Shown here: positions 1 to 64,000 of the stretch, in pieces
Layout: the number at the start of each line of letters is the position of its first letter
Position numbering within the stretch: position 1 is the first letter of the stretch
From: Cellulosimicrobium marinum
GTDB taxonomy: Bacteria; Actinomycetota; Actinomycetes; Actinomycetales; Cellulomonadaceae
Reading direction: 5' to 3'
Length of the DNA: 64,000 bases
NCBI RefSeq assembly: GCF_020551945.1
Contig: NZ_JAJBZH010000003.1
Location: forward strand, 124,001 to 188,000
Translations under genes and position numbers: made by a program
Notes under the pieces: model-generated
What the model saw: the letters and a program-made list of their open reading frames with translations, nothing else
What the model was told of the DNA's origin: nothing
The model's database searches: none

Positions 1-1
1 G

Positions 2-373
2 CGCGGGCGCACCCCGAAGCAGCCCTACTACATCGAGCCGGGCAGCGGCCGCACCGCCGCGTTCGCCGGGCTCTACGAGTTCTGGCGCGACCGGACGAAG
101 GCGGACGACGACCCCGACCGCTGGCTCGTGTCGACGACAGTCGTCACGACCGACGCCGCACCCTCCCTCGCCGAGATCCACGACCGGATGCCGCTCGTCC
201 TGCCGCCCGAGGCGTGGGACGCGTGGCTGGACCCCGCCGTCGACGCGAAGGGCGCCGCGGACCTGCTCGCTCTCGGCGGCCCGCACGAGGACGTGCCGAT
301 GCACGCACGCAAGGTCCCGACCCTCGTCAACGCCGTGACGAACGACGGCCCCGGCCTCCTCGCCGAGGTCTGA
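2..373 (+). CDS. SRAP-family (YedK/HMCES) protein, 3' part only
   Basis: This is the C-terminal 123 residues of an SOS-response-associated peptidase (SRAP) protein, which protects abasic sites in single-stranded DNA by forming a covalent crosslink. The visible part carries the family hallmarks: KQPYYI, the active-site glutamate in FAGLYEFW, and the catalytic histidine in IHDRMP, followed by the usual PEAWDAWLD helix. The N-terminal part with the crosslinking Cys2 lies outside the window, so completeness cannot be judged. The frame is open from base 2 and ends at a TGA. The gene is convergent with the adenylate cyclase gene. Confidence 0.85.
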   Translation, partial: RGRTPKQPYYIEPGSGRTAAFAGLYEFWRDRTKADDDPDRWLVSTTVVTTDAAPSLAEIHDRMPLVLPPEAWDAWLDPAVDAKGAADLLALGGPHEDVPMHARKVPTLVNAVTNDGPGLLAEV

Positions 374-390
374 GCCGCGCCCGTCCCCTC

Positions 391-419
391 GCCCGTCCCC
401 ACGTCCCGCCCGGACGGGC
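391..419. terminator. Hairpin between convergent genes
   Basis: An 8-bp perfect inverted repeat (GCCCGTCC at 391-398, GGACGGGC at 412-419) with a 13-nt loop lies between two convergent genes. There is no T tract on either side, which is common for actinobacterial terminators. Its function is inferred from position. Confidence 0.45.
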
Positions 420-440
420 AGCCGCGCCTCGACCGCACGG

Positions 441-1511
441 TCAGCCGCGATAGGCCCACTGGAGACGGACGGGCTCGATCGTGCCGAGCCCCTGGACCTC
501 GCGCTCGGGCTGCGCGGTGAGCGCGAACCGGGGGTCGCGGGCGAGCACCCCCGCGGTCTCCCGGTCGACGAGCACCGTCGTCGGGTCGGCGATGTCGACA
601 AGCCGTGCGGCGAGGTTCACGCTCGGGCCGAACACGTCGCCGAACCGGGACAGCACCCTGCCCCACACGAGGCTTACCCGCACCGGGGGCACGTCGATCG
701 CCTCCGCGCGCCGGCCCGCCTCCGCGAGCCCGAGCGCCACCCGGGCGCCCGTCGCCGCGTCGTCCGCGACGTAGAGCACGGCGTCGCCGATGGTCTTGAC
801 GACCCGCCCACCGGCGGCGGTGATGATGTCGCGCGCGCTCGTCTCGAAGAGCTGGACGAACTCGGCGAGCTCGCCCGACCCGAGCCCGCGCGTGCGCTGG
901 GTGAAGGCGACGATGTCCGCGAAGCCGACCGCGCGCGGCAGGGGCAGCTCGTGGTCGTCGACCGCGGCCGTGCGCGCCTGGGAGAACTCCACGGCGAACC
1001 GGCCCGCGACGGCCGCGAGCTGGCGGCGCCACGCGTGCAGGAGCTGCTGCTCCAGGACGGGGGCGAGGTCGGGCAGGCGGTCCAGGACGAGCAGGCGGGC
1101 GCTCGTGTCGTCGAGGTCGAACCGACGCGTCACGTGCTCGACGAGGGCCTCCACCTGCCACAGCACGAGCCGCTCGGTCGTGTGCCCGGTCGAGCGGATG
1201 AGCGTCGTCAGCGCGCGCTCGTCGAGCTCCTCCCCCTCCGCGAACGCGAACACCTCCGCGAGCGTCCGCGCGTCCTGCTCGGTGAAGGCGTGCTCGTCGG
1301 TGACAGGAAGGCCGAGGGCCTGCCAGTAGGCGCGCACGCGCTCCTCGTCGGCGCCGGCGCGGTGGGCGAGGCGTTCCAGGGTGAGGCTGGGCGGACCGCC
1401 GAGCAGCGCCTCGTCGAGGGCCGCCTCGGGTGCGGGGCCGGGGTCGTCGCCGGGGTGCTCACCCACCGGTCCGGCGTCGGTCCGGTCCAGGGCGTCGTTC
1501 TCCTCGGGCAC
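441..1511 (-). CDS. Class III adenylate/guanylate cyclase
   Basis: This 356-residue soluble protein has a C-terminal class III nucleotidyl cyclase domain from about residue 190 and probably makes cAMP from ATP. The first metal-binding Asp is in VGFADIVAFT and the second in KTIGDAVLYV, where the Lys fits ATP specificity. DVFGPSVNLAARL supplies the transition-state Asn and Arg. The N-terminal half is helical with no membrane segment, resembling the regulatory domains of actinobacterial cyclases such as Rv1264; that comparison is from memory. The GTG start sits six bases after TAGGAT, so the mRNA is probably leaderless. The first three bases of that hexamer are also the stop codon of birA. Two CRP-like sites elsewhere in the window make a cAMP role plausible. 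Confidence 0.9.
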   Translation of the reverse strand: MPEENDALDRTDAGPVGEHPGDDPGPAPEAALDEALLGGPPSLTLERLAHRAGADEERVRAYWQALGLPVTDEHAFTEQDARTLAEVFAFAEGEELDERALTTLIRSTGHTTERLVLWQVEALVEHVTRRFDLDDTSARLLVLDRLPDLAPVLEQQLLHAWRRQLAAVAGRFAVEFSQARTAAVDDHELPLPRAVGFADIVAFTQRTRGLGSGELAEFVQLFETSARDIITAAGGRVVKTIGDAVLYVADDAATGARVALGLAEAGRRAEAIDVPPVRVSLVWGRVLSRFGDVFGPSVNLAARLVDIADPTTVLVDRETAGVLARDPRFALTAQPEREVQGLGTIEPVRLQWAYRG

Positions 1512-1523
1512 CCCGTGATCCTA
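1512..1523 (-). promoter_or_regulatory. Leaderless promoter of the cyclase gene
   Basis: TAGGAT (1523-1518 on the minus strand) is followed by six bases and then the GTG start. This matches the TANNNT, six or seven bases, start codon pattern of actinobacterial leaderless genes. The hexamer overlaps the birA stop codon. Confidence 0.55.
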
Positions 1524-2372
1524 CGTCCCCCCGCCGGGACGCAGGTGGTGCACGTCGCCGCTGTGCTGGACGCTCGTGGTGCCGTCGTCGTGCCGCACGA
1601 CCAGCCCGCCGTCGGGGGCGATGCCGGTCGCGGTGCCGGTGAGGGCGTCGCCCGCGACGCGCTCGACCCGCACGCGGGTGCCGAGGGTGGCGCAGACGCG
1701 GTCCAGGTCGGCGGCGAGACCGGCGGCGTGCGCGTCCCCGTCGGCGTCCTGCCAGCGCACGAGGACGGCGTGGAAGGCCTCCTCGAGGGCGACGAGCAGC
1801 ACCTCCCGGTCGGTCGTCGCGGCCCCGGCGAGCGCGAGGGAGGTGGCGGTGGGCACGGGCAGCTCGTCCGCGCTCTGGGAGACGTTGAGGCCGACGCCGA
1901 CGACGACGCCGCCGTCGGGAAGGACCTCGGCGAGGATGCCGGCGACCTTGCGCGGGGCGCCGTCGGAGGGGTCGGGGACGAGCACGTCGTTGGGCCACTT
2001 GACGACGGCGTCGACGCCCGCCGTGGCGCGCAGGGCGTGCACGGTGGCCAGCCCGGCGAGGAGCGGCAGCCAGCTCAGCGCAGTGCGGGGGGCGTCGGGG
2101 CGCAGCAGCAGCGACCCGAGCAGCGCGGCGCGCGGCGGCGTCTCCCAGGTGCGGCCGAGGCGGCCGCGGCCCGCGGCCTGGTGCTCGGTGACGAGCAGCG
2201 CGGGAGCGGGCCACGCGTCGGGGTCGGCCGCCGCGGCGCGGGCGAGCTCGGCGTTGGTGGAGCCCGACTCCTCGACGACCTCGAGGCGGGCGAGCGGCCC
2301 GGCGGGCTGCACGAGCAGGTCGCGCAGGAAGCCCGGGCGCAGCGCGGGTCGGCCGGTCTCGTCGTTCGCCAT
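1521..2372 (-). CDS. birA: Biotin--[acetyl-CoA-carboxylase] ligase
   Basis: A 283-residue biotin protein ligase that makes biotinyl-5'-AMP and transfers biotin to the BCCP lysine of acyl-CoA carboxylase. Visible motifs are SGSTN, the biotinyl-AMP loop [27 protein letters not shown] and GVGLNV, followed by the small C-terminal beta domain. There is no N-terminal helix-turn-helix, so this is a class I ligase without the E. coli repressor function. The ATG at 2372 has a GGAGGA ribosome site and gives normal length. The gene is divergent from accD, whose product's partner subunit it activates. Confidence 0.93.
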
Positions 2373-2420
2373 CGGGCCATCCTCCCCCACGTGCCGGGGC
2401 GCGCAGCGGAGGGCCGCGGG

Positions 2421-2442
2421 TTGTGGACACCCACCAACGCGG
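2421..2442 (+). promoter_or_regulatory. Split motif shared with the biotin carboxylase gene leader
   Basis: TTGTGG, three variable bases, CC, three variable bases, then CAACGCGG. The same layout, with every fixed base identical, recurs at 14853-14874 upstream of the biotin carboxylase gene. Here it lies between birA and accD, 63 bases before the accD start. A shared operator for carboxylase genes is inferred; the regulator is unknown. Confidence 0.5.
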
Positions 2443-2473
2443 GCCCGGGCGGTGCTGGTGCCCGCCGCATCGA

Positions 2474-2489
2474 GGTGGAGGCACCCACC
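2474..2489. promoter_or_regulatory. Inverted repeat next to the accD promoter
   Basis: GGTGG (2474-2478), six bases, CCACC (2485-2489), just upstream of the accD -10 hexamer. The right arm belongs to CACCCACCAAC, an 11-base word also present at 2428-2438 inside the shared motif. It could be an operator. Confidence 0.4.
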
Positions 2490-2492
2490 AAC

Positions 2493-2505
2493 TAGTCTCG
2501 ACCGT
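2493..2505 (+). promoter_or_regulatory. Leaderless promoter of accD
   Basis: TAGTCT at 2493-2498, then seven bases to the GTG at 2506. No Shine-Dalgarno sequence precedes the GTG, which supports a leaderless transcript. Confidence 0.55.
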
Positions 2506-4140
2506 GTGACCGAAGCCTCCACTGCCGCGACCCCCGCCCCGACCGCCGCCGACGGCACGACCCGCCTCACGGGGACGGCCGCGAAGCTCGCGGACCTCGA
2601 CCGCCGTCGCGCCGAGGCGACGACCGCGCCCGAGGAGGCTGCGCGCACCAAGCAGCACGCGCGCGGCAAGAAGACGGCCCGCGAGCGCATCGAGCTCCTC
2701 CTCGACGAGGGGAGCTTCGTCGAGCTCGACGCGTTCGCGAAGCACCGCTCGCACAACTTCGGGCTGGAGAAGAAGCGGCTCGCGGGCGACGGTGTCGTCG
2801 TCGGACACGGCACGATCGACGGCCGCCAGGTGTGCGTGTACAGCCAGGACTTCACGGCGTTCGGCGGGAGCCTCGGCGAGGTGCACGGCCAGAAGATCAC
2901 GAAGGTGCAGGACCTCGCGCTGCGTACGGGGGTGCCGCTGATCGGCATCTCGGACGGCGGCGGGGCGCGCATCCAGGAGGGCGTCGCGGCGCTGACGCAG
3001 TTCGCGGAGATCTTCCGGCGCAACGTCGCGGCGTCGGGCGTGGTCCCGCAGATCTCGCTCATCCTCGGGCCGAGCGCGGGCGGGGCGGTGTACTCCCCCG
3101 CGCTGACGGACTTCATCGTCATGGCGGACCAGACGTCGAACATGTTCATCACCGGCCCGGACGTGATCCGCGCGGTGACCGGCGAGGACGTCGGGTTCGA
3201 GGAGCTGGGCGGCGCGCTCACGCACAACGAGCGCTCCGGCGTCGCGCACTACATGGGCACCGACGAGGACGACGCGATCGACTACGTGCGCCACCTCGTG
3301 TCCTACCTGCCGCAGAACAACCTGTCGGACGCGCCGTCGTTCCCGCCCGAGGACACCGTGCTCGACGTGACGGACGCCGATGCCGAGCTCGACGCGCTGG
3401 TCCCCGACTCGGACTCCCAGCCGTACGACATGCGGACCGTGATCGAGCACGTGCTCGACGAGGGCGCGTTCCTCGAGGTGCAGCCGCTGTTCGCGAAGAA
3501 CGTCGTGGTCGGGTTCGGGCACGTCGAGGGGCAGTCGGTGGGCGTCGTGGCGAACCAGCCGCTGTCGATGGCCGGGACGCTCGACATCGACGCCGCGGAG
3601 AAGGCGGCCCGGTTCGTGCGCACGTGCGACGCGTTCAACATCCCGGTGCTCACGCTCGTCGACGTGCCGGGCTTCCTCCCGGGCGTCGACCAGGAGCACC
3701 AGGGCATCATCCGGCGCGGCGCCAAGCTCATTTACGCGTACGCGGAGGCCACGGTCCCGCTCGTCACCGTCATCACGCGCAAGGCGTACGGGGGCGCGTA
3801 CATCGTCATGGGCTCCAAGCAGCTCGGCGCGGACGTCAACCTCGCGTGGCCGACGGCGCAGGTCGCCGTCATGGGTGCCGGCGGCGCGGTGAACATCCTG
3901 CAGCGCGCCACGCTCAAGCGGGTCTCGGACGCGGGCGAGGACGTGGAGGCGGAGCGCGCCCGGCTCGTCGCCGAGTACGAGGACGCGATCGTCAACCCGT
4001 GGGACGCGGCCGAGCGCGGCTACGTCGACGCGGTGATCCGCCCGTCCGAGACGCGCGTGCAGGTGGTCCGGGCGCTGCGCGCGCTGCGCACCAAGCGCGC
4101 GAGCCTGCCCCCGAAGAAGCACGGCAACATCCCGCTGTGA
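2506..4140 (+). CDS. accD: Acyl-CoA carboxylase beta (carboxyltransferase) subunit
   Basis: This 544-residue carboxyltransferase moves CO2 from carboxybiotin to acetyl- or propionyl-CoA. Both crotonase-like halves are present. The N half has [25 protein letters not shown] and the oxyanion region [17 protein letters not shown]; the C half has FARNxVVGFG-like [32 protein letters not shown] and [13 protein letters not shown]. The C-terminal KKHGNIPL is typical of actinobacterial AccD/PccB. The partner biotin carboxylase gene is at 15016 and the epsilon subunit gene follows shortly. The subtype, AccD5-like (propionyl/acetyl) or otherwise, cannot be fixed by eye. The GTG start fits the leaderless promoter and leaves the usual variable Ala/Thr-rich N-terminus. 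Confidence 0.93.
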
Positions 4141-4192
4141 ACGCACCGACCGCCGCGACCCGCGCTCGCACGACCACCGGGAGGGAGACCCG

Positions 4193-4735
4193 ATGAGCCA
4201 CGAGGACACCACCCACGGACCGACCCCGCTCGGCGCGGTCGACCCCGCCCCCATGCACGCCGCCGTCGACGCCCTGGCCGCGGCGCTGCACGAGTACGTC
4301 GAGGCGGCCGTGGGCGTGCGGGCCGAGTTCGGGGCCCACGAGGCGGACGAGGACCCGCGCATCCTCGCGCTGGAGGACCGCGTGGGGGCCCTCAACGCGG
4401 GCCTCTTCGACGCGCTGCACACGTCGCTCGGGATGCACCCCGACCTCACGTCGTCGGTGTGGGAGCCCGGGCCGGACGCGGGAGAGGCCACGGACCGCGG
4501 GGAGGAGGTCGACCAGGCCGCCGAGGAGTTCTACCTGGGGTTCGTCGTCGCACCGCCCGCCGGGACGACGGACGTCGGCCTGGACGACGTCGTCGGGCTC
4601 CTCGACGACGCGGGCTCGCAGGTCGTGGCCCGCCTCGTCGACTCCGGCTTCGACGTGGTGGAGTGGACCGCGTCCCGGGGCGACGCGTTCGACGACGAGG
4701 ACGAGGACGACGACGAGGACGGTGGGCACCGATGA
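4193..4735 (+). CDS. Unknown acidic protein between accD and accE
   Basis: A 180-residue strongly acidic soluble protein that I do not recognise. It has helical segments (DALAAALHEYVEAAVGVRAEF), no signal or membrane segment, and a C-terminal run rich in Asp and Glu (about residues 165-176). The ATG has a GGGAGG-type ribosome site, and the stop overlaps the accE start as ATGA, so it lies within the carboxylase operon and is probably translationally coupled to accE. In the mycobacterial arrangement I recall, accE directly follows accD, so this gene looks like an insertion. A link to the carboxylase is only suggested by position. Confidence 0.7.
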   Translation: MSHEDTTHGPTPLGAVDPAPMHAAVDALAAALHEYVEAAVGVRAEFGAHEADEDPRILALEDRVGALNAGLFDALHTSLGMHPDLTSSVWEPGPDAGEATDRGEEVDQAAEEFYLGFVVAPPAGTTDVGLDDVVGLLDDAGSQVVARLVDSGFDVVEWTASRGDAFDDEDEDDDEDGGHR

Positions 4736-4980
4736 CGGAGCCGGCGAGCGTGCGGGTGGTGCGCGGCGTGCCCGACGACGTCGAGGTCGCGGCGCTCGTC
4801 GCCGGCCTCGCCGCGGCGGCCGCTGCGCAGGGCCTGCCCGACGACGTCGCACCGGTCGAGGAGTGGAACAACCGCGTCCGGGGGCTGCGCGGGACCGGTG
4901 CGGGAGCGACCGCGAAGAGCTTCGGGGGCCGCGCAGGACGGCACAACGCCGACGCGTGGCGCTGGAGCCTGCGCTCGTGA
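4732..4980 (+). CDS. accE: Acyl-CoA carboxylase epsilon subunit
   Basis: An 82-residue protein of the actinobacterial acyl-CoA carboxylase epsilon family, which stabilises the carboxyltransferase/biotin carboxylase complex. The diagnostic N-terminal pattern is present (VRVVRGVPDDVEVAALVAGL, a short beta strand then a helix), as is a C-terminal Trp region (DAWRWSLRS). The family is about 65-180 residues long, so the size fits. It overlaps the preceding gene by ATGA and the following gene by GTGA, which points to one transcript from accD. Confidence 0.82.
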   Translation: MTEPASVRVVRGVPDDVEVAALVAGLAAAAAAQGLPDDVAPVEEWNNRVRGLRGTGAGATAKSFGGRAGRHNADAWRWSLRS

Positions 4981-5606
4981 GCGGCGGCCCGCGCGTCCGG
5001 CGCCTGCCCGTCCGCACGGTGCTCGTCGAGCTGCCCGGCGCGCCGGACGCCGTCGAGACCGACCCGACCGCGCTGCCCGCACCGCCGCGCCGTGCCGCGT
5101 GGCGGCGCTGGGGCTGGGCCGTCGCGTTCGTCCCGACGCTCGCCGCGATCGTCTACCAGCGCACCGCGCCCGGGCAGGGCTGGCCGGTGCCGTCGTGGGT
5201 CGTCGCCGCGACGACGGTCGGGCTCCTCGCGACCGCGCTGCTCGCGCTCGTGCGCTACCAGGACGACCGTGCCGCCGCGGCGGACACGCGGGGGCAGCGC
5301 GCGCTGCTCGACGCACCGGCCCGTGCCACGGGGACGTTCACGCCCACCGGCTCCGCGTCGCCCACCGACCAGGACGACGCCGCGCGCTCGCCGCTCTCCG
5401 GTCTCGTCACCCTGACCACCGCGGCGGGAGAGACGCTCGCGCGGCCGCTGCGCGTCGTCGTCCCGGACGGGGCCGCCGGCCCGCGCGCCGGCGACCCGCT
5501 CGCGGTGTGGCACGCCGCCACCGACCCCGACGCGACGGGCGTGCTGCTCGTGCGGTACGACCGGGGCTGGGCGGACGACCTGCTCTCCCGCGTCGCGCGC
5601 GACTGA
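4977..5606 (+). CDS. Predicted membrane protein, two helices near the N-terminus
   Basis: A 209-residue protein of unknown function. A short basic N-terminus is followed by two predicted membrane helices (about residues 38-54 and 66-86: WGWAVAFVPTLAAIVY and WVVAATTVGLLATALLALV). The rest is a soluble domain of about 120 residues with VTLTTAAGETLARPLRVVVPDG, an arrangement reminiscent of DUF3592-like proteins; that likeness is weak. The GTG start overlaps the accE stop as GTGA. It is the last gene before the accessory nonulosonate block. Confidence 0.7.
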   Translation: MSGGPRVRRLPVRTVLVELPGAPDAVETDPTALPAPPRRAAWRRWGWAVAFVPTLAAIVYQRTAPGQGWPVPSWVVAATTVGLLATALLALVRYQDDRAAAADTRGQRALLDAPARATGTFTPTGSASPTDQDDAARSPLSGLVTLTTAAGETLARPLRVVVPDGAAGPRAGDPLAVWHAATDPDATGVLLVRYDRGWADDLLSRVARD

Positions 5607-5680
5607 CGTCGCCACACGGGCGTCGTCGTCCGTTCACCCGTCGTTCCGCGGCTCCTGGCCCGTTCGTCGCCCACGCTGCG

Positions 5681-5693
5681 TAGCCTCCGGCGC
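5681..5693 (+). promoter_or_regulatory. Leaderless promoter of the GT2 gene
   Basis: TAGCCT at 5681-5686, seven bases, then ATG at 5694. No ribosome site is visible. Confidence 0.5.
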
Positions 5694-6827
5694 ATGAACG
5701 GTGTCCGTGCCGACCCGGGCGGCGTGGGCCCCGCCGACACCTCCGCCGTCGTCCGCGCGCCCACGACCCGCACGGACGCCCCCCGGCCGCTCCCCCGCCC
5801 TCGTGCGACCCCGCGCGAGACCCTGCGGGGGGTGAGCGTCGTCGCCGTGGTGCGCGACGAGGAGGCGTTCCTCGACGCGATGGTGCGCTCCGCCCTGCTG
5901 CAGGACTGGGAGGGCCGGCTCGAGGTGGTCCTCGCCGTCGGGCCCTCGCACGACGGCACCGCGGAGCTGGCCCACGCCTGGTCGCTGCGGGACCCCCGCG
6001 TCGTCGTCGTCGACAACCCCACGGGCGGCCGGTCGGACGGCCTCAACCGTGCCCTGGCGGCCGCGGACCCCCGCAACGACGTCGTCGTGCGCGTCGACGG
6101 CCACGCCGTCCTGCCCGTGACGTACGTGCGGCGGGCCGTGCGGACCCTGGAACGGACCGGCGCGGTGAACGTGGGCGGCATGATGATGCCCGTCGGCCTC
6201 ACCCCCACGCAGCGGGCCACGGCCCGTGCCATGAGCCACCCCGCCGGGATCGGTGCGGCCGCGTTCCACACGGGCGGGCAGGAGGGCGCGGTCGCGACCG
6301 TGTACCTCGGTGTGTTCCGTCGCGACGCCCTGGTCGCCGCGGGAGGCTACGACGAGAGCGTCGTGCGGGGCGAGGACTGGGAGCTGAACAAGCGCCTGCG
6401 CGAGCGCGGCGGGGTCGTCTGGTTCGACCCCGAGCTCCAGGTCGTCTACTACCCGCGCTCGACGTTCCGCGCGCTCGCCAAGCAGTTCTGGCGCACCGGG
6501 ATGTGGCGACGCGAGCTCGTGCGCCGCGACCACCGCAGCGCCGGCGTGCGCTACCTCGCCCCCCCTGCGCTCGTGCTCGGTCTCGCGCTGTCCGTCGTGG
6601 TCGGCGTGCTCGGTGCCGTGCTCGACGCGGGCTGGGTGCGCCTCGCGCTGCTCGTCCCGTCGTTCTACGCGGCGGCCGTGCTCGTCGCCTCGCTGCACGC
6701 GGGCGCCCGGGAGAGCGCGGCGACGCGGTGGCGGCTGCCCGCGGTCCTCGTCGTCATGCACCTGTGCTGGGGGGCGGGCTTCCTCCGGGGCGTCGACCGC
6801 CGTGCCCGCGCGGACCACCGGGCCTGA
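5694..6827 (+). CDS. Family 2 glycosyltransferase with C-terminal membrane helices
   Basis: A 377-residue GT-A fold glycosyltransferase resembling ExoA-type succinoglycan enzymes. The nucleotide-sugar domain begins at about residue 45 (VSVVAVVRDEEAFLDAMVRSALLQ). The usual metal-binding DXD is replaced by VRVDGH, and the acceptor-side ED motif is GEDWELNKRLRERGG. Two or three hydrophobic helices follow at about residues 285-360, so it probably works at the membrane on a surface polymer. It is convergent with the nonulosonate genes and overlaps the last of them tail to tail by 74 bases. Its substrate cannot be read from sequence; the context suggests a cell-wall glycan. Confidence 0.85.
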   Translation: MNGVRADPGGVGPADTSAVVRAPTTRTDAPRPLPRPRATPRETLRGVSVVAVVRDEEAFLDAMVRSALLQDWEGRLEVVLAVGPSHDGTAELAHAWSLRDPRVVVVDNPTGGRSDGLNRALAAADPRNDVVVRVDGHAVLPVTYVRRAVRTLERTGAVNVGGMMMPVGLTPTQRATARAMSHPAGIGAAAFHTGGQEGAVATVYLGVFRRDALVAAGGYDESVVRGEDWELNKRLRERGGVVWFDPELQVVYYPRSTFRALAKQFWRTGMWRRELVRRDHRSAGVRYLAPPALVLGLALSVVVGVLGAVLDAGWVRLALLVPSFYAAAVLVASLHAGARESAATRWRLPAVLVVMHLCWGAGFLRGVDRRARADHRA

Positions 6828-7995
6828 CGACGACGAGCGGGACAGCGCAGCGCAACCAGGACCGCACGTAGCGACGCCAGGACCGCGGCCGCACGGGACG
6901 CGGGTCGAGCCGTCCGGTGCGCACCGCCCGGGCGAGCCCGGCGACGACGTGCCCGAGCTCGCCCGGGTCGTCGTGCCCGTAGTTCCGCGCCCACCACACC
7001 GGGTCGGGAAGGCCGAGGTCGCCACGGACCACGGCGTCCAGCGGTCGCAGGAGCCCGCTGCCCGCGAACACGCCCGTGAGCATCGAGTCGTCGACGCCGA
7101 AGTCCTCCACCACCGCGACCGGCACCCCCGCGGCGACGGCCTCGAGCGCCGCGGTCGAGCTCACCGTGACCAGTCCCGCGCCCGGCCCGAGCCAGTCACC
7201 GAGCGGGCCCGCGACGAAGCGGACCTCGTCCGACCAGCCGCGCGCCGCCCGCTCCGCCTCCCACAGCGCCGGGTACGGGTGCTCCTCGGCGTGCGTCTGC
7301 CGCTCGCCCCCGACCGCGCGCAGCTTGACGACGACGTCGCGGTCCCGCCCGGCCCGGGCGAGAGCGTCGAGCACGCAGAGCCGGTCAGCACGCGTCGCGG
7401 GCACCTTGGCCTGCGCCGCGAACACGACACGCTCCACCGGGGGCGCTGCCCCCGGTTCCGGTGCCGGTGCCGCGGCGGGGCCGGGGCCGACCGGCACGAA
7501 CGGCAGGCGTTCGAGCGCGAGGACGGGGTGGAGGCCCTGGGTCGCGAAGGCCGCCTCGTACGCCTCGCGCTCCGTGTGGGAGTGGACCACGAACGCGTCG
7601 CTCGCGGCGCGGTAGCGGACGCCGAGCGACGTCGCGGGCAGCGCCATCCCCGGCAGGCCCGTCACGACGGCGGGCCGGGGACGCAGGCCCGCGACCGCAC
7701 GCACCACCAGCTCGACGACGGGGCCGGTCGCCGCGACGAGGACGACGTCGGGCGCTGCACGGCGCAGGTGGGCCCGCAGGCGGGCCACGTGCACCGACGC
7801 GACGTCGTCCGGGCGGAACGGCGTCCCCGCGAGCGCCGCCCCGACCTGTGCGGGGGACGGCTGGATGGGGTTGCGCAGGAGCACGATCCCGGCGGCGACG
7901 TCGTCCAGGGACGCGAGCGTGGCGGCGGCCCACTTGAGGTAGGAGTCGGAGTCGGCGACCGCCACCAGCCGCACGAAGCCGGTGCGCGACGTCAC
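6754..7995 (-). CDS. DUF6716-type putative glycosyltransferase
   Basis: A 413-residue protein with a GT-B-like layout: an N-terminal Rossmann-type half (VRLVAVADSDSYLKWAAATL, PDVVLVAATGP) and a C-terminal half with VSSTAALEAVAAGVPVAVVEDFGV, which resembles the nucleotide-binding end of GT-B transferases. I associate this family with actinobacterial sialic-acid clusters; the DUF6716 assignment is from memory. It is the last gene of a three-gene operon and its GTG start overlaps the upstream stop as GTGA. The C-terminus is basic and Gly/Pro-rich and is encoded antisense to the end of the GT2 gene. Confidence 0.7.
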   Translation of the reverse strand: MTSRTGFVRLVAVADSDSYLKWAAATLASLDDVAAGIVLLRNPIQPSPAQVGAALAGTPFRPDDVASVHVARLRAHLRRAAPDVVLVAATGPVVELVVRAVAGLRPRPAVVTGLPGMALPATSLGVRYRAASDAFVVHSHTEREAYEAAFATQGLHPVLALERLPFVPVGPGPAAAPAPEPGAAPPVERVVFAAQAKVPATRADRLCVLDALARAGRDRDVVVKLRAVGGERQTHAEEHPYPALWEAERAARGWSDEVRFVAGPLGDWLGPGAGLVTVSSTAALEAVAAGVPVAVVEDFGVDDSMLTGVFAGSGLLRPLDAVVRGDLGLPDPVWWARNYGHDDPGELGHVVAGLARAVRTGRLDPRPVRPRSWRRYVRSWLRCAVPLVVVRPGGPRGHGGRRPGGSPPPSTGA

Positions 7996-8984
7996 CGGCC
8001 ACCGCCCGTGGCCGCGGACTCCAGGTGGTGGCGCAGGGCTGCGTCGGCGCGGCGTGTCCACCAGTGGGGCGCGACCCGGGAGATCTCGACGCGCGCGCCC
8101 GTCCCTGCGAGCACGAGGCGCAGCGACCGGTACGCGGTGGAGGGCAGGCACACCACGGTCTGGCCGGGTCCGAGGGACCGCAGCCGGAGCTCGACGGGCG
8201 GGCCGGCGGGGGCGACGCGCACGCCGCGCAGGGCCGCGACGCGTGCGAGCACCCCCGGGTCGTGGCGCCGGTGGGGGACGTAGCAGGTGCCGCCCGCCCG
8301 GGCGGCGGGCGCGGCGGCCGACGCCACCCACGCGACGTACGCGTCCGGGTCGAGCAGGCCGTCGGCGACGAGCGCGGAGCCGACGACGACGACGGGCTCG
8401 GGCACGCGCGGGGCGGGAGGCAGCGTGGCGAGGCGGTCGAAGCGGTGCGTCACGACGTCGACCCCGGCGTCGGCCAGCGCCGCCCGGTCCGCGGGGTCGA
8501 GGTCGAGGGCCGTGCACAGGACGGCGCCGCCGGCGCGTGCGGCGGCGCGGACCTGGTGCACGGCGCGAGCGCCGAGCGCGCGGCGGGCGGCGCCGACCCG
8601 GTGCCCGACCCGGACGAGGGTGCTGCCTGCGGTCCCGAGGCGACGCACGGCCTCGACCGTCGCGAGACCGTCGTCGACGAGGACGACGCGGCGCGGCCCG
8701 GCGAGCGCGAGGACGGCCTGGGCCCGGCCGGAGAACGCGTCCCCGACGACGAGGGTGCGGCCCGCGCGGGGCAGGTCGCCCGACGACGCGCGGCCCGTCC
8801 CGACGAGACGCGTCCCCGGGGGCAGGGGGTCGGCGCGGACCGCGTCCACCGCCTCGCGCAGGCCGGGGACGGCGGCCCGCCACCGGATCTCGACGGGTGC
8901 GGGGACGAGCCCGGCGTGGACGGCCTCGAGCACCCCGAGGAGCTGGAGCGGGGACTCGACGAGGGCGGTGGACCCGCGGGTCAC
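7992..8984 (-). CDS. Polysialyltransferase-like glycosyltransferase
   Basis: A 330-residue protein starting with ALVESPLQLLGVLEAVHAG, the N-terminal strand and helix typical of bacterial alpha-2,8-polysialyltransferase/LOS sialyltransferase-like (GT52-like) proteins. Later elements are VVVGDAFSGRAQAVLAL, RRVVLVDDGLATVEAVRRLG, CYVPHRRHDPGVL (the HR(R/H) region of such enzymes) and VVCLPSTAYRSLRLVL. It overlaps NeuB upstream and the DUF6716 gene downstream by GTGA junctions. It probably transfers the CMP-activated nonulosonate made by the upstream enzyme. The acceptor, and whether it polymerises, are unknown. Confidence 0.72.
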   Translation of the reverse strand: MTRGSTALVESPLQLLGVLEAVHAGLVPAPVEIRWRAAVPGLREAVDAVRADPLPPGTRLVGTGRASSGDLPRAGRTLVVGDAFSGRAQAVLALAGPRRVVLVDDGLATVEAVRRLGTAGSTLVRVGHRVGAARRALGARAVHQVRAAARAGGAVLCTALDLDPADRAALADAGVDVVTHRFDRLATLPPAPRVPEPVVVVGSALVADGLLDPDAYVAWVASAAAPAARAGGTCYVPHRRHDPGVLARVAALRGVRVAPAGPPVELRLRSLGPGQTVVCLPSTAYRSLRLVLAGTGARVEISRVAPHWWTRRADAALRHHLESAATGGGR

Positions 8985-11257
8985 CGGGCGTCGGTGCCGG
9001 CGGCCGCCGCGAGGGAGTCGACCCGGCGCAGGCGCGCCCTGGGCTTCAGCTCGCCCTCGAAGACGCGCTTGGTGCCGTCGCCCATGGCCTGCTCGAGGAT
9101 GCGGATGTCGCGCACGAGGTGCTCCAGGCCGGTGGGCTCGAGGGACGACGCCTGGTCGGAGCCCCACATGGTGCGGTCGAGCGTGATGTGGCGCTCGACG
9201 GCGACGGCGCCGAGCGCCACCGCGGCGAGGGAGATCTGCAGTCCGCGCTCGTGGCCCGAGTAGCCGACGGGGACCCCGTAGCGCTCGCGGAGCGTCGCGA
9301 TGGTGCGCAGGTTCGCCTCCTCGGGGGGCAGCGGATAGGTCGACGTCGCGTGCAGCATGACGAGCCGGTCCGTCCCCAGGACCGAGACCGCGGCGTCGAT
9401 CTCCTCGAGCGTCGACATGCCGGTCGACAGGATGATCGGCTTGCCCGTGTCGGCGAGCGCCCGCAGGAGCTCGTGGTCGGTGACGGACGCGGAGGCGACC
9501 TTGTGGGTCGGGACGTCGAGGTCCTCGAGGAACGCGACGGAGGGGACGTCCCACGGGGAGGCGAACCACTGCAGCCCGCGGTCGGCGGCGTGGGCCGCGA
9601 CCTTCTCGTACTGCTCGCGGTCGAACTCCACGCGGTAGCGGTACTCGAGGTAGGACATCTCGCCCCAGGGCGTCTCACGGCGCACGTCGCGCATGTCGGC
9701 GGGGGTCGAGATCTCGGGGGTGCGCTTCTGGAACTTCACGGCCTGCACGCCGGCGGCGGCCGCCACGTCGATGAGGCGGTTGGCGATCTCGACGTCGCCG
9801 TTGTGGTTGAGGCCGATCTCGCCGATGACGTACACCGGCTGGCCGTCACCGACGAGGCGGTCGCCGATCGCCACGGGTGCGGCGGCGGTCTCGGCGGTGC
9901 GCGGGGTGGTCGTGGTGCTCATCGGTCGGGGCCTTTCGTCGGGTCGGGGGGTGGTCTGCGTGAGGGTGCGCGCCGAGACGTCGAACGGGTCGAGGTGCTG
10001 GGCGAACGCCGGGTCGGGGACGGGGTCGGGCAGGCGGCGGCCGAGGACGGCGTCGCACAGCTCGCGCACGGCACCGTCCCCGCCGTGGCGGGTCAGCACG
10101 AGGCGGGCGGCCGCGGCGACGTCGGGGTGCGCGTCGGCGACGGCCACCGGCCAGCCGACGAGACGCAGCGCGGGCAGGTCGTTCACGTCGTTGCCGACGT
10201 ACGCGACGCGTGCGGGGTCGAGCCCGTGCTCGTCGAGCCACGCCGTGAGCGCGGTCGCCTTGTCGTCGACCCCCTGGAGGACGTGGACGCGCAGCTTCTC
10301 GGCGCGCGCTGTGACGACGGGGTTGCGCTCGGTCGACAGGACGAGGAACGGCAGGCCCGCGTCGCGGACGGCGGCGATCCCGAGGCCGTCGCCGCGGTGC
10401 ACGCGCACGTGCTCGTTCCCGGCGGCGTCGACCCAGGCGTGGTCGTCGGTGTGGACGCCGTCGAAGTCGGTCACGAGCGCGTCGAGGTCGGCGAGGAGCG
10501 GGTAGGTGTCGGCGGCCCCGGTGCGCGCGAGGGTCGCGAGCTGGCGGGCCCACCACAGGTCGTGCTGGTCGTCGATCTCCACCGCGGTGACGGGGTCGAC
10601 GGCGTGCAGGCCGACGTCGCCGAAGAAGCGTCGCCCGGACTCGCGGAGGCCGGCGGTGCGCATGGCGTAGAACGACCCCGTCTCGCGGTAGTGCGGGGCG
10701 CGGTCCTGGCGGCGCTGGCGCTCGAGCACGCTGTGCCCGACCGCGCGCACCGCGTCGTCGTCGGCGCGCCACTGGAAGTCGTGGGTCGGGGCGACGGCGA
10801 CCACGACGTCGCGGTCGCCCGACGCGACGCGGGCGACGGCCGCGTCGAGGTCGTGGGGGTCGAGGAACGGCGACGTGCACTGCACGAGGACGGTGACGGG
10901 CGGGTCGTGCCGCAGCCCGAGGGCGTCGAGCGCGTGCAGCACCGCGGACTCGGACGACGCGAGGTCACCGGACAGGTCTGCGGGCCGCAGCACGACGCGC
11001 GCGCCGTGCCGGCGCGCCTCGTCGGCGATCTCCGCGTCGTCGGTGCTGACGACGACCTGGTCGACGGTGGTCGCGGCCAGCGACGCGCGCACCGCCCGGG
11101 CGACGAGCGTGTCCCCGCCGACGAGCTGGAGGTTCTTGCGCGGCACGCCCCGGGAGCCGCCGCGCGCCGGGACGACGACGAGGGCGGGTGGGCGGGACGC
11201 TGCGTCGTTGCCGTGGGCCGGGTCGGCGTCCGGAGGGAGGGCTGAGCTGTCGTGCAT
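8981..11257 (-). CDS. Three-domain CMP-nonulosonate synthetase / HAD phosphatase / NeuB synthase
   Basis: One uninterrupted frame of 758 residues holds three enzymes normally encoded separately. Residues about 23-250 are a NeuA-type cytidylyltransferase (VVVPARGGSRGVPRKN, QCTSPFLDPHDLDAAV, RQDRAPHYRETGSFYA). Residues about 255-420 are a KdsC-like HAD phosphatase (TDFDGVHTDD, STERN, GNDVNDLPAL). Residues about 460-745 are a NeuB synthase (GEIGLNHNGD, KFQKRTPE, LSTGMSTLEEID, YSGHE, ERHITLDR) without the C-terminal SAF antifreeze-like domain. No NeuC epimerase is nearby. Together these could make a nonulosonic acid 9-phosphate, dephosphorylate it and activate it with CTP. The ATG at 11257 follows TACGTT by six bases. 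An internal ribosome site and ATG at 9922 precede the NeuB part, so a separate 313-residue NeuB may also be made. Confidence 0.85.
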   Translation of the reverse strand: MHDSSALPPDADPAHGNDAASRPPALVVVPARGGSRGVPRKNLQLVGGDTLVARAVRASLAATTVDQVVVSTDDAEIADEARRHGARVVLRPADLSGDLASSESAVLHALDALGLRHDPPVTVLVQCTSPFLDPHDLDAAVARVASGDRDVVVAVAPTHDFQWRADDDAVRAVGHSVLERQRRQDRAPHYRETGSFYAMRTAGLRESGRRFFGDVGLHAVDPVTAVEIDDQHDLWWARQLATLARTGAADTYPLLADLDALVTDFDGVHTDDHAWVDAAGNEHVRVHRGDGLGIAAVRDAGLPFLVLSTERNPVVTARAEKLRVHVLQGVDDKATALTAWLDEHGLDPARVAYVGNDVNDLPALRLVGWPVAVADAHPDVAAAARLVLTRHGGDGAVRELCDAVLGRRLPDPVPDPAFAQHLDPFDVSARTLTQTTPRPDERPRPMSTTTTPRTAETAAAPVAIGDRLVGDGQPVYVIGEIGLNHNGDVEIANRLIDVAAAAGVQAVKFQKRTPEISTPADMRDVRRETPWGEMSYLEYRYRVEFDREQYEKVAAHAADRGLQWFASPWDVPSVAFLEDLDVPTHKVASASVTDHELLRALADTGKPIILSTGMSTLEEIDAAVSVLGTDRLVMLHATSTYPLPPEEANLRTIATLRERYGVPVGYSGHERGLQISLAAVALGAVAVERHITLDRTMWGSDQASSLEPTGLEHLVRDIRILEQAMGDGTKRVFEGELKPRARLRRVDSLAAAAGTDAR
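9920..9937 (-). promoter_or_regulatory. Internal ribosome site and ATG at the NeuB boundary
   Basis: GAAAGG (9937-9932), nine bases, then ATG at 9922-9920, in frame with the large upstream reading frame. This looks like the start signal of a once separate neuB gene. The linker around it (QTTPRPDERPRP) is low-complexity, as expected from translated intergenic DNA. Confidence 0.55.
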
Positions 11258-11269
11258 GCGGCGAACGTA
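11258..11269 (-). promoter_or_regulatory. Leaderless promoter of the nonulosonate operon
   Basis: TACGTT (11269-11264), six bases, then ATG at 11257. This favours the ATG at 11257 over an upstream in-frame ATG at 11407. Confidence 0.55.
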
Positions 11270-11380
11270 GGAGCGTGAGGTGTCCGGGAGGCGACGCCGA
11301 CACGGGGCCCGGGCGAACATCGGGGGCGCGGGGGTGAACGCGTCGTGAACCGTCCCGCGGTCGGCGTCGTCGGCCGCGGG

Positions 11381-11393
11381 TACGCTCGGGCGG
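11381..11393 (+). promoter_or_regulatory. Leaderless promoter of the DUF885 gene
   Basis: TACGCT at 11381-11386, seven bases, then GTG at 11394. Confidence 0.55.
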
Positions 11394-13163
11394 GTGAGCC
11401 ACGACACCCCGGTGCCCGACGACGCCCCTGCCCGCCCCGACCTCGCCGGCCCGTCGGGGGCGACCCGGACGCCGACGGCGGTGGACCGCGTCGCCGAGGC
11501 CTACACGGCCCGTCTCGCGGAGCTCGACCCGTTCGCCGCGACGGCGATGGGCCTGTCGGGGTACGACCACCTCGTCACGGACCTCTCTCCCGAGGGTCAC
11601 GAGGCGCGCGCGGAGGCCGACCGCGCGGTGCTGCGCGAGCTCGACGGCCTCGCGCCGGTCGACGACGTGGACCGGGTGACGCTGGCGGCGATGCGCGAGC
11701 GGGTGGGGCTGCAGGTCGAGCTGTACGAGGCGGGCGAGCCGCTCGCCGCGCTGAACAACATCGCGTCGCCGGTGCAGGAGCTGCGGGACGTGTTCGACCT
11801 CATGCCGACGGGCACGGTCGAGGCGTGGGAGAACGTCGCGGCGCGCCTGAACGGGCTGCCGTCGGCGGTCGACGGGTACACGGCGTCGCTCGCCGAGGCG
11901 GCGCGGCGCGGGAACGTGGCCGCGGTCCGGCAGGTGCGGCTCGGCGTCGAGCAGGCGCGCGAGCTCGCGGGCGACGGGTCGTTCTTCACGTCGTTCGTGT
12001 CCGGCCCGGAGCCCGCGGCGGTGCTCGACGACTCCGCGGCGTGCTCGCTCGTGCGGGCCGAGCTCGAGCGCGGGGCGAGCGCGGCGCGGGAGGCGTACGG
12101 CCGCCTCGCGGACTTCCTGGAGACCGAGCTCGCGCCGCGGGCGCGTGCCGAGGACGCGGTGGGGCGTGAGCGGTACGGGCTGTTCTCGCGCACGTTCCTC
12201 GGCGCGGAGGTGGACCTCGACGAGACGTACGCGTGGGGACTGGACGAGCTCGCGCGCGTCGTCGCCGAGCAGGAGGAGGTCGCGCGCCGCATCGCGGGAC
12301 CGGGGGCGAGCGTGCAGGACGCGGTCGCGGCGCTCGACGCCGACCCGGCCCGCACGCTGCACGGCACCGACGCGCTGCGCGCCTGGATGCAGGAGACGTC
12401 GGACGCCGCCGTCGCGGCCCTGAACGGGACGCACTTCGACGTCCCGGCGCCCGTGCTCGACCTGGAGTGCCGGATCGCCCCGACCCAGACGGGCGGGATC
12501 TACTACACGCCGCCGAGCGACGACTTCTCGCGCCCGGGCCGCATGTGGTGGTCGGTGCCGGCCGACGTCACGGAGTTCACCACGTGGCGCGAGAAGACGA
12601 CCGTCTACCACGAGGGCGTGCCGGGCCACCACCTGCAGTGCGGCCAGGCGGTGTTCGCGCGCGACACGCTCAACACGTGGCGCCGGCTCGCCTGCTGGGT
12701 GTCCGGGCACGGCGAGGGTTGGGCCCTGTACGCCGAGCGGCTCATGGCGGACCTCGGGTTCCTCGAGGACGACGGCGACCGGTTCGGCATGCTCGACGCG
12801 CAGCGCATGCGCGCGGCTCGCGTGGTGCTCGACATCGGCGTGCACCTCGGCCTGCCCGCGCCCCAGGAGTGGCGCGGAGGTTCTGCCGATCCTCGGTGGG
12901 ACGCGGAGAAGGCCTGGACGTTCCTGTCGGCGAACGTCAACATGCCCGAGTCGTTCGTGCGGTTCGAGCTCGACCGCTATCTCGGCTGGCCCGGGCAGGC
13001 GCCGTCGTACAAGGTCGGGCAGCGGCTGTGGGAGGCCACGCGCGACACGGCGCGCGACGCCGCGCGGGCGCGCGGGGAGGACTTCGACGTCAAGGCCTTC
13101 CACGCGCGCGCGCTGAACCTCGGGTCGGTCGGCCTGGACGTGCTGCGCGGCGCGCTCGCCTGA
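11394..13163 (+). CDS. DUF885-family zinc metallopeptidase-like protein
   Basis: A 589-residue protein of the DUF885 family, usually annotated as putative carboxypeptidase or lipoprotein peptidase. The metal-binding core is YHEGVPGHH (a variant HExxH, about residue 404) with the downstream glutamate in GEGWALYAERLM (about residue 439). The N-terminal region VAEAYTARLAELDPFAATAMG and the C-terminal PGQAPSYKVGQRLW are both typical. No signal peptide is present, so it is probably cytoplasmic. It is divergent from the nonulosonate operon, with no obvious functional link. Confidence 0.85.
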   Translation: MSHDTPVPDDAPARPDLAGPSGATRTPTAVDRVAEAYTARLAELDPFAATAMGLSGYDHLVTDLSPEGHEARAEADRAVLRELDGLAPVDDVDRVTLAAMRERVGLQVELYEAGEPLAALNNIASPVQELRDVFDLMPTGTVEAWENVAARLNGLPSAVDGYTASLAEAARRGNVAAVRQVRLGVEQARELAGDGSFFTSFVSGPEPAAVLDDSAACSLVRAELERGASAAREAYGRLADFLETELAPRARAEDAVGRERYGLFSRTFLGAEVDLDETYAWGLDELARVVAEQEEVARRIAGPGASVQDAVAALDADPARTLHGTDALRAWMQETSDAAVAALNGTHFDVPAPVLDLECRIAPTQTGGIYYTPPSDDFSRPGRMWWSVPADVTEFTTWREKTTVYHEGVPGHHLQCGQAVFARDTLNTWRRLACWVSGHGEGWALYAERLMADLGFLEDDGDRFGMLDAQRMRAARVVLDIGVHLGLPAPQEWRGGSADPRWDAEKAWTFLSANVNMPESFVRFELDRYLGWPGQAPSYKVGQRLWEATRDTARDAARARGEDFDVKAFHARALNLGSVGLDVLRGALA

Positions 13164-13184
13164 CGGCGCCGGGAGCGACCGACC

Positions 13185-14105
13185 GTGGGTGACGTCCTCG
13201 TCGGCTTCGCGGTCATCGGCGTCGTCGTCGCCGCGGGCTACGTCAGCGCGCGGCTCGGCGTCGGCGGGCCCGGTGCGCGCACGGCGCTCAACCAGGTCGG
13301 GTTCTTCGTCGCGAGCCCGGCCCTGCTCTTCACCGTCCTCGCGCGCGCGGACGTCGCGGCGCTCGTGCAGGCGCCGCTCGCGGTGGCGGCGATCGGCGCG
13401 GTCGTCGCGGCGGGCGTGTTCGTCCTCGTCGACCGGTCGTGGCTGCGCATGCCCGCGCCGGAGGCGACGGTCGGCGCCGTCGGGTCCGGCTACGTCAACG
13501 CGAACAACATCGGCCTGCCCGTCGCCGTGTACGTGCTCGGCGACGCGACGGCCGTGGTGCCCGTCATCCTCCTGCAGCTGCTCGTCCTCGCGCCGGTCGC
13601 CCTGCTCGTGCTGGACGCGACGACGACCGGTCGGCTGTCGTGGCGGTTCGTCCTCGCCCAGCCGGTCCGCAACCCGATCATCCTCGGGTCGGCCGCGGGC
13701 GCCGTCTGCTCCCTGGCGGGCTGGACCCCGCCCACGGCCGTCATGGCACCGCTCGACATCCTCGGCGGCGCGGCGATCCCCATGATCCTCCTCGCGTTCG
13801 GCATGTCGCTGCACGGCACCCGGCCGCTGCGACGCGGCGAGGCGCGGGCGGCGGTGGTCGTCGCGAGCGCGGTCAAGCTGCTGGTCATGCCCGTCACCGT
13901 CTTCGTCGTCGCCCGGTACGCGTTCGGGTTCGACGACGCGGCGGTCGCCTCGGCGGTGACGCTCGCCGCGCTCCCCTCCGCACAGAACGTGTACAACTAC
14001 GCGGCGCGCTTCGGACGGGGCGAGATCCTCGCGCGCGACACGATCCTCGTGACGACGCTCGCCTCGCCCGTGGTGCTGCTCGTCGCGGCGCTGCTCCTCG
14101 CGTGA
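13185..14105 (+). CDS. AEC (auxin efflux carrier) family transporter
   Basis: A 306-residue integral membrane protein with about ten hydrophobic helices in the two-fold AEC arrangement. The family-conserved stretch GSGYVNANNIGLPVAVYVLG is at residues about 100-119, and the C-terminal half has TLAALPSAQNVYNYAARF. AEC carriers export or exchange organic acids such as malate; the substrate here is not known. The GTG start lies 21 bases after the DUF885 stop, so the two may be cotranscribed. Confidence 0.87.
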   Translation: MGDVLVGFAVIGVVVAAGYVSARLGVGGPGARTALNQVGFFVASPALLFTVLARADVAALVQAPLAVAAIGAVVAAGVFVLVDRSWLRMPAPEATVGAVGSGYVNANNIGLPVAVYVLGDATAVVPVILLQLLVLAPVALLVLDATTTGRLSWRFVLAQPVRNPIILGSAAGAVCSLAGWTPPTAVMAPLDILGGAAIPMILLAFGMSLHGTRPLRRGEARAAVVVASAVKLLVMPVTVFVVARYAFGFDDAAVASAVTLAALPSAQNVYNYAARFGRGEILARDTILVTTLASPVVLLVAALLLA

Positions 14106-14159
14106 CCCGCGACGGCCGTCCCGGGTCGGGCCGGGCCGGTCCGGGGCGGGTCGGCCGGG

Positions 14160-14171
14160 TAGTCTGCGCGG
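14160..14171 (+). promoter_or_regulatory. Leaderless promoter of maf
   Basis: TAGTCT at 14160-14165, six bases, then GTG at 14172. Confidence 0.55.
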
Positions 14172-14846
14172 GTGCTCCGACTCGTGCTCGCCTCCCGCTC
14201 CCCCGCCCGCCTCGCGACGCTGCGCGCCGCGGGGGTCGACCCGGCCGTCCGGGTCTCGGACGTCGACGAGGACGCCGTCCTGCGCGACGCCGCGCAGCGC
14301 TACGGCGACCTCGACCCCGTGGACGCCGTGCTCGTCCTGGCCCGGGCCAAGGCGGAGGAGGTCACGCGCGTCCTCGAGGCGGAGCAGGACGACACCGAGC
14401 CGGGCGACACCGAGCCCGGTGACACCGACCTCCTCGTGGGGTGCGACTCGATGCTCGAGCTGGACGGCGAGGTCCTCGGCAAGCCGCGCGACGCGGACGA
14501 CGCCCGAGCGCGGTGGCGCGCCATGCGCGGACGGGCGGGTGTGCTGCACACCGGGCACTGGCTCGTGGACCTGCGTCACCCGGACGACGGCGGGACCGGC
14601 GCGACGTTCGGCGCGACGGCCTCGACGACGGTCCACTTCGCGGACCTGACGGACGCCGAGATCGACGCGTACGTGGCGACCGGCGAGCCGCTGCACGTCG
14701 CGGGGGCGTTCACGGTGGACGGCCTCGGCGGCCCGTACGTCGAGCGGATCGAGGGCGACCACCACAACGTCGTGGGGATCAGCCTGCCCCTGCTGCGCGG
14801 GCTCCTGGACGAGGTCGGCGTCGCCTGGCACGAGCTGCGCTCCTGA
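14172..14846 (+). CDS. maf: Maf-family nucleoside triphosphate pyrophosphatase
   Basis: A 224-residue Maf protein that hydrolyses non-canonical or free pyrimidine nucleoside triphosphates to monophosphates. It has the N-terminal SRSPARLATLRAAG phosphate loop, LLVGCDSMLELDGEVLGKP with the catalytic Asp, and VDGLGGPYVERIEGDHHNVVGISLPLL. A repetitive acidic insert of two and a half DTEPG units lies at about residues 75-87, before the catalytic strand. In mycobacteria maf also sits near the carboxylase genes, so the locus looks conserved on both sides of the accessory block. Confidence 0.9.
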   Translation: MLRLVLASRSPARLATLRAAGVDPAVRVSDVDEDAVLRDAAQRYGDLDPVDAVLVLARAKAEEVTRVLEAEQDDTEPGDTEPGDTDLLVGCDSMLELDGEVLGKPRDADDARARWRAMRGRAGVLHTGHWLVDLRHPDDGGTGATFGATASTTVHFADLTDAEIDAYVATGEPLHVAGAFTVDGLGGPYVERIEGDHHNVVGISLPLLRGLLDEVGVAWHELRS

Positions 14847-14852
14847 GCGAAC

Positions 14853-14874
14853 TTGTGGGTGCCTGACAACGCGG
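14853..14874 (+). promoter_or_regulatory. Split motif shared with the accD leader
   Basis: TTGTGG, three variable bases, CC, three variable bases, CAACGCGG. It is identical in all 16 fixed positions to 2421-2442 and lies 141 bases before the biotin carboxylase gene. The two genes encode halves of one enzyme, so a common operator is the simplest reading. Confidence 0.5.
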
Positions 14875-14906
14875 CGTCGACCGAGAGCGTCCCAGCCCTC
14901 CCGCTA

Positions 14907-14921
14907 TGGAGGTTTCCTCCA
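14907..14921. promoter_or_regulatory. Palindrome in the biotin carboxylase leader
   Basis: TGGAGG, TTT, CCTCCA: 6-bp perfect arms around three bases, in the 169-base gap between maf and the biotin carboxylase gene. A possible conventional promoter (TTGTTC, 15 bases, TACCGT) follows at 14944-14970. A repressor site is a possible reading. Confidence 0.4.
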
Positions 14922-15004
14922 ACCACCCTCGACACCCCTTGGCTTGTTCGACAGTCTTGCCCGCTACCGTGCGTCGGAGCGTGATCGGCGGTCCGGGCAC
15001 GCGT

Positions 15005-15015
15005 TACGGTGAGCC
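15005..15015 (+). promoter_or_regulatory. Possible leaderless promoter of the biotin carboxylase gene
   Basis: TACGGT at 15005-15010, five bases, then GTG at 15016. The spacing is one base shorter than at most other genes here. Confidence 0.4.
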
Positions 15016-16821
15016 GTGCCCGCGAACCCTCCCCGTCCTCTGAGCAAGGTCCTGATCGCGAACCGCGGTGAGATCGCCGTCCGGATCGCCCGTGCCTGCG
15101 CCGACGCCGGCATCGCGTCCGTCGCGGTCTACGCCGACCCGGACCGGCAGGCGCTGCACGTGCGCGTCGCCGACGAGGCGTACGCGCTCGGCGGCGCCCG
15201 CGCCGCCGAGACCTACCTCGACGTCGACAAGCTGCTCGACGTCGCGCGCCGCGCGGGCGCGGACTCCGTGCACCCCGGGTACGGCTTCCTCGCAGAGAAC
15301 GCGGCGTTCGCGCAGGCGGTCATCGACGCGGGCCTCGTCTGGATCGGCCCGCCCCCCGCGGCGATCGACGCGCTCGGCGACAAGGTGAGCGCGCGCCACA
15401 TCGCGCAGCGCGCCGGCGCGCCGCTCGTCCCCGGCACGCCCGACCCGGTCGCCGACGCGGGCGAGGTGCACGCCTTCGCGGCGGAGCACGGCCTGCCCGT
15501 CGCGATCAAGGCGGCGTTCGGCGGCGGTGGGCGCGGCCTCAAGGTCGCGCGCTCGGCCGACGAGATCGACGACCTCTTCGAGTCCGCCGTCCGCGAGGCG
15601 ACGGCCGCGTTCGGCCGCGGCGAGTGCTTCGTCGAGCGCTACCTCGACACGCCGCGCCACGTCGAGACGCAGTGCCTCGCGGACTCCCACGGCACCGTCG
15701 TGGTCGTCTCGACCCGCGACTGCTCGCTCCAGCGCCGCCACCAGAAGCTCGTCGAGGAGGCACCGGCGCCCTACCTCACGGCGGAGCAGGAGGCCGAGCT
15801 GTACAAGGCGTCCGAGGCGATCCTGCGCGAGGCGGGCTACGTCGGCGCAGGCACGTGCGAGTTCCTCGTGGGCGCCGACGGCACGATCTCGTTCCTCGAG
15901 GTGAACACGCGCTTGCAGGTCGAGCACCCCGTGTCCGAGGAGGTCACCGGCATCGACCTGGTGCGCGAGCAGCTGCGCATCGCCGCGGGCGAGCCGCTCG
16001 GCTACAGCAGCGTGGCGACCCGAGGGCACTCCATCGAGTTCCGCATCAACGGCGAGGACCCGGCGGCGAACTTCCTGCCCGCGCCCGGCCGCATCTCGAC
16101 GCTGCGCTTCCCGTCCGGTCCGGGCGTGCGCGTCGACTCCGGCGTCGTCGAGGGCGACACGATCTCCGGCGCGTTCGACTCCATGATCGCCAAGGTCATC
16201 GTCACGGGCGCGACCCGCCGGCAGGCCGTCGAGCGGTCGCGCCGCGCGCTGCGCGAGCTCGAGATCGAGGGCATCCCCACCGTGGTGCCGTTCCACCGCG
16301 CCGTGCTCGACGCCGAGGCGTTCGTCCCCGCCGACGACGCTCCCTTCAGCGTGCACACCCGATGGATCGAGACCGAGTTCACCGACACCCTCGCCGCCCT
16401 CGCTCCCGCCGCGGCACCCGGGACGGGCGACGACGACGAGGACGAGGCGCCCGCGACGGAGCGCGTCGTGGTCGAGGTCGGGGGCAAGCGGCTGGAGGTC
16501 GTCCTGCCCGCGGGCCTCGGCATGGCCGCCGGTCGTGCCCGCACCGCCAACGCCGCCCGCCGCCCGGCACGTCGTGCCGCCGCACGCGCGAACGGCGGCG
16601 CGTCCGGGACGACGCTCGCGTCCCCCATGCAGGGCACGATCGTCAAGGTCGCCGTCGAGGACGGGACGCAGGTCGCCGAGGGGGATCTCGTCGTCGTGCT
16701 GGAGGCCATGAAGATGGAGCAGCCGCTCCTGGCGCACCGTGCCGGCACCGTGCGCTCGCTCGCGGCGGACGCCGGGGCGAGCGTCAGCGCCGGGACCGCG
16801 ATCTGCGAGATCGTCGACTGA
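15016..16821 (+). CDS. accA3: Acyl-CoA carboxylase alpha subunit (biotin carboxylase + BCCP)
   Basis: A 601-residue fusion of biotin carboxylase and biotin carboxyl carrier domains that carboxylates biotin with ATP and bicarbonate. The carboxylase part starts at once ([18 protein letters not shown]) and has the ATP-grasp loop [12 protein letters not shown], the catalytic [18 protein letters not shown] and the FDSMIAKVI segment. A low-complexity Ala/Arg linker follows at about residues 455-530. The BCCP domain carries the biotinylated Lys in [11 protein letters not shown], at about residue 566. Its carboxyltransferase partner and epsilon subunit are 10-12 kb upstream. The gene resembles mycobacterial accA3, which serves several carboxyltransferases. 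Confidence 0.94.
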
Positions 16822-16887
16822 CCGTCATCCCGTGGGTGCGGGCGATACGTCGTCCGCCACCGCTGTCGGGCGACCGATCCCCCGCAC

Positions 16888-18243
16888 TCAACGGGTCGGG
16901 GGCGGCTCGGCGGCCGAACGCATCGCCCGCCGACCCGACGGCAGCACGGTCGCGACGCCGATGACGACGAACATCAGCACGCCCGAGACCACGAGCAGGG
17001 ACCCGACGCTGTAGCGGTCCGCGAGCGGTCCGAGCACCACCATGCCCAGCGGCATGGACACGGCCATGACGATGCCGACGAACCCGAACACGCGACCCTG
17101 GCGCTCCGGCTCGACGGTCTCCTGGAGGATCGTCATCGACGTCGTGGAGAACGGCGGGACGAACAGCCCCAGCAGGAACATGAAGGTGAAGAACACCCAC
17201 ATGTTCGTCGACAGGCCCATGGCGACCGACAGCACGCCGAAGACGAAGGTCGCGCCGACCATCATGGCGATGCGGTTCTTCAGCCCGCCCCACGTGGCGA
17301 GCAGCACGCCGCCGAGCAGCATGCCGACGGAGAACGCGATCTCGTTGACCGTGAGCTTCCAGACCTCCTCCCCGAACGTCCGCGCGACCATGAGCGGCGT
17401 GAGGTACGACGGCGCGACGATGAGCAGGAAGATCGCCGCGTACAGGCTGAGCACCCACCGCACGAACGCGTGGGACCCGAGGTACCGGAAGCCCTCGACG
17501 AGGTCGTCGAGGTAGCCGGGCCGGTCCGCGGACGCACGGGCGTGCGCGAGCGTCGGCACGGGGACGAGCAGCAGCAGCCCGATCCCCACGACCGCCGTGA
17601 CGACGTCGACGAAGAACACAGTGACGATCGACGAGCTCGCGTAGATCGCGGCCGCGAGCGCCGGGGCGAGCAGCATCATGGCGGACTGGATGGACTGGTT
17701 GATGCCGTTGACGCGCAGGAGCTTGGTCGTCGGGACGATCTGCGGCAGCAGCGCGGCGACGGCGGGGGTCTGGATGCCGGCGCCCGTCGAGCGGATCGCG
17801 AGGGCGGCGTAGATGAGCCACAGGTCGTCGGCGCCCCCGAGCATGAGCAGGGCGAGGGCGAGGGTCGTGACGGCGATGGTGGCGTCGGCGGCGACGATGA
17901 GGACCTTGCGGTTGACGCGGTCGGCCCAGACGCCGCCGAAGATCGACACGACGGCTTGCGGGAGGAAGCCGAAGAGGGTGCTCAGGGCGAGGACGCTCCC
18001 GGACTTCGTCTCGATGGTCAGGTGCCACATCACGGCGTACTGGACGAGCATGGAGCCGAACAGCGAGACGGTCTGCCCGGTGAGGAAGATCGTGGTGTCG
18101 CGCCGCCAGCCGGGCCGGGCCGCGTCGTCGTCCGGGCCGGTCCCGGCCCCCAGGGGCTGCGGGGCGTCGGTGACGACGGCGGTCCCCGGGTCGTCGTCGG
18201 CGGGACCGGTCGACGCGTCGTTCTCGTACGGCGTATGACTCAC
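16888..18243 (-). CDS. MFS transporter, DHA3 drug-exporter type
   Basis: A 451-residue major facilitator with 12 predicted helices after a polar N-terminus of about 50 residues. TIFLTGQTVSLFGSMLVQYAVMW and the loop 2-3 motif GGVWADRVNRKVLIV are typical of the DHA3 (macrolide/EntS-like) group. The GTG at 18243 has a GAGGAT ribosome site and begins just before the family-conserved region. A second exporter follows upstream in the same direction. Whether this is a drug, siderophore or metabolite exporter cannot be said. Confidence 0.87.
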   Translation of the reverse strand: MSHTPYENDASTGPADDDPGTAVVTDAPQPLGAGTGPDDDAARPGWRRDTTIFLTGQTVSLFGSMLVQYAVMWHLTIETKSGSVLALSTLFGFLPQAVVSIFGGVWADRVNRKVLIVAADATIAVTTLALALLMLGGADDLWLIYAALAIRSTGAGIQTPAVAALLPQIVPTTKLLRVNGINQSIQSAMMLLAPALAAAIYASSSIVTVFFVDVVTAVVGIGLLLLVPVPTLAHARASADRPGYLDDLVEGFRYLGSHAFVRWVLSLYAAIFLLIVAPSYLTPLMVARTFGEEVWKLTVNEIAFSVGMLLGGVLLATWGGLKNRIAMMVGATFVFGVLSVAMGLSTNMWVFFTFMFLLGLFVPPFSTTSMTILQETVEPERQGRVFGFVGIVMAVSMPLGMVVLGPLADRYSVGSLLVVSGVLMFVVIGVATVLPSGRRAMRSAAEPPPTR

Positions 18244-18326
18244 GCGCACATCCTCGCCCGAGGCACCCACCCCGGTCCACGGGTTTCGCTCCCGGCGACC
18301 GCGGACGGCGCGGGAGGGGCGCCCGG

Positions 18327-19586
18327 TCAGTCGCTGGCGGGGTCGACGTCGCCCGCGTGGGCGACGTTCGTGAGCCGGCGCCAGACGAGGGCGAGGGTCA
18401 GGCCCGCGCCGACGAACGCGAACCAGAACGGCGCGGTGAGCCCCCACACCTCCGCGAGGACGCCGCCGAGGAGCTGTCCGACGGCGATGCCGCCGAACAC
18501 GCACACCATGTACGCGGCGGAGACGCGGCCCTGGAGCTCGGTGGGCACGGCGCGCTGGCGCACGGTGCTCGACACGGTCCCCCAGACGAAGGCGTAGAGC
18601 CCGAAGACGCCCATGACGACGATCGCGACCCAGCCGGTCGTGGTGAGCGCGAGGACGCCGTGCATGAGCACCTCGAGCGTGAGGCACACGCGCATGAGCG
18701 TCGCGAGGCTGACGTGCCGCTCGAGCCGGCCGTAGATCCCGATGGCGACCACGCCGCCGACGGCGGAGGCGGTGGTGAGCAGCCCGAACCCGACCTCGTC
18801 CATGCCGAGGTGATCGATCGCGTACTTCACCATGATCGCGCCGGGGGCCGCCCAGGTGACGTTGAACGCGAGGATGACGAGCGCGAGGGTGCGCACGGGC
18901 GCGTTGCCGAGGATCCAGCGCACGCCCTCGGCGATGTCCTGCCGCACGTGCGTGCCGCCGTCGCGCACGGGGCCGGGCGTGGTGGCGATGCGCGCGACGA
19001 GCAGGACGGCGAGGACGATGCTCACCGCCTGCACGACGAACGGCCAGGCCATGCCCGCCGCGAAGAGGAACGCGCCGACGGGCGGGCCGACGAGCTGGTT
19101 GCCGACGAGGAACCCGGCCTGCAGGCGCGCGTTGCCGGTCCCGAGGTCGCGACGGTCGACGAGCATGGGCAGGAGGGTGCTCGTGGTGGTGTCGACGAAC
19201 ACCTCCGCGACGCCGAGGCAGAACAGCGCGACGAGCACGACCGTGATGCTCACGTGGCCCGTGACGACGAACGCGCACAGGACCGCGACGACGCCGGCCC
19301 GGACGAGGTTCGCGCCCACGACGAGGAGACGCCGGTCGACCCGGTCGGCGATCGCTCCTGCCCAGAGGCCGAGGAGCAGCCACGGCAGGCGCTGCACGAG
19401 CGCGGCGAGGGCGACGAGGAAGGCGGAGTCGGTCTGCGACTGGACGAGCAGCGGGCCCGCGGCGAGCGCGATGCCGTCGCCGATGTTGCTCGTCCACGAC
19501 GAGCCGACGAGCCAGCGGAAGCTCGTCCCCATGCGTCGGGGCACGACGGCCTCGACGACCCTGCCCGCACCACGCGCCTCGCTCAC
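18327..19586 (-). CDS. MFS transporter, DHA3 type (second copy)
   Basis: A 419-residue major facilitator with 12 helices. FRWLVGSSWTSNIGDGIALAAGPLLV and the loop motif AGAIADRVDRRLLVV place it in the DHA3 exporter group. It is clearly different in sequence from its neighbour, so this is not a recent duplication. The GTG at 19586 is preceded by TAAGAT nine bases upstream (19601-19596), giving a very short or absent leader. It lies 83 bases upstream of the neighbouring exporter and the two may be cotranscribed. Confidence 0.87.
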   Translation of the reverse strand: MSEARGAGRVVEAVVPRRMGTSFRWLVGSSWTSNIGDGIALAAGPLLVQSQTDSAFLVALAALVQRLPWLLLGLWAGAIADRVDRRLLVVGANLVRAGVVAVLCAFVVTGHVSITVVLVALFCLGVAEVFVDTTTSTLLPMLVDRRDLGTGNARLQAGFLVGNQLVGPPVGAFLFAAGMAWPFVVQAVSIVLAVLLVARIATTPGPVRDGGTHVRQDIAEGVRWILGNAPVRTLALVILAFNVTWAAPGAIMVKYAIDHLGMDEVGFGLLTTASAVGGVVAIGIYGRLERHVSLATLMRVCLTLEVLMHGVLALTTTGWVAIVVMGVFGLYAFVWGTVSSTVRQRAVPTELQGRVSAAYMVCVFGGIAVGQLLGGVLAEVWGLTAPFWFAFVGAGLTLALVWRRLTNVAHAGDVDPASD

Positions 19587-19656
19587 AAGGGCGAGATCTT
19601 ACGTGCCCCGGGCGACGACCGGCCGCGCCGCGGTCGGGAGGTGGCGTCCGGCCTGG

Positions 19657-19668
19657 CAGCATGGCCCC
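19657..19668 (+). promoter_or_regulatory. Possible leaderless promoter of the Nudix gene
   Basis: CAGCAT at 19657-19662, six bases, then GTG at 19669. The hexamer keeps the A and final T of TANNNT but not the first T. Confidence 0.35.
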
Positions 19669-20211
19669 GTGACGATCCCGACGACCCCTCGCGACCCGGG
19701 CGAGCCGCCGCCGCGGCCGCCCCGCCACCTGCAGCCCGGTGACGGGTGGGTGGAGTGCGCGTGCGGGCGCCGGCACTGGGGCCTGTTCGGCGCGGCGGGG
19801 CTCCTCCTCGCCCGGCGCGACGCGCGCGGCCGCGCGTCCGCCGTCGTGCTGCAGCACCGGGCCCCGTGGTCCGACCAGGGCGGGACGTGGGGCGTGCCGG
19901 GGGGCGCCGTCGGGCCGGACGAGACGCCGGTCGAGGGGGCGCTGCGCGAGGCGCAGGAGGAGGCGGGCGTCGACCCTGCGGCGGTGCGCGTGCTCGCCGA
20001 GCGGGTGCTCGACCACGGGCCGTGGCGGTACACGACGGTCGTCGCGGAGCTCGCCGACGGTGCCACGCTCGATCCCCGCGCGACGGACGCCGAGAGCGTC
20101 GAGGTCCGGTGGGTGCCCGTCGACGACGTCGCGGACCTTCCCCTGCTGCCCGCGTTCGCCGACGCGTGGCCGGGCCTGCGCGCCCTGCTCGACGGCGCCC
20201 CGGGCGCCTGA
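19669..20211 (+). CDS. Nudix hydrolase
   Basis: A 180-residue Nudix protein. The full Nudix box is present, from GGAVGPDETPVEG to ALREAQEEAGV, at residues about 85-107, with the metal-binding REAQEE. A Cys/His cluster, ECACGRRHWG, at about residues 27-36 looks like a small zinc-binding or NADH-pyrophosphatase-like feature. It follows the ADP-ribose/8-oxo-dGTP layout (WGVPGG), but the substrate cannot be assigned. It is divergent from the MFS gene. The GTG start is supported by promoter spacing. Confidence 0.85.
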   Translation: MTIPTTPRDPGEPPPRPPRHLQPGDGWVECACGRRHWGLFGAAGLLLARRDARGRASAVVLQHRAPWSDQGGTWGVPGGAVGPDETPVEGALREAQEEAGVDPAAVRVLAERVLDHGPWRYTTVVAELADGATLDPRATDAESVEVRWVPVDDVADLPLLPAFADAWPGLRALLDGAPGA

Positions 20212-20224
20212 TCAGCGCGCCTGG

Positions 20225-21304
20225 TCAGAGCGGCTCCTCGCGCGCCCGCGCGAGGTGGCGGACGGCGGGTCCGACGGTCTCGCCGTAGGCGCGCAGCGTG
20301 CGGTCTTTCGCGTCGTGCTGGAGGTAGACGGCGAACTGGTCGACCCCGAGCGCGGCGAGCTCGCGCAGGCGCTCGACGTGCCGCTCGGGCGGGCCGACGA
20401 GGCAGAACCGGTCGACGATCTCGTCCGTGACGAACGCGGTGTGCGTGTTCCCGGCCCGCCCGTGCTCGTTGTAGTCGTACCCCGCGCGCCCCGCGACGAA
20501 CGCGGTGAGCGCGTCGGGGATGTGCACCCCGGCGCTCTCCTCGGTGCCGCCGGGTCCGTAGCGCGCGACGATCTCCGCGACGTGGTTGCCGACCATCCCG
20601 CCGAACCAGCGGCACTGGTCGTAGGCGTGCGCGAGCGTGCGGCGTCCCGACTCGCCGTCCGACGGCGCGTCGTCGGTCACGTAGGCGGGCGCGGCGACGC
20701 AGATGCGCACCGCGTCGGGGTCGCGCCCGGCGCGCTCGGCGGCGGCCCGCACGGCGGCGACCGACCAGGCGACGACGTCGGGGTCGGCGAGCTGGAGGAT
20801 GAACCCGTCGCCCACCTCGCCCGTCAGCGCGAGCGCCCTCGGCCCGTAGGCCGCGACCCACACGGGCAGGCGCGAGTCCGGGTTCCAGGGCAGGCGCAGG
20901 GTCGAGCCGCGGTACTCGACCGCCTCGCCGGACGCGAGCCCCCGGATGACGCCGATCGCCTCGCGCAGCTCGGCGAGCGACACCGGCCTGCCGTTGATGA
21001 CGCGCACCGCCGAGTCGCCGCGCCCGATCCCGCAGATCGTGCGGTTGCCGAACATCTCGTTGAGCGTCGCGAAGAGCGACGCGGTGACGGTGACGTCGCG
21101 CGTCGCGGGGTTGGTCACCATCGGCCCGACGGTGACGCGGTGCGTGGCGGACAGGATCTGGGAGTACACGACGAACGGCTCCTCCCACAGCAGGTGGGAG
21201 TCGAACGTCCACACGTGGCTGAACCCGTACGTCTCCGCCTGCCGCGCGAGGTCGACGACCCGCCACGCGGGCGGGTCGTTCTGCAGCACCACCCCGAGGT
21301 CCAC
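20225..21304 (-). CDS. Luciferase-like (LLM) F420-dependent oxidoreductase
   Basis: A 359-residue flavin/F420 TIM-barrel oxidoreductase. Family features are MDLGVVLQNDPPAWRVVDLA, FSHVWTFDSHLLW, the non-prolyl bulge region GPMVTNPATRDVTVTASLFATL, and GIGRGDSAVR. It is the last gene of a five-gene operon for dihydropyrimidine/hydantoin breakdown, nine bases after the dihydropyrimidinase gene. I recall a subfamily of this type (TIGR03842) near hydantoinases. No conventional dihydropyrimidine dehydrogenase (PydA) is in the operon, so this enzyme may perform a ring-reduction or related redox step. That role is inference. Confidence 0.8.
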   Translation of the reverse strand: MDLGVVLQNDPPAWRVVDLARQAETYGFSHVWTFDSHLLWEEPFVVYSQILSATHRVTVGPMVTNPATRDVTVTASLFATLNEMFGNRTICGIGRGDSAVRVINGRPVSLAELREAIGVIRGLASGEAVEYRGSTLRLPWNPDSRLPVWVAAYGPRALALTGEVGDGFILQLADPDVVAWSVAAVRAAAERAGRDPDAVRICVAAPAYVTDDAPSDGESGRRTLAHAYDQCRWFGGMVGNHVAEIVARYGPGGTEESAGVHIPDALTAFVAGRAGYDYNEHGRAGNTHTAFVTDEIVDRFCLVGPPERHVERLRELAALGVDQFAVYLQHDAKDRTLRAYGETVGPAVRHLARAREEPL

Positions 21305-21313
21305 GCGGCCCCC

Positions 21314-22750
21314 TCAGCGCAGGTACGCCGAGTGGCCGCGGCGCAGGTACCGCCCGTGCCCCGGACTGCCGTGGTAGGCGCCGTCCTCGACGAGCACACG
21401 GCCGCGCGACATGACGAGGTCGACGTGCCCCGCGACCTCGAACCCCTCCCACGCCGAGTGGTCCATGTTCATGTGGTGGGTCGCGTCGACCCCGATGGTC
21501 GTGCGCCCGGCGGGGTCGTAGACGACGACGTCGGCGTCCGCGCCCGGGGCGAGCACGCCCTTGCGGCCGTCGAGCCCGAACATGCGGGCCGGCGTCGTGC
21601 AGCACAGCTCGACCCAGCGCTCGCGGGTGATCCTCCCGTCGACCACGCCCTGGTACAGCAGGTCGAGGCGGTGCTCGACGCCCCCGATCCCGTTGGGGAT
21701 CTTCGAGAAGTCGCCACGCCCGAGCTCCTTCTGCTCCTTCATGCAGAACGGGCAGTGGTCGGTGCTCACGACCGACAGGTCGCCCGTGCGCAGCGACGTC
21801 CACAGCGCGTCCTGGTGGCCCTCGGCCCGCGAACGCAGCGGCGTCGAGCACACCCACTTGGCTCCCTCGAAGTCGCCCCACTCCTCGCTGCGCGCGCCGA
21901 GCTGCTCCTCGAGCGACAGGTACAGGTACTGCGGGCACGTCTCGCCGAACACCGTGTGCCCCTCGTCGCGCGCGGCGGCGAGCGTCGCGACGGCCTGCTT
22001 GGCGGACATGTGCACGACGTACAGCGGCGCGCCCGTGAGGCGCGCCAGCATGATCGCGCGGTGGGTCGCCTCCTCCTCCGTCTCCCACGGCCGGCTCGTG
22101 CCGTGGAAGAACGGCGCGGTGTCGCCGCGGTCGAGCGCCTCGCGCACGAGCACGTCGATCGCGATGCCGTTCTCGGCGTGCATCATGACCACCGAGCCGT
22201 TGTCGCGCGCCTTGCGCATCGCGCGCAGGATCTGGCCGTCGTCGCTGTAGAACACGCCCGGGTAGGCCATGAAGAGCTTGAAGCTCGTGATGCCCTCGGC
22301 GACGAGCTCGTCCATCGCCGTGAGGGCGTCGTCGTCGACGCCGCCGAGGATCTGGTGGAACCCGTAATCCACGGCACAGCTCGCGCTCGCCTTGTCATGC
22401 CACGCCGCGAGCCCGTCCTGGACGCGCTCCCCGGTGCGCTGGACGGCGAAGTCGACGATCGTCGTCGTGCCGCCCCACGCCGCCGCGCGCGTCCCCGTCT
22501 CGAACGTGTCGGAGGCGGCGGTGCCGCCGAACGGCAGCTCCATGTGGGTGTGGCAGTCGACGCCGCCCGGGACGACGTACTTCCCCGTCGCGTCGACGAC
22601 GCGCTCGGCGTTCGCGGCGAGGTCGGCGCCGAGGCTCGTGTCGCCGGGTCGCAGCAGCGCGGCGACCTGCTCGCCGTCGACCAGCACGTCGGCGAGCGTC
22701 GAGCCGGTGGGCCCGACGACGGTCCCTCCCCGGATCAGCGTGTGCGGCAT
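21314..22750 (-). CDS. hydA: Dihydropyrimidinase / D-hydantoinase
   Basis: A 478-residue cyclic amidohydrolase that opens dihydrouracil or hydantoin rings to N-carbamoyl amino acids. The binuclear zinc site is visible: VDCHTHMELPF (HxH, about residue 61), the carboxylated Lys in FKLFMAYPGV, His in MMHAENG and in LYVVHMSA, and the Asp in STDHCPF. The C-terminal beta sandwich is complete. The ATG at 22750 starts the typical TLIRGGTVVGP strand. Neighbouring ureidopropionase, aminotransferase and semialdehyde dehydrogenase genes fit uracil and thymine as natural substrates. Confidence 0.92.
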   Translation of the reverse strand: MPHTLIRGGTVVGPTGSTLADVLVDGEQVAALLRPGDTSLGADLAANAERVVDATGKYVVPGGVDCHTHMELPFGGTAASDTFETGTRAAAWGGTTTIVDFAVQRTGERVQDGLAAWHDKASASCAVDYGFHQILGGVDDDALTAMDELVAEGITSFKLFMAYPGVFYSDDGQILRAMRKARDNGSVVMMHAENGIAIDVLVREALDRGDTAPFFHGTSRPWETEEEATHRAIMLARLTGAPLYVVHMSAKQAVATLAAARDEGHTVFGETCPQYLYLSLEEQLGARSEEWGDFEGAKWVCSTPLRSRAEGHQDALWTSLRTGDLSVVSTDHCPFCMKEQKELGRGDFSKIPNGIGGVEHRLDLLYQGVVDGRITRERWVELCCTTPARMFGLDGRKGVLAPGADADVVVYDPAGRTTIGVDATHHMNMDHSAWEGFEVAGHVDLVMSRGRVLVEDGAYHGSPGHGRYLRRGHSAYLR

Positions 22751-22793
22751 CGCAGGTTCTCCCCTCCGGTGGTGCGGTCGCGTCCCCGGCCCG

Positions 22794-23630
22794 TCAGGGC
22801 CGGGTGAGGTCGTCGTAGGCGTCGGGCCGGCGGTCCCGGTAGAACTGCCAGCGGTCGCGCACGACGCGCAGCAGGTCCATGTCGAGGTCGCGCACGACGA
22901 GCTCCTCCTCGTGGTCGTCGGCCGGGTCGCCGACGAACGCGCCCTCGGGGTCGACGAAGTAGGAGGTGCCGTAGAAGTCGTCGTCGCCGAGGTCCTCGAC
23001 GCCCACGCGGTTGATCGCGCCGACGTAGTACTCGTTCGCGACGGCCGCGGCGGGCTGCTCGAGCCTCCACAGGTAGTTCGACAGGCCACGGCTCGTCGCG
23101 CTCGGGTTGAGGACGATCTCCGCGCCGTTCAGGCCGAGCGCGCGCCACCCCTCGGGGAAGTGCCGGTCGTAGCAGATGTAGACGCCCACGCGCCCGACCG
23201 CCGTGTCGAACACCGGGTAGCCGAGGTTCCCGGGGCGGAAGTAGAACTTCTCCCAGAACCCGCGCACGTGCGGGATGTGGGTCTTGCGGTACTTGCCGAG
23301 GTAGCGCCCGTCCGCGTCGATCACCGCCGCCGTGTTGTACAGGACGCCGGGCTGCTCCTCCTCGTACACCGGCAGCACGACGACCGTCCCGAGCTCGGCC
23401 GCGAGCGCCGAGAACCGTTCGACCGTCGGGCCGGGGACGGACTCGGCGTAGGCGTAGTAGGCGGCGTCCTGCACCTGGCAGAAGTACGGGCCGTAGAACA
23501 GCTCCTGGAAGCACACGAGCCGTGCGCCCTGGTCGGCGGCGTCGCGCAGGTGCTTCTCGTGGGCGTCGATCATCGACTCCTTGTCGCCGGTCCAGCGGAC
23601 CTGCGTGAGGGCGGCGCGCACGGTGGTCAT
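22794..23630 (-). CDS. Beta-ureidopropionase-like carbon-nitrogen hydrolase
   Basis: A 278-residue nitrilase-superfamily amidase with the full catalytic triad: Glu in CFQELFYGPY, Lys in YRKTHIP and Cys in VYICYDRHFPEG. This motif set resembles N-carbamoyl-beta-alanine and N-carbamyl-D-amino-acid amidohydrolases, which release CO2 and ammonia from the product of dihydropyrimidinase. Its ATG overlaps the aminotransferase stop as ATGA, and the dihydropyrimidinase gene follows 43 bases later. Pathway context favours the ureidopropionase reading. Confidence 0.88.
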   Translation of the reverse strand: MTTVRAALTQVRWTGDKESMIDAHEKHLRDAADQGARLVCFQELFYGPYFCQVQDAAYYAYAESVPGPTVERFSALAAELGTVVVLPVYEEEQPGVLYNTAAVIDADGRYLGKYRKTHIPHVRGFWEKFYFRPGNLGYPVFDTAVGRVGVYICYDRHFPEGWRALGLNGAEIVLNPSATSRGLSNYLWRLEQPAAAVANEYYVGAINRVGVEDLGDDDFYGTSYFVDPEGAFVGDPADDHEEELVVRDLDMDLLRVVRDRWQFYRDRRPDAYDDLTRP

Positions 23631-25033
23631 CGGTCCTCCTCGGGGGCGGGGTGGTCGAGGTGCTCGTCGGCGACGTCCAGGGCCGCGTCGATCGCGTCGA
23701 GGCCGCGGACGAGGTCGCCGGCGGACGTCACGAGGGGCGGGGCGACGTGCAGGCGGTTGAAGTGGACGAACGGCCACACGCCGCGCGCCTTGACGGCGGC
23801 GACGACCGCACCCATGGGTGCGGCGGCGGGGCCGCTCGCGTTGAACGGGACGTAGGGCTCGCGCGTCGCGCGGTCGCGCACGAGCTCGACCGCCCAGAAG
23901 AAGCCGAGGCCGCGCACCTCGCCGACGCATCCGTGGCGCGACGCGACGTCGCGCAGGCGGGGCCCGATCACCTCGTCGCCGAGGCGCCGGACGCGGTCGA
24001 GGATCCCCTCGTCCTCGAACGTGCGGATCGACTCGACCGCGACCGCGCACGCGAGGGGGTGGCCGGAGTAGGTGAGCCCTCCGGGGAAGACACGGTCGTC
24101 GAACGTGCGCGCCACGTGCTCGCCGACGAGCACGCCCCCGAGCGGCACGTACCCGGAGTTCACGCCCTTCGCGAAGGTGACGAGGTCCGGCACGACGCCC
24201 CACCGGTCGATCGCGAACCACTCCCCCACGCGGCCGAACCCCACCATGACCTCGTCGGCGACCAGCAGGATGCCGTGCTCGTCGCACAGCGCCCGCACGC
24301 CCGCGAGGTACCCGTCGGGCGGGACGAGCACGCCGTTCGTCCCGACGACGGTCTCGAGCAGGACCGCCGCGATCGTCCCGGGGCCCTCGAGCGCGACGAC
24401 CTCGCGCAGGTGCGCGAGCGCGCGCTCGCCCTCCTGCGCGTCGTCGGCCGCGCCGAACGCGGACCGGTACGTGTACGGGCCGAGGAAGTGCCGCACGTGC
24501 GGGTCGGGCGAGACCTCGTTGGGCCAGCGGCGCGGGTCGCCCGTGAGAGTGATCGCGGTCGACGTGTTGCCGTGGTACGAGCGGTACGCGGACAGCACCT
24601 TCGCGCGACCGGTGTGCAGGCGCGCGAGCCGGACCGCGTTCTCGACCGCGTCCGCACCGCCGTTGGTGAAGAACACCCGCCAGGGCCGGTCGCCCTCGGC
24701 GAGCGGACCCGTCCTGCCCGGGGCACGCTCGACGATCAGGCGGGCGAGCTCGCCGCGCACGTCGTTGGCGAACGTCGGGCCGACCGTCGCGAGGCGCGCC
24801 GCCTGCGTTTGGATCGCCGCGACGAGGCGCGGGTGCTGGTGGCCGAGGTTGAGGTTGACGAGCTGGGACGCGAAGTCGAGGTAGCGCGTGCCGTCCTCGT
24901 CCCAGAACCACGCGCCCTCCCCGCCCGCGACGGGCAGCGGGTCGATCGCCCCCTGCGCGGACCACGAGTGGAAGACGTACCGGTCGTCGGCGCGCGTGCG
25001 CGACGTGCGCCGCGCGAGCTCCTCGGTCGTCAT
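23627..25033 (-). CDS. Class III aminotransferase, probably beta-alanine transaminase
   Basis: A 468-residue PLP-dependent omega-aminotransferase. The Schiff-base Lys is in VTFAKGVNSGYVPLGGV, with the cofactor Asp in LLVADEVMVGFGR and the phosphate-binding SYHGNTSTAI. In this operon it would convert beta-alanine or 3-aminoisobutyrate to malonate or methylmalonate semialdehyde. The ATG lies 11 bases after the dehydrogenase stop and its own stop overlaps the ureidopropionase start. Exact donor and acceptor are inferred from context. Confidence 0.88.
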   Translation of the reverse strand: MTTEELARRTSRTRADDRYVFHSWSAQGAIDPLPVAGGEGAWFWDEDGTRYLDFASQLVNLNLGHQHPRLVAAIQTQAARLATVGPTFANDVRGELARLIVERAPGRTGPLAEGDRPWRVFFTNGGADAVENAVRLARLHTGRAKVLSAYRSYHGNTSTAITLTGDPRRWPNEVSPDPHVRHFLGPYTYRSAFGAADDAQEGERALAHLREVVALEGPGTIAAVLLETVVGTNGVLVPPDGYLAGVRALCDEHGILLVADEVMVGFGRVGEWFAIDRWGVVPDLVTFAKGVNSGYVPLGGVLVGEHVARTFDDRVFPGGLTYSGHPLACAVAVESIRTFEDEGILDRVRRLGDEVIGPRLRDVASRHGCVGEVRGLGFFWAVELVRDRATREPYVPFNASGPAAAPMGAVVAAVKARGVWPFVHFNRLHVAPPLVTSAGDLVRGLDAIDAALDVADEHLDHPAPEEDR

Positions 25034-25044
25034 CGGGCCCCGTC

Positions 25045-26583
25045 TCAGCGCGTCCGCGGGAAGCCGAGGTCGACGGCCGACGTCGCCGGGTCGGGCCAGC
25101 GGGTCGTGACGACCTTCGTGCGCGTGTAGAACTGGACGCTCTCGGGCCCGTACACGTGCAGGTCGCCGAACAGCGAGCTCTTCCAGCCGCCGAACGAGTA
25201 GTAGCCGACGGGAACGGGGATGGGGACGTTGACGCCGATCATCCCCGCGCGGGCGTCGACCTCGAACGCGCGGGCCGCGCCGCCGTCGCGCGTGAAGATC
25301 GCCGCCCCGTTGCCGTACGGGCTGTCGTTGACCAGGCCGACCGCCTCGTCGTACGTCTCGGCGCGGACCACGGACAGCACCGGTCCGAAGATCTCCTCCC
25401 GGTACACGGTGTGCTCGGGGCGCACGTGGTCGACGAGCGTCGGGTGCAGGAAGAACCCGTCCCCGAGGTCGGCGGCGCCCGGCGGGGTCCGGCGCCCGTC
25501 GACGACGAGCGTCGCGCCCTCCGCCTGCGCCGTCCCCACGCGCGCCGCCACGCGGTCGCGGTGCTCCGCCGTGACGAGCGGCCCCATCTGCGACGCCGGG
25601 TCGTCCCCGGGCCCGACGACGAGCCGCCCCACCCGCTCCCGGATCGCCTCGACCAGCGGGTCGGCCACGGCGCCGACCGCGACGAGCACCGACACCGCCA
25701 TGCACCGCTCCCCCGCCGACCCGTACGCCGCGGAGACCGCCGCGTCCGCGGCGACGTCCACGTCGGCGTCGGGCAGGACGACCATGTGGTTCTTCGCCCC
25801 GCCGAGGGCCTGGACGCGCTTGCCGTGGCGCGTCGCCGTCTCGTACACGTGGCGCGCGACCGGGGTCGACCCGACGAAGCTCACGGCCTCGACGTCCGGG
25901 TGCTCGAGCAGGCGCTCCACCGCGACCCGGTCCCCCTGGACGACGTTCAGCACGCCGTCGGGCAGCCCCGCCTCCTGCAGCAGGCGCGCGACGAGGAGCG
26001 ACGCCGACGGGTCGCGCTCGCTCGGCTTGAGCACCACCGTGTTCCCGCACGCGACCGCGTTGGGGATCATCCACAGCGGCACCATCGCGGGGAAGTTGAA
26101 CGGCGTGACGCACGCGACGACGCCCAGCGGCTGCTTCACCTCGTGCACGTCGACGCCCGCGGACGCCTGCTCCGTGTACCCGCCCTTGAGGAGCTGGCCG
26201 ATCCCGCACGCGAACTCCACGCACTCCAGCGCGCGCGCCACCTCCCCCGCCGCGTCCGAGAGCACCTTGCCGTGCTCGGCGCTGACGACCGCCGCGAGCT
26301 CGTCCCGGTGGTCCACGAGGAGCCGGTGGAACGCGAAGAGGATCTCGGTGCGGCGCGACACGCTCGTCGTGCGCCACGCGCCGAACGCCTCGCGGGCCGC
26401 GGCGACCGCGGCGTCGACGTCGTCCGCCGACGCGAGCGCGACCCGGCCCGTCACGGTGCCGCGCGCGGGGTCGTGCACCGGTCCCGTCCGGTCGCCGCCC
26501 GTCCGCGACGCGCCCGCGACCCAGTGCCCGACGAGCCCGGCGGCGGTGCTCGTGGCGCCCGCCGTCAGCGTGGTCCGTTCCAT
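25045..26583 (-). CDS. mmsA: CoA-acylating (methyl)malonate-semialdehyde dehydrogenase
   Basis: A 512-residue aldehyde dehydrogenase of the MmsA type, which oxidises malonate or methylmalonate semialdehyde to acetyl- or propionyl-CoA with NAD and CoA. The nucleophilic Cys is in GSAGERCMAVS. The general-base Glu of ordinary aldehyde dehydrogenases is replaced (QALGGAKNHMVV), as in the CoA-dependent family. FGGWKSSLFGDLHVYG near the C-terminus is diagnostic. It is the first gene of the operon, with GGAGGAG before ATG 26583. A CRP-like site lies 55 bases upstream. Confidence 0.92.
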   Translation of the reverse strand: MERTTLTAGATSTAAGLVGHWVAGASRTGGDRTGPVHDPARGTVTGRVALASADDVDAAVAAAREAFGAWRTTSVSRRTEILFAFHRLLVDHRDELAAVVSAEHGKVLSDAAGEVARALECVEFACGIGQLLKGGYTEQASAGVDVHEVKQPLGVVACVTPFNFPAMVPLWMIPNAVACGNTVVLKPSERDPSASLLVARLLQEAGLPDGVLNVVQGDRVAVERLLEHPDVEAVSFVGSTPVARHVYETATRHGKRVQALGGAKNHMVVLPDADVDVAADAAVSAAYGSAGERCMAVSVLVAVGAVADPLVEAIRERVGRLVVGPGDDPASQMGPLVTAEHRDRVAARVGTAQAEGATLVVDGRRTPPGAADLGDGFFLHPTLVDHVRPEHTVYREEIFGPVLSVVRAETYDEAVGLVNDSPYGNGAAIFTRDGGAARAFEVDARAGMIGVNVPIPVPVGYYSFGGWKSSLFGDLHVYGPESVQFYTRTKVVTTRWPDPATSAVDLGFPRTR

Positions 26584-26637
26584 CGTCTCCTCCTCGCGCA
26601 CCGAGGTGGTAGCACGCCGTCGCAGCCGATCCCCCAG

Positions 26638-26653
26638 TGTGGCACGGATCACA
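26638..26653. promoter_or_regulatory. CRP/GlxR-like operator
   Basis: TGTGG, six bases, TCACA matches the cAMP-receptor consensus TGTGA-N6-TCACA at nine of ten positions. It lies in the divergent gap between mmsA and the endonuclease gene, 55 bases before the mmsA ATG. An almost identical site is at 51115-51130. Confidence 0.55.
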
Positions 26654-26738
26654 CGGACCACCACCGGGCTCGCGTCCCGGCACGACGGCGGCCCCACCGC
26701 AGCGCGTCGCGCCCGTCGCGCGCACGACCCGCCCCCGG

Positions 26739-26751
26739 TACGTTCGGACCC
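26739..26751 (+). promoter_or_regulatory. Leaderless promoter of the endonuclease/phosphatase gene
   Basis: TACGTT at 26739-26744, seven bases, then GTG at 26752. Confidence 0.55.
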
Positions 26752-28854
26752 GTGAGCGCGACGCCGCAGGCTCCCCCGCCCCCGCAGGAGGACCACCCCA
26801 CGACCGGTCCGGACCCGGCCGCGCCCGACCCGCGCCCGGCCACCGCACCGGACCGTGGCCGGCTCGCCCTCGTGCTGCTCGTCCTCGTCAGCGCGCTCAC
26901 GGTCGAGCTCGTCCGGTCCAGCGGCCCCCTCCTCGACCACGCGTTCGCCGCCGGGATCGCGACGGTCGCCCTCACGGCCCTCGCGACCTACGCTGCACCG
27001 GGCGTGCTCGTCGTGATGATCGCCGCTCGGCTCGAGCTCACCGGGAAGGTGGTGCTCCTCGCCGTCGCCGCGCTCGTCGTCGCCCGCCTCGCGCTCCAGG
27101 GCCTCGGGACCGCCGTCGCGGCCGGGGCCGACCTCGGCCTCGTGCGGTACGGCGTCGGCCTGGCGAGCGTCGCCCTCGCCGTCGCGGCACTCGTGCTCGT
27201 CGCCGCGTTCGCCAGCGGGACGACCACCAGCCCGCCCGGACCCGCGCGGGCCGGCACCGTCGCGCTCGGCGTCGGACTCGGCACCCTGCTCGCCGCCGCG
27301 GTCAGCGCGACCCTCGGCACGTGGGACGCCTACTGGCGGCCCGGCCTCCTCGCGTGGACGACCACCGTCGCCGTGAGCCTCGGCGCGCTCGCCGTCGCCT
27401 GGCTGCTCCGCGGCCGCGAGGCCCGGCCCGGCGCACGCGGGCTCTGGCTCCTCGGCCCTGCCCTCGCCCTCGCGGTGCAGGTCCTCGCCAACCCCGCGTT
27501 CGTCGCCTCCCAGGCCGACGTCCCCGTCCCGGCCGCGGTCGCCGCCCTCGCCGTCGCCGCGCTCGCCACGGCCGCCGCCGTGCCCTGGGCCGTCGGCGCC
27601 GCACGCGGCGGCCGTCGCGTCGCGCGTGCCGTCGCCGTCTGGGGAGCGCCCCTGCTCGTCGTCGCCGGCGTCGCCGTCACCTTTCTCGCGGTGCCCCGCC
27701 TGCAGGGCCCGGGCGTCGTCGGGGGGTGGGTGCTGCTCGCGCTCCTCACCGTCCTCGTGCCCGCCGCCGCCGTGACGCTCGCCCTGTGCCTCCTGCGCCC
27801 CGCGCGGCCTCTCACCTGGCTGCGCCTCGCAGGGACGGCCAGCGTCGCCGGGCTCGGCATCGTCGTCCCGCTCCTCGGCTACCAGATCGACTACGACGTC
27901 CCCCTGCCCGTCCGCAACGGCTGGGTCCCCGTCGCGACCGCCGCCCTGCTCGCCGTCGTCGCCGTCGTCCGAGGGACGCGCGCCGGGTGGTCGTCCGGGG
28001 CCGCACCCGAGGGGACGGCGCCCGACCGGTCGGAGTCGACCGCCGCGCCCCTGGTCGTCGCGGCCGGCGTGGGCGTCGTCGCGCTGCTGGGCGTCACCCA
28101 GGTCCTGCCCCCGAGCTCCGGTGTCGCCGCCGAGCGCGTCCCGGGCGACCTGCGGGTCCTCGACTGGAACCTCCACTACGGGGTCAGCGCCGACCCGTCC
28201 GTGCCGCTCGACGACGTCGTGAGGACGATCGAGTCCTCACGGGCCGACGTCGTCACGCTCCAGGAGGTCTCGCGCGGCTGGGTGCTGGGCGGGGGCGTCG
28301 ACATGGAGTCGTACCTCGCGCGGGCGACGGGCATGCGGTCGGTCGCCGCGCCGGCGGCGGACCGGCAGTTCGTCAACGTGATCCTCTGGGACCCGGCGCT
28401 GGGCGACCTCACGGACGTCGCCCGGCACGCGCTGCCGTACGGCGCGGGCCCGCAGCAGCGGTCCGCGATCTCCGGCACCGTCGACGCCGACGGCGTCCCC
28501 GTGCGGGTCACGTCCGTCCACCTGCAGCACCGCGAGGAGAACACCCCCACGCGCCTCGACCAGCTCGACGCGCTCCTCACGGACGAGCCGGTCGACGGCG
28601 CGTACGTCCTCGCGGGCGACCTCAACGCCGAGCCAGGCTGGGACGAGCTCATCCTCCTCGAGGACGCGGGGCTGGAGAGCGGGCAGGACGTCGCGGGCGA
28701 CCCCGACGCCCTCACGTCGCCCGCCGTCGCCCCGGCCCACCGCATCGACTGGGTCCTCGGCTCGTCCGCCGTCACGTTCCGCTCGTTCGAGGTCCTCGAC
28801 GACACCTCCTCCGACCACCGCCCGCTCCTCACCGAGATCCGCGCCGCCGGCTGA
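26752..28854 (+). CDS. Membrane protein with extracytoplasmic endonuclease/exonuclease/phosphatase domain
   Basis: A 700-residue protein with a large membrane region of about 11-12 hydrophobic helices (residues about 40-460) and a C-terminal EEP-fold domain. The catalytic set is complete: Asn in LDWNLHYG, Glu in VTLQEV, AGDLNAEPG, RIDWVLGS and the terminal His in SSDHRPLL. Substrates in this fold include DNA, inositol phosphates and sphingomyelin; which one applies cannot be told. The domain probably faces outward. The gene is divergent from the pyrimidine operon with no evident link. Confidence 0.83.
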   Translation: MSATPQAPPPPQEDHPTTGPDPAAPDPRPATAPDRGRLALVLLVLVSALTVELVRSSGPLLDHAFAAGIATVALTALATYAAPGVLVVMIAARLELTGKVVLLAVAALVVARLALQGLGTAVAAGADLGLVRYGVGLASVALAVAALVLVAAFASGTTTSPPGPARAGTVALGVGLGTLLAAAVSATLGTWDAYWRPGLLAWTTTVAVSLGALAVAWLLRGREARPGARGLWLLGPALALAVQVLANPAFVASQADVPVPAAVAALAVAALATAAAVPWAVGAARGGRRVARAVAVWGAPLLVVAGVAVTFLAVPRLQGPGVVGGWVLLALLTVLVPAAAVTLALCLLRPARPLTWLRLAGTASVAGLGIVVPLLGYQIDYDVPLPVRNGWVPVATAALLAVVAVVRGTRAGWSSGAAPEGTAPDRSESTAAPLVVAAGVGVVALLGVTQVLPPSSGVAAERVPGDLRVLDWNLHYGVSADPSVPLDDVVRTIESSRADVVTLQEVSRGWVLGGGVDMESYLARATGMRSVAAPAADRQFVNVILWDPALGDLTDVARHALPYGAGPQQRSAISGTVDADGVPVRVTSVHLQHREENTPTRLDQLDALLTDEPVDGAYVLAGDLNAEPGWDELILLEDAGLESGQDVAGDPDALTSPAVAPAHRIDWVLGSSAVTFRSFEVLDDTSSDHRPLLTEIRAAG

Positions 28855-28881
28855 CCCCACCGCACCCGCTCGCACAAGGGG

Positions 28882-28965
28882 GTACCGCACTCCGCCGAGG
28901 GAGTACCGCAGCCCGCCGACGTCGTACCGGGATCTGCCGAGGGAGTACCCAGGCTCGCCGGCAAC
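28882..28965 (-). repeat. Four 21-nt tandem units, left arm
   Basis: Four consecutive 21-nt units begin at 28882, 28903, 28924 and 28945, each starting GTACC. Three contain GCCGA, and two of them end GAGGGA. Unit 3 is close to the reverse complement of the unit at 29186-29206 on the other side of the core. Confidence 0.75.
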
Positions 28966-29029
28966 GGCCCAGTCCCAGGTCGGTCCTGCCCGACGGCGAG
29001 CAGTCACCCCTGGTGGGACGGCACCGGGA

Positions 29030-29118
29030 GGGGTGGGTGGGGCGCCGCGTCGTGGCGGGCCTGGCGGGAGCCGCGAGGAACGAGCGGCGGAGGGAAGACG
29101 CGGCGCCCCACCCACCCC
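29030..29118. ncRNA. Stem-closed conserved core, copy 1
   Basis: A 22-bp perfect stem (29030-29051 with 29097-29118) closes a 45-nt core at 29052-29096. The core contains GCGAGGAACGAGCGGC, which can itself form a 5-bp GCCGC/GCGGC hairpin with a nine-nt loop. Copy 2 has the same core at 42 of 45 positions but a different stem sequence that is also perfectly paired. Pairing is conserved while sequence is not, which suggests a folded RNA or a cruciform. Strand and function are not known. Confidence 0.5.
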
Positions 29119-29143
29119 GACACCCGAGGCGACCACGCGCCGT

Positions 29144-29227
29144 CGGGCACGAGAACCCCGGTACTCCCCCGGCCAACCAGGGTTCTCCCTCGGCCGACCC
29201 CGGTACTCCCCTCGGCGAGGGTTAGGG
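29144..29227 (+). repeat. 21-nt tandem units, right arm (inverted)
   Basis: Units of 21 nt end at 29164, 29185, 29206 and 29227. The second and third begin TCCC and the first and third end GGTAC. They are inverted relative to 28882-28965. The last unit overlaps the promoter of the next gene. Confidence 0.65.
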
Positions 29228-29234
29228 TCGGCGG
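29223..29234 (+). promoter_or_regulatory. Leaderless promoter inside the repeat edge
   Basis: TAGGGT at 29223-29228, six bases, then GTG at 29235. The hexamer lies at the end of the last 21-nt unit, so the repeat supplies or adjoins the promoter. Confidence 0.45.
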
Positions 29235-29708
29235 GTGCGCATCGAGATGACCGTGACGGAGGCCGTCGAGCTCGCGCGGGCGACGGGCGTGCTGCCCCCG
29301 TTCGTGCGGTCGGTGACGGGCGAGGGGGACGACGTGCGCGTCGTCGTGGACCTGCGCGAGGTGCCCGACCCGCCGTCGGCCCTGCGGCTCGCGGCCCGGC
29401 TCGTGCCGGTGGTGCGCGCGACGCTGCGGGTCGAGTCGTGCGTCGCCGGCACGGCGGTGGTCGCCGTGGAGGCGAGCGCCGCCGGCCTGCCGGCGCACAA
29501 GCTGCTCGGTGTCGTCGAGTCGCCGCTGCAGGGCGCGCTGCGCTCGCGCGGGCTGCCCGGAGACGCGGTGCGCGTCCTGCCCGACGCGCGGGTCGCCGTC
29601 GACGTCCAGGCGCTGCTGCGCGCGGGCGTGGCGGGGACGCTTCCGGCGGTGGAGGTCACCGACCTGGCGTACGCCGACGGGACGCTGCGCGCGCAAGTGA
29701 GCCTCTGA
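29235..29708 (+). CDS. Conserved-looking protein of unknown function
   Basis: A 157-residue soluble protein that I do not recognise. It has alternating strands and helices (VRVVVDLREVPDPPSALRLAARLVP, VAGTAVVAVEASAAGLPAHKLLG), no Cys cluster beyond one Cys, and no signal or membrane segment. Codon use is normal for the window, with high GC at third positions, so it is very probably a real gene. The start follows a leaderless promoter. It is convergent with the lpdA-like gene, 12 bases away. Confidence 0.7.
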   Translation: MRIEMTVTEAVELARATGVLPPFVRSVTGEGDDVRVVVDLREVPDPPSALRLAARLVPVVRATLRVESCVAGTAVVAVEASAAGLPAHKLLGVVESPLQGALRSRGLPGDAVRVLPDARVAVDVQALLRAGVAGTLPAVEVTDLAYADGTLRAQVSL

Positions 29709-29720
29709 CGGAGGTCCGCC

Positions 29721-31163
29721 TCAGTCCTCGCGGTGGTGCAGCATGCGCGCGACCTCGGCGATCGACCCCGAGAGCGAGGGGTAGACCGTGAAGGCGGACG
29801 CGACGTCGTCCACCGTGAGGCGGTGCGAGACGGCGAGCGTGATGGGGAAGACGAGCTCGCTGGCGCGCGGCGCGACGACGACCCCGCCGAGCACGACGCC
29901 CGCCTCGGGGTGGGCGAAGAGCTTGACGAACCCGTCGCGCATGCCGAGCATCTTCGCGCGCGGGTTGCGCGCGAGGGGCAGCATCGTGGTGACGTACTTG
30001 CTCCCCTGGGCCTTGAGACGTTGCTCGCTGTACCCGACGGTCGCGATCTCCGGGGCGGTGAAGATGTTCGCGGCGACGGTGCGCAGCTTGATGGGGACGA
30101 CGGCGTCGCCGAGCGCGTGGGACATCGCGACGCGGCCCTGCATGGCCGCGACGGACGCGAGCGGCAGGACGCCGGTGCAGTCGCCGGCCGCGTAGACGCC
30201 GCGCACGGAGGTGCGCGACACCTTGTCGACCTCGACGTGCCCGCTGGGTGTCAGTCGGACGCCCGCCTCCTCGAGCCCGACTCCCTGCGTGGACGGGACC
30301 GCACCGACCGCGATGAGGACGTGCGAGCCCTCGACGACCCGGCCGTCGGAGAGGGTGACGCGCACGCCGTCCTCGGTGCGCTCGGCCGACTCGGCGCGCG
30401 AGCGCGACATGACGGTCATCCCGCGGGAGCGGAACACCCCTTCGAGGAGCTCGGCGGCGTCGGCGTCCTCGCCCGGGAGGACGCGGTCGCGGCTGGAGAC
30501 CAGCACGACGTCGGACCCGAGGGCGTTGTACGCGCCGGCGAACTCGGCGCCGGTGACGCCCGACCCGACGACGATCAGCCGCTCGGGCAGCTCCTTGAGG
30601 TTGTAGAGCTGGGTCCAGGTGAGGATGCGCTCGCCGTCCGGCTGGGCCGTGGGCAGCACGCGCGGGGTGGCGCCGAGCGCGAGGAGGACGACGTCGGCGT
30701 CGAGCGCGACCGGTCCGTCGCCCCCGTCGGGCGTGTCGACGACGACGCGCGACGGCCCGTCGAGGCGGCCCTCGCCGATGACGACGCGCACGCCCTCGCG
30801 CTCCAGGCGGGCGTGGACGTCGGCGGACTGCGCGGCCGCGAGCGCCATCACGCGGGTGTTGACGGCCTCGAGGTCGACGATGTGGCGTCGCATGGACGGG
30901 TGCTGCGCCCGCGCGGTGTCGACGGGCAGGCGGATGCCGAGGTCGGCGGCGCGGTCGGCGATCGTCATCCAGTCGGCGGTCGCGATGAGGGTCTTGGACG
31001 GCACGACGTCGGTGAGGACGGCGGCGCCGCCCATGCCGTGCCGCTCGACGACGGTGACGTCGGCGCCGAGGCGCCGGGCGACGAGCGCCGCCTCGTACCC
31101 GCCGGGCCCCCCTCCGACGACGACGATCCGGGTGGCCTGACGGTCGGTGCTCTCGTGGGTCAC
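29721..31163 (-). CDS. lpdA: LpdA-type NAD(P)H-quinone dehydrogenase (flavoprotein disulfide reductase family)
   Basis: A 480-residue FAD/NAD(P)H oxidoreductase of the disulfide reductase fold. The FAD motif GGGPGGYEAALVARRLG is at the N-terminus, GSGVTGAEFAGAYNALG binds NAD(P)H, and YAAGDCTGVLPLASVA closes the FAD site. The active-site disulfide is absent: the region reads GMGGAAVLTDVVPSKTL. This matches mycobacterial LpdA (Rv3303c), which reduces quinones rather than lipoamide. A GTG at 31163 is preferred because CAGAAT (31176-31171) sits seven bases upstream and would overlap the alternative ATG at 31172. Confidence 0.88.
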   Translation of the reverse strand: MTHESTDRQATRIVVVGGGPGGYEAALVARRLGADVTVVERHGMGGAAVLTDVVPSKTLIATADWMTIADRAADLGIRLPVDTARAQHPSMRRHIVDLEAVNTRVMALAAAQSADVHARLEREGVRVVIGEGRLDGPSRVVVDTPDGGDGPVALDADVVLLALGATPRVLPTAQPDGERILTWTQLYNLKELPERLIVVGSGVTGAEFAGAYNALGSDVVLVSSRDRVLPGEDADAAELLEGVFRSRGMTVMSRSRAESAERTEDGVRVTLSDGRVVEGSHVLIAVGAVPSTQGVGLEEAGVRLTPSGHVEVDKVSRTSVRGVYAAGDCTGVLPLASVAAMQGRVAMSHALGDAVVPIKLRTVAANIFTAPEIATVGYSEQRLKAQGSKYVTTMLPLARNPRAKMLGMRDGFVKLFAHPEAGVVLGGVVVAPRASELVFPITLAVSHRLTVDDVASAFTVYPSLSGSIAEVARMLHHRED

Positions 31164-31289
31164 GGCGACCATTCTGACAGCCCGGGCGACCGTCCCGTGT
31201 CACGATGCGAGACGTGCCACCGTCGCCGGGCCGCACCGCGGACCTGCGCCGGACCCTCCGCACCCCAGGTCGTGGCGTCGCAGGAGGGC

Positions 31290-31301
31290 TAGCCTGACGA
31301 C
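31290..31301 (+). promoter_or_regulatory. Leaderless promoter of the PNP-pmm pair
   Basis: TAGCCT at 31290-31295, six bases, then ATG at 31302. Confidence 0.55.
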
Positions 31302-32153
31302 ATGACGACGACGCCTGCGAGCACACCCCCGCTCGACGACCCGAGCACCGATCCCTTCGTCGTGGCGCGCGCCGCGGCCGACCACGTCGCGCAGGCCACG
31401 GGGGTCGACGGGCACGACATGGCGCTGGTGCTGGGCTCCGGCTGGGGTGGCGCGGCGGAGCTGCTGGGCGACGTCGTCGCGGAGATCCCCACGGCCGAGA
31501 TCCCGGGCTTCACGGCGACCGCGGTCGCGGGCCACCTGTCGGTGACGCGCTCGATCCGGGTCGAGCGCGCGGACGGCTCGGTGCGTCACGCCCTCGTGAT
31601 CGGCTCGCGGACGCACCTGTACGAGGGCAGGGGGGTGCGCGCCGTCGTGCACGGGGTGCGGACGGCCGCGGCGACCGGCGCCGAGACGGTCGTCCTGACG
31701 AACGGGTGCGGCGGGCTGAACCCGGCGTGGGGGGCGGGGACGCCGGTCCTGCTGTCCGACCACCTCAACCTTACGGGCCGCAGCCCGCTGGAGGGCCCGA
31801 CGTTCGTCGACCTCACCGACGTGTACTCCCCGCGGCTGCGCGACCTCGCGCGGCAGGTCGACGCGAGCCTCGCCGAGGGCGTGTACGCCCAGTTCCCGGG
31901 CCCGCACTACGAGACCCCGGCCGAGGTCCGCATGGCGCGGACGCTCGGCGCGGACCTGGTCGGGATGTCGACGACGATCGAGGCCATCGCCGCGCGGCAC
32001 TGCGGTCTCGACGTGCTGGGCATCTCCCTCGTGACGAACCTGGCGGCGGGGATCAGTCCCACCCCGCTGTCGCACGCGGAGGTCATCGAGGCCGGCCAGG
32101 CCGCGGGGCCCCGGATCAGCGCACTCCTGGCCGACATCGCGAAGCTGGTGTGA
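31302..32153 (+). CDS. Purine-nucleoside phosphorylase
   Basis: A 283-residue trimeric-type PNP that splits (deoxy)inosine and (deoxy)guanosine with phosphate. Visible motifs are the phosphate-binding GSGWGGAAELLG, AGHLS, the ribose/phosphate region HLYEGRGVRAVVHGVR, LTNGCGGLNP, the purine-site QFPGPHYETPAEVRMAR and GMSTTIEAIAARHCGLDVLGISLVTNLAAG. The downstream hexomutase gene starts one base after its stop. It supplies (deoxy)ribose-1-phosphate to the neighbouring mutase and aldolase. Confidence 0.93.
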   Translation: MTTTPASTPPLDDPSTDPFVVARAAADHVAQATGVDGHDMALVLGSGWGGAAELLGDVVAEIPTAEIPGFTATAVAGHLSVTRSIRVERADGSVRHALVIGSRTHLYEGRGVRAVVHGVRTAAATGAETVVLTNGCGGLNPAWGAGTPVLLSDHLNLTGRSPLEGPTFVDLTDVYSPRLRDLARQVDASLAEGVYAQFPGPHYETPAEVRMARTLGADLVGMSTTIEAIAARHCGLDVLGISLVTNLAAGISPTPLSHAEVIEAGQAAGPRISALLADIAKLV

Positions 32154-32154
32154 C

Positions 32155-34020
32155 ATGACCGAACGTGCCACGACCCCGCGCGGGTCCGCGTCCCGGGCCG
32201 CGGGCCCGGCCGAGGCCACCGACGACCCGTCGTTCGACCCGGGTTCGAGCCACGCGGCGTTCCTGGAGCGGGTCGCGGCGTGGGTCGACGACGACGTGGA
32301 CCCGGACGACCAGGCCGAGCTGCGTCGGCTCCTCGACCTCGCCGACTCCCCCGACCCGCGCCGGCACGACGTGCGCTCGGCCGCCCTCGCCGAGCTGCGC
32401 GACCGGTTCTCCGGTCCGCTGGAGTTCGGCACGGCCGGGCTGCGCGGCGCGATGGCCGCGGGCCCGCACCGCATGAACCGCGCGGTCGTCGTCCGGGCGG
32501 CCGCCGGGCTCGGTGCGTACCTCGTGGACGCGCTCGGCGGGGACGCCTCGCGCGTGCGCCCGCGGGTCGTCGTCGGGTTCGACGCGCGACACCGGTCGCG
32601 CGCGTTCGCCGTCGACACCGCGGCGGTGCTCACGGCGGCGGGGGCCGACGTGTCGGTGCTGCCGAGCGCGCTCCCCACGCCCGTCCTCGCGTTCGCGGTA
32701 CGTCACCTCGGCGCGGACGCGGGCGTCATGGTGACGGCGAGCCACAACCCGCCCGCGGACAACGGGTACAAGGTCTACCTGGGCGGCCGGGTCGTGACGG
32801 ACGCGGGGCAGGGCGCGCAGATCGTGCCGCCGTACGACGCGCGGATCGCCGCGGCGATCGAGTCCGCCCCGCCCGCCCGGTCGGTCCCCCGGGCGGAGAA
32901 CGGTTGGACGGTGCTCGACCGGGACGTCGTGCGCGCCTACGCCGGGTCCGTCCTCGCGCTGTCCGACGGCGCCCCGCGGCGGCTCAAGGTCGTCACCACG
33001 GCGCTGCACGGCGTGGGCGGCGCGGTCGTCGCGCACGTCCTGCGGGAGGCCGGGTTCACGACCGTGGTCCCGGTCGAGGAGCAGCTCGACCCCGACCCCG
33101 ACTTCCCGTCGGTGTCGTTCCCCAACCCGGAGGAACCGGGGGCGATGGACCTCGCCCTGGCCTACGCCCAGGACGCGGGCGCCGACGTCGTGCTCGCGAA
33201 CGACCCCGACGCCGACCGCTGCGCGGTCGCGGTGTACGACCCGCGCGTCGGCACCTACCAGGGCGCGGAGACCGCGCGGTCCAACGGGTGGCGCGTGCTG
33301 CACGGCGACGAGGTGGGCGCGCTGCTCGGGGACGACGTCGCGCGGCGGGCCGCGGCGTCCGGCGCACCGGGAGGGGTGCTCGCCTGCTCGGTCGTGTCGT
33401 CCCGCCTGCTGGGGCGGGTCGCGGCCGCCCACGGGTTCGGGTCGGCGACGACGCTCACCGGGTTCAAGTGGATCAGCCGCGTCGACGGGCTCGTTTTCGG
33501 GTACGAGGAAGCCCTCGGCTACTGCGTCGACCCGGAGCACGTGCGCGACAAGGACGGCATCAGCGCCGCCCTGCTCGTCGCCCAGCTCGCGAACCGCCTC
33601 AAGGCCGAGGGCCGCACGCTCGTCGACGCGCTCGACGACCTCGCACGGGCGCACGGCCTGCACGTGAGCGACCAGCTCTCGGCGCGCTTCACCGACCTCG
33701 ACCGCATCGGCGAGACCATGACGCACCTGCGCAACGCCCCGCCGCGCACGCTCGCGGGCTCCGGCGTGACCGACGTCGCGGACCTCTCCCGAGGGCTCGA
33801 CGGCCTCCCGCCCACCGACGGCATACGCATCCTCACGGCCGACGGCTCCCGGGTCGTCGTCCGCCCGAGCGGCACCGAGCCGAAGGTCAAGTGCTACCTC
33901 GAGGTCGTCGTCCCCGTCGCGCCGGACGCGTCCCACGACGACCTCACGGCGGCGCGCGCGTTCGCCCGCGAGCGCCTCGACCGCGTCCGGGCCGACATGC
34001 GGCGTGCGCTGGGGCTGTGA
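32155..34020 (+). CDS. pmmB: Phosphohexomutase/phosphopentomutase-like (PMM/PGM family)
   Basis: A 621-residue alpha-D-phosphohexomutase. The four domain signatures are visible: the phosphoserine loop VMVTASHNPPADNGYKVYL, the metal loop NDPDADRCAVAVYD, the sugar loop GYEEALGYCVD and the C-terminal phosphate loop VVRPSGTEPKVKCYLEV. It is long because of an N-terminal extension of about 70 residues, as in the PgmB/YhxB type. Tight coupling to PNP and proximity to deoC suggest a phosphopentomutase role moving the phosphate of (deoxy)ribose from position 1 to 5. Mannose or glucose phosphomutase activity is equally possible; manC is further along. Confidence 0.88.
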   Translation: MTERATTPRGSASRAAGPAEATDDPSFDPGSSHAAFLERVAAWVDDDVDPDDQAELRRLLDLADSPDPRRHDVRSAALAELRDRFSGPLEFGTAGLRGAMAAGPHRMNRAVVVRAAAGLGAYLVDALGGDASRVRPRVVVGFDARHRSRAFAVDTAAVLTAAGADVSVLPSALPTPVLAFAVRHLGADAGVMVTASHNPPADNGYKVYLGGRVVTDAGQGAQIVPPYDARIAAAIESAPPARSVPRAENGWTVLDRDVVRAYAGSVLALSDGAPRRLKVVTTALHGVGGAVVAHVLREAGFTTVVPVEEQLDPDPDFPSVSFPNPEEPGAMDLALAYAQDAGADVVLANDPDADRCAVAVYDPRVGTYQGAETARSNGWRVLHGDEVGALLGDDVARRAAASGAPGGVLACSVVSSRLLGRVAAAHGFGSATTLTGFKWISRVDGLVFGYEEALGYCVDPEHVRDKDGISAALLVAQLANRLKAEGRTLVDALDDLARAHGLHVSDQLSARFTDLDRIGETMTHLRNAPPRTLAGSGVTDVADLSRGLDGLPPTDGIRILTADGSRVVVRPSGTEPKVKCYLEVVVPVAPDASHDDLTAARAFARERLDRVRADMRRALGL

Positions 34021-34057
34021 GGGCTCCCCGGGCACGCCGCGCGACCGTACCGGCGGG

Positions 34058-34069
34058 TAACCTGGGGCG
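34058..34069 (+). promoter_or_regulatory. Leaderless promoter of deoC
   Basis: TAACCT at 34058-34063, six bases, then ATG at 34070. Confidence 0.55.
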
Positions 34070-35131
34070 ATGAGCACAACGACACCGACGTCGGTCGACG
34101 GGACCGGCCCGGCGGGTTCGGTCGCGACGCCGGCGACCCCGGCCGCCGCCGACCGTTCCGCCGCCGAGATCGCCGAGATCGCGCGCTCCGTGACCGGCTC
34201 CGCCGCGCTCGACGACACCACGTGGCGGCGCTACCTCCACGGGCTGCCGGGTGTCGACACGGTCGGCGCCGACGGCCGCGCCGCGATGCTCGGCACGCGG
34301 TCGGTGAAGACGACGTCGAAGGGGTGGGCCCTCGACACGATCGTGCGCATGGTCGACCTCACGACCCTGGAGGGCGCCGACACCCCCGGCAAGGTCCGCG
34401 CGCTCGCCGCGAAGGCCGTGCGGCCCGAACCGAACGACCCCACCTGCCCGTCCGCCGCCGCCGTGTGCGTGTACAACGACATGGTCCCCGTCGCCGTCGA
34501 GGCGCTCGCCGGGACGGGTGTGAAGGTCGCCGCGGTCTCGACGGCGTTCCCGTCCGGCCGGGCGAGCCGCGCCGTGCGCCTCGCGGACACGCGCGACGCC
34601 GTCGAGGCGGGCGCCGACGAGATCGACATGGTCATCGACCGGGGAGCGTTCCTGTCCGGGCGCTACGGCCAGGTCTACGACGACATCGTCGCCGTGCGCG
34701 CGGAGTGCCGCGCGAACGGTCGTCACGCGCACCTCAAGGTCATCCTCGAGACGGGCGAGCTCGCGACGTACGACAACGTGCGTCGCGCGTCCTGGCTCGC
34801 GATGCTCGCGGGCGCCGACTTCATCAAGACGAGCACGGGCAAGGTCGCTCCCGCCGCGACCCTGCCGGTGACGGTCGTCATGCTCGAGGCCGTGCGCGAC
34901 TTCCTCGCCCTCACGGGGGTCCAGGTGGGCGTCAAGCCCGCCGGCGGCATCAAGACCTCCAAGGACGCGATCAAGTACCTGGTCGCCGTCAACGAGGTCG
35001 CCGGCCCCGCCTGGCTCGACCCGGACTGGTTCCGGTTCGGGGCGTCGTCGCTGCTCAACGACGTGCTCCTGCAGCGCAACAAGCTCGCCACGGGGACCTA
35101 CTGGGGTCCCGACTACGTGACCGTCGACTGA
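34070..35131 (+). CDS. deoC: Deoxyribose-phosphate aldolase
   Basis: A 353-residue class I aldolase that cleaves deoxyribose-5-phosphate to acetaldehyde and glyceraldehyde-3-phosphate. The Schiff-base Lys is in ADFIKTSTGK, with the proton-relay Lys in GVKPAGGIKT and the catalytic Asp in EIDMVIDRGAF. It has an N-terminal extension of about 50 residues compared with E. coli DeoC and belongs to the longer actinobacterial form. It starts an operon with two aldehyde dehydrogenase-like genes, which fits removal of acetaldehyde. Confidence 0.93.
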   Translation: MSTTTPTSVDGTGPAGSVATPATPAAADRSAAEIAEIARSVTGSAALDDTTWRRYLHGLPGVDTVGADGRAAMLGTRSVKTTSKGWALDTIVRMVDLTTLEGADTPGKVRALAAKAVRPEPNDPTCPSAAAVCVYNDMVPVAVEALAGTGVKVAAVSTAFPSGRASRAVRLADTRDAVEAGADEIDMVIDRGAFLSGRYGQVYDDIVAVRAECRANGRHAHLKVILETGELATYDNVRRASWLAMLAGADFIKTSTGKVAPAATLPVTVVMLEAVRDFLALTGVQVGVKPAGGIKTSKDAIKYLVAVNEVAGPAWLDPDWFRFGASSLLNDVLLQRNKLATGTYWGPDYVTVD

Positions 35132-35154
35132 GCGGAACCGAGGACAGCACCACG

Positions 35155-36627
35155 ATGACCACACAGCTCACCACGGCCGGCTCGCCGTTCGAGTACGCGC
35201 CCGCCCCCGAGTCGCGCGCCGTCGTCGACATCGCGTCGTCGTACGGGCTCTTCGTCGACGGGGAGTTCACGCCCGCGTCCGACGACGGCTCGTTCAAGAC
35301 CGTCAACCCCGCCACCGAGGAGGTCCTCGCGGAGGTCGCGGAGGCCACCGAGGACGACGTCGACCGCGCCGTCCGCGCCGCGCGCCGCGCCCAGGAGAAG
35401 GTCTGGGGCCCGATGCCGGGCCGCGAGCGCGCGAAGTACCTGTTCCGCATCGCGCGGCTCCTCGCCGAGCGCGCCCGCGAGTTCGCCGTCCTGGAGACCC
35501 TCGACAACGGCAAGCCGATCCGCGAGTCGCGCGACGTCGACGTGCCCACCGCGGCGGCGCACTTCTTCTACTACGCGGGCTGGGCGGACAAGCTCGAGCA
35601 CGCCGGCTACGGCCCGGACCCGCGACCGCACGGCGTCGCCGCCCAGGTCATCCCGTGGAACTTCCCGCTCCTCATGCTCGCGTGGAAGATCGCCCCGGCG
35701 CTCGCGACCGGCAACACGGTCGTGCTCAAGCCCGCCGAGACCACGCCCCTCACGGCGCTGCTGTTCGCCGACCTGCTGCGTCAGGCCGAGCTGCCGCCCG
35801 GCGTCGTGAACATCGTGACGGGGGCAGGGGCCACGGGAGCCGCACTCGTCGCGCACCCGGGCGTCGACAAGGTCGCCTTCACGGGGTCGACGCCGGTCGG
35901 CAAGCGGATCGCGCAGCAGATCGCGGGCACGCGCAAGCACGCGACGCTCGAGCTCGGCGGCAAGGCCGCGAACATCGTGTTCGACGACGCGCCGCTCGAC
36001 CAGGCGATCGAGGGCATCGTCAACGGGATCTTCTTCAACCAGGGCCAGGTGTGCTGCGCGGGGTCGCGCCTCCTCGTCCAGGAGTCGATCGCCACCGAGC
36101 TCGTCGACCGGCTCAAGGCGCGCCTCGGCACGCTGCGCGTGGGCGACCCGATGGACAAGAACACCGACGTCGGTGCCATCAACTCGGCGCAGCAGCTCGC
36201 CCGCATCACCGAGCTCACGGAGGCGGGGGTCGCCGAGGGCGCCACGCGCTGGAGCCCGGCGTGCGACCTGCCGGAGTCGGGGTTCTGGTTCGCGCCCACG
36301 CTCTTCACGGGCGTGTCCGCCGCGCACCGCATCGCCCGCGAGGAGATCTTCGGGCCCGTGCTGTCCGTGCTGACGTTCCGCACGCCCGCCGAGGCGGTCG
36401 CCAAGGCGAACAACACGCCGTACGGGCTGTCGGCGGGGATCTGGTCGGAGAAGGGGTCGCGCATCCTGTGGATGGCGGACCGTCTGCGTGCCGGTGTCGT
36501 GTGGTCCAACACGTTCAACCGGTTCGACCCGACCAGCCCGTTCGGCGGCTACAAGGAGTCCGGCTATGGCCGCGAGGGCGGCCGGCACGGCCTGGCGCCC
36601 TACCTGATCGAGGGGAGCACGTACTGA
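35155..36627 (+). CDS. Aldehyde dehydrogenase, catalytically complete
   Basis: A 490-residue NAD(P)-dependent aldehyde dehydrogenase. It has the catalytic Cys in [12 protein letters not shown], the general-base Glu in [13 protein letters not shown], the Asn in [11 protein letters not shown], and [13 protein letters not shown]. The C-terminal [17 protein letters not shown] is typical. The ATG lies 23 bases after the deoC stop. It probably oxidises the acetaldehyde produced by DeoC. The next gene begins within its stop (TGATG), so the two are translationally coupled. Confidence 0.92.
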
Positions 36628-37577
36628 TGGCCCGCACCACGAGCGGCACGGCGGCGTCGTCGCGCACGTCACGGGGCGCCTCCACGCCCGAACGTCTCGG
36701 CGTCCGCAAGACGTACAAACTGTACGTCGGCGGGAAGTTCCCCCGCAGCGAGTCCGGCCGCACCTACGAGGTCACGGACGCCAAGGGCCGGTTCGTCGCG
36801 AACGTCGCGCAGGGCTCGCGCAAGGACGCGCGCGACGCCGTCGTCGCGGCCCGCGCCGCCCAGGCCGGCTGGGCCGGGGCGACCGCGTACAACCGCGGCC
36901 AGGTGCTCTACCGCGTCGCCGAGATGCTCGAGGGCCGCCGCGAGCAGTTCGTCGCCGAGGTCGCCGCGGGCGAGGGGCTGACCGCGCGTCAGGCCGAGCT
37001 CGCCGTGTCCGAGGCGATCGACCGGTGGGTCTGGTACGCGGGCTGGACGGACAAGGTCGCGCAGGTCGCGGGCTCCGCGAACCCCGTCGCGGGCCCGTAC
37101 TTCAACCTCTCGTCGCCCGAACCGACGGGGGTCGTCGTGGTCCTCGCGCCGCAGCGCTCGTCGCTCCTCGGCCTTGTCTCGACGATCGTCCCGCCGCTCG
37201 TCACGGGCAACGCCGCCGTCGTCGTCGCGAGCGAGCAGCGCCCGATCCCGGCCGTCACCCTCTCCGAGGTGCTCGCGACGTCGGACGTCCCCGGCGGCGT
37301 CGTCAACGTCCTCACCGGGTACACGAAGGAGCTCGCTCCCCCGCTCGCGTCCCACCTCGACGTCAACGCCCTCGACCTCGCGGGCGCCGTCGGCGCCGAG
37401 GGTCTCGCCTGGGGCGACCTCGAGGCGGCGGCCGCCGACTCGGTCAAGCGCGTCCTGCGCCCGGCGGCGGACCGCCGCGGGAACGACACCGAGCCCGACT
37501 GGACCGAGGCCCCGCGCCCGCAGCGCATCCTCGCGTTCACCGAGACGAAGACGGTCTGGCACCCCAAGGGCGTCTGA
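36627..37577 (+). CDS. Shortened aldehyde dehydrogenase homologue lacking the catalytic domain
   Basis: A 316-residue protein related to the first half of an aldehyde dehydrogenase. The N-terminal YKLYVGGKFPRSESGRTYEV and cofactor-domain segments are present (EPTGVVVVLAPQRSSLLGLVSTIVPPLVTGNAAVVVAS, GGVVNVLTGY). The sequence then ends in ILAFTETKTVWHPKGV without the domain that carries the catalytic Cys, the Glu or the EEIFGP motif. The terminal FTETKTVWHP matches the end of normal dehydrogenases, so the middle has been deleted rather than the end truncated. It overlaps the active homologue by TGATG. It could be a regulatory or structural partner. Confidence 0.85.
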   Translation: MARTTSGTAASSRTSRGASTPERLGVRKTYKLYVGGKFPRSESGRTYEVTDAKGRFVANVAQGSRKDARDAVVAARAAQAGWAGATAYNRGQVLYRVAEMLEGRREQFVAEVAAGEGLTARQAELAVSEAIDRWVWYAGWTDKVAQVAGSANPVAGPYFNLSSPEPTGVVVVLAPQRSSLLGLVSTIVPPLVTGNAAVVVASEQRPIPAVTLSEVLATSDVPGGVVNVLTGYTKELAPPLASHLDVNALDLAGAVGAEGLAWGDLEAAAADSVKRVLRPAADRRGNDTEPDWTEAPRPQRILAFTETKTVWHPKGV

Positions 37578-37589
37578 CCACCCACGCCC

Positions 37590-37633
37590 ACGACGCCCGG
37601 TGCCGCCCTCCCGAGGACGGCACCGGGCGTCGT
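37590..37633. terminator. Strong hairpin after the deoC operon
   Basis: A 16-bp perfect stem (37590-37605 with 37618-37633) with a 12-nt loop, 13 bases after the last stop. No T tract follows. It is the probable transcription terminator. Confidence 0.7.
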
Positions 37634-37903
37634 CGTGCATCCAGGGCCCGACCGCTTCTCCCCCGACAGACAAGACCACTGACGAACCCGCGTACTACCT
37701 CGGCTACCGCGGTACTACCTCGCCGAGGCGACGTCCAGGCACGCGGGTGGGGTGGAGGGGGCGCGGGTCGTGGCGGGTCTGGCGGGAGCCGCGAGGAACG
37801 AGCGGCGGATGGGAGACCCGCGCCCCCTCCGGCCCGTCCGCGAGACCCACGCCCCTCCCGCGAAAGCCGCACCCGCCCCACGGAGCCGCGCGACGCGCGA
37901 GGA
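37634..37903. repeat. Gene-free gap carrying the second core element
   Basis: No convincing gene lies here. After the terminator hairpin come two GTAC-starting repeats (37692 and 37712, each followed by TACCTCG), similar to the 21-nt units at 28882. Next is the stem-closed core at 37754-37830, then degenerate repeats up to the adenosine deaminase stop. The order matches the composite element at 28861-29227 but is more worn. Confidence 0.6.
37754..37830. ncRNA. Stem-closed conserved core, copy 2
   Basis: A 16-bp perfect stem (37754-37769 with 37815-37830) closes a 45-nt core at 37770-37814. The core differs from copy 1 at only three positions. The stem sequence differs from that of copy 1 in many pairs, yet both are perfectly complementary. 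Here it lies between convergent genes. Confidence 0.5.
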
Positions 37904-39034
37904 CTAGAGCTGCGCGCCCTCGACGAGCTGGTAGCCGGGGAGGATGACGTCGTCGACGAGTGCGCGACGCTCGTCGTGGTGGACGAACGCGCTCCACGCG
38001 GCGGTCATGGTGACGTCGGCGAGGTCGTCGATGGTCCAACCGGCCTGCTCGACGAGCAGGGTCATCTCCTGCGTCATCGTCGTGCGCGACATGAGGCGGT
38101 TGTCGGTGTTGAGCGTGACGGCGAAGTCGAGCTCCTTGAGGCGCGTGATCGGGTGGTCGGCGATCGACGTCGCGGCACCGGTCTGCACGTTGGACGAGGG
38201 GCAGAGCTCGAGGGGGATCTGGTGGTCGCGGACCCAGTGCGCGAGGAGCCCGAGTGCGGCGGTGCCGGTCTCGCCGGGGGCGGTGTGGGGGTGCGCGGGG
38301 TCGAAGGTGATGTCCTCGACGAGGCGCACGCCGTGCCCGATGCGGGTGGCGCGGCCGACGTGCAGGGCCTCGGCGATCGACTCCGGCCCGGCGGCCTCGC
38401 CGGCGTGGATGGTGACGGGGAAGTTGTGCGCGGCGAGGTAGGCCCAGATCTCGGCGTGCCGGGAGGGCGGGAACCCGTCCTCGGCGCCGGCGATGTCGAA
38501 CCCGACGACGCCGTTCCCGCGGTTGGCGACGGCGAGCTCGGCGATCTCCTGCCAACGGTCGGCGTGCCGCATGGCGGTGACGAGCTGGCCGACGCGGATG
38601 GTGCGGCCCTCGGCGGCCGCGGCGGCGACGCCCTGCTCGATGCCGGCCTGGACGGCGTCGACGGTCTCCTGGAGGGTGAGCCCGCGCTGGAGGTGCTGCT
38701 CGGGGGCCCAGCGCTGCTCGGCGTAGACGACGCCGTCGGCGGCGAGGTCGAGCACGGCCTCGCGGGCGACGCGGGCGAGCGCGTCGGGGGTCTGCATGAC
38801 GGCAATGGTGTGGTCGAACGTCTCGAGGTAGCGCACGAGGGAGCCGGAGTCGGCGGACTCGGCGAACCAGGTGCCGAGGGAGGTGGCGTCGCGGGCGGGC
38901 AGCTCGTGCCCGACGTCGGCGGCCAGCTCGAGGATCGTGGCCGGCCGGAGGCCGCCGTCGAGGTGGTCGTGGAGGACGACCTTGGGCAGTTCGCGGATGA
39001 CGTCGGCGGTCAGCGCACGGTTCTCGGTGGTCAT
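37904..39034 (-). CDS. add: Adenosine deaminase
   Basis: A 376-residue adenosine deaminase converting (deoxy)adenosine to (deoxy)inosine. Zinc ligands and catalytic residues are in [13 protein letters not shown] (HxH), TIHAGEAAG (His and Glu) and LNTDNRLMS (Asp). The ATG at 39034 follows TAGCGT by six bases. Its product feeds the purine-nucleoside phosphorylase encoded 6 kb away, within the same nucleoside region. Confidence 0.93.
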
Positions 39035-39046
39035 GCGCTCACGCTA
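39035..39046 (-). promoter_or_regulatory. Leaderless promoter of add
   Basis: TAGCGT (39046-39041), six bases, then ATG at 39034. Confidence 0.55.
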
Positions 39047-39074
39047 CCGGCAGCGCGGGCGATGGGGCGCAGGG

Positions 39075-39311
39075 TCAGGCGTAGTCGTCCTCGTCGCCGG
39101 GGACGGCGGCGGCCTGCTCGGCGACGTCGGCCTCGTCGGCCTGCCCGTCGAGGTCGGGGCGTGCGGAGCCGGGGTGGTACTCGTCGGGTGCGCGGGTGGC
39201 GTCCGAGCGGGCCTCGTCGCCGGTCTCGACCTCGTCGACGAGGTTCGTGGCCTCGTCGTGCTCGACCAGTCCGGCGTCTCGCCAGGTGTCCTCTCCGGGC
39301 ACGGTGCTCAT
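39075..39311 (-). CDS. Small acidic protein of unknown function
   Basis: A 78-residue protein rich in Asp, Glu and Ala with no membrane segment. The C-terminus EADEADVAEQAAAVPGDEDDY resembles a short pattern I associate with small uncharacterised actinobacterial proteins (ADV-EQ-VP-DEDDY). The ATG has a good GAGGAG ribosome site, nine bases upstream. It lies just upstream of add in the same direction and 35 bases downstream of the cysteine-protease-like gene. Confidence 0.7.
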   Translation of the reverse strand: MSTVPGEDTWRDAGLVEHDEATNLVDEVETGDEARSDATRAPDEYHPGSARPDLDGQADEADVAEQAAAVPGDEDDYA

Positions 39312-39346
39312 GGCGGCTCCTCTCGGTGGTGCGTCCGTCCCCATCC

Positions 39347-40393
39347 TCACGCGGTCGGCGGGTGGTCGCCAACGCGCGGCAGCACGCTGGGCAGCACGCC
39401 GGGCGGGGCGGTGGGCAGCAGGGCCCAGACGACGTGCGGCCACCCGCCGAGGGCGCGCCGCACGCCGGGGTGGTAGGCCCCGTGGGCGAGGTGGGCGGCG
39501 TCGATCCGGTGGAGGGTCCCGGAGGACGGCTCGTACACGTCGCAGGAGGTGGAGGGGCGCTCTCGGTCGCCGGGGCGCACCTCGGGGGCATCGTCGGGAA
39601 CGGCGTCGGGCGCGGCGTCGGCACGGGTGAGGAGGACGACGTGGCGGGGGACGGCGGCCGCCGGACCGCCGGAGAGGTCTCCCCCGGTGAACAGCGGGAC
39701 GGGGACACCGCGGGCGGCGGCGCGCAGGGCGGTGGTGAGGACGGCGTCGCCCTGCGGCGGGCCGACGACCCGGTGGGCGTAGCGGACGTCGGCGTAGCGG
39801 GCGACGCGCGCGGCGCCCCAGGGTGGTGTGCCGAGCGCGCCCGGCCAGGGGATCGGTCCGAGAGCGTGGCGGGTCGTCCGCCGCTTGAGGGTCTGCTGGA
39901 GGTGTCGCCAGCGGTCGACGGGTTCCTCCGGGCCGCGCGCAGCGGCCGTGCCGTGCGAGGAGCCGGGCGTCGCGCCGGTGACGAGCCAGAGCGCGAGCAC
40001 CGGGTCGCCCGCGGCGGCGAGGAGGCCGAGGGCGGCGGACCCGCACGTCGTGCCGTCGACCTGATGGGCGTGCACGGGGCCGAGCGAGACCTGCTCGACG
40101 GGTCGGTCGCGGGCCGTGGTACGTCGCAGGGGGTCGAGGACGTAGCGGAGCACGTCGGCGTCGAGCCCGTCCAGGACGTGGGCGAGGGCGTCGACGACGC
40201 GTGGCGGGTGACCGCTGCGCCGGGCACGGTCGAGCGCGGCGGCGATCCCGGCGTCGGTCCGGGCCCCCGCTCCCGATCCGTCGGGAACGGGTGAGAGCAC
40301 CGGAGACGGCACCGGGGGCCTGCGGTCGAGGACGGCGAGGACGTCGGTGAGCCGGAGCCTGCGCACGCGGTCGAGCGCCTGCCCCTCGCTCAC
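39347..40393 (-). CDS. Uncharacterised protein with a C39/papain-like cysteine protease pattern
   Basis: A 348-residue protein of unknown function. The segment HQVDGTTCGSAALGLLAAAGDP (about residues 109-130) resembles the Gln...Cys active site of C39-type peptidases. A later HVVLLTR (about residue 260) could supply the His and DVYEPSSG (about residue 289) the Asp/Asn. There is no signal or membrane helix. Its GTG start overlaps the upstream DUF202 gene as GTGA, placing it at the end of the nucleoside operon. Proteolytic activity is inferred only from the motif order. Confidence 0.65.
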   Translation of the reverse strand: MSEGQALDRVRRLRLTDVLAVLDRRPPVPSPVLSPVPDGSGAGARTDAGIAAALDRARRSGHPPRVVDALAHVLDGLDADVLRYVLDPLRRTTARDRPVEQVSLGPVHAHQVDGTTCGSAALGLLAAAGDPVLALWLVTGATPGSSHGTAAARGPEEPVDRWRHLQQTLKRRTTRHALGPIPWPGALGTPPWGAARVARYADVRYAHRVVGPPQGDAVLTTALRAAARGVPVPLFTGGDLSGGPAAAVPRHVVLLTRADAAPDAVPDDAPEVRPGDRERPSTSCDVYEPSSGTLHRIDAAHLAHGAYHPGVRRALGGWPHVVWALLPTAPPGVLPSVLPRVGDHPPTA

Positions 40394-40713
40394 AGCGACT
40401 CCACGGCGCGGGACAGCGCCCAGACGGCGCCGGTCCCGGCGAGCGCGAGGACGAGCAGGACGAGCCGGACGAGGAACGACCAGGAGCGGAGCCGCCCGTG
40501 GGAGGGGAGCCCGCCCGTGGGCGCGCGGACGACGACGCGCGGCACGGCAAGCACGGCCACGACGGACGCGGCGACGACCACGACGACGTGCCCGCTGCGC
40601 AGCCCGGCGGCGCCCAGGAGCAACGCCCCGACCACGACGCCGAGGATGGTGCGGTGCCAGGCGAGCGCCGTGCGCTCCGGCTGCAACCCCTCGTCGCGCG
40701 CGGGCCCGCTCAC
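40390..40713 (-). CDS. DUF202 membrane protein (second of pair)
   Basis: A 107-residue protein of the DUF202 family with three hydrophobic helices. The family motif PERTALAWHRTILG is at the N-terminus. The function of DUF202 in bacteria is not established; related domains occur in eukaryotic vacuolar polyphosphate polymerase complexes. Its GTG overlaps the preceding DUF202 stop as GTGA. The two DUF202 proteins probably pair in the membrane. Confidence 0.85.
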   Translation of the reverse strand: MSGPARDEGLQPERTALAWHRTILGVVVGALLLGAAGLRSGHVVVVVAASVVAVLAVPRVVVRAPTGGLPSHGRLRSWSFLVRLVLLVLALAGTGAVWALSRAVESL

Positions 40714-41123
40714 GTGCCGCCCGCCGCCCCGAGCCCGGCGGCGACGGAGTACGCGCCGATGAGCGCGGCGAGGAGGACGGCGCAGGTCACGAGGACCGGG
40801 AGACCGCTCGGCGCGGGCAGCGGCTCGCGCAGACGCAGCGCGCGTTCGTTGCGTCGCCACGAGACGAGGGCGTAGACGGCGCAGGCCGCCCCGACGAGGC
40901 AGGCGACGGCCGCGACGAGGTCGACCAGGCCGGGAAGGTTCGCGAACGTCGAGAACGACGTCAGCGCGACGCCGCCCGCGACGAGACCGACGCCCGTGCG
41001 GACCCACGCGAGAGCGGTGCGCTCGTTCGCGAGGCTGAACCGCGCGTCGGGCTCGGTGCCGACCCCGTAGACGGAGCGGGGGCGACGGTCGTCGCCTTCG
41101 GGCTCGTCGGGCTCGTGCGTCAC
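40710..41123 (-). CDS. DUF202 membrane protein (first of pair)
   Basis: A 137-residue DUF202 protein with an acidic/basic N-terminal tail, the family motif FSLANERTALAWVRTGVGL (about residues 30-48) and three hydrophobic helices. The GTG start lies two bases after the deoA stop, so it shares that operon. It overlaps its smaller partner by GTGA. Confidence 0.85.
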   Translation of the reverse strand: MTHEPDEPEGDDRRPRSVYGVGTEPDARFSLANERTALAWVRTGVGLVAGGVALTSFSTFANLPGLVDLVAAVACLVGAACAVYALVSWRRNERALRLREPLPAPSGLPVLVTCAVLLAALIGAYSVAAGLGAAGGT

Positions 41124-41125
41124 GG

Positions 41126-42541
41126 TCAGTCGACGCGGCCGAGGACGACGGGCGTGCGTTCGACGTCGGTGCCGGGTGCGGCGATCTCCCACGCGCCGTC
41201 GAGCGCCTGGACGGCGCGGTCGATGCGCTCGGGCGTGTCCGTGTGCAGGGTCATGAGGTGCTGCCCGCGGTGCACCGGGTCCCCCGGCTTGGCGAACATC
41301 TCGACGCCTGCGCCGGCCTGCACGACGTCCTCCTTGCGGGCACGACCGGCGCCGAGCCGCCAGGCGGCGACGCCGACGGCATACGCGTCGAGCCGGGACA
41401 TCACGCCGTCGCGGTCGGCGACCACGTGCTCCTTCTCGCGTGCCACGGGCAGCGGGGCGCGCGAGTCGCCGCCCTGCTCGGCGATCATCTCCCGCCACTT
41501 GTCCAGGGCACGCCCGCCGACGAGCGCGTGCTCGACGTCGTCCGGGTCCTGAGGGCGGCCGACCGCAGCGAGCATCTCCACGGCGAGCGCGACGGTGAGG
41601 TCGACGACGTCCTTCGGCCCCTTCCCCTGCATGACCTCGACGGACTCGCGCACCTCGAGGGCGTTGCCCGCGGTGAGGCCGAGCGGCGTCGACATGTCGG
41701 TGAGGAGCGCGACGGTGCGCACCCCCGCGTCCGTGCCGAGGTCGACCATGGTGCGGGCGAGCTCGCGGGCGGAGCCCAGGTCCTTCATGAACGCGCCCGT
41801 GCCGACCTTGACGTCGAGCACGAGCGCGCCGGTGCCCTCCGCGATCTTCTTGCTCATGATCGAGCTCGCGATGAGCGGGATCGACTCGACGGTCCCGGTG
41901 ACGTCGCGCAGCGCGTAGAGCAGCCGGTCGGCGGGCGCGAGGCCGGAGCCTGCCTGGCAGATGACGGCGCCGACGTGCTCCAGCGCGTCCATCATCTGCG
42001 CGTTCGTCATGGAGGCACGCCAGCCCCGGACCGACTCGAGCTTGTCGAGCGTGCCGCCGGTGTGGCCGAGCCCGCGCCCGGAGAGCTGCGGCACCGCGAC
42101 GCCGTACGACGCGACGAGCGGTGCGAGCGGCAGCGTGATCTTGTCCCCCACGCCGCCCGTGGAGTGCTTGTCCACCGTGGGGCGGGACAGGCCGGTGAAG
42201 TCCATGCGCTCGCCGGACGCGATCATCGCCTGCGTCCACCGCCCGATCTCCGTGCGGTCCATGCCGTTGAGGTAGATCGCCATGGCGAGCGCGGCCATCT
42301 GCTCCTCGGCGACGACCCCGCGCGTGTAGGCGTCGATCACCCAGTCGATCTGCGCGCCGTCGAGCAGCCCGCCGTCGCGCTTGGTGCGGATCACGTCGAC
42401 CGCGTCGTACGGCTCGGGGGCGGGACCGGGGTCCGCCTCGACGCCCTGCTCCTCGCCACCCCTCTGCTGCCCGGTGCCGTCGTGCTCCGCGGCGCCGTCC
42501 GGCCCGAGGTCGGTGTCCTGGTTCCCGTCGTCGCCGGTCAC
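41126..42541 (-). CDS. deoA: Thymidine phosphorylase
   Basis: A 471-residue pyrimidine-nucleoside phosphorylase converting thymidine or deoxyuridine to the base and deoxyribose-1-phosphate. The enzyme proper starts at about residue 36 (YDAVDVIRTKRDGG). The phosphate-binding DKHSTGGVGDKITLPLAPLVA, SGRGLGHTGGTLDKLES and the nucleoside loop SSIMSKKIAEGTGALVLDVKVG GAF region are intact. The first 35 residues, from the GTG that overlaps the cdd stop, are Asp/Gly/Gln-rich and dispensable-looking, so a later start is possible. Confidence 0.92.
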   Translation of the reverse strand: MTGDDGNQDTDLGPDGAAEHDGTGQQRGGEEQGVEADPGPAPEPYDAVDVIRTKRDGGLLDGAQIDWVIDAYTRGVVAEEQMAALAMAIYLNGMDRTEIGRWTQAMIASGERMDFTGLSRPTVDKHSTGGVGDKITLPLAPLVASYGVAVPQLSGRGLGHTGGTLDKLESVRGWRASMTNAQMMDALEHVGAVICQAGSGLAPADRLLYALRDVTGTVESIPLIASSIMSKKIAEGTGALVLDVKVGTGAFMKDLGSARELARTMVDLGTDAGVRTVALLTDMSTPLGLTAGNALEVRESVEVMQGKGPKDVVDLTVALAVEMLAAVGRPQDPDDVEHALVGGRALDKWREMIAEQGGDSRAPLPVAREKEHVVADRDGVMSRLDAYAVGVAAWRLGAGRARKEDVVQAGAGVEMFAKPGDPVHRGQHLMTLHTDTPERIDRAVQALDGAWEIAAPGTDVERTPVVLGRVD

Positions 42542-42948
42542 GAGCGTCCCTCCAGATCGTCGGGCCCGAACGCGTCGGGCAGCACGTCCCTCATCGTCTT
42601 GATACCACGCACGGTGTCGACGAGCAGGTCGGGACCGCCGTGCTCCCACAGGAGCTGGCGGCAGCGGCCGCACGGCATGAGGACGGCCCCGTCCTGCCCG
42701 ACGCACGCGAACGCGACGAGCCGTCCGCCGCCGCCCGTGACGAGGGCGCTCACGAGGGAGCACTCGGCGCAGAGCGTCACCCCGTAGGCGGCGTTCTCCA
42801 CGTTGCAGCCCACGACGAGGCGCCCGTCGTCGACGAGCGCCGCCGCGCCCACCGGGAACCGGGAGTACGGGGCGTACGCGCGCCGCATGACGTCGCGCGC
42901 GGCGTCGCGCAGGGCGTCCCAGTCGACCCCGTCGGGTGCCTGCGTCAT
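42538..42948 (-). CDS. cdd: Cytidine deaminase
   Basis: A 136-residue tetrameric-type cytidine deaminase that converts (deoxy)cytidine to (deoxy)uridine. The zinc site is CAECSLV plus PCGRCRQLL, with the proton-shuttling Glu between, and YSRFPVGAAAL and GCNVENAAYG bind ribose. It lies seven bases after the permease gene and overlaps deoA by GTGA, so import, deamination and phosphorolysis are cotranscribed. Confidence 0.95.
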   Translation of the reverse strand: MTQAPDGVDWDALRDAARDVMRRAYAPYSRFPVGAAALVDDGRLVVGCNVENAAYGVTLCAECSLVSALVTGGGGRLVAFACVGQDGAVLMPCGRCRQLLWEHGGPDLLVDTVRGIKTMRDVLPDAFGPDDLEGRS

Positions 42949-42955
42949 GCGGACC

Positions 42956-44254
42956 TCACTTCACGTAGGGCACGCCCGACGCCGCGGGGGCCCGCACCCG
43001 CCCGACGAGGCCCGCGACGGCGAAGATCGTCACGACGTACGGCGTCATGAGCATGATCTGGCTGGGGATCGGGGTCCCGACGATGCCGAGCACGGTCTGC
43101 AGGTTGTCGGAGAACCCGAAGAGCAGCGCCGCGGCGAGGGCACCGACCGGGTTCCACCGACCGAGGATCATCGCGGCGAGGGCGATGAAGCCCTTGCCGC
43201 CCGTCATCTCCTTGCCGAACGCGAGCCCTGCCGCGACCGTGAAGAACGCGCCGCCGAGCCCGGCGACCGCCCCGCCGAGGAGCGTGTTGCGCACGCGGGT
43301 CGCGTTGACCTTGATGCCGACGGTGTCCGCGGCCTTGGGGTGCTCGCCGACGGCCCGCAGCCGCAGGCCCCACCGGCTGCGGAAGAGGAAGATCTGCAGG
43401 ACGATCACGGCCGCGTACATGAGGTACACGAGGAGCGTCTGGCGGAACAGGACGGGCCCGACCACCGGGATCTGCGACAGCACCGGGATCTCGATCACGG
43501 GCAGCGGGGTGCGCGAGTTCCACGTCCCGGGGTCCTCCGTGAGGACCGTCGAGTAGAGGTAGCTCGTCACGCCGACGACGAGCACGTTGAGCACGACGCC
43601 GACGATGATCTGGTTCACCCAGTACTTCACGGCGAAGACGACAAGCAGGAGGCCGACGAGGGCACCGGCGACGGGCGCCGCGAGGAGGCCCGCGTACGCG
43701 CTGGACGTGAGGGAGGCGACGACCGCCGCGAGGAACGCGCCCGCGAGGAGCTGGCCCTCGATCGCGATGTTGATGATGCCGACACGCTCGCACAGCACGC
43801 CGGACAGCGCGCCGAACACGAGCGGCACCGCGAGGAAGAGCGACCCCTGGAGCAGCCCCGTGAGCGGGATGGCGGACTTGTCCGCGCCGGCCCAGCACAG
43901 GAACGCGAGCACCACGAGCACGCCGAAGACGATCGGCAGCCACATGCCCGTCTTGCGGCGGTCGTACGCGGCCCAGAACGACAGTCCGGCGAGCATGAGC
44001 GCGAGGATCGACAGGAAGAGCGCCGCCCCCGTCGAGCTGACCGTGACCGGCTCGATCTGGAAGAAGTCGTCGGACGTCGACAGCCGGAAGGTCGTCTGGT
44101 GGCCGGACGCGGGGAGCAGCGCGAAGAGGACCAGCGAGACGAGGCCGACGACGGCGTAGACGATCGGGGCGCGCCAGCTGATCGGGGCCAAGGGCTTCGC
44201 GGCGGGACGGGACGCCGGGGGCGCCGCCGGTGCCGGGGTGGTCGCGGTGCTCAT
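42956..44254 (-). CDS. Nucleoside ABC transporter permease (second subunit)
   Basis: A 432-residue ABC permease of the BPD_transp_2 (branched-chain/ribose/nucleoside) type with about ten helices. GVLCERVGIINIAIEGQLLAGAF and the cytoplasmic coupling segment RAVGEHPKAADTVGIKVNATRVR are diagnostic. By family it corresponds to the YufQ/NupQ subunit. The ATG overlaps the preceding permease as ATGA. Confidence 0.9.
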   Translation of the reverse strand: MSTATTPAPAAPPASRPAAKPLAPISWRAPIVYAVVGLVSLVLFALLPASGHQTTFRLSTSDDFFQIEPVTVSSTGAALFLSILALMLAGLSFWAAYDRRKTGMWLPIVFGVLVVLAFLCWAGADKSAIPLTGLLQGSLFLAVPLVFGALSGVLCERVGIINIAIEGQLLAGAFLAAVVASLTSSAYAGLLAAPVAGALVGLLLVVFAVKYWVNQIIVGVVLNVLVVGVTSYLYSTVLTEDPGTWNSRTPLPVIEIPVLSQIPVVGPVLFRQTLLVYLMYAAVIVLQIFLFRSRWGLRLRAVGEHPKAADTVGIKVNATRVRNTLLGGAVAGLGGAFFTVAAGLAFGKEMTGGKGFIALAAMILGRWNPVGALAAALLFGFSDNLQTVLGIVGTPIPSQIMLMTPYVVTIFAVAGLVGRVRAPAASGVPYVK

Positions 44255-45570
44255 GCGCCGGCCTCCTGCGTCGTCGGGGTGGTCGGGGCCGTCGAGCGCC
44301 CACGGGCGGCCCGGCGTTCCGCACGGGTCGGCCCGCCGGGCGTGGGGAGGCGGAAGATCGCCCGGACGAGCGGCGGTGCGGCGATGAACAGCACGATGAG
44401 GGACTGCACGACGAGCACGATGTCGATGGGGGTGCCCGTGCGCGCCTGCATGGCGAACCCGCCGGCCCGCAGCGCCCCGAACAGCAGGCCCGCGAGCACG
44501 GTCCCCAGCGGACGGGACCGGCCGAGCAGGGCGACCGTGATGGCGTCGAATCCGAAGCTCGCCGCGACGCCCGCGGTGAGGACCTTCTCGGTGCCGAGGA
44601 CCTGCGCCGACCCGGCGAGGCCGGCGAGCGCGCCCGCGATCGCCATGACCCACACCGTCACCCAGGGCACCGACATCCCGGCGGTGCGAGCCGCGTGCGG
44701 GTTCTCCCCGACCGCCCGGAACCGGAAGCCCAGCGTGGACCGCTCCATGAGCCACCAGACGCCGACGGCGGCGAGCAGCGCGAGGAGGAAGCCGAGGTGC
44801 AGGCGGTACCCCTCGCCGAGCAGCAGCGGGTAGGTCGCGCTCGACGGGATGGGCGGGCTGATGGGGTTCGAGCTACCGGGCCGCTGGAACGCGGGCGTCG
44901 TCAGCAGGTACGCGACGAGGTAGATCGCGATGTTGTTGAGCATGATCGTGACGATCACCTCGTGCGCACCGGTCCGGGCCTTGAGCACGCCGGCGATGCT
45001 CGCCCACAGCGCGCCGCCGAGCGCGGCGCCGAGCACCGCGAGGAAGAGGTGCAGGCCGGGCGGGAGGTCGAACGTGAAGCCGATGAACCCGGCGAACACC
45101 CCGCCGAGGATGATCTGCCCCTGGGCGCCGATGTTGAACAGGCCGGCGCGGAAGCCGATGCCGAGGCCCAGACCCGCGAAGATGAGCGGGACGGACACCG
45201 TCATGGTCTCCGTCAACGGGCGCAGCGCCCCCTCGACGGTGGACGCCTGGAAGTTCACCACCGACCCCTGGAACAGCGCGCTGTACGCGCCGAACACGGC
45301 GTTCCAGATCGCGGTGAGGGTGTCCAGGGGACGCGCGAAGAAGTAGGTCGCGGCCTCCTGCACCTCGGGGTCGGCCGCGGCGATGAGGACGCCCCCGAGG
45401 ACGAGAGCGGCGACGATCGCGAGGAGCGACACGAGCCAGCTGCTCTCGAGCATCTCCCGCAGGAGGCTCTGCCCGGTGGGGCGGTCCGGGCGCTCGACGT
45501 CGCTGGGCGGGGCCGGCGTCGGCGGGACGGGCGGCTGGCCGCCGTCGTCGGGCGTGGCCTGCTGGGTCAC
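44251..45570 (-). CDS. Nucleoside ABC transporter permease (first subunit)
   Basis: A 439-residue BPD_transp_2 permease with a proline-rich cytoplasmic N-terminus of about 45 residues. GFRAGLFNIGAQGQIILGGVFAGFIG and the coupling segment FRAVGENPHAARTAGMSVPWV are diagnostic of the YufP/NupP-type subunit. The GTG overlaps the ATPase stop as GTGA. It forms a heterodimeric channel with the next gene product. Confidence 0.9.
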   Translation of the reverse strand: MTQQATPDDGGQPPVPPTPAPPSDVERPDRPTGQSLLREMLESSWLVSLLAIVAALVLGGVLIAAADPEVQEAATYFFARPLDTLTAIWNAVFGAYSALFQGSVVNFQASTVEGALRPLTETMTVSVPLIFAGLGLGIGFRAGLFNIGAQGQIILGGVFAGFIGFTFDLPPGLHLFLAVLGAALGGALWASIAGVLKARTGAHEVIVTIMLNNIAIYLVAYLLTTPAFQRPGSSNPISPPIPSSATYPLLLGEGYRLHLGFLLALLAAVGVWWLMERSTLGFRFRAVGENPHAARTAGMSVPWVTVWVMAIAGALAGLAGSAQVLGTEKVLTAGVAASFGFDAITVALLGRSRPLGTVLAGLLFGALRAGGFAMQARTGTPIDIVLVVQSLIVLFIAAPPLVRAIFRLPTPGGPTRAERRAARGRSTAPTTPTTQEAGA

Positions 45571-47174
45571 TGGTCCTCCTCCTGGGAGACGCCGGGCGCG
45601 GGCTGCTGGTGGTCGGCCTCGAGGTCGGCCCCGCCGAGCGTCGTGTGGTGCCGGGCCGCCTGGGCGACCGCCTCGTCGAGCGGCACGCCGGCCATCATGA
45701 GCCCGAGCACGTCACGGTCCGTGTCGCCCGGCACGACCCCGACGACACGGCCGCGGTACATGACCGCGATCCGGTCGGCGAGGGCGAGCACCTCGTCGAG
45801 CTCAGTCGACACGATGATCACGGGGGTGCCCGCGTCGCGCTCGGCGACGATGCGCCGGTGCACGAACTCGATGGAACCGACGTCGAGCCCGCGGGTCGGC
45901 TGGGACGCGATGAGCAGCCGCAGCGGTCGCGACATCTCGCGCGCGAGCACCACCTTCTGCTGGTTGCCGCCCGACAGGGTGCCGGCCGGCGCCTCGACGG
46001 TCTGCGTGCGCACGTCGAACTCCTCGACGCGACGCTCCGCGTTGCTGCGGATGACGGACTTGTTGAGCGCGCCCGCTCGGGAGTAGGGCGCGGACGAGAC
46101 GAGGTCGAGGACGAGGTTCTCCTCGACGGAGAACGTCCCGACGATGCCGTCGGTGCTGCGGTCCTCCGGGACGTAGCCGACCCCGGCGCGCAGCACGTCG
46201 GCGACCCCGCGGCCCACGAGCTCGGCGCCGTCGAGCCGGATCGACCCGGCGACGGGCCGGCGCAGGCCGACGATGGTCTCGGTGAGCTCGGTCTGGCCGT
46301 TGCCCTGGACGCCCGCCACGACGAGGATCTCGCCGCGCGCCACCTCGAGGTCGACCGCGTCGACGACGGCCGTGCCCACGGAGTCCAGCACGGACAGGTC
46401 GCGGACCTGGAACGTCGCCTCGCCGGTGTCCGCGGGGTCCTTGGCGACGCCGAGCGAGACGGACCGGCCGACCATGAGGGACGCGAGCTCGGTCTCGCTC
46501 GCGGTCGGCTCCGCGGTGCCGACGACCTTGCCGCGCCGGATCACGGTGATGCGGTCCGCGACGGCCCGGACCTCGCGCAGCTTGTGGGTGATGAAGACGA
46601 TCGACGTGCCGGCCTCCTTGAGCTGGCGCATGATCGCGATGAGCTCGTCGGTCTCCTGCGGCGTCAGCACCGCCGTGGGCTCGTCGAGGATGAGGACGCG
46701 GGCGTCGCGCGAGAGCGCCTTGATGATCTCGACGCGCTGCTGGACGCCGACGGGGATGTCCTCGACCAGCGCGTCGGGGTCGACCTCGAACCCGAAGCGG
46801 TCGGAGATCTCCCGCACGAGCCCCCGCGCGCGCCGCGCGTCGATGAGGCCCCCGCCGCGGACCGGCTCGTGCCCGAGCGCGACGTTCTCGGCGACGGTGA
46901 AGACCGGGACGAGCATGAAGTGCTGGTGCACCATGCCGATCCCCGCGGCCATCGCGTCGCCCGGCCCGTCGAAGCTCACCGGGGCGTCGTCGACGAGGAT
47001 CTCGCCGTCGTCCGGGTCGTACAGGCCGTAGAGCACGTTCATGAGCGTGCTCTTCCCTGCGCCGTTCTCCCCGAGCAGGGCGTGGATCTCGCCCGGCTCG
47101 ATCACCAGGTCGATGTGGTCGTTGGCGACCAGGGACCCGAAGACCTTCGTGATCCCTCGCAGCTCCAGCTTCAC
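45567..47174 (-). CDS. Nucleoside ABC transporter ATP-binding protein (tandem NBDs)
   Basis: A 535-residue protein with two fused ATPase domains. The first has a normal Walker A GENGAGKST and Walker B LILDEPTAVLT, with signature VGVQQRVEI. The second has a degenerate Walker A (GVQGNGQTE) but a good signature LSGGNQQKVVLARE. This asymmetry is usual in sugar/nucleoside importers of the RbsA/YufO type. The GTG at 47174 is preceded by GAGAGG. A long hairpin separates it from the lipoprotein gene upstream. Confidence 0.93.
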   Translation of the reverse strand: MKLELRGITKVFGSLVANDHIDLVIEPGEIHALLGENGAGKSTLMNVLYGLYDPDDGEILVDDAPVSFDGPGDAMAAGIGMVHQHFMLVPVFTVAENVALGHEPVRGGGLIDARRARGLVREISDRFGFEVDPDALVEDIPVGVQQRVEIIKALSRDARVLILDEPTAVLTPQETDELIAIMRQLKEAGTSIVFITHKLREVRAVADRITVIRRGKVVGTAEPTASETELASLMVGRSVSLGVAKDPADTGEATFQVRDLSVLDSVGTAVVDAVDLEVARGEILVVAGVQGNGQTELTETIVGLRRPVAGSIRLDGAELVGRGVADVLRAGVGYVPEDRSTDGIVGTFSVEENLVLDLVSSAPYSRAGALNKSVIRSNAERRVEEFDVRTQTVEAPAGTLSGGNQQKVVLAREMSRPLRLLIASQPTRGLDVGSIEFVHRRIVAERDAGTPVIIVSTELDEVLALADRIAVMYRGRVVGVVPGDTDRDVLGLMMAGVPLDEAVAQAARHHTTLGGADLEADHQQPAPGVSQEEDQ

Positions 47175-47287
47175 CGGTGGGCCTCTCCCGTTCGTCCGAG
47201 TACTCCATCGAACCGCACCCGGCTCCGCGCTGTCGCGTCGAGGAGCCGTCGGCCCGCGGGACGGGCGGGTGCGCCCGCCGGTCAGGA

Positions 47288-47324
47288 CGACGGTGGCCCG
47301 GGCGGGGTGCCCGGGCCACCGTCG
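47288..47324 (-). terminator. 16-bp hairpin between lipoprotein and ATPase genes
   Basis: A perfect 16-bp stem (47288-47303 with 47309-47324) with a five-nt loop, 50 bases after the lipoprotein stop. It probably terminates or stabilises most transcripts so that the binding protein is made in excess over the channel, a common arrangement in ABC import operons. Confidence 0.7.
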
Positions 47325-47373
47325 GCGCGTCAGCGGGCCGGCGGCGGCCCGGTGACACGGTCGTGCACGTGCG

Positions 47374-48465
47374 TCAGGGAGTGTTGGGAGACTCGACGAC
47401 GAGGTCGCCGGCGATGATCTGCTCCTGGTACTCCGCGAGCTTGTCCTGGAGCTCCGTCGGCACCGCGTCCTCGAAGTCGTGGAACGGCGCGAGCCCGACG
47501 CCCTCGTTCTCCAGCGTGCCCACGTACGGCTCGCTGCTGAACCCGTCGTCCGCGGCCTCGCTCACGGTGTCGAACACGGCCGGGCCGATCTGCTTCATCA
47601 CCGACGTGAGGATGATGCTGCCGTAGTCGGTGGTGAGGAAGCCGTCGGAGTCGACCCAGATGATCTTCGCGTCCGCACCCTCGGCCGCGGCCGCCGCACC
47701 GAGACCCACCGGCCCGGCGACCGGCATGATGATGTCGGCACCCTGGTCGATGAAGCCCTGCGTGACGTTCTGGCCGTTCGCCTGGTTCTCGAAGTCGCCC
47801 GTGAAGGTGCCGGTCTGGGCCTCCTTGTCCCAGCCGAGCGTCTCCACCTCGGTGCCGTTGTCCTCGTTGTACTTCGCGACGCCGTCGACGAAGCCGTCCA
47901 TGAAGATCGCGACGGACGGGATCTGGATGCCGCCGAACGTCGCGACGGTGCCCGACTCCGTCATCCCCGCGGCGAGGTACCCGGCGAGGAACGCCGCCTC
48001 GGCCGTGTTGAAGAGGATGGGCTTCGCGTTGTCCAGCTCGACCGGGTTGAAGTCGGCGTCCGAGAACGCGGAGTCGATGAGGGCGAAGTTGGTGTCCGTG
48101 TTCGCCTCGGCCGCGGCCTGGATCGGGTCCTCGAGGAGGAAGCCCACGCCGATGACGAGGTTGCAGCCCTGCTGGACGAGGTTGTCGATGTTGGGGCCGT
48201 AGTCGGTGTCGGCCTGCGACTCGACCTCGTGGATCGTGATGCCCAGCTCGTCCTCGGCCTTGAGCAGGCCCTCGTAGCCGGACTGGTTGAAGGACTGGTC
48301 GTCGAAGCCACCGGCGTCCGACACCATGCACGCGGAGAAGTCCGGGTTGCCCCCGGCCGTGTCCTCGCCGCCGGTCGTCTCCTCGTCCTCCGGCGCCGCG
48401 CCGCACGCGGCCAGCGCGAGCGCGGCGGCTGCCGCCAGCGCGGTGACCTGAGTCGCTCTCTTCAC
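47374..48465 (-). CDS. BMP-family nucleoside-binding lipoprotein
   Basis: A 363-residue substrate-binding lipoprotein of the BMP (basic membrane protein/PnrA) family, the periplasmic-type receptor for purine and pyrimidine nucleosides. The lipobox LALAACG follows a short signal peptide, with lipidated Cys at about residue 21. Core motifs are CMVSDAGGFDDQSFNQSGYEGL, VGFLLEDPI, AGYLAAGM and PVAGPVGLGAAAAAE. The GTG at 48465 is chosen because it has an AGGAG site and directly starts the signal peptide. It heads the ABC importer operon. Confidence 0.92.
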   Translation of the reverse strand: MKRATQVTALAAAAALALAACGAAPEDEETTGGEDTAGGNPDFSACMVSDAGGFDDQSFNQSGYEGLLKAEDELGITIHEVESQADTDYGPNIDNLVQQGCNLVIGVGFLLEDPIQAAAEANTDTNFALIDSAFSDADFNPVELDNAKPILFNTAEAAFLAGYLAAGMTESGTVATFGGIQIPSVAIFMDGFVDGVAKYNEDNGTEVETLGWDKEAQTGTFTGDFENQANGQNVTQGFIDQGADIIMPVAGPVGLGAAAAAEGADAKIIWVDSDGFLTTDYGSIILTSVMKQIGPAVFDTVSEAADDGFSSEPYVGTLENEGVGLAPFHDFEDAVPTELQDKLAEYQEQIIAGDLVVESPNTP

Positions 48466-48569
48466 CTGTAGCTCCTGTCGCTGTCGTTGCTGGCCGCGCA
48501 GGGAGGAACCCTGCGGTCCCCCCGGGCGCCGTTGCACGGGAGGACCGGTCCGACGGCCTCATGGACGGA

Positions 48570-48575
48570 ACACTA
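48570..48575 (-). promoter_or_regulatory. -10 element of the nucleoside import operon
   Basis: TAGTGT on the minus strand, about 105 bases before the lipoprotein GTG. This leaves a leader of roughly 100 nt with a normal ribosome site, unlike the leaderless genes nearby. No clear -35 was seen. Confidence 0.4.
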
Positions 48576-48596
48576 GCCAGGCTCGTGCGTCGCGCA

Positions 48597-48614
48597 CGTT
48601 ACTTGTCGGTAACG
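48597..48614. promoter_or_regulatory. Palindromic operator upstream of the nucleoside import operon
   Basis: CGTTAC, six bases, GTAACG: a perfect 6-bp inverted repeat about 22 bases upstream of the -10 hexamer, so it overlaps the -35 region. A CGTTA half-site recurs at about 48624. It is probably the site of a local regulator of nucleoside uptake; the regulator is not in the window. Confidence 0.55.
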
Positions 48615-48686
48615 ACGGCACTTCGTTATCCAAGCGTCACTTCGCGTCTCAGCGGCAGGACGACGGCGTCCAGCGTTCGGAACGGG

Positions 48687-49940
48687 TCAGCGGGACCCCG
48701 CGAGCACCCCGGTCTCCCCGAGCGCCGCGCGTGCGAGCAGGCGCACGCCGACGTCGATCGCCCGCTCGTCCACCTGCAGGTCGCCCTGGTGGATGTCGAA
48801 CGACCGCCCGCCGGGCGTCCGGGTGCCGAGCCGCGCCATCGCGCCCGGAACCTTCGTGAGGTACCACGCGAAGTCCTCGCCGCCGAGCGACTGCTCGGTG
48901 AGCTGGACCGAGTCCGGGCCGAGGACGTCCCGCGCGGCCGCCTCCAGCACTGCCGTGCACCGCTCGTCGTTCTCGACGGGCGGGACGCCCCGCGTGTGGT
49001 GCACCGTCACCTCGACCTCGTACGGGGCGACGACCTGCTCGACCGCGTCGTGCAGCACCTGGCCCGCGAACTCCCACGCGCGCACGTCGAGGCAGCGCAG
49101 CGTCCCTCGCACCGTGCCCGTGCTCGGGATCGCGTTGTGCGCCGAACCCGCGTGCACCGCTCCCCAGGTGAGGTTGACGCCCGAGCGCGGGTCGAGGCGC
49201 CGTCCGAGGACCGCGGGCACCTGCGTGATGACCTGTCCCAGCGCGTAGACCACGTCGCCCGTGAGGTGCGGGCGCGACGTGTGCCCGCCCGGGGACGCGA
49301 TGGTCACGGAGACCTCGTCGGACGCGGACGTGATGGGCCCGATGCGCGTCCCGACCTTGCCGACGTCCGTCTTCGGGTCGCAGTGCACGGCGTAGATCTC
49401 GTCCACGCCGTCGAGGCCGCCCGCGGCGAGCACGTCGAGGGACCCGCCCGGCTGCACCTCCTCGGCGGGCTGGAACACGAGCCGGACCCCCCGGCGCAGC
49501 CCGACCCGCGCGTGCAGGTCGGCCAGGACGAGACCGGCCCCCAGCACGACGGCGGTGTGGACGTCGTGCCCGCAGGCGTGGGCGACCCCGCTCACCGTCG
49601 AGGCCCACGGCAGGTCGCAGCGGTCCTGGACAGGGAGCGCGTCGATGTCCGCCCGCAGCGCCACGCGGTCCGGCGCGGGCACGGTCGAGGCGCCGTCCGC
49701 CGTCGGGACCGGGTCGCCCGGCGCGGGCCCGACGTCGCACACCAGCCCCGTCCCCGGGAGCGGTCGCGGGTCCAGGCCCGCAGCGCGGAGCCGCTCGAGC
49801 AGGAGGCCCGTGGTCCGCGTCTCCGCCCGGGAGACCTCCGGGTGCGCGTGCACGTCCCGGCGGATCGCGACGAGCTCGTCGGCGTACCGCGCCGCCGAGG
49901 CCTCGAGCTCGCGGGCGAGGGCCGATCCCTGTCCGCTCAC
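48687..49940 (-). CDS. M20-family amidohydrolase (IAA-amino acid hydrolase type)
   Basis: A 417-residue zinc peptidase/amidohydrolase. The metal site is visible in ADIDALPVQD, ACGHDVHTAVVLG, FQPAEEVQPGG (Glu pair) and VHCDPK, and GGHTSRP lies in the dimerisation lid. It belongs with AmiA/AmiB and HipO-type enzymes that cleave N-acyl amino acids or amino-benzoyl glutamate; the substrate is not known. The GTG overlaps the manC stop as GTGA. Mycobacteria have amiA/amiB in the same neighbourhood. Confidence 0.9.
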   Translation of the reverse strand: MSGQGSALARELEASAARYADELVAIRRDVHAHPEVSRAETRTTGLLLERLRAAGLDPRPLPGTGLVCDVGPAPGDPVPTADGASTVPAPDRVALRADIDALPVQDRCDLPWASTVSGVAHACGHDVHTAVVLGAGLVLADLHARVGLRRGVRLVFQPAEEVQPGGSLDVLAAGGLDGVDEIYAVHCDPKTDVGKVGTRIGPITSASDEVSVTIASPGGHTSRPHLTGDVVYALGQVITQVPAVLGRRLDPRSGVNLTWGAVHAGSAHNAIPSTGTVRGTLRCLDVRAWEFAGQVLHDAVEQVVAPYEVEVTVHHTRGVPPVENDERCTAVLEAAARDVLGPDSVQLTEQSLGGEDFAWYLTKVPGAMARLGTRTPGGRSFDIHQGDLQVDERAIDVGVRLLARAALGETGVLAGSR

Positions 49941-51076
49941 AGCAGCTCGTCCAGCCCGAGCTCGCGCACCGTGTCGACCATGACCTTGACCTGCTGCGCG
50001 CGGGCCCGGGTCGTGACGAGGAGGGCGTCGGGCGTGTCGACGACGACGACGTCGTCCAGGCCGAGGACGGTGACGACGCGGTCCGCCGCGGGCACGACGA
50101 CCGAGCCGGCGCTGTCCCGGCGCACGACACGGCCGGGGTCGCCGAGCACCTTCGACCCCGCGCCGTCGACCGACGGCAGGAGCGCGGCGAGGGAGTTGAA
50201 GTCGCCCACGTCGTCCCAGCCGAAGGTGCCCGGCACGACGGCGACCCCGCCGACGGCGGCCACCGGCTCGGCGACGGCGTGGTCGATGGCGATGCGTTCC
50301 AGGCCCGGCCACGTCTCGGCGAGCACCCGGTCGCGCTCCGGCCCGTCCCACGCACGGGCCACGGCCCGCAGCCCGTCGTGCAGCTCCGGTCGCTGGTCCG
50401 CGAGGTGCCCGAGCAGGACGGAGGTCCGGGCGACGAAGATCCCGGCGTTCCAGCGGTACTCCCCCGAGGCGAGGTAGCGCTGGGCGGTCGCGGCGTCGGG
50501 CTTCTCCGTGAACCCGCGGACGTGCAGCCCGCTGGGTGCTCCGGGGACGTCGAGCGGTGCCCCGCTGTGGACGTAGCCGAACGCCGTCGACGGGCGCGAC
50601 GCGGCGATCCCGATCGTCGTGACGTACCCGGCGCGCGCCGCCTCGACCGCCTCGCGCACGGACGACTCGAAGGCGTCCTGCCCCGCGATGACCTGGTCGG
50701 CGGCGAACGACCCCACGACGACGTCGCCGTGACGCTCCTCGAGGACGGCGGCCGCGAGGCCGATCGCCGCCATGGAGTCTCGCGGCGAGGGTTCGGCGAG
50801 CACGTTGCGGGCCGGCAGGTCGGGGAGCTGGGTACGGGCCGCGGCGACGTGGTGGCCGCCGGTCACGAGGACGACGCCGTCGGTGCCGGCGAGCGGGGCG
50901 AGCCGGTCGACGGTCGCCTGCAGCAGCGTCCGCCCCGACCCGGTGAGGTCGAGCAGGAACTTGGGCGTCCCGGCGCGCGAGAGGGGCCACAGCCGGGTGC
51001 CCGCGCCCCCGGCAGGGACCACGGCGTGGAAGCCGGGGATCGGCGTGCTCGCGGTGCGGGACGCAGAAGGTGCCAT
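49937..51076 (-). CDS. manC: Mannose-1-phosphate guanylyltransferase
   Basis: A 379-residue nucleotidyltransferase that makes GDP-mannose from GTP and mannose-1-phosphate. It has the pyrophosphorylase signature VVPAGGAGTRLWPLSRAGTPKFLLDL, the FTEKPD sugar-phosphate motif and the GTFGWDDVGDF segment near the end. It is the short form without the phosphomannose isomerase domain. The ATG is placed six bases after TATGCT. GDP-mannose feeds mannosylated lipids and polysaccharides. Confidence 0.92.
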   Translation of the reverse strand: MAPSASRTASTPIPGFHAVVPAGGAGTRLWPLSRAGTPKFLLDLTGSGRTLLQATVDRLAPLAGTDGVVLVTGGHHVAAARTQLPDLPARNVLAEPSPRDSMAAIGLAAAVLEERHGDVVVGSFAADQVIAGQDAFESSVREAVEAARAGYVTTIGIAASRPSTAFGYVHSGAPLDVPGAPSGLHVRGFTEKPDAATAQRYLASGEYRWNAGIFVARTSVLLGHLADQRPELHDGLRAVARAWDGPERDRVLAETWPGLERIAIDHAVAEPVAAVGGVAVVPGTFGWDDVGDFNSLAALLPSVDGAGSKVLGDPGRVVRRDSAGSVVVPAADRVVTVLGLDDVVVVDTPDALLVTTRARAQQVKVMVDTVRELGLDELL

Positions 51077-51088
51077 GTGCGCAGCATA
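51077..51088 (-). promoter_or_regulatory. Leaderless promoter of manC
   Basis: TATGCT (51088-51083), six bases, then ATG at 51076. A CRP-like site is centred about 46 bases upstream. Confidence 0.55.
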
Positions 51089-51114
51089 GTGACGCCGAGG
51101 GTTCCCCCGTCGGC

Positions 51115-51130
51115 TGTGGGATCCCTCACA
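51115..51130. promoter_or_regulatory. CRP/GlxR-like operator between manC and sdhC
   Basis: TGTGG, GATCCC, TCACA: nine of ten matches to TGTGA-N6-TCACA, with a palindromic centre GGGATCCC. It lies about 46 bases upstream of the manC start and about 80 bases upstream of the presumed sdh transcription start. GlxR control of sdh is known in Corynebacterium. Confidence 0.6.
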
Positions 51131-51183
51131 AACACGCCCCGCTGACCGGGGCGGACGGCCTCCGCGGTCCGCAGCACGACGCC

Positions 51184-51203
51184 GGAGTCACTATGGTGAT
51201 TCC
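51184..51203 (+). promoter_or_regulatory. sdh promoter region with an overlapping imperfect palindrome
   Basis: GGAGTCAC, four bases, GTGATTCC: 8-bp arms with one mismatch. The -10-like hexamer TATGGT (51192-51197) lies in its centre, so a protein bound here would block the promoter. The resulting leader of about 105 nt ends in AGGAGG before the sdhC GTG. Confidence 0.5.
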
Positions 51204-51311
51204 AGAGACCGAAGCCGACGACGGCCTGACGAGGATCCCCCGGACGGGTCGGGTCGGCAGCGGGATCGCCCCGGCATCTCCCCCCTGACCTCGCCACAGG
51301 AGGCCCCCACA

Positions 51312-51695
51312 GTGCCCAGTGCACCCGCCGGCACGCTCTACCGCGGCCGCGAAGGGATGTGGTCGTGGGTCGCGCACCGCGTGACCGGCGTACTCATCTT
51401 CTTCTTCCTGCTCGTTCACGTGCTCGACACCGCGCTCGTGCGCGTCTCCCCCGAGGCGTACAACGCCGTCATCGGCACGTACCAGACGCCGATCATGGGG
51501 CTCGGCGAGGCGGGCCTCGTGGCCGCGATCGTCTTCCACGCCTTCAACGGCATCCGCATCATCCTCGTGGACTTCTGGGCCAAGGGCCCGAAGTACCAGC
51601 GCACCATGCTGTGGATCGTCGTCGGCCTGTGCGTCGTGACCATGGCCGGCTTCCTGCCGCGGCACCTCATGAACGTCTTCGGAGGGGGGCACTGA
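51312..51695 (+). CDS. sdhC: Succinate dehydrogenase cytochrome b556 subunit
   Basis: A 127-residue membrane anchor with three helices. The N-terminal LYRGREGMWSWVAHRVTGVLIFFFLLVHVLDTA holds the quinone-site Ser/Arg pattern and the haem-ligand His. The GTG at 51312 has a strong AGGAGG eight bases upstream. Its stop overlaps the sdhD start (TGATG). It is the first gene of sdhCDAB. Confidence 0.92.
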   Translation: MPSAPAGTLYRGREGMWSWVAHRVTGVLIFFFLLVHVLDTALVRVSPEAYNAVIGTYQTPIMGLGEAGLVAAIVFHAFNGIRIILVDFWAKGPKYQRTMLWIVVGLCVVTMAGFLPRHLMNVFGGGH

Positions 51696-52162
51696 TGGCC
51701 ACCGCACCTACGGTCCAGGTCGCCGCGCCGCGCGACCCGTACCAGCGCCGCAAGGCGACGCGCAGCAACTACGAGCTGTACAGCTGGATCTTCATGCGCG
51801 CCTCGGGCGTCGTGCTGATCGTCCTCATCTTCGGCCACCTCTTCGTCAACCTCATGGTCGGCGAGGGCGTGCACGCCATCGACTTCGGCTTCGTCGCCGG
51901 CAAGTGGGCGTCGCCGTTCTGGCAGATCTGGGACCTGCTCATGCTGTGGCTCGCGATGTTCCACGGCACGAACGGGGTGCGCACGATCATCAACGACTAC
52001 GCGGAGCGCGACGGCACCCGCCTCGTCCTCAAGCTCGCCCTCTACCTCGCGTTCACGGTCGTCACCGTGCTCGGCACGCTCGTCATCTTCACGTTCGAGC
52101 CGTGCCCCGCGAACGCCCCGGCCGAGCTGCTCGCGTCGTTCTGCACGGCCCCCCCGGTCTGA
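51695..52162 (+). CDS. sdhD: Succinate dehydrogenase hydrophobic membrane anchor
   Basis: A 155-residue membrane anchor with three helices, starting after a polar N-terminus of about 40 residues. The conserved YELYSWIFMRASGVVLIVLIFGHLFVNLMV has the haem-ligand His, and MFHGTNGVRTIINDY carries the quinone-site segment. Together with SdhC it holds the SdhAB heads at the membrane. The start overlaps sdhC. Confidence 0.92.
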   Translation: MATAPTVQVAAPRDPYQRRKATRSNYELYSWIFMRASGVVLIVLIFGHLFVNLMVGEGVHAIDFGFVAGKWASPFWQIWDLLMLWLAMFHGTNGVRTIINDYAERDGTRLVLKLALYLAFTVVTVLGTLVIFTFEPCPANAPAELLASFCTAPPV

Positions 52163-52207
52163 CCCGCCCCCGCTCTCCCCGCTCTCTCCCAGGAGGCATC
52201 GACCCCG

Positions 52208-54088
52208 ATGCAAACCCATCAGTACGACGTCGTCATCGTCGGCGCCGGCGGCGCCGGGTTGCGCGCGGCGCTGGAGTCCTCCGGCAAGGTCCGCACGGCC
52301 GTCATCTCCAAGCTCTACCCGACGCGCTCCCACACCGGTGCGGCGCAGGGCGGCATGTGCGCCGCGCTCGCCAACGTCGAGGAGGACAACTGGGAGTGGC
52401 ACACGTTCGACACCGTCAAGGGCGGTGACTACCTCGTCGACCAGGACGCCGCGGAGATCATGGCCAAGGAGGCCATCGACGCCGTCCTCGACCTCGAGCG
52501 CATGGGTCTGCCGTTCAACCGCACGCCCGAGGGCCGGATCGACCAGCGCCGGTTCGGCGGTCACACCCGCAACCACGGCGAGGCGGCCGTGCGCCGCTCC
52601 TGCTACGCCGCGGACCGCACCGGCCACATGATCCTCCAGACGCTCTACCAGCAGTGCGTCAAGCAGGACGTGGAGTTCTTCAACGAGTTCTACGTGCTCG
52701 ACCTCATCACCGACCACGACCTGTCGGCCGGCGAGATCCCCGACGACGAGCCGGTCACCGCGACCGGCGTGGTCGCCTACGACCTCGCGACCGGCGAGAT
52801 CCACGTGTTCCAGGCGAAGGCGATCATCTTCGCGACGGGCGGCGCGGGCAAGATCTTCAAGACGACGTCCAACGCGCACACCCTCACGGGTGACGGCATG
52901 GCGCTGGCGTACCGCCGCGGGCTGCCGCTGGAGGACATGGAGTTCTTCCAGTTCCACCCGACCGGTCTCGCGGGCCTCGGCATCCTGCTGTCGGAGGCCG
53001 CCCGCGGCGAGGGCGGCATCCTCCGCAACGCCGACGGCGAGCGGTTCATGGAGCGCTACGCGCCGACGATCAAGGACCTCGCGCCCCGTGACATCGTCGC
53101 GCGCTCGATGGCGAACGAGGTCCGCGAGGGTCGAGGCGCAGGGCCGAACAAGGACTACGTCCTGCTCGACCTGACCCACCTCGAGCCGGCGCACATCGAC
53201 GCGAAGCTCCCGGACATCACGGAGTTCGCCCGCACCTACCTCGGCATCGAGCCGTACACCGAGCCCGTGCCGGTCTACCCCACCGCGCACTACGCGATGG
53301 GCGGCATCCCGACGAACGTCGACGCCGAGGTGCTGCGCGACAGCCACAACGTCGTCAAGGGCCTCTACGCCGCCGGCGAGGTCGCGTGCGTGAGCGTGCA
53401 CGGCTCCAACCGTCTCGGCACGAACTCGCTGCTCGACATCAACGTCTTCGGCAAGCGCGCGGGCCGCACGGCCGCTGCGTACGCGGCCACGGCGTCGTAC
53501 ACGGACCTCCCGGACAACCCCGCGGCCACGGTCGTGGCGCAGCTCGAGGAGATGCGCAACCGCCCCGACGGCGACCGCGTCGCCGACGTGCGCAAGGCGC
53601 TCCAGGAGACGATGGACGCCAACGCGCAGGTGTTCCGCACCGGCGAGTCGCTCACGCAGGCCCTCGCCGACATCCGCGACCTGCAGAAGCGGTACAAGAA
53701 CGTGTCCGTGCAGGACAAGGGCCGCCTGTTCAACACCGACCTGCTCGAGGCGATCGAGCTCGGGTTCCTCCTCGACATCGCCGAGGTCACCGTCCTCGCG
53801 GCGCTCAACCGCAAGGAGTCCCGCGGCGGCCACTACCGCGAGGACTTCCCGCAGCGCGACGACGCGAACTACATGCTGCACACGATGGCGTACCGCCGTC
53901 CGACGACGGCCGGCACGGCCGGCACGGCCGGCACGGCCGGCACGGCCGGCACGGCCGACGAGGGTCTCGTCGACGGGCACGTCCCCGGCTACTTCGACCA
54001 CGTGGAGCAGTTCGACGGCTACAAGGTCGCCCTGGGCTCCAAGCCCGTCACCCAGACCCGGTACGAGCCCATGGAGCGGAAGTACTGA
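52208..54088 (+). CDS. sdhA: Succinate dehydrogenase flavoprotein subunit
   Basis: A 626-residue flavoprotein that oxidises succinate to fumarate. FAD binding is in [17 protein letters not shown], the covalent FAD-His in [12 protein letters not shown], and substrate and catalytic residues in [22 protein letters not shown] and [21 protein letters not shown]. The C-terminal domain carries an unusual run of Thr-Ala-Gly triplets at residues 567-583. An AGGAGG ribosome site lies upstream of the ATG. The stop overlaps sdhB (TGATG). Confidence 0.95.
53906..53956 (+). repeat. Nine-base tandem repeat inside sdhA
   Basis: Five full copies of ACGGCCGGC and one partial copy, in frame, coding for (Thr-Ala-Gly)5-Thr-Ala. 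Copy number change would keep the frame. The run sits between the conserved [20 protein letters not shown] segment and the C-terminal [15 protein letters not shown]. Confidence 0.9.
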
Positions 54089-54861
54089 TGACTGCCACAC
54101 TCGACGCACCCGCACCCGCACCCGAGGCCAAGGCCGGGGAGATCCCCTCGTTCGAGGTCACGCTGCGCATCCGCCGCTTCTCCCCCGAGTCGGAGCACGG
54201 CGAGGACGCGTACTGGGACGAGTACACCGTCCTCGCGCACGGCACCGACCGCGTGCTCGACGCGCTCCACAAGATCAAGTGGGAGCACGACGGCTCGCTC
54301 ACGTTCCGTCGCTCGTGCGCGCACGGCGTGTGCGGCTCCGACGCGATGCGCATCAACGGCCGCAACCGGCTCGCGTGCAAGACGCTGCTCAAGGACGTCA
54401 ACCCCGACAAGCCGATCACGGTCGAGCCGATCAAGGGCCTGCCCGTGGTCAAGGACCTTGTCGTGGACATGGAGCCGTTCTTCGCGTCGTACCGCGAGAT
54501 CATGCCGTTCCTCATCACGTCGGGGAACGAGCCGAGCAAGGAGCGCCTGCAGTCGGCCGAGCAGCGCGAGCGGTTCGACGACACCACGAAGTGCATCCTC
54601 TGCGCCGCGTGCACGTCGTCCTGCCCCGTGTTCTGGACCGACGGCCAGTACTTCGGCCCCGCGGCGATCGTCAACGCGCACCGGTTCATCTTCGACAGCC
54701 GCGACGAGGGCGCCACGCAGCGCCTGGAGATCCTCAACGACAAGGAAGGCGTGTGGCGCTGCCGCACGACCTTCAACTGCACGGAGGCGTGCCCGCGCGG
54801 CATCGAGGTCACGAAGGCCATCCAGGAGGTCAAGCGCGCGATGATCACGCGCGCCTTCTGA
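54088..54861 (+). CDS. sdhB: Succinate dehydrogenase iron-sulfur subunit
   Basis: A 257-residue protein with three clusters: the [2Fe-2S] ligands in RRSCAHGVCGSDAM and NRLACKT, the [4Fe-4S] set in TKCILCAACTSSCPVFW, and the [3Fe-4S] set ending in FNCTEACPRGIEVTKAI. It passes electrons from the SdhA flavin to quinone in SdhCD. It is the last gene of the operon and is followed by a hairpin. Confidence 0.95.
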   Translation: MTATLDAPAPAPEAKAGEIPSFEVTLRIRRFSPESEHGEDAYWDEYTVLAHGTDRVLDALHKIKWEHDGSLTFRRSCAHGVCGSDAMRINGRNRLACKTLLKDVNPDKPITVEPIKGLPVVKDLVVDMEPFFASYREIMPFLITSGNEPSKERLQSAEQRERFDDTTKCILCAACTSSCPVFWTDGQYFGPAAIVNAHRFIFDSRDEGATQRLEILNDKEGVWRCRTTFNCTEACPRGIEVTKAIQEVKRAMITRAF

Positions 54862-54875
54862 CCTGTTCCGCACGC

Positions 54876-54911
54876 ACGGCGGGCCGTCTCCCCCGGGAGG
54901 CGGCCCGCCGT
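54876..54911. terminator. Terminator hairpin after sdhB
   Basis: An 11-bp perfect stem (54876-54886 with 54901-54911) that continues inward through one G-T pair and further pairs. It lies 14 bases after the sdhB stop and 19 bases from the stop of the convergent gene, so it may serve both. Confidence 0.7.
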
Positions 54912-54930
54912 CGTCGGTCACGGGTCGTCG

Positions 54931-56082
54931 TCAGGCGTCGCGCGGCAGCCGTCCGCGGCGGACCCCGCGCACGACGGGGCTCCACGGGCGTCCGCGGCCG
55001 TGCCCCGCCCGGACGTGCTCCTCGCGGGACGACGGCGCACCGCCCGCCCCGTCCGCCGTCGCACCACGGTCCTGGATCGCCCCGCGGGCGTGCCGGCCCT
55101 GCCCGGTGCGCGGCCCGTCGACGACGGGCAGCTCCGGGCGACCGTCGCGGGCGTGGCGCGGTCCGCCCGGCTCCGGTTCCCGCTCCCGGGGCGGGTCGGC
55201 CATCCACGCGCACACGACGAGCAGCACGCGGGCGAGGAAGTTCACGAGCAGCAGCAGCGTGACGAGCACCGCGAACGACGCGAGCAGGGCGTTGCGCTGC
55301 GCGCTGCTCGCCACGATGCTCGTCCCCAGGTAGCGCAGCACGCCGAACGCGAGACCCGCCACGAGCGACCCGACGAGCAGGTCCGTGCGCTTGACGTCGA
55401 CCCCGCCGAGGAACACGACGACGAGTGCGACGACGACGGCGTCGACGAGCACGCTCACGACCAGCCCCGCCGTCGTGACGAGGACCGCGGCACCCCCGGT
55501 GATCCCCAGGGCGTCCAGGGCCCGTGTCCCGACGGTGGTGACGACGATCCCGGCCGCGGTGGAGACGACGATGCTCAGCGCGAGGAGCACGAAGCCCACG
55601 AGCCCGCGCAGCCGGGCGAGGACGGGGCTCTGCCCGACGTCGCTCGCGCCGAACATCGTCCGGATGGCGCCGCGCAGGTGGTACATGAACGAGACCGCGG
55701 AGAAGAGCAGGACAAGACCGGCGACGACGCTCGTCAGGGTCGACCCCGAGTCCAGGAGGAGGTCCTCGGGCGCGAGGACTCCGCCCTTCCCGGTGTCGAT
55801 CAGCCCCGGGATCAGCTCGTTGATCTGCTCGAACACCGCGTCCATGAGCTCCTCGCGACCCCCGAGGACCTGCATGAAGACGGTGTAGCCGATCGTCAGG
55901 GCGGCGAAGAGCGAGAACAGCGCCGAGTACGCGATGCCGCCGCACAGCAGGGCGCCCCGCGCGTAGAGGTAGCGGTAGACCGCCCGGCCCGGCCGGCTGT
56001 CCTTCCACCACTCGCCGAGGTCGCGGCCCTTCGCGGCGAGACGGCGGACCCCGGAGGGGCCGGAAGGAGCCGTCGACGTCAC
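54931..56082 (-). CDS. YihY/BrkB-family membrane protein
   Basis: A 383-residue protein with six hydrophobic helices between about residues 40 and 300. The N-terminal RPGRAVYRYLYARGALLCGGIAYSALFSLFAALTIGY is typical of the YihY/virulence factor BrkB family, once mislabelled RNase BN. The C-terminal 80 residues are polar, basic and probably disordered. The function is not established. The GTG start lies ten bases after the RNA ligase-like gene, suggesting cotranscription from trpS. Confidence 0.87.
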   Translation of the reverse strand: MTSTAPSGPSGVRRLAAKGRDLGEWWKDSRPGRAVYRYLYARGALLCGGIAYSALFSLFAALTIGYTVFMQVLGGREELMDAVFEQINELIPGLIDTGKGGVLAPEDLLLDSGSTLTSVVAGLVLLFSAVSFMYHLRGAIRTMFGASDVGQSPVLARLRGLVGFVLLALSIVVSTAAGIVVTTVGTRALDALGITGGAAVLVTTAGLVVSVLVDAVVVALVVVFLGGVDVKRTDLLVGSLVAGLAFGVLRYLGTSIVASSAQRNALLASFAVLVTLLLLVNFLARVLLVVCAWMADPPREREPEPGGPRHARDGRPELPVVDGPRTGQGRHARGAIQDRGATADGAGGAPSSREEHVRAGHGRGRPWSPVVRGVRRGRLPRDA

Positions 56083-56091
56083 GGGCCGAGA

Positions 56092-58173
<2,082 letters not shown>

Positions 58174-58182
58174 GGCGTCAGA

Positions 58183-59616
58183 CTACTCGCTCGTGGCCTC
58201 GTCCAGGACGACGCGCAGGTCACGCTCCTGCTCGCCGGTCCGGACGCGCAGCACGACCGTGTCGCCCGGCGCCTTCGCGCGGATCGCGACGATGAGCTCG
58301 TCGGAGTCCGTCACGGGGCGCCCGTCGATCGCGAGGATGACGTCGCCGGGTCGCACGCCTGCCGCGTCGGCGGGCCCGTCCGCCGTCACCGGGGCCTGCC
58401 CCTGCTGCGCCTCGGTGGAGACCTGCACGCCCTCGCCCTGGTAGCGCTGGTCGAGCAGGACGCCGATCACGGGGTACGTCGCGACGCCGTCGGCGATGAG
58501 CTGCTCGGCCGTGCGCCGCGCCTGGTTCGACGGGATCGCGAACCCGAGCCCGATGCTGCCCGTGGCCGCCGTGGCACCGGGCGGCTGGGCGATGGCGGAG
58601 TTGATGCCGACGACCTGGCCGTTGCCGTCGACGAGCGGCCCGCCGGAGTTGCCCGGGTTGATGGCCGCGTCCGTCTGGATCGCGTTGATGAAGGCGGTCT
58701 GCGCCGCCTCCCCGGCCTGGACGGGGCGGTTGAGCGCGCTGACGATGCCCGTGGTGACGGTCCCGTTGAGCCCCAGCGGCGCGCCGACGGCGACGACCGG
58801 GTCCCCCACGACGACCTCGTCGGAGTCGGCGAGCGCGAGCGGCGTCAGTCCGGTGTCCTCGACCTTGACGACCGCCAGGTCGTAGTCGACCGTGCGCCCG
58901 ACGAGCTCGGCGGGGCTCTCGTGACCGTCGGCGAACAGCACGGTGACCTCGCCGCCCTCGGCGGCACCGGCCACGACGTGGTTGTTCGTGAGGATGTACC
59001 CGTCGTCGCGCAGGACGAACCCGGAGCCCGTGGCGACGCCGTCGGACCCGCGCACCTCGAGCGAGACCACGCTCGGGAGCACCGTGGCGGCGATGTCGGC
59101 GACGGAGCCGTCGGGACGCTCGGCCGTCTCGTGCGCGACGCTCGCGGCCGGGAGACCGGCGGGGCCTGGTGCGGGCTCGTACCAGCGGTCGACGGCCACC
59201 CCGCCGAGCGCTCCGGCGGCGAGCGCGAGCACGACGAGACCGACGACGGCGCCCGGGCGGGGCCCGCGACGTCGGGCCGAGGCGGCGGGCGCGGGGTTCG
59301 GGGGCGCGACCAGGGTCGGGTCCACGCTCGGCCCGACGGGCGTGTGCACGGGCGACGCGGGGTACGGGTCGCCGAAGGACCGCAGCGGCCCCCAGGGGTC
59401 CTGCCCCGCGGGCGCCGCCGTGCCCGTGCCGGGCGGCGGCGGGACGGGCGGGACGCTGCCGTCGTGCCCGGTCGCGGGGGCCCGGTCCGGTCCGGGCGGG
59501 GCCGAGGGGGGCGGGACTGGGGACCCGGCCCGGTAGGCCGAGGGCGGGGCGAAGGGGTTGTGCGGCACGTCCGTGCGCCGCTCCGGCTCGGGGCCACCGG
59601 TCACGGGTTCGGTCAT
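58183..59616 (-). CDS. htrA: HtrA/DegP-like membrane-anchored serine protease with PDZ domain
   Basis: A 477-residue envelope protease. About 125 cytoplasmic residues rich in Pro and Gly precede one membrane helix (PGAVVGLVVLALAAGALGGVAV). The trypsin-like domain has the His in LTNNHVVAG, the Asp in DYDLAVVKV and the Ser in NPGNSGGPL. A PDZ domain follows (about residues 385-465, VRPGDVILAIDGRPV). It overlaps the anti-sigma gene by ATGA. By analogy with mycobacterial HtrA it acts in the envelope stress response with SigE. Confidence 0.92.
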   Translation of the reverse strand: MTEPVTGGPEPERRTDVPHNPFAPPSAYRAGSPVPPPSAPPGPDRAPATGHDGSVPPVPPPPGTGTAAPAGQDPWGPLRSFGDPYPASPVHTPVGPSVDPTLVAPPNPAPAASARRRGPRPGAVVGLVVLALAAGALGGVAVDRWYEPAPGPAGLPAASVAHETAERPDGSVADIAATVLPSVVSLEVRGSDGVATGSGFVLRDDGYILTNNHVVAGAAEGGEVTVLFADGHESPAELVGRTVDYDLAVVKVEDTGLTPLALADSDEVVVGDPVVAVGAPLGLNGTVTTGIVSALNRPVQAGEAAQTAFINAIQTDAAINPGNSGGPLVDGNGQVVGINSAIAQPPGATAATGSIGLGFAIPSNQARRTAEQLIADGVATYPVIGVLLDQRYQGEGVQVSTEAQQGQAPVTADGPADAAGVRPGDVILAIDGRPVTDSDELIVAIRAKAPGDTVVLRVRTGEQERDLRVVLDEATSE

Positions 59617-60524
59617 GAGGTACCGAGCGCTCCTGTCATGGTCGTCCAGCCCCGGGAGATCCGCGCGGGGACCCCGGCATCGTAGTCACGTGCCGGGAAG
59701 GCCGCCACGACGGCGAGGACGTGCTCGCGGTCCGCGCCCGAGGCCACGTCCACGACCGTGTCGCCGGACTGCCACACGACGTGCCACGGCTCGTCGGACA
59801 GCACGTGGACGGTCCGCCCGTCCACGTCCCACGTGTCGAGACCGGCCAGCGCCGCACCGTCCAGCACGCCGGGCTGCTCGCGGACGACGACCTCGCCCGC
59901 CGGGGTGCGGAGGTCGATCTCGAGCACGCCGGCGGCCTGCCGGACCGCGACGACGCTCGTCCCGTCGGGCAGGTGCGTCGGGGACGCCCAGCCGTCCTCG
60001 TCGAGCGACGCCAGCACCGCGGCGCCGTCCGCACCGTCGCGGCCGATCGTCGACGCGGGGGCGGCCTGCGCGAGCGCCACCACCGGGTCCATCCGGTGCA
60101 GGCTCGGCGTGACGGTGGGGCTGTCCCCGAGGGCGAACAGTCCCACGGCGGCGACGCCCACCCCGCCGGCCAGCACGGCGACGACGCGGCGGCGCACGGA
60201 GCGGGACCGCAGCTCGCCGCTCCAGGCCCCGCGCGGCAGCACCGCGGGCTGCGCACCCCACGGCTCCGCGCCCGACGGCGGTCGGCGCAGCGGGTCGTCG
60301 GCGGCCGGCGGGATCTGGGTCGACAGCGCGAGGAGACGCGCGGTGAGGTCGGGCGCGGGCTCGACGTGCGCGGCGTCGAGCAGGGCGCGACGTGCGGCCC
60401 GGGCCTCGGCGAGCTCGTGCGCGCACGCCGCGCAGCCCGCGACGTGCTCGAGCGCGCGCTCGGTCTCCGCCGGGGAGAGCCGGCCGTCGACGAGCGCGGA
60501 GAGCCGCGAGCCGAGGTGGCTCAC
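59613..60524 (-). CDS. Anti-sigma factor (RseA-like, zinc-binding)
   Basis: A 303-residue membrane protein. The cytoplasmic N-terminus is a zinc-binding anti-sigma domain with [14 protein letters not shown] (HxxxCxxC). One membrane helix lies at about residues 152-170 ([19 protein letters not shown]) and an extracytoplasmic domain of about 130 residues follows. It presumably binds and inhibits SigE. Overlapping GTGA and ATGA junctions on both sides link it tightly to sigE and htrA. The extracytoplasmic domain is larger than in mycobacterial RseA and may be a sensor. Confidence 0.87.
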
Positions 60525-61174
60525 GCGGCACCCCGCTGGGCAGGCACCGGGACGGGCTCGTGCGCGGTCGGCTGCACGGCGGGCGGCGGCGCGGCGGGCG
60601 GTGTCCGGTCGGCGGGGTCGCGGTGGGGCAGGGCCGCGCGCAGCTGCGAGCGTGCGCGATGGATCCGCGAGCGCACCGTCCCCAGCTTGATGCCGAGGGT
60701 CACCGCGATCTCCTCGTAGGACAGGCCCTCGATGTCGCACAGGACGACGGCAGCCCGGTACTCGGGCGAGAGCGCGTCGAGCGCCCGCTGGACGTCGTGG
60801 TCGAGGTTGGCGTGCTCGTAGCCGCGCTCCGGCGTGCCGAGCTCGGTCCGCGCGGCGTACTGGGCGTCGTCGTCCCCCATCGCCTCCATGCGGATGCGCT
60901 GCTTGCGGCGGACCTGGTCGAGGAAGAGGTTGGTGGTGATGCGGTGCAGCCACCCCTCGAACGTGCCGGGCGTGTAGCTCGACAGGGACCGGAACACCCG
61001 GACGAACGTCTCCTGGGTGAGGTCCTCGGCGTCGTGCCGGTCGCCCGTGAGGCGGTACGCGAGCCGGTAGACGCGCGCGGAGTGCTCACGGACGATCTCG
61101 TCCCACGACGGCGCGACCCACCCCGGGTGCGGGTCGTCGGTGCTGCGGGACCCTGCGTCGTTCACGCCGTCCAT
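60521..61174 (-). CDS. sigE: ECF RNA polymerase sigma factor SigE
   Basis: A 217-residue extracytoplasmic-function sigma factor. Region 2 is [31 protein letters not shown] followed by [22 protein letters not shown], and region 4 is [42 protein letters not shown]. It matches mycobacterial SigE in gene order. An ATG at 61174, six bases after TTGTCT, is preferred; upstream in-frame codons at 61225 are possible. It drives envelope stress genes, probably including its own operon. Confidence 0.92.
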
Positions 61175-61186
61175 CGTCCCAGACAA
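61175..61186 (-). promoter_or_regulatory. Possible leaderless promoter of sigE
   Basis: TTGTCT (61186-61181), six bases, then ATG at 61174. The hexamer departs from TANNNT at position 2. Confidence 0.35.
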
Positions 61187-61316
61187 CGGCGGCGCCGTGC
61201 TCGCTGTTCCCGACCGCCCGGCCAACTCCGCGCGCGTCCCTCACACGACGTCCACTCCCCCGCGTCGGCGTGCGGATCGCCGGGCCGTCATCCCGGGCGG
61301 CCGGCACGAACGCGGG

Positions 61317-61322
61317 TACGAT
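61317..61322 (+). promoter_or_regulatory. -10 element of the O-methyltransferase gene
   Basis: TACGAT, 82 bases before the ATC at 61404. It predicts a leader of about 75 nt that includes the GAGGAG at 61392-61397. The far-upstream GTG at 61197 would lie before this promoter. Confidence 0.45.
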
Positions 61323-61403
61323 CCGAGACGACGGGGTCGCGCCGCGGCACCGGTCGTCCGCCGCCGGAACGACGGGCGCCCGCCCGAGCACGAGGAGACT
61401 GCG

Positions 61404-62057
61404 ATCAACCACGACGTCGGCACCCACCGCAGCGCCAAGGCCGCGAGCTGGGTGTACTGCGAGGAGTTCGTCCCCGAGGACGAGGTGGTCCTGCGCGCGC
61501 GCGAGCGCGCCGCGGAGCTCGGCTGCCGCGCCGTCCGCCCGGGCGCGGGCGCCGTCCTGCGCGTCCTCGCCGCCTCGCTCGGCGCGCGCGCGGTCGTGGA
61601 GATCGGCACCGGCACGGGCGTGGCCTCGCTCTGGCTGCTGCGGGGCATGCCGGCGGACGGCGTCCTCACGACCATCGACGTCGAGGTCGAGCACCAGCGC
61701 GCCGCCAAGGAGGCCTTCGCCGAGGAGGGCGTCGCCCCGGCGCGCACCCGGGCGATCCCCGGCCGCGCCGCGGACGTGCTCCCCCGTCTGACCGACGGCG
61801 CGTACGACCTCGTGCTGGTCGCCGCGGACGCGCACGGCTACCCGGACTACGTGGAGCAGGCGCTGCGGCTGTTGCGGCCCGGCGGCGTCCTCGTCGTCGA
61901 CGGCGCGCTCGCCCAGGACCAGGTCGCCGACCCGGCCCGCCGGGACGAGGTCACGACGATCGTGCGCGAGGTGGGACGCTCCCTGCGCGAGGACGAGCGC
62001 GTGCTGCCCGCCCTCCTGCCCAGCGGGGACGGGCTGCTGCTGGCCGTGCGTCGCTGA
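61404..62057 (+). CDS. O-methyltransferase with an apparent ATC start
   Basis: A 217-residue class I SAM-dependent O-methyltransferase of the catechol/caffeoyl-CoA type. It has VVEIGTGTGVASLWLLRGM for SAM binding, LTTIDVEVEHQRAA, DLVLVAADAHGYPDYVEQALRLLRPGGVLVVDGAL (metal Asp region). It is divergent from sigE, as is the Rv1220c methyltransferase in mycobacteria. Within the plausible start region no ATG, GTG or TTG is in frame. An ATC at 61404 has GAGGAG six bases upstream and gives the normal length just before the family-conserved KAASWVYCEEFVPED. A far-upstream GTG (61197) would add 69 Arg/Pro-rich residues. Confidence 0.82.
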   Translation: MNHDVGTHRSAKAASWVYCEEFVPEDEVVLRARERAAELGCRAVRPGAGAVLRVLAASLGARAVVEIGTGTGVASLWLLRGMPADGVLTTIDVEVEHQRAAKEAFAEEGVAPARTRAIPGRAADVLPRLTDGAYDLVLVAADAHGYPDYVEQALRLLRPGGVLVVDGALAQDQVADPARRDEVTTIVREVGRSLREDERVLPALLPSGDGLLLAVRR

Positions 62058-62129
62058 CGGTCGCCGGTTCCGGTTCCGGCCCCGCGACGAACGACCCCGC
62101 GGCGAGCCGCTTCGGGGACGAGAGCGACG

Positions 62130-63755
62130 TCAGAGACGGTCGAGCGCCGCGAGGAGCAGGCGGGCGCCGTACCCCGTCGCCCCTTCCGTGACCTCGTGGC
62201 GGTCGGCGGTCGCCCGCGCCGGGCCCGCCACGTCGAGGTGCACCCAGGGCACGTCGCCCACGAACTCCCGCAGGAACAGCGCGGCCGTGACCGACCCGGC
62301 GCCCGGGTTGTCGATCGGCACGTGCCGCAGGTCGGCGACGTCGGAGCGCAGCGCGGGCGCGTAGTCCGCCACGAGCGGCATGCGCCAGACCCGCTCACCG
62401 GTCGCCGCGGCGGCCGCCTCGACCGCGGCGGCGGCGTCGTCGTCGGTCGCGTAGAGCGCCCCGTGACCCCGGCCCAGCCCGAGCGTCGCCGCGCCGGTGA
62501 GGGTCGCGACGTCGACCAGCACGTCGGGCGCGAGCTCGGCGCGCGCGAACGCGAGCGCGTCTGCGAGCACGAGGCGCCCCTCCGCGTCGGTGTTCGCCAC
62601 CTCGACGGTCCGCCCGGACCACGTGCGCAGCACGTCGCCGGGGCGGTACGACGCGGCGCCCACGTGGTTCTCCGCGAGGGGCAGCACCGCGGTGACGCGG
62701 CGCGTCGACCGTGCGCGCGCGGCGCCGAGGACCACGGCGAGGGCCACCGCGGCGCCCGCCATGTCGGTCTTCATCGGGACCATGGCCTCGCGCGGCTTGA
62801 TGGACAGCCCGCCCGTGTCGTAGGTGATGCCCTTGCCCACCACGACGACGTGGCGGTCGGACGTCCCGTCCCCGGGGGCGACGTCGTGGTCCCGCGGGTC
62901 GTAGGTCACGGTGACGAGGCGCGGCGGTCGGGCCGAGCCCGCGCCGACGGCGAGCAGCGCCCCGAACCCCTCCGCGGCGAGCTCCTCCGGCCCGCGCACG
63001 CGGACGTCCAGCCCTAGCTCGTCCGCGAGGTCCTGTGCCCGTCCGGCGAGCCACGCGGGATCCTTGACGTCGGCCGGGGTGTTCGTGAGGTCGCGCACGA
63101 GCCACGTCGCGCCGGCGCTGCGGCGGGCGGCCTCGATCGTTGGCTCGTCGTCGCGCCCGTCGGGACCGAGGAGCACGAGCTGGTGCGCAGGGGCGTCCGC
63201 GCCGGTCGCGCCGTCGCGCGCGTCCGACCTCCGTGCCGCCCCGCCGGTCCGGCGGGGCTGACGGTACGCAGCGAGCAGGTAGCCCTCCGCGAACGCGCGC
63301 ACGCCCGTCGCGTCGGCGTCCCCCGTCACGGCGCTCACGACCCGCTCGAGACCCCGGGTGGCGCGCGCCAGCGTCGCTCCGGCCCGGCGCAGGTCGCCCT
63401 CGTCGGCGTCGCCGACGCCGAGCAGGACGAGGCGTGTCGGGAGCCCCGCCCAGGGGAGCCGCGTCGTCGAGCCCACGTGGGCACGCGGGAGGTCCACGGT
63501 GACGACGTCGCCCGACCGCCCGCGGAAGGACGGCCCGCCCGCACGGTCGGCGAGCTCGGCCAGGTCGACGCCGTAGCGCGCCGCGGCCTCGGCCGTCCCC
63601 GCGCGCGGCTGCGGCCCGTCGCCGCGCTCGCGCGCCGGGGCGACCGCGACGACCAGCGCCGCGACGTCGTCCTCGGTGAGGAGCGGGGAGTCGTGCACGG
63701 TCCCGCGCGCCGCCACCACCTCGGGCAGCGGGCGCACGGTCCAGGCCGGCGTCAC
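62130..63755 (-). CDS. pepA: Leucyl aminopeptidase (M17)
   Basis: A 541-residue cytosolic aminopeptidase. The M17 signature NTDAEGRLVLADAL is intact. Metal and catalytic residues are in VVVGKGITYDTGGLSIKP, MKTDMAGAA and VDVATLTGAA. The N-terminal macro-like domain is present. The GTG at 63755 gives a start just before PAWTVRPLPEV; a TTG at 63779, directly after the DUF3117 stop, would add eight residues and cannot be excluded. Confidence 0.9.
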   Translation of the reverse strand: MTPAWTVRPLPEVVAARGTVHDSPLLTEDDVAALVVAVAPARERGDGPQPRAGTAEAAARYGVDLAELADRAGGPSFRGRSGDVVTVDLPRAHVGSTTRLPWAGLPTRLVLLGVGDADEGDLRRAGATLARATRGLERVVSAVTGDADATGVRAFAEGYLLAAYRQPRRTGGAARRSDARDGATGADAPAHQLVLLGPDGRDDEPTIEAARRSAGATWLVRDLTNTPADVKDPAWLAGRAQDLADELGLDVRVRGPEELAAEGFGALLAVGAGSARPPRLVTVTYDPRDHDVAPGDGTSDRHVVVVGKGITYDTGGLSIKPREAMVPMKTDMAGAAVALAVVLGAARARSTRRVTAVLPLAENHVGAASYRPGDVLRTWSGRTVEVANTDAEGRLVLADALAFARAELAPDVLVDVATLTGAATLGLGRGHGALYATDDDAAAAVEAAAAATGERVWRMPLVADYAPALRSDVADLRHVPIDNPGAGSVTAALFLREFVGDVPWVHLDVAGPARATADRHEVTEGATGYGARLLLAALDRL

Positions 63756-63762
63756 CGCACCT

Positions 63763-63776
63763 GCGTCACGTGACGC
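63763..63776. promoter_or_regulatory. 14-bp perfect palindrome before pepA
   Basis: GCGTCACGTGACGC, between the DUF3117 stop and the preferred pepA GTG. It could be an operator or chance; it overlaps the alternative TTG reading. Confidence 0.35.
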
Positions 63777-63779
63777 CAA

Positions 63780-63947
63780 TCAGCCCACCACGGCCTGCAG
63801 CGCGTCCCCGAGCTCGCTCGCCTCGGTCGCGTTGAGCTCCACCACGAGCCGGCCCCCGCCCTCGAGCGGGACGCGCATCACGATGCCACGCCCCTCCTTG
63901 GTGACCTCCAGCGGGCCGTCACCCGTCCGCGGCTTCATCGCAGCCAT
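63780..63947 (-). CDS. DUF3117 family protein
   Basis: A 55-residue protein with the full DUF3117 sequence pattern (MAAMKPRTGDGPLEVTKEGR, RGIVMRVPLEGGGRLVVEL). This tiny family is conserved across actinobacteria (Rv1211 in M. tuberculosis) and has no known function. The ATG at 63947 has a GGAGAG ribosome site. It ends directly before pepA, so the two may be cotranscribed. Confidence 0.92.
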   Translation of the reverse strand: MAAMKPRTGDGPLEVTKEGRGIVMRVPLEGGGRLVVELNATEASELGDALQAVVG

Positions 63948-64000
63948 TGGTGGCTCTCCATTTCCGTTGTCCCGATCCGCCCCGCGTGCGCGAGGAGGGG

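Follow-up and report, generated by a model that had tools for sequence, protein, structure and literature searches.

A covarying hairpin repeat, abundant and interspersed in Cellulosimicrobium, whose plus-strand fold is conserved

The DNA analysed here, a 64,000-nucleotide stretch of a Cellulosimicrobium marinum contig (the window), holds two copies of a hairpin element, each in a gap between open reading frames (ORFs): 28854 to 29235 for copy 1 and 37577 to 37904 for copy 2. Among the flanking ORFs only two received Pfam names, an aldehyde dehydrogenase ending at 37577 and an adenosine deaminase (37904-39034, minus strand) that is convergent and has its end 62 nt beyond the right arm of copy 2. 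A recount of the two cores (29052-29096 and 37770-37814) bore out the 42 of 45 identical positions given in a preliminary description of this DNA, and the perfect arms that it listed are both present: 22 bp in copy 1 (29030-29051/29097-29118, 100% complementary) and 16 bp in copy 2 (37754-37769/37815-37830). These 16 bp are, however, only the innermost part of the second stem (locus L312), in which pairing continues to 28 positions (37742-37769/37815-37842) with 24 Watson-Crick pairs, three G.T pairs and one mismatch. The features are as follows.

28877-28960, minus strand: 21-bp tandem repeats left of copy 1, in the orientation opposite to the right-hand set
29030-29051, plus strand: copy 1 outer stem, left arm, 22 bp, complementary to 29097-29118
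29052-29069, plus strand: copy 1 G-rich strand GTGGCGGGCCTGGCGGGA, conserved and unpaired (near-invariant alignment columns, prefix counts)
29070-29088, plus strand: copy 1 inner hairpin GCCGC-GAGGAACGA-GCGGC, the covarying inner helix
29089-29096, plus strand: copy 1 3' strand GGAGGGAA, conserved and unpaired; the family's commonest form is GGATGGTA
29097-29118, plus strand: copy 1 outer stem, right arm, complementary to the left arm
29154-29216, plus strand: 21-bp tandem repeats right of copy 1
37742-37769, plus strand: copy 2 outer stem, left arm, 28 positions, innermost 16 perfect (pairing string of L312)
37770-37787, plus strand: copy 2 G-rich strand GTGGCGGGTCTGGCGGGA, conserved and unpaired
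37788-37806, plus strand: copy 2 inner hairpin GCCGC-GAGGAACGA-GCGGC, from covariation
37807-37814, plus strand: copy 2 3' strand GGATGGGA, conserved and unpaired
37815-37842, plus strand: copy 2 outer stem, right arm (pairing string of L312)

Compared with 200 dinucleotide shuffles, the folding z-scores were -7.74 (plus strand) and -8.10 (minus strand) for copy 1 and -4.44 and -5.36, respectively, for copy 2; for each copy and strand, none of the 200 shuffles folded as well as the real sequence. The 21-bp tandem repeats around copy 1 are a separate repeat family. We considered them as an obligatory part of the hairpin and rejected the idea: in 396 kb of the C. marinum genome, eight of their clusters lie more than 400 bp from any hairpin, and of the 84 hairpins only 25 are accompanied by a 21-bp unit within 300 bp.

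The initial count of two copies falls far short. The C. marinum genome gives 87 model matches at E ≤ 0.1, corresponding to about 84 copies: 84 were kept and three partial or weak ones dropped (C13:42766, C7:81796 and C12:52035). A separate regular-expression set of 88 copies from this genome was used for the ORF location counts. The search of related genomes that had been proposed found many further copies, with all 17 Cellulosimicrobium genomes searched being carriers (12 to at least 80 matches each). Across the order, 19 of 396 sampled genomes, C. marinum included, carry the element, which was not found in most sampled relatives. Copies are dispersed and mostly intergenic, as is typical of REPs. 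Three genomes (G005, G006 and G009) hold many copies with identical core and inner arms at different sites in differing surroundings, and hairpins of identical core and inner arms were also found inside diverged larger repeats. Some copies lie at the same place across species; for others, one species has the copy and another does not.

Consistent with the initial failure to recognise a named family, Rfam gave no match at the gathering score for the window and six loci of the same genome. Two further searches gave five and three matches, none of which reached the gathering score; microRNA models account for five of these eight. Plasmid, phage and viral-contig collections contained no match to the element, and a literature search, with most subscription journals outside its coverage, returned no description of this Cellulosimicrobium repeat. 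The repeat family is abundant in this actinobacterial genus, and we found no name for it.

With both arms complete, the element is about 105 nt long. Conservation covers three parts: the G-rich strand, which is unpaired; a small hairpin that covaries and has the loop GAGGNACGA; and a CGGATGG strand. The outer arms vary freely in sequence while keeping their pairing to about 29 bp, and the pairing excess over composition stops at arm position 29-30 (158 distinct copies). Covariation among the many copies is strong. In C. marinum, 18 of 23 stem pairs are changed on both sides and 92.8% of cells are paired, compared with 28-53% in slid controls. The inner helix, already noted as a small hairpin of the core's own, has double changes in four of seven pairs and 95.6% of cells paired. 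At orthologous sites across species there are 81 double Watson-Crick changes against 33 single changes (49 against 24 with repeats at a given place reduced to one). Among the 40 scored comparisons, five, from 4 of 22 loci, show a stem that has been largely replaced yet is still paired. These counts support the compensatory change that had been read from the two window copies, and the refuting conditions set in that description, a lack of further copies or of covariation, came out in its favour. The inner hairpin rests on covariation rather than energy, because the minimum-energy RNA fold often prefers another core pairing (mean -40.7 kcal/mol, against -34.0 for the conserved fold). A G-quadruplex in the G-rich strand was rejected as a candidate, as it appeared in none of 80 folds computed with the ViennaRNA quadruplex option (80 of 179 distinct copies).

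Stems of this kind could be neutral hairpins kept perfect when replication errors copy one arm onto the other and when gene conversion acts among copies, with the fold itself unrecognised. The excess of double over single changes, the replaced but paired stems and the recurrence of the same core and inner arms inside diverged larger repeats would all suit such an origin. It predicts, however, neither an arm of fixed length nor an unpaired core that is near-invariant. Nor does it predict a difference between strands. Isolated mismatches on the plus strand comprise 48 G.T and 8 A.C among 155 distinct stems (40 and 8 by distinct context, p=3e-6); the 25 internal loops include 16 all-purine, 9 mixed and no all-pyrimidine examples, 13 of them being GGA/GGA. 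Because arm copying is blind to strand, it accounts for neither the G.T/A.C asymmetry nor the missing all-pyrimidine loops, and we regard neutral maintenance as improbable.

The G.T excess and the purine loops on one strand indicate that the fold of the plus strand is what is kept. The conserved object would be RNA or single-stranded DNA and not a symmetric cruciform, so that the original alternative of structured RNA or DNA cruciform loses support for its second half in that form. Structured RNA itself is a possible but not a required reading, because single-stranded DNA predicts the same asymmetry and the copies in ORFs point both ways. The asymmetry of mismatches and loops likewise speaks against a double-stranded or cruciform site for a chromosome-organising protein, as do the range of copy number within the genus and the fact that most sampled relatives gave no match; we consider such a site quite improbable, although genomes of the genus hold dozens of copies and orientation is biased in some C. 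marinum contigs (C1 9/10, C7 17/20, C12 7/7 and C8 16/19), with little or no bias in others (C9 7/10, C10 3/6 and C13 3/6). Relative to replication, 85 of 131 copies in four genomes share one orientation (p=0.0008), which counts in favour of the single-strand reading preferred below; the bias is significant only in G005 and G009 (G012 20/34, G025 9/15).

Both window copies lie in gene-free gaps, as first reported, but this does not extend to the family, since 15 of the 88 C. marinum copies are inside called ORFs (DnaE2-, HrpA-, UvrD- and LigD-type, and others). These copies occur in three frames and both directions, eight in the direction of the gene and seven opposite. Eight proteins contain in-frame copies, 11 in all, with Pfam domains on both sides (frames 0, 1 and 2; both directions). 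They are LigD, a biotin carboxylase, a metal ATPase, a DNA polymerase III alpha-type protein (three copies) that is probably DnaE2, an HrpA-type helicase (two copies), UvrD, an ABC transporter and an NHL/thioredoxin protein.

Between genes, copy-bearing gaps are more often convergent and more rarely divergent than the background (24 convergent, 40 tandem and 5 divergent versus 55, 208 and 54; p=0.002). The 3' side of the folding strand faces a gene end in 51 of 69 cases at a median distance of 65 nt, compared with 37 of 69 and 160 nt for the other side, and in several genera a copy lies between two ribonucleotide reductase genes. All of this would be in keeping with a structured RNA whose plus-strand hairpin acts in transcripts, for example as a terminator, an RNase III-type processing site or a protein-bound 3' element. 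The stems covary and one strand tolerates G.U pairs, as in a structured RNA; such tolerance and internal loops made of purines are both typical of RNA. However, 27 of 40 tandem gaps have their folding strand antisense to the genes (p=0.04), and together with the 8:7 split in ORFs this means that many copies would not be read in the folding sense by neighbouring genes. On balance, an RNA function seems rather unlikely.

No clean insertion boundary or target-site duplication was found among the stretches compared. In the DnaE2 stretch, intact copies are present in 3 of 17 species, and at site 3 two genomes (G003 and G015) retain part of the element's left side. Because these remnants retain an arm, the clearest 'empty' DnaE2 sites can be partial deletions. 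DnaE2 site 1 had suggested that the outer arm arises at insertion by inverted copying of the target flank, an idea we dropped in view of the possible deletions at site 3. Separately, a scan for defence genes of four proteins beside copies in low-copy genomes gave one weak match (mad8, E=0.00017, 75 residues).

REPs, too, are palindromes scattered between and within genes, those of replication and repair among them; they carry a GTAG or CGTC tag, and their stems measure 5-13 bp (PMC3733652). That the present element, with stems of about 29 bp, is a classical REP moved by a RAYT (Y1 tyrosine) transposase is nevertheless very improbable. Our enzyme search, which covered PF01797 (Y1 transposase, RAYT) only, was negative in all 14 genomes, 11 of them carriers, and positive in 5 of 14 control genomes. 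This absence largely refutes a RAYT-driven REP, barring an unrecognised transposase family.

The reading we favour, at a probability of roughly 45%, is an interspersed element like REPs or Rickettsia palindromes whose folded single strand is recognised and which is maintained where it sits. The repeats are short hairpins interspersed in Cellulosimicrobium and in scattered relatives of the same order. Its folded single strand may be the recognition structure of a putative DNA-processing enzyme; this strand would more likely be DNA exposed during replication than messenger RNA, because ORF-internal copies point either way. The putative enzyme would spread the element and help to keep copies alike by conversion between them, and the host presumably tolerates copies at gene ends and in protein linkers. 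Several observations count against this reading: core and pairing are retained in old copies beyond what a purely selfish element would lead one to expect, PF01797 was missing from the 14 genomes searched and clean boundaries or target duplications were not found, the replication bias is uneven among genomes and among C. marinum contigs, and the minimum-energy RNA fold is often other than the conserved inner hairpin.

It is possible, although doubtful, that the element is defined by its single-strand fold and not by its ends, such that the arms are completely replaceable while the length of about 29 bp, the frequent GGA/GGA purine loop and the unpaired G-rich core persist, with copies kept intact at the same place across species and genera, even in DNA polymerase and helicase genes. 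If so, there would be an enzyme that reads folded single strands, spreading and repairing them, and a host dependent on some copies. The family offers a clear record of stem compensation among copies of one family, and its 155 distinct stems on one conserved core make protein recognition directly testable. How palindromic repeats come to lie in coding genes and leave them working is an old question, to which the copies in replication and repair genes, whatever their frame, are relevant; in the present genomes the search for the usual REP transposase was negative.

Among known systems, integron attC sites have a paired stem of free sequence and are recognised as a folded single strand. The present element, set beside attC by description only, shares the free-sequence stem and, on the reading favoured here, would share the folded-strand recognition. 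Its likeness to GTAG/CGTC REPs and REPINs lies in short palindromes in many copies, some in replication or repair genes (PMC3733652, PMC3116915), whereas its arms are about 29 bp of free sequence, arm positions 28-44 reveal no constant REP-like tetranucleotide tag in their base frequencies and the 14 genomes lack a RAYT. ERIC, RUP and BOX, hairpin-forming MITEs whose names also occur in PMC10969869, are likewise small, folded and without genes of their own, but the conserved terminal inverted repeats of MITEs are lacking here, where the arm ends are the variable part. The same text describes Rickettsia palindromic elements as palindromic repeats of about 150 bp that occur in frame within unrelated genes. 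The Cellulosimicrobium element likewise has in-frame copies in protein genes that are unrelated to one another; compared by description, it differs in its three frames and both directions, its compensating stem and its conserved unpaired core. Its mode of action would resemble that of a REP or a Rickettsia palindromic element, although its stem is larger and compensates and its core differs.

Both copies that the preliminary description had reported in this stretch were recovered where it had placed them, with cores identical at 42 of 45 positions. The perfect arms claimed for them were also confirmed, at 22 bp in copy 1 and 16 bp in copy 2, but the 16 bp are only the perfect part of the copy 2 stem, which spans 28 positions, three of them G.T pairs and one a mismatch. 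On either strand, both copies fold better than 200 of 200 shuffled sequences. Copies and neighbouring repeats are arranged as follows:

28877-28960, tandem 21-bp units of a separate family, near ACCANGGTTCTACCTCG plus a spacer
29052-29096, + strand, core of copy 1
29154-29216, further tandem 21-bp units of that family
37685-37722, further tandem 21-bp units of that family
37770-37814, + strand, core of copy 2

The 21-bp units have opposite orientations to the left and right of copy 1. Their family is also found alone, in eight clusters in 396 kb, seven of them intergenic.

In the Cellulosimicrobium marinum genome, GCGAGGAACGAGCGGC has 17 exact occurrences and, with up to two mismatches, 92 places against 31 for a reversed control. 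A BLAST search with copy 1 (E≤10) returned 58 pieces, of which 42 include core sequence and the remainder are short arm matches. R1, a covariance model of the element built on 42 copies from this genome, gave 87 matches there (E≤0.1), 84 of which were used in later analyses; the copies that went into R1 necessarily match it, and the independent test is provided by copies in other genomes. Fifteen of the 17 exact places are full-length R1 matches, one is truncated where its contig ends and one is incomplete, without the left side. Several copies lie at the ends of contigs C2, C5, C9 and C12 of this assembly, and two copies (L276, L313) are adjoined by N gaps and by poly-G or poly-C runs. The element's hairpins seem to interrupt assembly, so draft genomes may undercount copies. 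At L276 (C12:51914-52109) and L295 (near C7:386180), partial copies lie in tandem, about 60 bp apart, beside a fuller copy; part of the element has been duplicated locally here.

Compensatory change in the stem, proposed from the two copies, is borne out by the 42 copies: 92.8% of cells are paired, changes on both sides occur at 18 of 23 pairs, and the covariation score is 0.445, against 0.100 for shuffled and no more than 0.092 for slid versions. Three unpaired parts are conserved, GTGGYGGGYCTGGCGGGA, the loop GAGGNACGA and CGGATGG, and copies from other families carry these same parts between different arms. The commonest type (21 copies, window copy 1 among them) has shorter arms of about 22 bp. 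When this type is excluded from the 179 distinct copies, the remaining 158 show observed pairing of 0.92-0.94 at arm positions 15-19, 0.67-0.74 at 20-22, 0.76-0.87 at 23-27, 0.65 at 28, 0.61 at 29 and 0.47 at 30, and from 31 onwards approximately the composition expectation. The dip at 20-22 arises partly because of a 3x3 loop, GGA opposite GGA, seen in 13 copies that are paired to either side of it and in 20 when outer pairing is not required (starting at position 20 in 16 of the 20). A subfamily (L006, L008, L021, L024 and related loci; GGCGAAGGGC ... GCCCGAGCC) has an extra internal loop in the outer stem, GAN opposite GA, again purine on the folding strand; several of its copies lie inside ORFs.

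Sixty orthologous pairs were identified, and 40 of them allowed scoring in register. Where the stem is recognisably the same (35 comparisons, 20 loci), there are 81 double Watson-Crick against 33 single changes (21 via G.T, 3 via A.C, 9 other), plus four double changes of another kind; when each locus, position and type counts only once, the figures are 49 and 24. In five comparisons (four loci) the stem is largely different, still paired at 18-19 of 19 positions. A gap between two ribonucleotide reductase genes holds a copy in the C. marinum genome (L283), in Luteimicrobium xylanilyticum (L200) and in genomes G026 (L103) and G301 (L331); L103 is the only G026 match in a 59-genome search that scored at most 80 candidates per genome. 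Such compensatory change at fixed places suggests that the element is maintained at its sites. In G005, G006 and G009, many copies have identical cores and inner arms within differing larger repeats, a pattern suggesting that copies convert one another or have spread recently.

Pairing that mattered equally on both strands would leave G.T and A.C mismatches in similar numbers. Isolated mismatches in 155 distinct stems comprise 48 G.T and 8 A.C (P=5e-8), or 40 and 8 by distinct context (P=3e-6), P values that are approximate because related copies are not independent, for an asymmetry measured in element stems alone. The 25 internal loops comprise 16 all-purine and nine mixed ones, with no all-pyrimidine loop among them. 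The G.T excess and the purine loops suggest that it is the fold of the window + strand that is preserved. A symmetric cruciform, one possibility raised in the preliminary description, does not fit this asymmetry, which is compatible with RNA and with single-stranded DNA alike.

The preliminary description had also proposed searching related genomes, and further copies are present in all 17 Cellulosimicrobium genomes searched (12 to at least 80 matches each). R1 was positive in 22 of 59 genomes, these 17 included, and 6 of 42 genera (E≤0.001), and across the order in 19 of 396 genomes and 10 of 110 genera, own genome included (E≤1e-4; 11 candidates scored per genome, making copy counts lower bounds). 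At least 98 stretches in named records contain the core pattern; the 80 listed come from Cellulosimicrobium, Luteimicrobium, Oerskovia merdavium, Actinomyces and one entry filed as Sphaerisporangium. The QAPD01 records carrying the repeat (L178, L212) are assigned to Sphaerisporangium cinnabarinum ATCC 31213 and agree at about 91-97% with Cellulosimicrobium-side loci; this assignment is probably wrong. Searches of plasmids, phages and viral contigs gave no match.

Eleven copies with Pfam domains on either side interrupt eight proteins. Those interrupted are LigD, a biotin carboxylase, a metal ATPase, UvrD, an ABC transporter, an NHL/thioredoxin protein, a DNA polymerase III alpha-type protein (three copies) and an HrpA-type helicase (two). 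The last two are putatively named DnaE2 and HrpA from their Pfam domains and from a paralogous second polymerase, 41-44% identical. Intragenic copies occur in all three reading frames and both directions, so conservation of the core is at the level of nucleic acid rather than peptide. One DnaE2 stretch has intact copies in 3 of 17 species; at another DnaE2 site, G003 and G015 retain only part of the element, so deletion losses occur. Copy number, species-specific sets and presence/absence suggest that the element is mobile.

With gene positions from our simple codon-composition caller, 88 regex-found copies comprised 24 in convergent, 40 in tandem and 5 in divergent gaps, a further 15 within ORFs and 4 that lack a neighbour on at least one side; copy-bearing gaps differ from sampled background gaps (55 convergent, 208 tandem, 54 divergent; P=0.002). 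Within the 40 tandem gaps, 27 copies have the folding strand antisense to the genes (P=0.04). Assuming a terminus opposite dnaA, 85 of 131 copies across four genomes run against replication (P=0.0008), a bias due to G005 (39/59) and G009 (17/23), with G012 (20/34) and G025 (9/15) lacking it; on the C. marinum contig C7, right of dnaA, 16 of 19 do so. Because direction is loose relative to genes and biased relative to replication in the pooled data, we favour a model in which a putative enzyme would recognise the element in the form of folded single-stranded DNA. The main rival, that the element acts as RNA, would account equally for the strand asymmetry.

Among known systems, REPs differ from this single-stranded DNA candidate in having tags and a RAYT, their Y1 tyrosine transposase (PF01797), whereas the element lacks tags and a search of 14 genomes, including 11 that carry the element, found no Y1 transposase. 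Its stem length and core also differ from those of REPs and Rickettsia palindromic elements. Like both, it is dispersed and partly intragenic. The abstract of PMC3733652 places many intragenic REPs in replication and genome repair genes and, like those REPs, several copies of the element sit in replication or repair genes.
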